From a virus, in IMG/VR virus record IMGVR_UViG_3300025849_000247, positions 1 to 22,434 of that record: a stretch of 22,434 nt of DNA; one strand, 5' to 3'. The position numbers were made by a program, and so were the translations under genes. The notes beneath the pieces were generated by a model. It worked only from the letters and a program-made list of their open reading frames with translations. It did no database searches and was not told where the DNA came from. Positions 1 through 22,434 of the stretch are shown here, piece after piece; the first letter of the stretch is position 1, and each line of letters begins with the position of its first letter.

Positions 1-696
1 CTCAGCACCTACGTTGTTCTTCCAGTGACCTTTGATAGTACCGTAACAGTTACCTAGAACAATATCAGATCTATGTTCTACTGTCTTGTTTACCGCAGTA
101 CCCTTAGTTGTATAGTCGGTATTCAACCCAACTGTCGTATTTTTGTTCTTACGTACTTCTGTATTACTGTTACCATCAACGTTGACGTTATAGTCACCCC
201 CAACATTGACATTATAATCACCGGTAACTTCTAGATTTAGGTTACCGTTGTATACTAGTTTACCGTTACCTTCGACAATAACAGTTTGGTCACCACCAGT
301 AACCTCGACCTTGTTATTGACCGCAGAGATGACTACAGACCCGTCTGCGCGGACTTCTACACCCGCACCCTTACGGTGTTTGATAAGAATACGTTCACCG
401 CCAGGAGTGTCATCATAGGAGATGATATGTCCGGACGCAGTTTCTTTTACTTGGTTGAACGGGAATCTAGAAGGTTCTTGGTCTTCAAGATCTAAGTCAG
501 TCCCTTCGGTACCACCTCCAAGATAAAGATTCTCTACCTTGAGTCCACGGGCAGAACGGTTAATCGATGACCCATAGTGATATTCCCTCTTGGGAAATTC
601 TCCGGTGGGATCTTGGAAACCATCAATTGGAACACCTTCGGTATTTTCAATTGCCGGATTGTCACCTATCGTGGTTTTATTCGTTGTAGTTGTCAT
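1..696 (-). CDS. gp5 C-terminal-like tail needle (beta-helix), 3' end off window
   Basis: This frame starts at ATG 696 and stays open to the left edge (about 232 residues visible), so it is partial. After a soluble N-terminal part there is a motif of the type GHIISYDDTPGGERI near residues 88-102, then from about residue 155 successive octads of the form VxGxxxxx (VTGDYNVN, VGGDYNVN, VDGNSNTE and weaker copies). That octapeptide is the signature of the T4 gp5 C-terminal triple beta-helix, the membrane-piercing needle under the baseplate hub. The start overlaps the stop of the upstream amidase gene as ATGA, so translation is probably coupled. In T4 the needle is fused to the OB and lysozyme domains; here it is a separate gene. 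A tail-spike-like protein with the same fold is a less likely alternative. Confidence 0.75.
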   Translation of the reverse strand, partial: MTTTTNKTTIGDNPAIENTEGVPIDGFQDPTGEFPKREYHYGSSINRSARGLKVENLYLGGGTEGTDLDLEDQEPSRFPFNQVKETASGHIISYDDTPGGERILIKHRKGAGVEVRADGSVVISAVNNKVEVTGGDQTVIVEGNGKLVYNGNLNLEVTGDYNVNVGGDYNVNVDGNSNTEVRKNKNTTVGLNTDYTTKGTAVNKTVEHRSDIVLGNCYGTIKGHWKNNVGAE

Positions 697-2654
697 ACGG
701 CCTTCTTCAGTTTCAGACCATTTCGGTCTAATGATGTTTCTGTCAATGGATCTGCATACACACTCTTCTTACCAAACTTATTTTCAACAAAAGATATAAC
801 ATCAAAGTATGGATCTTGAGAGGAGAGGTCAATGTCATTATGTCCCATAACTTGACCGCCCGGAACTATTTGATAGAATATTTCCAGAATAGACTCTAAG
901 GTCTTCATCTGAGATATTGTGAAAGAACTTGCAGACAAATTCAATAAAGGGTTGTCAGCTTCGGTTGCAACATTCACGCCACCAACTAAACACACATCAA
1001 TACAGTTGAACTTGTGTCGGTTGATGTCACTTGCATCAGAAACGTTATCTAATGGTAGTCCACGTTGAAGTGTACCGTCACGTCTAATAACTAGATGGTA
1101 TTGGATACCAAGATGTCCTGCATCGTTGTGTCTCAACTGAATCTCTTCGGCACCAATGTTTGCATTAGTATATGTCTCACTTGCATGAACCACGACTTCA
1201 GATATCTGTCGAGTCATTTTAACAAACTCCAACCCAAGTTCTTCTTTGGAGTCTATGTAAGAAAATTCTCTAATTTGACCTGCGGAATATCTTTTCACGA
1301 GTTCTTGGAGGTCTAAGTCTTCAGTGAAGAAATCACCCGCTTCAGATACAACACTTCCTGATATTGTGGTGTCTACCTGTGCAAGTGCATTCTCAATCTT
1401 ATTGGATATATTACTGAAGTTCTGAATTTCGGTATCAGATATTCTCGCAGCTGCCGCTTTACTCTTGACTTCTTTATTGAACCCATCAACGGTATTTGCA
1501 TCAGTATTTCTGATAATCTCTTTTAACTCAGGAGATAGGGTCTTGTCTTTTAGTGAAAGTGCTTTGGTTGCTTTGGTGAGATTTATATCTCCGCCAGTCA
1601 TAACATCATTCATTATACCAGACAAGAAATCTTTGTCAAGTTCTTCTCCTGCACCAAACAATCCGGTAAGAATACTACCTACCGAACCCGTCAGATCTTC
1701 GAATAGATCCTGTGCGGTACCGAATCCCAAACTTATATCGGGTAGAGAAGTGTTGACCAAATCTGTTACTGCACTTTCAATACTATTTGTAATTGCACCG
1801 AATCCATCTTGAATTATATTCTTTGCTTCGTTCAGTCCAGTTTCTATTGCGGAAGTGAGTGTACCTGCTGCACTCGCAGCCGCAGACGCGACTGAATTAC
1901 CAACACCTTCGACTGCGGATACTGCACCCGCAACTTCATCTAGTAATGCGCCACTCTTCGCTTTATCGGCAACTTCGTCTAATGCACCCTGTACCTTTCC
2001 GATACCTTCGGTTATTGATGCACCAAGGTCACCACCACCTGCCTTTGCAGAAGAAGCAGTTGACTTGATAGAACTCAACAAACTACTCTTTCGTTCAGAT
2101 GCGTCTTCGATTGCACCCGCAAGTTCATCAAGTGCAGAACCACCCAATGAAACAATAGTAATAGTTTCTGCCGGTGGAATGATACCTGTCAATGATTCAG
2201 TAATTTCTGGAACGGTACTTGGTGCATTTTCTCCGGTCTGTACTACGGTAGGTACTAATCCACCATCGACCAGTTGTGTGATAGGGTTTCCCGAAGAGTC
2301 TTCGGTAGGTTCTCCATTACCATTTAAGATAAATTCTTCTATCTGAGTGGCTGTATTCGTCACGGTAATAGTAGGAATACCTACATCAGTTATCATATCA
2401 GAAGGATTTGTACTAGGATAGATTGATGCAGTACTCAGTACCTGAGTCAATGAACCGGTAGTATTACTTTGGGGATTGTTGTCTAAACTCTTGAAACCAT
2501 TGATATCAACTTCAACATTTGTACCGAGTACAGTGGCAGTGTCAAGTAGGTTCGCATCCCGAGACTTTGTGACCTGAGCATTGAGGACATCCAAGTCCGC
2601 AGTTGCGGTTGCTTTCGCCTTGAGATTCGAATTTATTGTTTGGAGATCAGACAT
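693..2654 (-). CDS. tail-associated N-acetylmuramoyl-L-alanine amidase (T7 lysozyme/AmpD-like domain)
   Basis: 653 residues. The first 450 or so are low complexity, rich in Ala, Ser, Gly and Thr with predicted helical stretches (about residues 180-300). The C-terminus (about 484-640) is an Amidase_2 domain: VVVHASE holds a zinc-ligand-type His490, IQYHLVIRRDGTLQRG matches the T7 lysozyme core with Tyr519, CLVGGVN follows, and MGHNDID gives His605 with Asp614 in SSQDPYFD. T7 lysozyme has Cys at that third ligand position, whereas AmpD uses Asp. The family cleaves the lactyl-amide bond between MurNAc and L-Ala. Sitting between the OB hub gene (2 bases away) and the needle gene (ATGA overlap), it probably acts as the tail-tip wall hydrolase during entry, in place of the lysozyme domain of T4 gp5. 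The long N-terminal part presumably anchors it in the baseplate; that is inference. Confidence 0.82.
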   Translation of the reverse strand: MSDLQTINSNLKAKATATADLDVLNAQVTKSRDANLLDTATVLGTNVEVDINGFKSLDNNPQSNTTGSLTQVLSTASIYPSTNPSDMITDVGIPTITVTNTATQIEEFILNGNGEPTEDSSGNPITQLVDGGLVPTVVQTGENAPSTVPEITESLTGIIPPAETITIVSLGGSALDELAGAIEDASERKSSLLSSIKSTASSAKAGGGDLGASITEGIGKVQGALDEVADKAKSGALLDEVAGAVSAVEGVGNSVASAAASAAGTLTSAIETGLNEAKNIIQDGFGAITNSIESAVTDLVNTSLPDISLGFGTAQDLFEDLTGSVGSILTGLFGAGEELDKDFLSGIMNDVMTGGDINLTKATKALSLKDKTLSPELKEIIRNTDANTVDGFNKEVKSKAAAARISDTEIQNFSNISNKIENALAQVDTTISGSVVSEAGDFFTEDLDLQELVKRYSAGQIREFSYIDSKEELGLEFVKMTRQISEVVVHASETYTNANIGAEEIQLRHNDAGHLGIQYHLVIRRDGTLQRGLPLDNVSDASDINRHKFNCIDVCLVGGVNVATEADNPLLNLSASSFTISQMKTLESILEIFYQIVPGGQVMGHNDIDLSSQDPYFDVISFVENKFGKKSVYADPLTETSLDRNGLKLKKAV

Positions 2655-2656
2655 TT

Positions 2657-3526
2657 CTATACCTTCTTATTCGCATATAATTCATATACTCTTTTTACTT
2701 CACTGTTATAATCATCTTGAATAGGTGCATAATGACGACCCATGATGTTCCCCAAAGATTTTGGTTTGGACTTATCAATAACGTCAGAATTCAAAATGCG
2801 AATGTTTGCATCTACATGGGTAGTATTTAGTTCATATGCTATGAATGATAATTGGGTACTGAAATGCCACCATTCATTACTGAATGACTTCAGTCGAGTA
2901 AACCTAACATCACTCCAACCCATCAGTCCGGTACCACCGACATTTGTGTATGTGGTATTGAAACTACTGTTTGTGCGGGAGATTGCACCTACGATTGCAC
3001 ATGATTGTTTGATACTGTATCCGGTAGATAAGAAGAACTTGACCGCAACATCTCTGCGTAACTTAGAAGTAAACTCATCGAGAGGTTCGTCTCTAAGTTC
3101 ATTCTTCAGTGCGGCCGAGGACTCATCAATAGAACCTGTGGTTTGATTGTAAAACTCTTGGTCAGGTGTTATTCTTTCGAGTAAGTCATCGTATGCAATA
3201 GACTTTTGAATCGCAGTGGGATACTCGGTACGTGGTAGTGAACCTATAACAATAGGTACCTGTGACTCTGTACCATCCATAAACATTCCGAAAACAAGAG
3301 AACCTGCCTCTAGTCTTGGAGTTGAACCTAGTCCGGACACACCACCTTCGGTAGTAGGTAATAGTACCTGTGCCCACGGGAGATCATTCTGTCGTACTTC
3401 ACGAGTTGACGGATTATGGATACCGTGGATACGCACACGTACACGACCCTCCAAACCATAAGGAGGAGTGGTATCGATTACGTCAGCAACAAACCAACGA
3501 ACCTTATCACCATAATAGTTAATCAA
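2657..3526 (-). CDS. gp5-like OB-fold baseplate hub protein with degenerate tail-lysozyme domain
   Basis: 289 residues. Residues 1-105 look like the gp5/VgrG OB domain: RWFVADVID, GRVRVRIHGIH, LPWAQVLLPT and a final PIVIGSLPRTE. After a linker, residues about 153-240 follow the outline of the phage tail lysozyme family (an approximate RRDVAVKFFLSTGYSIKQ helix, CAIVGAI, GTGLMGWSDVR, QLSFIAYEL). The family's catalytic Glu is expected in a motif of the type AESGFNP; here the stretch reads RTNSSFN, so that Glu appears to be missing and the domain may be structural only. The start overlaps the end of the gp27-like gene by 8 bases. The protein should trimerise on gp27 and carry the needle. OB assignment is firm; the lysozyme-like assignment is by motif only. 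Confidence 0.78.
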   Translation of the reverse strand: MINYYGDKVRWFVADVIDTTPPYGLEGRVRVRIHGIHNPSTREVRQNDLPWAQVLLPTTEGGVSGLGSTPRLEAGSLVFGMFMDGTESQVPIVIGSLPRTEYPTAIQKSIAYDDLLERITPDQEFYNQTTGSIDESSAALKNELRDEPLDEFTSKLRRDVAVKFFLSTGYSIKQSCAIVGAISRTNSSFNTTYTNVGGTGLMGWSDVRFTRLKSFSNEWWHFSTQLSFIAYELNTTHVDANIRILNSDVIDKSKPKSLGNIMGRHYAPIQDDYNSEVKRVYELYANKKV

Positions 3527-4877
3527 TGTTCGGCCCTCTCTCCAGTTTGAATACCGTCATTGCAACATCGTGTCGGGTATCTCTAAAGGTGTGTCTTGTA
3601 TTGTAAATAAGAAAGTCACCACTCTTCAAGGAGTCGAGTTGGTCTTGACTTTCCGGATTGTTATCATCATTCAACACATTGATACGAATCTTATCACCAA
3701 CAGAACCACCCGAGGCAATGAAACCAGGCCCTGGCACTGTCACGTCCATCATGTTTTTAAATATAGCATTTCGGTATGCAAGGTTCTCTATCTTCTTGAG
3801 AAACATAGCAGGACTTACTTCGTCATGAATACTTTTCTTATCGCTGTATACACCACGAGAAACGATATTATGGAATATCTTTGCATTAGTATTATGTAGG
3901 TGATCCCCTTCGATGTTCACATCAACGAAATCCGGAGATTTGTAATAGGGGTCATATACATTTTGTTTTGCATAACTAATCAATCCATTCTCACTCGCCT
4001 TCAGTAACAATGCATCTAAACTAAAGTGTTGTGCGGTAGTACGACCATTACTAATATCTGTGACAGTATATAATGAACCCACACCACCCGACATAAGTTG
4101 GTTAAGTGTGTTCTGCATCTTACTAGTCTTCATTGTTTGGACTTGGAAGTATTGCATTGAAGCATCTCCCCCTTCTTCCTGTGCCTGTGTATTGGCAGGA
4201 GAGAACAAGAAAGGAATCTCTCTGTTCCATGCAGGTTGTTCTAACATCTTATCTAAACTACCTAGTCTTAGGTTCTGGTCGTGGATAGATGCATACAAGA
4301 AAAACGGCATACCCAAGTCAGTAGTTGCCTTACCTGTCAACCAAGTTGCGGCTTCGAGGGGGTGCATGTATGGGATAATACCCTTGAAGTTATTCTGAAC
4401 AGACTCTCCTGCATAAGAAAGATCCACATTCTTACCACATTCATTCTGACATAATTTCAGTATCTCGGTATTCAGATCATCTCGTATGGCACGTGAAATG
4501 TTTTTGGTCTTACTCACGAATGCATGTTCATCCATAAAACTGAACACGTATAACGAGGAGTTACCTGAGTTAGAAGACTTGACGATGTTATCAATACCGG
4601 TCAACAAGAAAGAACGATCCATAACAACTTCTTCGGATTCGGACTTACTCATCTCACTCAACATCTTGATATGTAATCTGTCGGTACCACTGAAACCCAA
4701 ACTATCAAATATACCTTGGTCATCAGATATCACAACTTGACCTGAGATATATGGTTTGTCTAGATTCTCATAGAACACCAACTCCACGATCAAAGAACGG
4801 ACATCAACTTTAAAGTCCGTCAATCTATCCGAAGTTATCTCCGCAGTTTGATATTTAAACTGTGATTGTCTTTCCAT
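3519..4877 (-). CDS. 27: baseplate hub subunit, gp27-like
   Basis: 452 residues, somewhat longer than T4 gp27 (about 390). The N-terminus has a beta-rich start with LIVELVFYENLDKPYISGQVVI, like hub proteins of the gp27/VgrG N-terminal type, and the C-terminus ends in a stretch with GDFLIYNTRHTFRDTRH followed by VAMTVFKLERG, a pattern seen at the end of gp27 and Mu gp44-type hubs. Its place directly before the OB-fold hub gene and after gp53 fits the T4 baseplate gene set. gp27 trimerises to form the adaptor between the sixfold tail tube and the threefold gp5 needle. The start codon shares a base with the gp53 stop (TAATG). Assignment rests on motifs and neighbours, without an alignment. Confidence 0.65.
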   Translation of the reverse strand: MERQSQFKYQTAEITSDRLTDFKVDVRSLIVELVFYENLDKPYISGQVVISDDQGIFDSLGFSGTDRLHIKMLSEMSKSESEEVVMDRSFLLTGIDNIVKSSNSGNSSLYVFSFMDEHAFVSKTKNISRAIRDDLNTEILKLCQNECGKNVDLSYAGESVQNNFKGIIPYMHPLEAATWLTGKATTDLGMPFFLYASIHDQNLRLGSLDKMLEQPAWNREIPFLFSPANTQAQEEGGDASMQYFQVQTMKTSKMQNTLNQLMSGGVGSLYTVTDISNGRTTAQHFSLDALLLKASENGLISYAKQNVYDPYYKSPDFVDVNIEGDHLHNTNAKIFHNIVSRGVYSDKKSIHDEVSPAMFLKKIENLAYRNAIFKNMMDVTVPGPGFIASGGSVGDKIRINVLNDDNNPESQDQLDSLKSGDFLIYNTRHTFRDTRHDVAMTVFKLERGPNID

Positions 4878-5941
4878 TATTGCCTCATTAAGTCAGCAAA
4901 CTCATTCACAACACCCTTTATGGCATTAGGTTTAATAAGTTTGATTTGACGGAGACTCTCATTCTCATTCGCCAAATAGTCTTTCATAGTAACTTCAACT
5001 GCACCTACAGGTTTAGTTTGGTCTAATGGGTTTATATCAATCCAATTACCATCGACATCTTCGTAGTGATGTGTACCTAAGTACTGTGGCATTTCGCCAT
5101 ATACCAACATTGAGGTCGCAGTACCCGCAGGATTGGTATATGACAACTCTTCTCCGGTCTGGAATGTTCCATCAGTCAAGTTCTTGGTATCGATATAATA
5201 GGTCAACTTGTATTCCGAAGTAGGATCGAATGCGACACCTGTGATAGTTGCCTTACGTTTGAAGAAGTCTAAAGATACTTCAGGAGTGGTCAACTGAATA
5301 CCGTCTTTCACTAACACCCAATTAAGTGGTTGGGTGTAAGTTTCGGCTTGCTGTACATCTGTTCTTTCTATTTCTATGATACCGTTAGAGTTAGGTACCA
5401 CCACTTGTTCAGTAACTTCCGAAGTTGTTACTACGTTTATCGTGTCAATAACAAATGTACCGAGAGATAGATCTCTCTTGATAATCTCACCCTTCGTACC
5501 AGATACGTTACCGGTGACGATAGCACCAACCTCGAATTGGTCAGGTGCAGTACCTATAATTTTAGTACGATAGATGGGTTGGTTGTCTTCGTCATAATAG
5601 TCAACCACATCCTGTTGTTGTAATTGTACCGTTACCATACGGTGCGGATATCTTTTCCGTGACGCAGTGTCGATTTCATTCAACGTCAATGGCCAACCAT
5701 TCTCTCTTATTTTATCATTCGCAAGAAAGAATGTCCAGTAGTAATCTGTGGTACCGTACAAACGAAATGAAGTTTGGTCAGGTCTTTCGTTTACAGGTAT
5801 AGTATAATCCGAAAGAAATAGGTCACGTGTCTTTATCTGGTCAATCATATCCACGTATTGTGTCAGATTGGTCGTAACCGAAAGTGAAGTTTCATCACCG
5901 AACTTATAGAGTGTCGGTCTGAAGTTATAGAAATAAGACAT
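4877..5941 (-). CDS. 53: baseplate wedge subunit gp53
   Basis: 354 residues against about 196 for T4 gp53. The N-terminus carries the family hallmarks: a YNFRPTLYKFG start, then RLYGTTDYYWTFFLANDKI followed by NGWPLT near residues 60-85, where the wedge protein family has its Y/W-rich core. The middle (about 115-270) is an extra beta-rich insertion with GAIVTGNVSG and GVAFDPTSEYKLTYYI patterns that could be an Ig-like or adhesin-like module. The C-terminus (ESLRQIKLIKPNAIKG) resembles the end of gp53 in marine T4-like phages. gp53 joins neighbouring wedges around the hub. Both ends are coupled by TAATG overlaps to gp48 and gp27. Confidence 0.75.
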   Translation of the reverse strand: MSYFYNFRPTLYKFGDETSLSVTTNLTQYVDMIDQIKTRDLFLSDYTIPVNERPDQTSFRLYGTTDYYWTFFLANDKIRENGWPLTLNEIDTASRKRYPHRMVTVQLQQQDVVDYYDEDNQPIYRTKIIGTAPDQFEVGAIVTGNVSGTKGEIIKRDLSLGTFVIDTINVVTTSEVTEQVVVPNSNGIIEIERTDVQQAETYTQPLNWVLVKDGIQLTTPEVSLDFFKRKATITGVAFDPTSEYKLTYYIDTKNLTDGTFQTGEELSYTNPAGTATSMLVYGEMPQYLGTHHYEDVDGNWIDINPLDQTKPVGAVEVTMKDYLANENESLRQIKLIKPNAIKGVVNEFADLMRQ

Positions 5942-7050
5942 TAGTAACCTCCTTCAGATACGTCTTTACGTACCAGTGCTTTCGTCTCTTGGAAACTCAG
6001 AGTCATATCAACTTCCATGAAGTTACCATCAGAGTGCATCGCCATTTGAGATGCGTTATACGTTGTCGATACATCACGAAGGTAACACGGTTTGATCTTG
6101 GCAAGGCCAGGAATCTGTCGTCCGTCATATTCGAATACAATGTTGAATTTGTTGGGGAATTTATAACCCAATGATATTGGATTGGGTGCACCAATATCCG
6201 CAGTAATCTCGTCCGGATATAATTCTGTCCGTAACAGTTTGATGATCTCACTTATTTCTCTTGCTTCATCCTTAGACTTGGCAATCATCTTAAAGGTGAA
6301 CGCAAACTCACGAATGTTTGGTTGTTTGAACAATATACGTGAATTGGGGTTGAGTGTAACACCACCTGCAAGTTTACCTGCTGCTTGTGCCTCTGCACCG
6401 AATGAACCCGCCTGTGATGCGAGTTGGACACCTGCAAGTTTCGCAAGGTCACTGTTATCCCCACTTGTAAGATTACTTACAAATGAACCAAGACCTTTAA
6501 CCATAGACGATGCGAATCCAAGACCCGCTTCCATCGTTGCACCGGTAGAACCAAGATCGAAGTTCTCGTAGGTTACATTGTCACGGAATGCCAGACCCAT
6601 AGGAAGATATAAACTGACCGCACTAGTAGTGATTGGAATACTTTCTTTGGTCTGACTGGATTGTTTCTCAAGTCCTTCATACGATCTTATTTGTTCGGTG
6701 AGTTTTTTTGATTCCTCGATATTTTTTAGTAAACCTTCTTCATCACCTTCGGCTTTAAGTTCGTCAACCCTTCCCTCCAGTGCTTTCAAGTCTTCTTTCA
6801 ACTTTTTAGTCTGCCTGGAAAAGACATTAAAATTACCGGTGGGTTTGTCTTCTCTAATACTGAAAATGACCCGTGCCTTGTAATCAGTATCATCTAATGG
6901 ATACCTGAGTTGTTTGATAGAACCCTCACCGCCCACAGTTTCTCCGACTGGTACCGGTGGTTGTTGTTTTGCACCACCACCAGCGGCAAGTCTAATCTGT
7001 TCCGGAGTGAGTTTATCTCCGACCTTTACGTCATATATATTATCAGGCAT
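5941..7050 (-). CDS. 48: baseplate tail-tube cap, gp48-like
   Basis: 369 residues, close to the length of T4 gp48 (364). An N-terminal segment with Pro/Gly-rich linkers is followed by a strongly charged helix (about residues 78-125, KKLKEDLKALEGRVDELK pattern) that is probably a coiled coil. The C-terminal 130 residues contain a tube-type fold: REFAFTFKMIAKSKDEA, FNIVFEYDGRQIP, and a final HSDGNFMEVDMTLSFQETK, which matches the tail end of gp48/gp54 tube-initiation proteins. gp48 caps the hub and, with gp54, starts tail tube assembly. It is the first gene of the leftward late operon, 45 bases inside an exact late promoter. A swap with gp54 cannot be excluded, but the gene at 8815 fits gp54 or a tube protein better. 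Confidence 0.65.
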   Translation of the reverse strand: MPDNIYDVKVGDKLTPEQIRLAAGGGAKQQPPVPVGETVGGEGSIKQLRYPLDDTDYKARVIFSIREDKPTGNFNVFSRQTKKLKEDLKALEGRVDELKAEGDEEGLLKNIEESKKLTEQIRSYEGLEKQSSQTKESIPITTSAVSLYLPMGLAFRDNVTYENFDLGSTGATMEAGLGFASSMVKGLGSFVSNLTSGDNSDLAKLAGVQLASQAGSFGAEAQAAGKLAGGVTLNPNSRILFKQPNIREFAFTFKMIAKSKDEAREISEIIKLLRTELYPDEITADIGAPNPISLGYKFPNKFNIVFEYDGRQIPGLAKIKPCYLRDVSTTYNASQMAMHSDGNFMEVDMTLSFQETKALVRKDVSEGGY

Positions 7051-7060
7051 TTATCCGATC

Positions 7061-7068
7061 CATAAATA
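7061..7068 (+). promoter_or_regulatory. T4-type late promoter, rightward (7 of 8)
   Basis: CATAAATA differs from the T4 late consensus TATAAATA at one base. It lies 34 bases before the gp4 start, so a transcript would begin near 7075. Weaker than the exact sites elsewhere in the window. Confidence 0.55.
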
Positions 7069-7094
7069 GGTTAAAATCTTTAAAACTTTAAAAC

Positions 7095-7102
7095 TATTTA
7101 TA
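7095..7102 (-). promoter_or_regulatory. T4-type late promoter, leftward (exact)
   Basis: The plus strand reads TATTTATA, which is TATAAATA on the minus strand. A leftward transcript would begin near 7088, about 38 bases before the gp48 start at 7050. It overlaps the first base of the gp4 start codon and faces the rightward site at 7061-7068. Confidence 0.78.
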
Positions 7103-7608
7103 TGAAAACTTACAAAGGAAAATACAAAATCCGGAATGAATCCAAGTATCTTGGTGATCCCAAGAATGTGGTGTATCGTTCGGGATGGGAAAAGGCTGTC
7201 ATGATATGGTGTGACGACAATCCCAATGTGGTTGGTTGGGTAAGTGAAGAAGTTATTATACCATATATTTGCGAGACTGACAAGCGTCCCCATCGTTATT
7301 TCATGGACTTCATGGTCAAGTATAAGGATGGACGCACTGTACTGATCGAAGTCAAACCACACAAAGAAACTGTCAAACCTAAGTCCGGACAAGGAAGACC
7401 TCGGAGACAGGTACTCAACGAAACACTGACATATATTAAGAATATAAGTAAGTGGACAGCAACCGAGAAGTACGTTGCGGATAGAGGATGGCACTTTGAA
7501 ATATGGGACGAACATAAACTAAGGGCTATGGGGATACTACCCAAACCATTAGGAAAGAAACCAATTAAACCATTGAAGAAAATGAAACCGTATAAGAGAA
7601 AGAAGTGA
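7102..7608 (+). CDS. 4: head completion protein gp4 (TnsA-like nuclease fold)
   Basis: 168 residues; T4 gp4 is about 150. The whole length follows T4 gp4: YRSGWEKAVMIWCDDNPNVV, then VIIPYIC, RRYFMDF-type motif (here HRYFMDF), and LIEVKP. The putative PD-(D/E)XK residues are visible as Glu30, Asp69 and Glu83-Val-Lys85, the arrangement of the TnsA-like endonuclease fold. gp4 acts in the last step of head maturation before the tail joins; whether it cuts DNA in the virion is not settled. The C-terminus is a Lys/Pro-rich tail. The start has no Shine-Dalgarno sequence and sits in an AT-rich leader with repeated CTTTAAAA, directly on the opposing late promoter. The stop overlaps the next gene's GTG start. 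Confidence 0.88.
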   Translation: MKTYKGKYKIRNESKYLGDPKNVVYRSGWEKAVMIWCDDNPNVVGWVSEEVIIPYICETDKRPHRYFMDFMVKYKDGRTVLIEVKPHKETVKPKSGQGRPRRQVLNETLTYIKNISKWTATEKYVADRGWHFEIWDEHKLRAMGILPKPLGKKPIKPLKKMKPYKRKK

Positions 7609-8207
7609 TTAACAAGAAAGTATATTTTATAGGAATGAACAAGATTGCAACCACGTCATTCCACGAGTTGTTCAAATCATCAGGATATAGGTCATGGCAC
7701 TATTCCTGTATGGATGCAGTGACTAGGGAACCATTGATGCTCGCACAACAGATGGGACAGAATGTTGACGAAAACAAATATGTGATGAGTTCTATTGATC
7801 ATGCACAAGTATACAGTGATTTGTTTTTCCATCGTGAATATGCGTGGGTAGATGGTGTCAAGTGGTTCCAGAGGATCTACAACGAACATCCAGATTCTTA
7901 TTTCATATTGCAGACTCGCGAGATGGAAGCATGGTTGGACAGTAAACGTAGACACAAAGACGGTGACTACATGAGACGTTGTTGCGAATATCATGACCTC
8001 GAACACGATGAGATGTTGGAATGGTTCCGTAATGATAGAGAGGAACATGAAGATACCGTCCGTTCTTTTTTTGCAAACAAGAAGTATGCAAACTTCCTTG
8101 AGTGGAATCTCACCACAGACCCTATATCTAAGTTTATAGATTTCGTCAAACCCGACTTTATACTCAGAGAAAAAGATTGGGGGGTTCATGGGAAAACATA
8201 TAAATAA
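7605..8207 (+). CDS. sulfotransferase-like protein (PAPS-binding P-loop fold)
   Basis: 200 residues from a GTG that overlaps the gp4 stop (GTGA). This start is preferred over the later ATG at 7635 because it preserves the first strand, KVYFIG, before the loop GMNKIATTS (residues 10-18), which corresponds to the 5'-phosphosulfate-binding loop. FILQTREMEAWLDSK contains Arg105 and Ser113 eight residues apart, the spacing of the 3'-phosphate-binding Arg/Ser pair in PAPS sulfotransferases. It resembles the short bacterial sulfotransferase-like family with an IG...K.ATTS.H start. Substrate is unknown: a host surface glycan, a metabolite, or a virion protein. It lies between two morphogenesis genes in a late operon and its last codons contain the next late promoter. 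Catalytic activity is not proven. Confidence 0.68.
   Translation: MINKKVYFIGMNKIATTSFHELFKSSGYRSWHYSCMDAVTREPLMLAQQMGQNVDENKYVMSSIDHAQVYSDLFFHREYAWVDGVKWFQRIYNEHPDSYFILQTREMEAWLDSKRRHKDGDYMRRCCEYHDLEHDEMLEWFRNDREEHEDTVRSFFANKKYANFLEWNLTTDPISKFIDFVKPDFILREKDWGVHGKTYK
8199..8206 (+). promoter_or_regulatory. T4-type late promoter, rightward (exact)
   Basis: TATAAATA overlaps the last codons and stop of the sulfotransferase-like gene and lies 28 bases before the ATG at 8234. It would drive the block from 8234 through the tape measure. Confidence 0.8.
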
Positions 8208-8233
8208 AGACATGGATTTTAACAGGAAGACAC

Positions 8234-8818
8234 ATGTCTGAAATTTTTAACAGATTAGAACGACAAGCATTCCGTGCGGGTATTAAACCACGCACCGATG
8301 AAAGTCGTGCTTGGTTTCTGAAGAAAGCACAGAACATGCGTAGTATCAACCGTGAAGCTTTGATGAAGGAAGAACCTCTCAAGGCAAGATCTAAACAGAT
8401 CATTGGTGGTATGTTCATGTTTACCTATGATCCTAAACATAAAGACAAACTACCATACTATGATGAATTTCCATTGGTGATTGTCATTGGGCCTGCGAAG
8501 GGTGGATTCTTAGGATTGAATCTACACTACCTTCCACCCAAGTTGAGGATGCAATTCTTTGCCAACCTCATGGACATTCAAGGTAGTAAGTTGACAGACG
8601 ATGCAAAGTTTTCATTGACATACCGAATGTTAAAGAAATCTTCGAACCTGAGATACTTCAAACCATGTGTAAAACATTATTTGAACTCTCAGGTCACTAG
8701 TCGTTTTGCGGAAGTACCTGCACCTGAGTGGGAGATTGCAATCTTTCTACCGACCGCACAATTCCGTAAACGAAACAGTTACAAGGTTCATTACGATAGT
8801 AGGCAGATGATACGATGA
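8234..8818 (+). CDS. conserved phage virion-type protein, possibly gp2-like DNA end protector
   Basis: 194 residues, started at an ATG with AGGA ten bases upstream. The N-terminal third is basic (FNRLERQAFRAGIKPR, ESRAWFLKKAQNMR). The core reads MFMFTYDPKHKDKLPYYDE, then PLVIVIGPAKGGFLGLNLHYL, and the C-terminal part has YFKPCVKHYLNSQVTSRF and WEIAIFLPTAQF. I recall this pattern, a Tyr-Asp 'LPYYD' strand followed by 'GF.GLNLHYLPP', from large marine myoviruses where it is often labelled a DNA end protector (gp2) or structural protein, but I cannot confirm the equivalence to T4 gp2. It is the first gene after an exact late promoter and is coupled to the gp54-like gene by an ATGA overlap, so a virion assembly role is likely. 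Confidence 0.5.
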   Translation: MSEIFNRLERQAFRAGIKPRTDESRAWFLKKAQNMRSINREALMKEEPLKARSKQIIGGMFMFTYDPKHKDKLPYYDEFPLVIVIGPAKGGFLGLNLHYLPPKLRMQFFANLMDIQGSKLTDDAKFSLTYRMLKKSSNLRYFKPCVKHYLNSQVTSRFAEVPAPEWEIAIFLPTAQFRKRNSYKVHYDSRQMIR

Positions 8819-9543
8819 GTGCAGGATTTTCGATAGAAGACCTAAAGGGTCAAATAGGTGGTTCGGGTGGACTTGCGAAAGCAAACCAGTTCATGGTGCA
8901 ATTACCTCAACTACCAAACTTCTCGGTAGATGCAAGAGAATTAAATCTATTCTGTACAGTTGCTTCATTGCCGGGCAGACAGATAACCTCTGTTGATTAT
9001 CAGATGGGTACGACCATGCGCAAGATCGCAAATGGTTATGCAACTACTGATATATCCATGACATTCCTTGTGGCAAATAACCACGTGGTTCGTCAGTACT
9101 TCGAAGCATGGCAAGCGTTAGCACATGATCCTGTTACCCGAGAGATTGGGTACTTCGATGAATATGTGCGGGATGTTAAGGTTTCGACCTTGGAGAGAGG
9201 TCTGAGATTAAGTCTTATTAAGAAACAATTGGGATTTGTAGATAAGATACCATCGTTCCTAAGAAACAGATTACCGAACGTGGGGCCATTTGACCTCTCG
9301 CAAGGTGAACTAGATCTCGGTGGTTCTTTTTCTATGAAGACTACATACACATGCAACCTGTTGGAGTGTTATCCAACAACATTGACCGATCAAACATTGG
9401 GAAATGGTGAAGAAGGTGTGATGGAATTGAGTGTACAATTGTCGTACACTGATTGGGAAAGTGTGGTCGGTGACTACACTAAAGAAGGCGAAGATATTGC
9501 ACGTGGTGCGATAAGCGGAGTCTTTGCAAAATTATTTGGTTAA
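8815..9543 (+). CDS. 54: tail tube initiator gp54-like / tube-fold protein
   Basis: 242 residues. It has the tail-tube fold pattern shared by gp19, gp48 and gp54: ANQFMVQLPQLPNF, an LFCTVASLPGRQITSVDYQMG strand pair, MRKIANGYATTDISMTF, then VRQYFEAWQAL, and finally YTCNLLECYPTTLT and LSVQLSYTDWE. gp54 binds the gp48 cap and starts polymerisation of the gp19 tube. The position between the baseplate block and the gp26/tape-measure genes favours gp54 over the major tube protein. The start overlaps the preceding stop (ATGA). It is shorter than T4 gp54 (320 residues). The major tail tube gp19 remains an alternative. Confidence 0.6.
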   Translation: MSAGFSIEDLKGQIGGSGGLAKANQFMVQLPQLPNFSVDARELNLFCTVASLPGRQITSVDYQMGTTMRKIANGYATTDISMTFLVANNHVVRQYFEAWQALAHDPVTREIGYFDEYVRDVKVSTLERGLRLSLIKKQLGFVDKIPSFLRNRLPNVGPFDLSQGELDLGGSFSMKTTYTCNLLECYPTTLTDQTLGNGEEGVMELSVQLSYTDWESVVGDYTKEGEDIARGAISGVFAKLFG

Positions 9544-9558
9544 TTATTGGAGAATATT

Positions 9559-10266
9559 ATGGCATTACCAAAACTAAACGCAACACCAAAGTATGAATTG
9601 ATTATACCATCATCAGGACAGAAGATCAAGTACCGCCCTTACTTAGTAAAGGAAGAGAAGGTATTGATGATAGCATTCGAGACAGGTGATCAGAAACAAA
9701 CGTTAGGCGCAGTAGTCGATACTCTACTTGCGTGTGTATACGAAGACATTGATGAGGGAGACTTAACAACATTTGATATTGAGTATATGTTTACTCAAGT
9801 CAGATCAAAGTCAGTAGGCGAATCATCAACAATCTTATTGAAGTGTACTGAATGCGAACATCAGAACGAACGACCTATTGATATATCGTCTATCAAGGTT
9901 ATTGTTCCCGAAGGTGTCAGTAACATCATACAGTTAACAGATGATATTAGTTTGGAGATGACATATCCGAAGTATAATCAAGTAAAGAATACAAACTTTG
10001 AAGGTAATCAGATAGAGGTAGGATTTGGTTTAGTTGCCAACTCCATTGCCGCGATCCTAACCGAAGACGAACGAACCGACACTAAAGATGCAACCCATGC
10101 CGAAGTGCTAGAGTTCATCGAGTCAATGACACAAGAACAGTTTAAGAAAGTTGGTGACTACCTCGAAGCAATGCCAGCCCTAATGCACACCGAAAGGTTT
10201 GCTTGCGAAAGTTGCGGAGAGACTAACACGGTGGTATTGAAGGGGATGCAGGATTTTTTATCCTAA
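9559..10266 (+). CDS. 26: baseplate hub chaperone gp26-like; zero-frame product of a putative frameshift pair
   Basis: 235 residues from ATG 9559, chosen over an upstream TTG because GGAG lies six bases before it. The protein begins MALPKLNATPKYELIIPS and resembles the T4 gp26-type hub assembly family. Two CxxC pairs (KCTECEH near residue 95 and ACESCGE near residue 215) could form a zinc ribbon. The C-terminal half is helical (EVLEFIESMTQEQFKKVGDYL). It precedes the tape measure, the place occupied by tail assembly chaperones in most tailed phages. The last codons contain TTTTTTA followed at once by TCC TAA, and the -1 frame stays open for 63 more codons, so a longer fusion is likely to be made too. 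Confidence 0.68.
   Translation: MALPKLNATPKYELIIPSSGQKIKYRPYLVKEEKVLMIAFETGDQKQTLGAVVDTLLACVYEDIDEGDLTTFDIEYMFTQVRSKSVGESSTILLKCTECEHQNERPIDISSIKVIVPEGVSNIIQLTDDISLEMTYPKYNQVKNTNFEGNQIEVGFGLVANSIAAILTEDERTDTKDATHAEVLEFIESMTQEQFKKVGDYLEAMPALMHTERFACESCGETNTVVLKGMQDFLS
10254..10260 (+). promoter_or_regulatory. candidate -1 ribosomal frameshift slippery site T TTT TTA
   Basis: In the gp26 frame the codons are GAT TTT TTA TCC TAA. Slipping back one base lets both tRNAs re-pair on TTT TTT, and reading goes on as ATC CTA AAC into the downstream frame. A purine-rich AAGGGG lies eight bases upstream and could act as a Shine-Dalgarno-type stimulator. Downstream, TTAGTC and GACTAA (about 10288-10310) could pair as a weak stem. 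Confidence 0.65.
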
Positions 10267-10451
10267 ACCTTTCTCACGATAACTTAGTCAATCATTATAA
10301 GACTAACTTTTCGTTGATGCAACATCATAATTATAGTCTAGCAGAAATAGAGACAATGATGCCGTGGGAAAGGGAGATATACGTTAGTATGTTAGTTGAT
10401 TATGTGAAGGAAGAGAATGACCGAATTAAACAAGAACAACAAAATGGATAA
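10260..10451 (+). CDS. -1 frame extension of gp26 (gpGT-like tail chaperone part)
   Basis: This frame has no start codon with a ribosome binding site: the internal ATGs near 10316 and 10351 lack Shine-Dalgarno sequences. Entered by a -1 shift at 10254-10260 it gives 63 residues, ending YVKEENDRIKQEQQNG just before the tape measure. It contains MMQ-like and MPWEREIYVSMLVDY motifs; a 'MPW.R..Y' segment is typical of the second part of tail assembly chaperones. The fusion with gp26 would be about 297 residues. The arrangement mirrors lambda G/GT, P2 E/E' and other pairs in front of tape measure genes. It could also be an independently started small gene (a gp51 counterpart), but no start supports that well. 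Confidence 0.6.
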   Translation: MLNLSHDNLVNHYKTNFSLMQHHNYSLAEIETMMPWEREIYVSMLVDYVKEENDRIKQEQQNG

Positions 10452-10457
10452 GATGCA

Positions 10458-12602
10458 ATGCCAGAAAACAAACCATATGCCCTAGAGAATGCAATCAATT
10501 CGTTGCAATCCACGAATGGTCAGCAGAACGAGCAGATTATAAAGCAAGGATCAGAAGGTCTGCGCAATGATGCCTCGTTACATAAGACTATGAAAGAAGT
10601 TCTGGCAGAGTTCAGAGGTTCTCGCGGTGACAACGAAGAAGCAAGGCGTGATGGTAATAAGAAGTCAGGGGGTGCAACACCTGCACCTTCTGGTGGTGCA
10701 ACACCAGAGATAGAGGGTGCCTTTAGTGGTCTTGGTTCTCTTGCGACAATTGGTATTGCTTTCGCAGGTTTTGTTAATGGTCTTGTTCAAGGATGGTTCG
10801 GTGTCATCAAAGATCTCGGTAAGGTGGTAAAGGGTACTTTTAATTTCTTCGGAAACACAATGAAGAAAATAATCACCTCGCTAGGTAACGTTATTAGACT
10901 GGGAATTGATAAGGCACTCGGTTCAAACGTTATGAAGAAAATGACGGAGGGATTTAATAAGTTAAAAGGATCTTTATCGGCATGGTTCTCCGAGAAATTT
11001 GCATTCCCCAAGTTCACTAAATTTCTAAATTCATTCAAGTTAGGTGTAGACGGTAAAGCAGTTGTCAATACAAATTCGTTCGTAAAGAAATTACTCAGCA
11101 TTAGGACAGCGGTTACTGGGTTCTTCACTAGCATTGGTGGGTTCTTCACTAAGATTGGCGGCAAGATAACTGCATTCAAAGATGCCATTATGAAACCAGT
11201 CAAAGGAATTGCCCTTGGAATCCTTACGACAGTGGAAAATTTGAAGGATTCTTTTAAGTCATCCAAGATTGTAGCACAGTTTGGGAAAATTAAGACAGCG
11301 GTTACTGGGTTCTTCGCTATGATTGGTGGTAAGATAACTGCATTGAAAGATGCCATTATGAAACCATTCAAAGCAATTGGTGATGCATTCAGTAAAGCAA
11401 AGACTGCACTATTTGGTGCAAGCGATACAAGTAAAACACTAAAGGATACCACTAGTAAGATGGGTGGTGTCATTACGAAGATGAAAGCAATTGCTCCCTC
11501 ATTATTCAGAGCATTCACTGCACTTGGTAAAATATTAGGTTGGCCTTTAACTATTGCTATTGGTCTCTATGCAGGAATCAAGGCATCAATAGACAAGTTT
11601 AAGTTAGGTGACATAATTGGTGGTGTGATGTCATTCCTTACTGCGGGATTTAATGCCGCCATCTTTAGTGTGGTGGATATTCTTAAAGACGGTCTCTCTT
11701 GGGTAGCAGGTATGTTAGGGGGTGATAAGATATCAGCATTCTTAGACTCGTTTACATTCGAAGAAATGTTCTCCTCTATTATGGTTGAGATCGAAGACTT
11801 CATCAGGCGGCCGGGAGAAAAACTAGGTGAGATGATGGATGCCGCCAAAGCATGGTGGGAAGGATTCGACTTCATGGAATCTGTTAAGGACATAGGTGCC
11901 ATGCTTTCTGGATTGATAGATGATGCTATTGAGTGGATCAAAGGTAAGTTACCTAGTATAGATATGGTTACTGGATTCTTTGGTAAGTTGAATCCATTCT
12001 CTTCGGATGAAGAAGTACCAGTCGCGCCAGAGACAACACCTGTAGCAACACCAACTGCGGCAGCTGCATCAACCCAAGAAGTGGATGCCGAGACAATTAA
12101 AGTAATGAAGACGGTTGCCAAAGCAGAGACTAATCCTAAGAAACCAGTTGACGCAGAGACTATGGCATTCATTAAAGATCAAGACGATCCTGCATACATC
12201 GCCAAACAGAAGACCAAAGCAGAGAAACGTGCCAAAGCAAAGGCAGACATGGATCTCCGTGCCGAAGAAAGATTGCTCAGAGACGAAGAGAAACTGCGAA
12301 AGATCAAGTCTACTGGTAAGTACAAGGGTATGGATCTAGAAGAGTCCGGCGCATATGGACAACGCATCTTGTCTAACACAGATAATAAACTCGCAAAGAT
12401 TGAAACAATCAAAAAGAATCGTGGTATGGATGTTGATAATATGTCTAGAGAGAATGCACGTTCTAGTGGTAGAAACGCAGTTACCGTAGTTGCACCATCG
12501 TCACAGAACGTGACTACCAACAACAATCAAAGTACTGCTGCGATTATGACACAGAATCAACCAACAGTTGATTATAATGATAGGACTTATGCTGTAGCAT
12601 AA
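10458..12602 (+). CDS. 29: tail tape measure protein (gp29-like)
   Basis: 714 residues; T4 gp29 is 590. It has the composition of a tape measure: charged helical N-terminus, a Gly/Ala/Pro spacer (about 70-90), many amphipathic or hydrophobic helices (IGIAFAGFVNGLVQGW, LTIAIGLYAGIKASI), and a repeated motif TAVTGFF...IGGKITA.KDAIMKP at about 217-247 and 280-303. From about 515 there is a Thr/Pro/Ala linker, then a highly charged Lys/Glu coiled region (570-640), and an Asn/Gln/Thr-rich end. It follows the chaperone/frameshift gene as tape measures usually do, six bases after its stop. It should set tail length inside the tube and be ejected first at infection. The stop is followed at once by the convergent terminator. 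Confidence 0.78.
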   Translation: MPENKPYALENAINSLQSTNGQQNEQIIKQGSEGLRNDASLHKTMKEVLAEFRGSRGDNEEARRDGNKKSGGATPAPSGGATPEIEGAFSGLGSLATIGIAFAGFVNGLVQGWFGVIKDLGKVVKGTFNFFGNTMKKIITSLGNVIRLGIDKALGSNVMKKMTEGFNKLKGSLSAWFSEKFAFPKFTKFLNSFKLGVDGKAVVNTNSFVKKLLSIRTAVTGFFTSIGGFFTKIGGKITAFKDAIMKPVKGIALGILTTVENLKDSFKSSKIVAQFGKIKTAVTGFFAMIGGKITALKDAIMKPFKAIGDAFSKAKTALFGASDTSKTLKDTTSKMGGVITKMKAIAPSLFRAFTALGKILGWPLTIAIGLYAGIKASIDKFKLGDIIGGVMSFLTAGFNAAIFSVVDILKDGLSWVAGMLGGDKISAFLDSFTFEEMFSSIMVEIEDFIRRPGEKLGEMMDAAKAWWEGFDFMESVKDIGAMLSGLIDDAIEWIKGKLPSIDMVTGFFGKLNPFSSDEEVPVAPETTPVATPTAAAASTQEVDAETIKVMKTVAKAETNPKKPVDAETMAFIKDQDDPAYIAKQKTKAEKRAKAKADMDLRAEERLLRDEEKLRKIKSTGKYKGMDLEESGAYGQRILSNTDNKLAKIETIKKNRGMDVDNMSRENARSSGRNAVTVVAPSSQNVTTNNNQSTAAIMTQNQPTVDYNDRTYAVA
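11105..11365 (+). repeat. internal duplication in tape measure gene (copies 11105-11197 and 11294-11365)
   Basis: The two copies begin with the same 22-base stretch encoding TAVTGFF and end with the same 17 bases encoding DAIMKP. The first carries seven extra codons that partly repeat the GGFFTKIGG element. Base-level similarity, not only protein similarity, suggests a fairly recent in-frame duplication. Confidence 0.75.
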
Positions 12603-12625
12603 AAAAAGGGGGACTTGCGTCCCCC
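12601..12625 (-). terminator. intrinsic terminator after gene 32 (GNRA-loop hairpin plus U tract)
   Basis: On the minus strand GGGGGAC, a GCAA loop and GTCCCCC are followed by at least seven T. The stem is seven base pairs (12608-12614 with 12619-12625). It ends eight bases beyond the gp32 stop and touches the tape measure stop on the other strand. On the plus strand there is no T tract, so it should act mainly leftward. Confidence 0.9.
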
Positions 12626-12632
12626 CGTGTTA

Positions 12633-13553
12633 CTAGTCTTCCTGTGCCATCTGCGCAAAGTAAGATAGTGTGTCATCTTCCTCCGCGACAGCACCTACCG
12701 TTGGTGCAGGAGCAGAAACAATCTCTGGTTGTGGTGCAGAACGTCCAACGTTCGCTTCCGCAGTCTGAGTTAATGCTTCATTACGGATAGTGGTGTTAGC
12801 ACCTACCGCAGTACCCAATACCAATTCCAGACGTGACTCTAATTCCTGATAGGTTTTAAAGTTAGCAGGATCTACGAACTCACCCAAATCATACTGTTGA
12901 TTATAAGTGGCTTCGAGTTTAGTCTCATCCGCATCAAACAATGCAGAAGTGGACTTGAACTCCGACTTATCATAGTTACGGTAACCCGCAACATTACGAA
13001 TCTTCAGTTCGAAGTCAGCACCATTCCAGAAGTCGAAAGGATTGACCGGAGTCTCGCCAGGGAATTGTGGTTGCATCAGATCCATGATCTTGTCAAAGAT
13101 CTTCTTACCAAACTCATAGTAAAATACTTTACCATTGTTCGATGGGTTTGCAGGATCGTTTACCACAAGGATATTAGACACGTAGTGAAGACGGCGCTTC
13201 TGTTTACGTGCAGTTTCTTTGTCATCTTCGATACCCGAGTTCCACAGACGTGAATTCAGTTCGGATACAGGATCCTTCTGACCGATGGTAGTCAACGATT
13301 TCTCGATGTACCATTGACCTTGAGGGCCTTTGAATCCGTGATCCCAATATCGTACCCAAGGCATATCTTGACCTTCCATTGCAGGAAGGAAACGGACTAC
13401 TGCGTAACCATTGCCGTTATCATCAACGGTTGGTTTCCACTTACGTTCGTCATCGTACTTATTGGTTTTGGTGTTAGTACCAGATGCTTCTTGAGCGGCA
13501 GATACTAATTTAGAAATGTCGGTAGAACGACTTTTTAGGTTTGCAAAAGACAT
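12633..13553 (-). CDS. 32: single-stranded DNA binding protein gp32
   Basis: 306 residues, T4 gp32 size. The N-terminal basic motif contains LKSRSTDISKL, followed by a core like T4: RKWKPTVDDNGNGYAVVRFLP, HGFKGPQGQWYIEKS, VSNILVVNDPA.P, KVFYYEFGKKIFDKI, FDFWNGADFELKI and VAGYRNYDKSEF. The C-terminus is acidic (EEDDTLSYFAQMAQED), the tail that contacts other replication proteins. The region that in T4 holds the zinc-binding His-Cys3 set is replaced by GQKDPVSELNSRLW, and the protein has no cysteine at all, so it is a zinc-free variant. The start has GGAG eight bases upstream. A long A-rich leader and two superposed promoters lie before it. It coats single-stranded DNA in replication, recombination and repair. 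Confidence 0.93.
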   Translation of the reverse strand: MSFANLKSRSTDISKLVSAAQEASGTNTKTNKYDDERKWKPTVDDNGNGYAVVRFLPAMEGQDMPWVRYWDHGFKGPQGQWYIEKSLTTIGQKDPVSELNSRLWNSGIEDDKETARKQKRRLHYVSNILVVNDPANPSNNGKVFYYEFGKKIFDKIMDLMQPQFPGETPVNPFDFWNGADFELKIRNVAGYRNYDKSEFKSTSALFDADETKLEATYNQQYDLGEFVDPANFKTYQELESRLELVLGTAVGANTTIRNEALTQTAEANVGRSAPQPEIVSAPAPTVGAVAEEDDTLSYFAQMAQED

Positions 13554-13636
13554 ATGTTTTCTCCAGTATGTTCAGCGTTTTCAGTTTATTTACAGTTTTT
13601 TTACACAGCGTATTTTCAAATGTTTCTTGATTGTAC
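13554..13636 (-). promoter_or_regulatory. A-rich leader of gene 32 with repeated CTG motifs
   Basis: The untranslated leader has five CTG triplets (plus-strand CAG at 13564, 13573, 13582, 13593 and 13606) spaced 9 to 13 bases apart in A-rich sequence such as CTGTAAATAAACTGAAAAC. It looks unstructured. T4 gp32 represses its own mRNA by binding an A/U-rich unstructured leader, so this may be the operator. That role is inference. Confidence 0.4.
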
Positions 13637-13642
13637 CATAGT

Positions 13643-13671
13643 ATTCTAACCTATTTATACACATAAGTCAA
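13643..13671 (-). promoter_or_regulatory. sigma70-type early promoter of gene 32
   Basis: Minus strand TTGACT (13666-13671), a 17-base spacer and TAGAAT (13643-13648). Transcription would begin near 13636, about 83 bases before the gp32 start. Confidence 0.75.
13652..13659 (-). promoter_or_regulatory. T4-type late promoter inside the gene 32 early promoter
   Basis: An exact TATAAATA on the minus strand lies wholly in the 17-base spacer of the TTGACT/TAGAAT promoter. It would start RNA near 13645. Confidence 0.65.
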
Positions 13672-13679
13672 GTGTTATT

Positions 13680-13952
13680 TTAAACATCCAGAGAATTAGT
13701 TTTCTCTAGGAAGTTCAAATTCATTGCCTCGGTTTCAAGACAATCTATAATTGAAGGTGTCAAGTACTTCTTAACATCTTCGACTTCCATGTTGTTCTGT
13801 TCACACATATGAACAATAGAGTCCATATAGTTAAGTTCCGAACTCCGAACTGTCCTCTCCACCATCTTCGAGAACCTCTTCTTGTTCATGAAGTTTTCGC
13901 TTGTGTTCGTCTCTTCGGTACTCAGATTCGGTACCGTAAATTCTATCGTCAT
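13680..13952 (-). CDS. 33: late transcription co-activator, gp33-like
   Basis: 90 residues. The core NKKRFSKMVERTVRSSELNY is followed by MDSIVHMCEQNNMEVEDVKKYL and a final EAMNLNFLEKTNSLD. This helix pattern (Y.DAI..CE...IEVE.V...L) is what I know as gp33 in marine T4-like phages. In T4, gp33 bridges the sliding clamp gp45 and RNA polymerase carrying gp55 to activate late promoters. In T4 gene 33 also lies close to gene 32, which supports the call. The start at 13952 has GAGGAG ten bases upstream; the internal Met at 13889 has none. Its first 122 bases overlap the end of the upstream gene in another frame. Confidence 0.6.
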   Translation of the reverse strand: MTIEFTVPNLSTEETNTSENFMNKKRFSKMVERTVRSSELNYMDSIVHMCEQNNMEVEDVKKYLTPSIIDCLETEAMNLNFLEKTNSLDV

Positions 13953-14406
13953 TCTCTTTCATCTCCTCGGTATATTCACCGATATCTTTATAAAACCATC
14001 CCACAACTCTCTTGGGACGACCACTAGGAAAGTATGCAATAGCATGAACGACAGTACCCATCTTACCTTCTCGATGTCTTCCATAACGTGCATCTAACCA
14101 GATACTAGAGTCGAGATACCTTTTCAGGTTTCCGAGATATACCTCTAGTGTCTGATACTCATGTCTTTCCTTAGAATCCTTCGACAGTCGTTGTGCCTTC
14201 TTGGATCGAAGTTCCACACCTATTTCTTTAACCCACTCGCGAACCTTTCTCCAATGTATCGGACTATCCTCATCCATATCCAACAATAAAGGATGGACAG
14301 ATTTGGAACCATCATGACCACGAGCCTCTCGTGCTTTTGCGAGTCTTTCACTCGCAGCGGCACGTTGGGCATCAGACATTGGTTTACGTTTGCGTTTTAC
14401 TACCAT
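13831..14406 (-). CDS. conserved phage protein of unknown function near gp33
   Basis: 191 residues. The N-terminus is very basic (KRKRKPMSDAQRAAASER, KAREARG), then SVHPLLLDMDEDSPIHWRKV, a charged helical middle (VEVYL-like EYQTLEVYLGNLKRYL), a WLDARYGRHREGK segment, and RPKRVVGWFYKDIGEY. The last 35 residues are Glu/Asp/Gly-rich and are encoded over the start of the gp33-like gene. A protein with this outline is common in marine T4-like phages next to gp33, to my memory, without a known role. The basic head suggests nucleic acid binding. It starts at an ATG overlapping the stop of the gene before it. Confidence 0.7.
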   Translation of the reverse strand: MVVKRKRKPMSDAQRAAASERLAKAREARGHDGSKSVHPLLLDMDEDSPIHWRKVREWVKEIGVELRSKKAQRLSKDSKERHEYQTLEVYLGNLKRYLDSSIWLDARYGRHREGKMGTVVHAIAYFPSGRPKRVVGWFYKDIGEYTEEMKENDDRIYGTESEYRRDEHKRKLHEQEEVLEDGGEDSSEFGT

Positions 14407-14708
14407 GCTTCACACCGATATTCTACAAGGTTTTCAGTACGGAAAGATCTCCAGTCATTCACTTCGGTATCGAATAGAACAACTAGTTCTTCATTACTCT
14501 TGCGTTCCTTACCTTCTTCGGGTACCTTGTCTAACGGAATATGTTCGGAACTCAAAGTACCAATCATATTACGAAGATCACCATTCACCTTCTTGAACTG
14601 TAGGTGCACGATACCCTCTTTCAAAGCATCAACTATTCCTTGCTTCTTCAATTCGAGCGACTGCTTCTTCATCATCTCCGGTGTTAGTTCGTTCACTGCT
14701 TGTTCCAT
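14400..14708 (-). CDS. SH3-barrel (DUF2693/WYL_2-like) phage protein
   Basis: 102 residues from ATG 14708, chosen because GGAG lies six bases upstream; an in-frame ATG at 14738 has no ribosome binding site. The core ALKEGIVHLQFKKVNGDLR, then MIGTLSSEHIP and VVLFDTEVNDWRSFRTENL match the small Sm/SH3-like barrel family found in many T4-like phages, where a strand of the form 'V.VYD.E...WRSFR' is typical. Function is unknown; nucleic-acid or protein contact is possible. Its start is inside the upstream gene (80-base overlap), and its end overlaps the next start. Confidence 0.72.
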   Translation of the reverse strand: MEQAVNELTPEMMKKQSLELKKQGIVDALKEGIVHLQFKKVNGDLRNMIGTLSSEHIPLDKVPEEGKERKSNEELVVLFDTEVNDWRSFRTENLVEYRCEAW

Positions 14709-14949
14709 TATCATCTCCTGACCCTGAGGCCTCTTCATGTAGTTGTTTTACCCAATCATCACCTTCATCAAAGTAAACGATTAATCGTTCGTTTGCAATG
14801 ATAAGATCTTCGATGTTTTTTAACTCACTTTCATCAGCACCATCTTTAATACGTTCTTGGACGTAAATGATGTTATTGACATAAGTGTCTTTCAGAATAC
14901 GTTTAGTTACTTCTACGTCTTCTTTGAACTGCTTTTCCGTGTAGGACAT
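14629..14949 (-). CDS. hypothetical acidic early protein
   Basis: 106 residues. The first 70 are helical (KEDVEVTKRILKDTYVNNI, ELKNIEDLIIANERL) and the last 35 are acidic, Gly/Ser/Asp/Glu-rich (GSGDDNGTSSER), probably disordered. The start has AAGGAG ten bases upstream. The tail is coded over the beginning of the SH3-barrel gene. It is the first well-supported gene after the consensus promoter at 15076-15104. Not recognised. Confidence 0.65.
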   Translation of the reverse strand: MSYTEKQFKEDVEVTKRILKDTYVNNIIYVQERIKDGADESELKNIEDLIIANERLIVYFDEGDDWVKQLHEEASGSGDDNGTSSERTNTGDDEEAVARIEEARNS

Positions 14950-15077
14950 AACGGGTCTTCTCCTTCAATTTTATTAATTTCTTGTTCATGCAGAACTTGC
15001 ATTCTTCGTGATCTTCTTTGACTCTGTAATCTTTGTTGCGCAGATCTGAGTTTAAGATATCTCATTTGTTTAGACAT
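14913..15077 (-). CDS. small basic ORF, doubtful
   Basis: 54 residues, very basic (LRSAQQRLQSQRRSRRMQV). It fills the space between two genes on the same strand. Against it, its ATG overlaps the -10 box of a consensus promoter, so RNA made there would start after the ATG; it could only be read from an upstream promoter or from the internal ATG at 15065. It ends 37 bases inside the next gene. Confidence 0.35.
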   Translation of the reverse strand: MSKQMRYLKLRSAQQRLQSQRRSRRMQVLHEQEINKIEGEDPLCPTRKSSSKKT

Positions 15078-15104
15078 TATATATCATTTCCTTACCACTG
15101 TCAA
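15076..15104 (-). promoter_or_regulatory. full-consensus sigma70 promoter
   Basis: Minus strand TTGACA (15099-15104), a 17-base spacer and TATAAT (15076-15081): both boxes match the bacterial consensus exactly. RNA would begin near 15069 and run into the 14949, SH3-barrel, 191-residue and gp33-like genes. Confidence 0.88.
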
Positions 15105-15211
15105 GTTAAATTTACCACTTTTTTACATTCATTCAGTCTACGAATACTCGACATCACTCCATATAGGTCATCCTCATTGTCTACACTAAACGCCAACCAA
15201 AATATTAACAT
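15101..15211 (-). CDS. small ORF, possible membrane-associated peptide
   Basis: 36 residues, beginning MLIFWLAFSV and then charged (DNEDDLYG, RRLNECKKVV). It starts five bases after the stop of the 181-residue gene and ends on the -35 box of the next promoter. Its ribosome binding site is weak (only GAG before GTGATG). Plausible by position, not by family. Confidence 0.35.
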   Translation of the reverse strand: MLIFWLAFSVDNEDDLYGVMSSIRRLNECKKVVNLT

Positions 15212-15215
15212 CACT

Positions 15216-15761
15216 CTAAGGAGATACAAACCAAGTTGGTGTCTCGCGTTTTGTCCATTTGGCAAAGTACTTTTTCTCCTGTACATAGTAGGTACGGTAT
15301 CCGTCAACTACACTATCTCTTTTACATTCGTCAGGCATACACTGTGGCATAACTGACTCATAGGCGGTCTGTTTGATGTTCTTAGGCGCAAACCATAACA
15401 TACCGGATAGTTTGTCGTAGGTCGCATGAACACGTCCATACCGGTGTTCATACTCCTTTGCAGTGGCCTTGAAGTGTTTGTATAACCAACGATAGTTCTT
15501 ATCGTTCTCGCGACACCAGATGTTAGATGGGTGGTTGACATGAGATGCCTTGTACAACAACTCCTCACGTGCAGATTCTGTAACCCTCCACCGTTTGATT
15601 TTACTACCGTTCTTGGTCTTGTCCAAATACAACTCACCATCCAGTACACGATGTGCGGTAGACAGTAGTTGACCATATTCGATAACCATCTTGACTACAT
15701 GTTTGTCACACATCAACTGTGCAGCTTTCACAGGATCATCATCTAATCGAAATACATTCAT
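15216..15761 (-). CDS. conserved phage protein of unknown function (MNVFRLDDDPVKAAQ family)
   Basis: 181 residues. The start MNVFRLDDDPVKAAQLMCDK leads to HVVKMVIEYGQLLSTAH, HVNHPSNIWCRENDKNYRWL, EYEHRYGRVHATYDKL, MPDECKRDSVVDGYRTYY and a final FAKWTKRETPTWF. The set of conserved-looking His, Trp and Tyr residues (DKHVVK, TAHR, NHPSNIW, YRYG-like) suggests an enzyme or metal-binding fold. From memory such proteins are widespread in marine phages with no assigned role. The start shares a base with the stop of the gene before it (TAATG). Confidence 0.75.
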   Translation of the reverse strand: MNVFRLDDDPVKAAQLMCDKHVVKMVIEYGQLLSTAHRVLDGELYLDKTKNGSKIKRWRVTESAREELLYKASHVNHPSNIWCRENDKNYRWLYKHFKATAKEYEHRYGRVHATYDKLSGMLWFAPKNIKQTAYESVMPQCMPDECKRDSVVDGYRTYYVQEKKYFAKWTKRETPTWFVSP

Positions 15762-16057
15762 TAATCAAAGTCCTCACAATCCCAAACACAAGAAACGATA
15801 TTCTCTACATTAATAATGGGCAATTTTAATTCCGTGGCGATTTGAATGGTGGTATATCCATCTTCGTACATACCAATAACATTTGATACAACCGTACTTG
15901 CACTATCATAAAAATCATCATCAAGGTTCCAACGTCCACCGGTACGTCTCTCTTCTTTCTTACGGTCAACCATAACCGCAGACTTGTTGAAACGTTTAGC
16001 GAACTTAGCGACAGGATTGGAGGTCTTACCCAATCCATGTTTCTTTTTATTCGTCAT
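15761..16057 (-). CDS. small protein with possible helix-turn-helix
   Basis: 98 residues. The first 40 are strongly basic (TNKKKHGLGKTSNPVAKFAK, RKKEERRTGG). The second half, YEDGYTTIQIATELKLPIIN followed by VENIVSCVWDCEDFD, has the outline of a helix-turn-helix, with 'GYTTIQIATELKLP' as turn and recognition helix. DNA binding is therefore plausible but unproven. A strong ribosome binding site, AAAGGA, is close to the ATG. Its neighbours are small early-type genes. Confidence 0.6.
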   Translation of the reverse strand: MTNKKKHGLGKTSNPVAKFAKRFNKSAVMVDRKKEERRTGGRWNLDDDFYDSASTVVSNVIGMYEDGYTTIQIATELKLPIINVENIVSCVWDCEDFD

Positions 16058-16151
16058 TTCCTTTCCCCTTTACCTCCCACCATACTACCATAAGTAAACA
16101 GAATATGGCAAGAGAAATAATATCAGAAAAAAGAAACTCACCACTAATCAT
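16047..16151 (-). CDS. 34-residue putative membrane peptide
   Basis: ATG 16151 lies in the last codons of the upstream gene and the TAA at 16047 overlaps the next gene's start region. The sequence has one hydrophobic segment (LFSDIISLAIFCLLMVVWW) followed by a charged end (KGKGNDE), the layout of a single-span inner-membrane peptide. It exactly fills the space between two genes. The ribosome binding site is weak, so translation would depend on coupling. Confidence 0.45.
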   Translation of the reverse strand: MISGEFLFSDIISLAIFCLLMVVWWEVKGKGNDE

Positions 16152-16503
16152 TGTTATACAACCCATAGTAAGTCTTACCAAAGATGCGGTATGCTTCTTT
16201 GTCTTTCACAACGTAGACTTCACGGAGACGACCAACATAACCAACACGAACAACCGTGTCGTAATCGATAGTTCCGTCACGCATCATCATGCGGAGGATC
16301 AAGTCATACTTCAAACCAATTGCGGAATTCAAAAGTTCACCAACTTTATATTTTTCACGACCGAGTTGGATCTCTTTGTCAACGACAGGGCGTTCACCAA
16401 GTGCGTGAGAGACTTTCATATCACAAGTCAAGTCCATTCCCATGAACATAGAACGTTCACCAGTAGAACCGTACACAACATTACAAGTATATTGATTAAA
16501 CAT
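16144..16503 (-). CDS. hypothetical early protein
   Basis: 119 residues. It begins MFNQYTCNVVYGSTGERSMF and contains a basic/hydrophobic alternation (EIQLGREKYKVGELLNSAI, VVRVGYVGRLREVYVVKD) suggesting a small alpha/beta fold. No family is recognised. AGGA lies nine bases before the ATG, whose first base is part of the preceding stop (TAATG), so it is coupled to the membrane peptide gene before it. Confidence 0.6.
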   Translation of the reverse strand: MFNQYTCNVVYGSTGERSMFMGMDLTCDMKVSHALGERPVVDKEIQLGREKYKVGELLNSAIGLKYDLILRMMMRDGTIDYDTVVRVGYVGRLREVYVVKDKEAYRIFGKTYYGLYNND

Positions 16504-16670
16504 TATTTATCTTCCTCTTCAATTTTATTACCATAGTAGTCGTTTTTACCTTCACGCATACCTTTTCGAATTTCGTCTCTTTCATACATCGCAGCGAGAG
16601 AACCACTGACCAAAAACACCGCAAAAATAACTACCAACAACCAAGTTAGTATATTAGTTAACAATTCCAT
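16503..16670 (-). CDS. small single-span membrane protein
   Basis: 55 residues from ATG 16670, chosen because a near-perfect GGAGGTGA sits just upstream; the ATG at 16697 has no such site. One hydrophobic segment (LLTNILTWLLVVIFAVFLV) is followed by a charged tail (RDEIRKGMREGKNDYYG, IEEEDK). Probably an inner-membrane protein with a cytoplasmic tail. Role unknown. Coupled on both sides by TAATG overlaps. Confidence 0.6.
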   Translation of the reverse strand: MELLTNILTWLLVVIFAVFLVSGSLAAMYERDEIRKGMREGKNDYYGNKIEEEDK

Positions 16671-16813
16671 TACTTCACCTCCACCTGATCGACCCAAGCA
16701 ACATCACGTTCAAGATAAGTATGTCTGTAGTTAAGGGCATCGACCATAGTGTCGAACATCTTACAGTTTATTAACTGGTCATTAACAACGTTTCTCAATA
16801 CATATTTAATCAT
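16670..16813 (-). CDS. hypothetical small early protein
   Basis: 47 residues: starts MIKYVLRNVVNDQLINCKMF, then DTMVDALNYRHTYLERD and ends WVDQVEVK. GAGAGAAAG lies before the ATG; an in-frame ATG at 16828 would be within eight bases of the RNA start and is less likely. The gene directly follows the promoter at 16843-16871, with a leader of about 23 bases identical in part to that of the gene at 17117. The stop overlaps the next start (TAATG). Confidence 0.6.
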   Translation of the reverse strand: MIKYVLRNVVNDQLINCKMFDTMVDALNYRHTYLERDVAWVDQVEVK

Positions 16814-16818
16814 AACTT

Positions 16819-16847
16819 TCTCTCTCATCTCAATAGGGTACTATTAT
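16819..16847. repeat. promoter/leader repeat, copy 1
   Basis: 29 bases identical to 17126-17154. On the minus strand it holds the end of the -10 box, GTACCCTATTGAG and the GAGAGAGA ribosome binding sequence. Confidence 0.92.
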
Positions 16848-16871
16848 CTCATTATTAGAACAAGAATGCAA
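16843..16871 (-). promoter_or_regulatory. sigma70-type early promoter (cassette copy 1)
   Basis: Minus strand TTGCAT (16866-16871), 17-base spacer, GATAAT (16843-16848). It precedes the 47-residue gene and those downstream. Confidence 0.65.
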
Positions 16872-16886
16872 CACTTATTTCACTTA

Positions 16887-16918
16887 TTTTTAGAACATTT
16901 TGTTATAAGCATATAACT
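16887..16918. repeat. gene-end repeat, copy 1
   Basis: 32 bases matching 17184-17215 at 31 positions. It encodes the last residues (AYNKMF) and stop of the 75-residue gene plus the following A tract. Confidence 0.9.
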
Positions 16919-17117
16919 CATCGTTTGGTATCGTTTGGTAGAGGAAAGAGAAAATGTTGTCAGTCTCTTGTGAAGTATTGGCTGCATCGACAACTACCAT
17001 GTCAACGTTATCATTGTCATACCAATCCATCTTGTTGGTGAAGCGGTCTGCAACACGATTGAAGTAGAACACGTGAGTATCATCAGTCTTGGCGTAATTG
17101 AATATTCTGTCTTTCAT
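16890..17117 (-). CDS. hypothetical small early protein
   Basis: 75 residues from ATG 17117, which has GAGAGAAG six bases upstream; ATGs at 17135 and 17123 lie too near the RNA start or the ribosome site. It begins MKDRIFNYAKTDDTHVFYF and contains DWYDNDNVDMVVVDAANTS and a C-terminal YQTIPNDELYAYNKMF. Within it the plus strand has a tandem 10-base repeat (TCGTTTGGTA twice, 16921-16940). No family recognised. The last codons are repeated at 17184-17215, behind which no full gene copy remains. Confidence 0.6.
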   Translation of the reverse strand: MKDRIFNYAKTDDTHVFYFNRVADRFTNKMDWYDNDNVDMVVVDAANTSQETDNIFSFLYQTIPNDELYAYNKMF

Positions 17118-17125
17118 AATCATCT

Positions 17126-17154
17126 TCTCTCTCATCTCAATAGGGTACTATTAT
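17126..17154. repeat. promoter/leader repeat, copy 2
   Basis: Identical to 16819-16847. It carries the RNA start and ribosome binding region of the 75-residue gene. Confidence 0.92.
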
Positions 17155-17178
17155 ACCACCACTCTATGTATCGCACAA
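17150..17178 (-). promoter_or_regulatory. sigma70-type early promoter (cassette copy 2)
   Basis: Minus strand TTGTGC (17173-17178), 17-base spacer, TATAAT (17150-17155). It precedes the 75-residue gene. Confidence 0.72.
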
Positions 17179-17183
17179 CCCCT

Positions 17184-17215
17184 TTTTTAGAACATTTTGT
17201 TATATGCATATAACT
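17184..17215 (-). pseudogene. remnant 3' end of a second copy of the 75-residue gene
   Basis: This copy of the gene-end repeat still encodes LYAYNKMF and a TAA stop on the minus strand. Upstream of it the frame reads WYPTFVPYSKK, which is unlike the intact gene, so only the last eight or so codons are recognisable. The part 17199-17214 is a perfect 16-base palindrome, GTTATATGCATATAAC. The rest of 17216-17275 holds nothing I can name beyond a GGGTAGG/CCCACCC imperfect hairpin at 17249-17268. Confidence 0.6.
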
Positions 17216-17275
17216 TTTTCGAATATGGAACGAAAGTGGGATACCATATTGGGTAGGTGAACCCACCCCTTGGTA

Positions 17276-17458
17276 CTATAATCCAATGAGACCCCACCCA
17301 TGATTCGCTATAGCATTGAGGATGATAAAGATACAAGTCGCCATATGAGTACACCACCACACAGTCCTAATGCCAGCAACAGTATTAGCTTGGGTATCAG
17401 TTTCTCCGACCTTTTCACCTAGACTCTTCGCCCATATTCTCCACCACTTATGTATCAT
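17276..17458 (-). CDS. small conserved-looking membrane protein (RIWAKSLGEK type)
   Basis: 60 residues if started at ATG 17458 (ATG 17470 is an alternative). The N-terminus MIHKWWRIWAKSLGEKVGE is followed by TQANTVAGIRTVWWCTHMAT and a hydrophobic CIFIILNAIANHGWGLIGL. From memory, small marine T4-like phage proteins share the pattern 'W.IWA.SLGEK....D..A..VA.IRT' and a terminal membrane segment. Role unknown. It overlaps the end of the preceding gene by 11 bases. Confidence 0.55.
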   Translation of the reverse strand: MIHKWWRIWAKSLGEKVGETDTQANTVAGIRTVWWCTHMATCIFIILNAIANHGWGLIGL

Positions 17459-17735
17459 ACAAACCCACATATTGGTCAACTCTACTTATTACTGCTAAGT
17501 TAAAATCTGCTACATCACGTTCACTAAGCAACTCTTCTTTCTGTGCTTGGATGCCAATACCTATTTTAGTATAATCATTAATGACGCATTCATACTTACC
17601 ACCACGCCACATCTCTTCAACAACACATGCTTCACACGCATCATGTAGGTTATCATAAACACCGACTATGTAGGAGTGATTTTCTCTATCACCCCAACGT
17701 AATGCTTCAACTACATAATATTCGGTCATCTTCAT
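17448..17735 (-). CDS. hypothetical early protein
   Basis: 95 residues. It reads MTEYYVVEALRWGDRENH at the start, SYIVGVYDNLHDACEACVVE in the middle, where the form resembles small proteins that report 'V.GVY.....A...'; then MWRGGKYECVINDYTK. Function not recognised. AGAAGG lies four to five bases before ATG 17735; the next Met at 17729 is an alternative. Adjacent to the stop of the upstream gene with no gap. Confidence 0.6.
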   Translation of the reverse strand: MKMTEYYVVEALRWGDRENHSYIVGVYDNLHDACEACVVEEMWRGGKYECVINDYTKIGIGIQAQKEELLSERDVADFNLAVISRVDQYVGLYDT

Positions 17736-17924
17736 TTAACCTTCTCTCAAGAATTGCCTAACACCGATCTGACTCTGAATTGTTTCTTTCATATAGTTGT
17801 AGTGTGGATGGTTCTTAAAGAGAGCTTCGAACTGCTCCATGATAGTTTCGTTCGATGCACCCATGTAGACCAACGGGTCTACGAACTCTTGAACTTCTAA
17901 TACTAACGTACTCATTGCAGACAT
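17736..17924 (-). CDS. hypothetical early protein, first gene of leftward block
   Basis: 62 residues: MSAMSTLVLEVQEFVDPLVY, then MGASNETIMEQFEALFKNHPHY and a helical end. GAGG lies nine bases before the ATG. It is the promoter-proximal gene behind the TTGCCT/TATAAT promoter, a usual place for host-takeover proteins, but nothing in the sequence shows a function. Confidence 0.6.
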   Translation of the reverse strand: MSAMSTLVLEVQEFVDPLVYMGASNETIMEQFEALFKNHPHYNYMKETIQSQIGVRQFLREG

Positions 17925-17950
17925 AATACTTTCCTCAGTTATCTTAGATA

Positions 17951-17979
17951 ATTATATAGTATTTCTGTAGGTAAGGCAA
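17951..17979 (-). promoter_or_regulatory. sigma70-type early promoter of leftward block
   Basis: Minus strand TTGCCT (17974-17979), 17-base spacer, TATAAT (17951-17956). Transcription would begin near 17944, about 20 bases before the ATG at 17924. Confidence 0.78.
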
Positions 17980-17981
17980 CA

Positions 17982-17989
17982 TATAAATA
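17982..17989 (+). promoter_or_regulatory. T4-type late promoter, rightward (exact)
   Basis: TATAAATA lies three bases from the -35 box of the opposing early promoter and 29 bases before the ATG at 18018, giving a leader of about 22 bases. Confidence 0.78.
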
Positions 17990-18017
17990 AAAGAAAATGA
18001 AAAATAAAGGTATAAAT

Positions 18018-18281
18018 ATGAGTGACGACATTTTTGATTTCGGTTTCACTATAGTTGACGAGGATGAACTGGATGCGGTTCAAGAGGCGCAGACAGCCGC
18101 CAATGAGAATTCTACAACTGTTAGCGAACTCGAAAAACGTTTAGACAATCTGTTCAATGCGGTACAACCTCTACTAAACAACTTGAAACAGAATCCCCAG
18201 AAAGATTATATTCTGTGGCCTAATCGTCTTGAGAAAATAGAACAATTCGAAGACCATATACAAAACATTTATAAAGGGTAA
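18018..18281 (+). CDS. conserved-looking late protein, MSDDIFDFGF type
   Basis: 87 residues from ATG 18018, with AAAGG seven bases upstream; an in-frame ATG at 17997 has no ribosome site. The start MSDDIFDFGFTIVDEDEL is followed by a helical, coiled-coil-like middle (VSELEKRLDNLFNAVQPLL) and a C-terminal KDYILWPNRLEKIEQFEDHI motif. I recall the 'DIFDFGF' head and 'WPNR..KI..F' tail from marine T4-like phages but not a function. The late promoter suggests an assembly or virion role. Confidence 0.65.
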   Translation: MSDDIFDFGFTIVDEDELDAVQEAQTAANENSTTVSELEKRLDNLFNAVQPLLNNLKQNPQKDYILWPNRLEKIEQFEDHIQNIYKG

Positions 18282-18284
18282 CCC

Positions 18285-19160
18285 ATGTATTATAGGACAG
18301 CAAACGAGCTCGTTATCAATTCACCTAGAGTGAACAGTACATCTATGAGTAGATATATTCACCGTGACATGAAAAAGGATGTGTGGGGTAGACTCAACTT
18401 TCTGATAGGGGGCGAAGTTAGAAAAAACGATCTGAACCTGAGATGGCATGACGCGGATGCAAATACTGTCAATGACGTGTTTAACTATGTCCCTATGATA
18501 TTAAACTATATCGCACTAAAGGGTTACCGTAAGATACTGTTTGTCGGTCATTACAATTCGGCACAGACTAGTTGGACATTCCAACGTGGTAGTGATCGCC
18601 AGATACATAAGACTCCTTCAGTGAAGTCTCTCGAAGATACTATGGTAGATCCCAACGTGTGGACACAGTTTATTCCCATTGTTAAGATGGAATACAAATA
18701 TAACATAGAAATGCATACTGTAGTACCAACCGAACTCAGACATAGAAAATTGATGCACTCTTTATATAAAAGATATGAAATCGATTTGATACCGGCAGAT
18801 AAACAATACAAAGGTGGCCAAGAAACCCTTGGACTAACACCACCACCAGATACATCATATGATTGTGTTATACTTGCAGGTGTTCCTAAAGAGACCGAAG
18901 ATACTGCTTTCACTTATCATCATGTGAAATCAGTATTCGCACCGTACTGTGATGAATCTTTTGATATAATAGATATCAATTATCAAGACCCAGACAAAGC
19001 AAAGTATATTGAAGGCGCGATAGAAGAGAATAGTGAATGGTTGAATCAGGTGTTTGTGAACCGTTCTATTTGGGACAGTAAGTTCAGAGAAATGTCAGAA
19101 GAGGATCGTGCCATTGAATATTCGATACTCAATGACATGATCCGGTGTCACAAAGGTTAG
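18285..19160 (+). CDS. late protein of unknown function, alpha/beta type
   Basis: 291 residues. It begins MYYRTANELVINSPRVNSTS. A strand and turn at YRKILFVGHYNSAQTSW (about residues 82-98) look Rossmann-like, and later LIPADKQYKGGQETLGLTPP and YDCVILAGVPKET suggest a second alpha/beta half. No signature is clear enough for a family; a nucleotide-sugar or methyltransferase-type fold is only a guess. AAGGG lies before the ATG, three bases after the preceding stop. Its stop overlaps the stop of the convergent kinase gene by four bases. Confidence 0.65.
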   Translation: MYYRTANELVINSPRVNSTSMSRYIHRDMKKDVWGRLNFLIGGEVRKNDLNLRWHDADANTVNDVFNYVPMILNYIALKGYRKILFVGHYNSAQTSWTFQRGSDRQIHKTPSVKSLEDTMVDPNVWTQFIPIVKMEYKYNIEMHTVVPTELRHRKLMHSLYKRYEIDLIPADKQYKGGQETLGLTPPPDTSYDCVILAGVPKETEDTAFTYHHVKSVFAPYCDESFDIIDINYQDPDKAKYIEGAIEENSEWLNQVFVNRSIWDSKFREMSEEDRAIEYSILNDMIRCHKG

Positions 19161-20029
19161 TTCCAGTCTACGTTCTTAGGTACATAACCTGCGATCTTAG
19201 AACGAATCTCTTTATCTAATTTGTCAACGGGAGTAGGTGGTTTACCTGCTCTCTTGACATAGAAGTAGTTTGCGTCTTTGACGTATGAACCACCCTTACC
19301 AGACTTCGCCAGATTCGCATCTACACCAACTTTGTTGAATGCGAATACGATATCCCCATCCATATACTTCTTGAGTTTGTTACCCATGTTGATGATATCA
19401 CCCATAGTGTTAGCTGCACCACGGTGAGTATTGACAAGAATCTCGGTAGGTACAACACGTGCACGTTTCGCATTCTGTGCCTTCGCAACTTCGATATCAT
19501 TCACAACCCATACGATATGGATGTTCTTCTTGTCGTAACCCAACTTAGACGCATCATTCGCAACCTTCTCCAACTTAGACAATTCCTTGAAGGTCATGTC
19601 GAAGATGATGTTTGGTTTACGATCAGCAGGCGCGGTCAATACTGAACGATAGAATAACTTCTCTTTGTTCTTATCAGTCTTTAGATAGATACCAATGATT
19701 TCGTGTAGTTTCTCTACATTCTTGGGATCTTTCAGGTTCTGTGACAATTTAAAAATATCCACACCGAGTTCGTCCATGACTCGTTTCTGGATCGCAGGTG
19801 TCTTAGCTGCAAGTTTCTTCAACTCATCCACATCGAAAGTCTTTCCTTCGATACCTACCAGATTACTCAGAATGAATCCTTTACCAGAACCCGCACCACC
19901 GGCCATGATAACAATGTTACCAAACTTAGGGTATGCTTTACCACCAAAGGTAATGAGTTTTTCAAGTAACGCTTCCGATTCTTCTGAAAGGAAGGTCTCT
20001 TCTTTTAAGAATGTGTTAAAAGATTGCAT
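19157..20029 (-). CDS. P-loop kinase (zeta-toxin/AAA_33-like) with capsid-targeting-like N-terminus
   Basis: 290 residues. The Walker A motif GGAGSGKG covers residues 44-51 (Lys50). PNIIFDMTFKE near residue 140 resembles the second strand with its Asp, and AKRARVVPTEILVNTHRG resembles the basic lid of zeta-toxin and phage nucleotide or polynucleotide kinases. The N-terminus MQSFNTFLKEETFLSEE has the form of T4 capsid-targeting sequences, which end in LxE cleavage sites for the prohead protease; LKE (8-10) and LSE (14-16) are both present. The gene has its own exact late promoter. A packaged kinase delivered with the DNA is therefore possible. The substrate (nucleotide, nucleic acid, UDP-sugar or protein) cannot be read from sequence. 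Confidence 0.72.
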   Translation of the reverse strand: MQSFNTFLKEETFLSEESEALLEKLITFGGKAYPKFGNIVIMAGGAGSGKGFILSNLVGIEGKTFDVDELKKLAAKTPAIQKRVMDELGVDIFKLSQNLKDPKNVEKLHEIIGIYLKTDKNKEKLFYRSVLTAPADRKPNIIFDMTFKELSKLEKVANDASKLGYDKKNIHIVWVVNDIEVAKAQNAKRARVVPTEILVNTHRGAANTMGDIINMGNKLKKYMDGDIVFAFNKVGVDANLAKSGKGGSYVKDANYFYVKRAGKPPTPVDKLDKEIRSKIAGYVPKNVDWN

Positions 20030-20063
20030 TTAAATTATGTTCCCGAATGTTATTTTATAAGTG

Positions 20064-20071
20064 TATTTATA
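20064..20071 (-). promoter_or_regulatory. T4-type late promoter of the kinase gene (exact)
   Basis: Minus strand TATAAATA, overlapping the stop codon of the small membrane gene upstream and 35 bases before ATG 20029. Confidence 0.8.
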
Positions 20072-20216
20072 CAAAACAGGCAATCAAGAATGCAACACCA
20101 CACCAAATAAGTACGTTGGGTCGGAACTCCCAAACAGTTTTAAAATCAACACAAGTGTACTTTATAAACTCACCGAACTTTTTACTGATTTCTATCACAT
20201 CATCTATACTAGGCAT
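20067..20216 (-). CDS. 49-residue single-span membrane protein
   Basis: The start ATG 20216 shares a base with the previous stop (TAATG) and has GGAG about eight bases upstream. The sequence begins MPSIDDVIEISKKFGEF, has a short amphipathic middle and ends in a hydrophobic segment (VLIWCGVAFLIACFV). The C-terminal anchor suggests a tail-anchored inner-membrane protein. The operon with spanin genes hints at a lysis role, which is unproven. Confidence 0.65.
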   Translation of the reverse strand: MPSIDDVIEISKKFGEFIKYTCVDFKTVWEFRPNVLIWCGVAFLIACFV

Positions 20217-20845
20217 TATTTTTTCTCCACAACTATTTTGACATTATCCCCTACAGGGAATTTCAGTTTACTATGACTATGATACAGGAAAAACTGCGTA
20301 TTGTCAAACTCTTCGAACATCTTTGTCCAAATAGGTCTCCAGTTATTTGCGAGACGATGTGTGTTCTGTGAACTTCGATCTGATTCTAATAACAAGTCAG
20401 TATAACTACGGAGACTTGTATCGAACATGGAATCGAATCCGTAGATGTGGACTTCAGTCGCCTTCTGTACACGACATGCGTAGTCTACTGCCATATGACC
20501 ACACGAGTAATTTGTCGCAGCCTGTGCTTCGTTCTGTCCTTGTAGTTTCGCATAAGACGGGATATGTGTGTGCATTGCCTTGATCTTCTGCGCATACTTC
20601 AGATAGAATGCGGGTTGCATTTCCATCCAGTGACGTGGACGGGTACCCAATATCCAATCATACATATCCAATTTGATATGACCATTGGCGAGTGCTAACA
20701 TCATCTTATAGTCAACCATACAAGTAGCGAACACTTCATTGTTCGGAATCTCGAATGGGGGCATATTGCAGATCAGGAGTTTACCTTCGGTACCTCTTTC
20801 GAACCGAAAGGCATTATCACCATTGCCTAAGATATTCCATCTCAT
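20216..20845 (-). CDS. putative glycosyltransferase-like protein (sialyltransferase/DUF115-type pattern)
   Basis: 209 residues. The start MRWNILGNGDNAFRF, then LLICNMPPFEI and a central TEVHIYGFDSMFD pattern recall GT42 sialyltransferases and DUF115 proteins, which begin with a 'GNGPS' loop followed by an Asn-rich strand and later have 'I.IYGID'. The rest is rich in Trp, Tyr and His (DWILGTRPRHWMEMQPAFYL, NNWRPIWTKMFEEF, FFLYHSHSKLKFP). From memory it is common in marine phages. If an enzyme, it might modify a surface glycan; activity is inference. The ATG overlaps the stop of the thermonuclease gene (ATGA). Confidence 0.55.
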   Translation of the reverse strand: MRWNILGNGDNAFRFERGTEGKLLICNMPPFEIPNNEVFATCMVDYKMMLALANGHIKLDMYDWILGTRPRHWMEMQPAFYLKYAQKIKAMHTHIPSYAKLQGQNEAQAATNYSCGHMAVDYACRVQKATEVHIYGFDSMFDTSLRSYTDLLLESDRSSQNTHRLANNWRPIWTKMFEEFDNTQFFLYHSHSKLKFPVGDNVKIVVEKK

Positions 20846-21270
20846 GCTTCGAATCCATGTTCTTCAATTAATATTTTACGATTACGCAAATGTTCATCTT
20901 CGATATCATCCTTGGATTGTCCGTGGTACGCAACCGCAAGATGGTCTCGAATCATAATCTCATTAACGGTCATTTGTCGGTCGGTTTTTGCGTCATAGAC
21001 GAGGAACTCTCCGAGGATTCGGCCGTACTTTCCTTTACTGTCGAGTCTTGTACGGAGGACAGATGTTTCTCCCAGTGACTCCGCAAGGAATCTGGAGGCG
21101 AGTTTACCAAACTTTTTCTCGATAGGGTCACGAGTACGAGACTCGGGAGTATCAATACCGTATAGGCGAATACGCTGATTAGCATAAATGATACCGAAAC
21201 CAAGATCAATATCGACATCCACAGTATCACCATCAACAACTCTAACAATTTTGCAAGAATATTCATACAT
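20842..21270 (-). CDS. thermonuclease (staphylococcal nuclease-like)
   Basis: 142 residues covering the whole SNase fold. VVDGDTVDVDID (Asp13, Asp15), RIRLYGIDTPESR (Arg35, Asp40, Glu43) and KGKYGRILGEF (Arg84) supply the calcium-binding and catalytic residues of staphylococcal nuclease, so it should be active on single-stranded DNA or RNA. No signal peptide is seen, so it acts in the cytoplasm, for example in host DNA breakdown or nucleotide salvage. The ATG overlaps the stop of the 65-residue gene (TAATG), and the end overlaps the next start. Confidence 0.9.
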   Translation of the reverse strand: MYEYSCKIVRVVDGDTVDVDIDLGFGIIYANQRIRLYGIDTPESRTRDPIEKKFGKLASRFLAESLGETSVLRTRLDSKGKYGRILGEFLVYDAKTDRQMTVNEIMIRDHLAVAYHGQSKDDIEDEHLRNRKILIEEHGFEA

Positions 21271-21467
21271 TAAAAGTACCTCTCCAAAATCTCTAACTGT
21301 TCATGGTAGTCCGCAATGATCTTCAACTCGTGTTCTATCGCTTCCATCACATCAGGATGTTCACCAATACCGGTAGGATTGGCCAAGTAAACTTCCACGT
21401 TCATTTTATGTTTGTTAATCTTACCCACCGCATGGGATGTCAACGACTCAATTATCTGTTTTCTCAT
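21270..21467 (-). CDS. small conserved-looking phage protein (HPDVMEAIE type)
   Basis: 65 residues: MRKQIIESLTSHAVGKINKH, MNVEVYLANPTGIGEHP, DVMEAIEHELKIIADY and a final LEILERYF. Near-identical small proteins are, from memory, widespread in marine T4-like phages with no known role. The helical C-terminal half suggests a binding protein. It overlaps the end of the o-spanin gene by 20 bases. Confidence 0.7.
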   Translation of the reverse strand: MRKQIIESLTSHAVGKINKHKMNVEVYLANPTGIGEHPDVMEAIEHELKIIADYHEQLEILERYF

Positions 21468-21864
21468 TCTCTACAACCTCTGGTTCATCTGTATTCATAG
21501 TGCGATAGTATATCACAACTTCTTTTAGTTGATTTATATATCGTTTTATTTCCTGCATGTTATATGCCATCAACTCATAATCACCTACCGACATTGCAAC
21601 AAAGACTAATTGTCCTTCGTGTCGTTTCGCAATATCTTCTAGAAAGGTGTCAATGTTCTTGTCACTGACCACATACCACTGAGGGTCTTTGAGGTCAATC
21701 TGTCTAGGCATTGCGGGATGGATAATTGGAACTCTTATCTCTACCGTCTTAATCTCTACTGGTATAGGTTCTGGTACTTTACCCCAGTTACCTAGTGTCG
21801 TACAACCACTACTTATCAGTGTTATCAATAACAGCAGTGTCGTTTTCGATACTGTCGAATACAT
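21448..21864 (-). CDS. o-spanin-like outer membrane lipoprotein (Rz1-type)
   Basis: 138 residues. The N-terminus has a short basic start, a hydrophobic stretch (TLLLLITLISSGCTT) and Cys21 in a lipobox-like setting, so it should be lipidated and exported. A Pro-rich segment follows (WGKVPEPIPVEIK), as in many outer-membrane spanins, and then a longer C-terminal domain with helices. The gene starts 56 bases inside the end of the i-spanin-like gene in another frame, the usual spanin layout. Rz1-type proteins bridge to Rz through the periplasm to fuse the inner and outer membranes at lysis. It is longer than most o-spanins (40-100 residues), so a different lipoprotein role is possible. Confidence 0.65.
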   Translation of the reverse strand: MYSTVSKTTLLLLITLISSGCTTLGNWGKVPEPIPVEIKTVEIRVPIIHPAMPRQIDLKDPQWYVVSDKNIDTFLEDIAKRHEGQLVFVAMSVGDYELMAYNMQEIKRYINQLKEVVIYYRTMNTDEPEVVENEKTDN

Positions 21865-22204
21865 CTTTAGTTCCTCGGTTGATTCTTGTTTCTATCAGAG
21901 TCGGTTTTGCAGCTGCAAGTCGTGATAGGTTATGTCGTGCAAAGATTGCAAGGTATCGTTTAGACTCTGCCTCAATCTCTGCATTACGAGAGGACATCGC
22001 ATTCAATGCTTCGGAAGTCTTCTGTAGGTTATTCTGTAACGCTTCTATCGTCTTTACTTGTTCTTGTTCACGTAACTCTTGTGCCGCAAGAAGTACCTGT
22101 TGTTGTACAACTTGACCCAACAAAGGTTTGTGTATGAACTGATAGAATCCTGCAAACGTGATACCCATACAAAGTATCACTCCTAATAATATTTTACTGA
22201 ACAT
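21809..22204 (-). CDS. i-spanin-like inner membrane protein (Rz-type)
   Basis: 131 residues. One N-terminal membrane segment (KILLGVILCMGITFAGFYQF, about residues 4-23) is followed by a periplasmic coiled coil (QQQVLLAAQELREQEQVKT, LQNNLQKTSEALNAM) and a C-terminal segment LSRLAAAKPTLIETRINRG typical of phage Rz-like proteins. With the overlapping lipoprotein gene it forms a spanin pair that would disrupt the outer membrane after the wall has been cut. AAGG lies before ATG 22204, which is 11 bases inside the partial gene to the right. Confidence 0.68.
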   Translation of the reverse strand: MFSKILLGVILCMGITFAGFYQFIHKPLLGQVVQQQVLLAAQELREQEQVKTIEALQNNLQKTSEALNAMSSRNAEIEAESKRYLAIFARHNLSRLAAAKPTLIETRINRGTKDVFDSIENDTAVIDNTDK

Positions 22205-22434
22205 CGTGCCACGCCTTCTTTATATACGGTAAGTATTCCAATTCGTGTGGTTTTGGTTTACCACCACAATCCACAATCTTACAACCACTTGGAATATATT
22301 TAGGGAATATCCAATTACCCAAAACCTTACTACCAAGATGAAACTTCAGGTTGAGTTTGAGGTTTTGATTGAACTCTTCGTCCATATAGTAGATCTCAGA
22401 GTAACCGCCTGGTTTCCACTCTTCGAGTAGACGA
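22194..22434 (-). CDS. partial protein, 5' end off window
   Basis: The frame stays open from its stop at 22194 to the right edge, so the start lies outside (an internal ATG at 22385 is probably not the true start because coding continues upstream with RLLEEWKPGGYSEIYY). Visible are about 79 residues with NLKFHLGSKVLGNWIFPKY, CKIVDCGGKPKPHELEY and a C-terminal KKAWHDVQ. Not recognised. It is coupled to the i-spanin-like gene by an 11-base overlap. Confidence 0.6.
   Translation of the reverse strand, partial: RLLEEWKPGGYSEIYYMDEEFNQNLKLNLKFHLGSKVLGNWIFPKYIPSGCKIVDCGGKPKPHELEYLPYIKKAWHDVQ

Follow-up and report, generated by a model that had tools for sequence, protein, structure and literature searches.

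The gp26-like gene of a T4-like virus (IMG/VR virus record IMGVR_UViG_3300025849_000247) stops two codons after the heptamer TTTTTTA, and a second open frame continues in the -1 register towards the next gene. The question was whether the two frames encode separate proteins or the short and long forms of one tail assembly chaperone. The whole record of 22,434 bases, which may be a fragment, was analysed and is called the window below. The initial annotation had read the arrangement as a programmed -1 frameshift. This reading was supported, as a check of 150 relatives showed neither a general loss of the heptamer or frame nor a separate start as the rule. On the sequence evidence, a frameshift that joins the gp26-like protein to the extension, giving a long and a short chaperone from one gene, is considered very probable.

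Locus and gene order

The structural module of the window is T4-like, and the virus is marine. The chaperone gene is preceded by a tail-tube-like gene and followed by an open reading frame (ORF) without recognisable homologue. The features are as follows.

7102-7608, plus strand: gp4-like head closure gene
7605-8207, plus strand: ORF of 200 residues, function unassigned, between the gp4-like and gp2-like genes
8234-8818, plus strand: gp2-like DNA end protector
8815-9543, plus strand: tail-tube-like gene, 5' neighbour of the chaperone gene (phrog_45 tail tube, E 1e-33)
9559-10266, plus strand: gp26-like gene, short form (TAC-N), 235 residues (PF12322, E 3e-55; phrog_150)
10240-10245, plus strand: SD-like AAGGGG, probable frameshift stimulator, 8-nt gap to the heptamer
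10254-10260, plus strand: slippery heptamer T_TTT_TTA (sequence; conservation in relatives)
10260-10451, plus strand: -1 extension (TAC-C), 63 codons plus stop (phrog_634, E 2e-28)
10264-10266, plus strand: 0-frame stop TAA of the short form (sequence)
10284-10306, plus strand: weak stem TTAGTC/GACTAA, unsupported as stimulator (z -1.4)
10458-12602, plus strand: probable tape measure gene, 714 residues (position, size, two weak hydrophobic segments)

The ORF at 10458-12602 had no family match in Pfam or PHROGs and no tblastn match in phages; on the three grounds listed it is probably the tape measure protein. Other members carry, at or close to this position, a gene with a peptidase or lysozyme annotation; the one in P-HM2 is weakly similar to a tape measure family. 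The start of the ORF at 7605-8207 (KVYFIGMNKIATTSFHELF) resembles a nucleotide-binding loop of the sulfotransferase type. On the minus strand, between 693 and 3526, a gp5-like hub protein with an OB fold and a lysozyme-like domain appears short (289 residues), and an adjoining protein of 653 residues carries an amidase domain at its C-terminus.

Slip site and its conservation

The gp26-like ORF starts with ATG at 9559 and ends GAT TTT TTA TCC TAA (10252-10266). The position of the heptamer two codons before the stop was confirmed to the base, in the register T_TTT_TTA. The 63-codon -1 frame was likewise placed correctly: it covers 10260-10448 with its TAA at 10449-10451, six bases before the ATG at 10458.

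Relatives were gathered from IMG/VR and from annotated phages (259 loci), and removal of sequences that were at least 90% identical left a non-redundant set of 150. In 256 of the 259 loci, the final codons of the gp26-like gene contained TTTTTTN in the 0 frame. In the non-redundant set, 149/150 relatives had it in frame shortly before the gp26 stop, and it was kept in 87 of the 88 representatives below 60% identity. Carriers include phages of cyanobacteria, Pelagibacter, Vibrio, Stenotrophomonas, Pseudomonas and rhizobia. At other ORF ends of the same loci, TTTTTTN occurred in 0/261 cases and any X_XXY_YYZ (Y = A or T) in 11/261, and across the whole window T6 runs were under-represented (16 versus 29 expected). 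The P-site codon was TTT in 150/150 relatives, whereas elsewhere in the gene 75% of Phe codons are TTT; the codon preceding it ended in T in 149/150, more than codon usage explains. Nominal p-values for this conservation are too small because the sequences are related. The slip-site arrangement is not due to chance.

The sole exception among the 150 is a single lineage (L068, L075 and L077, at about 3685-3700) that ends TCG TTT TTT TAG, where the first base of the heptamer is G and the heptamer rule is fitted loosely. Its -1 extension is intact, and slippage there may occur as G_UUU_UUU or on the codons that immediately precede the stop. In Pelagibacter phage Mosig (1990-2025), the 0-frame stop follows the slip site by about seven codons, which gives the two forms a longer overlap than other relatives have.

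The extension in the -1 frame

In the window, the -1 frame is open from 10227 onward. An open extension of 56-68 codons was found in 145/145 loci not cut by a contig end, so that the proposed check on relatives returned both heptamer and frame as kept. In pairs with 75-97% extension identity, difference rates at positions 1, 2 and 3 of the -1-frame codons were 0.14, 0.05 and 0.37. Because of this pattern the -1 frame is taken to be under selection at the protein level, and by sequence it evolves as selected coding sequence.

The consensus of the extension in relatives is LSHDNLxNYYxTNFxLMQHHxYSLTExExMxPWEREIY. The family it matches, phrog_634, is named 'baseplate hub assembly catalyst' (gp51), and the extension aligns to residues 206-243 of T4 gp51 (hhalign, E 5.6e-5). 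Its AF2 model consists of three helices (pLDDT 88). Foldseek found nothing significant for this model among viral models; its top row (E 0.24) was the 'baseplate hub assembly catalyst' of Acinetobacter phage ZZ1. Pfam matches of the extension (Stealth_CR2 and others) were far below the cut-off and were dismissed.

Signals around the slip site

The purine-rich AAGGGG that had been noted eight bases upstream of the heptamer is present at 10240-10245, with a gap of 8 nt to the heptamer and of 9 to its second base. Hexamers ending 8 nt before the heptamer contained AGG, GGA or GGG in 97-98% of relatives, compared with a median of about 4-6% at other positions. The E/K-G residues encoded by the tract are conserved, and codon choice is biased beyond that. 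GAG made up 56/81 of the Glu codons at the tract, but 27% of those in the gene (nominal P 7e-15); GGG made up 35/147 of the Gly codons, versus 5-6% (P 1e-13). Below 60% identity the figures were 20/34 for GAG (P 1.5e-4) and 17/85 for GGG (P 3e-6). Since Lys at the tract had no comparable bias (14/39), the SD-like signal rests on the Glu and Gly codons. Judged from these sequences, AAGGGG is a probable frameshift stimulator.

The stem TTAGTC/GACTAA, also pointed out in the initial annotation, exists (10284-10289 paired with 10301-10306), but a role as stimulator was not borne out. Stimulatory structures usually begin 5-8 nt 3' of the heptamer (PMC4066793); this stem begins 23 nt 3' of it. Its z-score is about -1.4, and pairing in relatives (58%) was barely higher than in a shuffle (54%). 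An Rfam search for the downstream structure gave no match. The stem-loop was rejected as a stimulator on the grounds of distance, z-score and absent conservation. We lean towards the view that an internal SD-like tract 8 nt 5' of the T6 heptamer sets chaperone frameshifting, without a downstream RNA structure, in marine and soil T4-like viruses. If so, a 5' stimulator of the dnaX/IS type would act alone on a viral U_UUU_UUN site, and the tract would be kept by synonymous-codon selection over large distances and in several host groups.

The short form as a probable tail assembly chaperone

T4 gp26 and T4 gp51 both align with the gp26-like profile, with E values of 8.7e-16 and 1.8e-6, respectively. 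No solved structure was found as a sequence relative of the short form. Its AF2 model has a pLDDT of 93.6. When Foldseek matches were re-examined, model residues 1-96 superimposed on 3FGX with Z 8.1 (rmsd 4.0, 87 residues) and on 2OB9, the HK97 chaperone, with Z 7.5 (rmsd 3.2, 85 residues); the rows that followed had Z 4.7 and 3.3. Both 3FGX and 2OB9 are described as tail assembly chaperones (PMC9603447). The model thus lends moderate support to a tail assembly chaperone fold in the N-domain, a Z of about 8 being middling and support rather than proof.

The protein has two CxxC pairs, at residues about 96-99 and 216-219, which are nearly invariant in close relatives and lost in several distant ones (e.g. 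DLP_6, P-SSM2). They probably form a zinc ribbon just 5' of the slip site.

The 22-kb record, possibly a fragment, contains one PF12322 match. Related phage records had one gene place apiece (681 places in 681 records), which agrees with both forms coming from a single gene.

Alternative explanations

The extension might be a small gene of its own ('gp51'), with its translation started at the gp26 stop through re-initiation or coupling. Public records do annotate it separately (P-SSM2, KVP40, P-HM2, S-CRM01), and in KVP40, S-CRM01 and RL2RES a -1-frame ATG overlaps the gp26 stop, where re-initiation is conceivable. However, the annotated starts vary among phages, and some cut into the conserved domain. 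The in-frame starts of the open -1 frame in the window are TTG at 10314, ATG at 10317 and later ones; none has an SD site, in agreement with the earlier statement that this frame has no start with a ribosome binding site, and the first of them falls 3' of the conserved LSHDNLVNHYKTNF segment. Among the 150 relatives, 96 have any start codon before codon 12 and 59 an ATG, but an SD-like site accompanies such a start in only three. A separate start was rejected as a general mechanism on this last count. Re-initiation would also leave the invariant T run unexplained, and a separate gene is regarded as very improbable.

Slippage of RNA polymerase on the T run, by which a subset of mRNA with an altered number of U residues would encode the fusion, appears even less probable. 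T6 is short for polymerase slippage, and the run is exactly T6 in 87/150 relatives, the window included. It is T8 in 42/150 and T7 in 21/150, and long U or A runs have been linked to transcriptional slippage (PMC4066793). The invariant X_XXY_YYZ register and the SD-like tract at fixed spacing are nevertheless features of a ribosomal shift. That the stop marks a decayed or mis-assembled reading frame, with the similarity a mere relic, is hardly credible, and nothing was found in its favour: the same stop and shift recur in independent contigs and in genomes of cultured phages at widely differing identities, and the -1 frame is, from its codon-position rates, under protein-level selection.

Proposed mechanism

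With the programmed frameshift as the preferred reading, most ribosomes would stop at the TAA at 10264-10266 and release the short form of 235 residues (TAC-N). A minority, held by AAGGGG 8 nt upstream, would move back by one base on U_UUU_UUA and translate a further 63 codons to give a TAC-NC of about 297 residues. By analogy with lambda gpG/gpGT, the short form may coat the neighbouring tape measure protein, and the few long copies may recruit the tail tube protein.

Mass spectrometry for a peptide across a TTT-TTT-ATC junction had been suggested. On the HIV heptamer, which is the same U_UUU_UUA, the A-site codon yields 70-80% Leu and 20-30% Phe (PMC5009743). By this analogy F-F-I would hold only as the minor form, and the main form expected is F-L-I, with Leu from UUA; in context, D-F-L-I-L-N would predominate at the junction, alongside some D-F-F-I.

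Previous annotation and T4 genetics

A 2016 review described G-T frameshifting as conserved among long-tailed phages 'except T4' (PMC5009743). According to the accessible passages of PMC10885494, which cites Vladimirov et al. 2022, some T4-like phages, rather than frameshifting, have a short gene plus a longer, fused one; in those of PMC12846349, poly-T runs in the TAC-N genes of T4-like phages are a known -1 signal. The suggestion that such frameshift logic would be new in a T4-like phage did not stand: it was published in 2022, together with the two-gene alternative of T4 (cited in PMC10885494 and PMC12846349). Judging from the accessible passages of the literature, tail-chaperone frameshifting had been proposed earlier for T4-like viruses, and the system described here is ordinary in kind. 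In the abstract of their 2022 paper, Vladimirov and co-workers reportedly state that frameshifting appears conserved in several T4-like groups and not in that of T4.

Annotation of the extension is inconsistent. It is entered as a separate 'gp51' or hypothetical protein with differing starts, or as no gene at all, in the records of KVP40, P-SSM2, P-HM2, C48C1, S-CRM01, RL2RES, ACG-2014d and ORM_20 (L082, L083, L086, L088, L089, L091, L093 and L094).

Cyanophage 'gp51' was reported to have about 20% of the usual length, with the first roughly 200 residues missing (Sullivan et al. 2010, PMC3037559). It would be short because the residues it lacks are encoded in the gp26-like frame, to which the shift links it. 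The frameshift would thereby account for a lasting annotation error, in which the C-terminus of the long chaperone was entered as a tiny 'gp51' in many T4-like genomes.

Both T4 gp26 and T4 gp51 match PF12322 and phrog_150 and are therefore paralogues. T4 gp51 carries the extension in frame at its C-terminus and gp26 is without it. Genes 26 and 51 adjoin on opposite strands, and gp26 ends GAG TTC TTT GAG TTA CTA TAA, with no slip site. As far as sequences tell, T4 appears to keep the short (26) and long (51) forms as two paralogous genes, whereas the viruses studied here would make both from one. The genetics of T4 make sense in this light, as a single chaperone seems to have been divided between two genes, with gp26 as its short form and gp51 as its long one. 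The proportion of short and long chaperone in very abundant ocean viruses may be governed by the conserved SD-like tract.

Comparison with known systems

Among the closest counterparts are the T4-like tail chaperones of Vladimirov, Gautam and Davidson (2022, Virology 566:9-15), which, as cited in the accessible passages, share the gp26/gp51 family and a poly-T slip site in TAC-N genes. Those passages on T4-like chaperone frameshifting describe neither this uncultivated virus nor the SD-like tract, which is the least familiar element of the system. T4 itself has the same PF12322 proteins and the C-terminal extension on gp51, but uses two genes in place of one gene with a slip site.

Escherichia coli dnaX likewise has an SD-like stimulator about 10 nt 5' of an X_XXY_YYZ site. 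It differs in its A_AAA_AAG heptamer, its strong stem-loop and its about equal products, whereas no conserved stem is present here.

Lambda gpG/gpGT and P2 E/E+E' have the order tube, chaperone, -1 extension and tape measure, with a -1 shift near the end of the short frame and short and long products, features that the present locus probably shares. The system described here differs from both in that it uses another protein family by sequence, a U_UUU_UUA site and an upstream SD-like tract.
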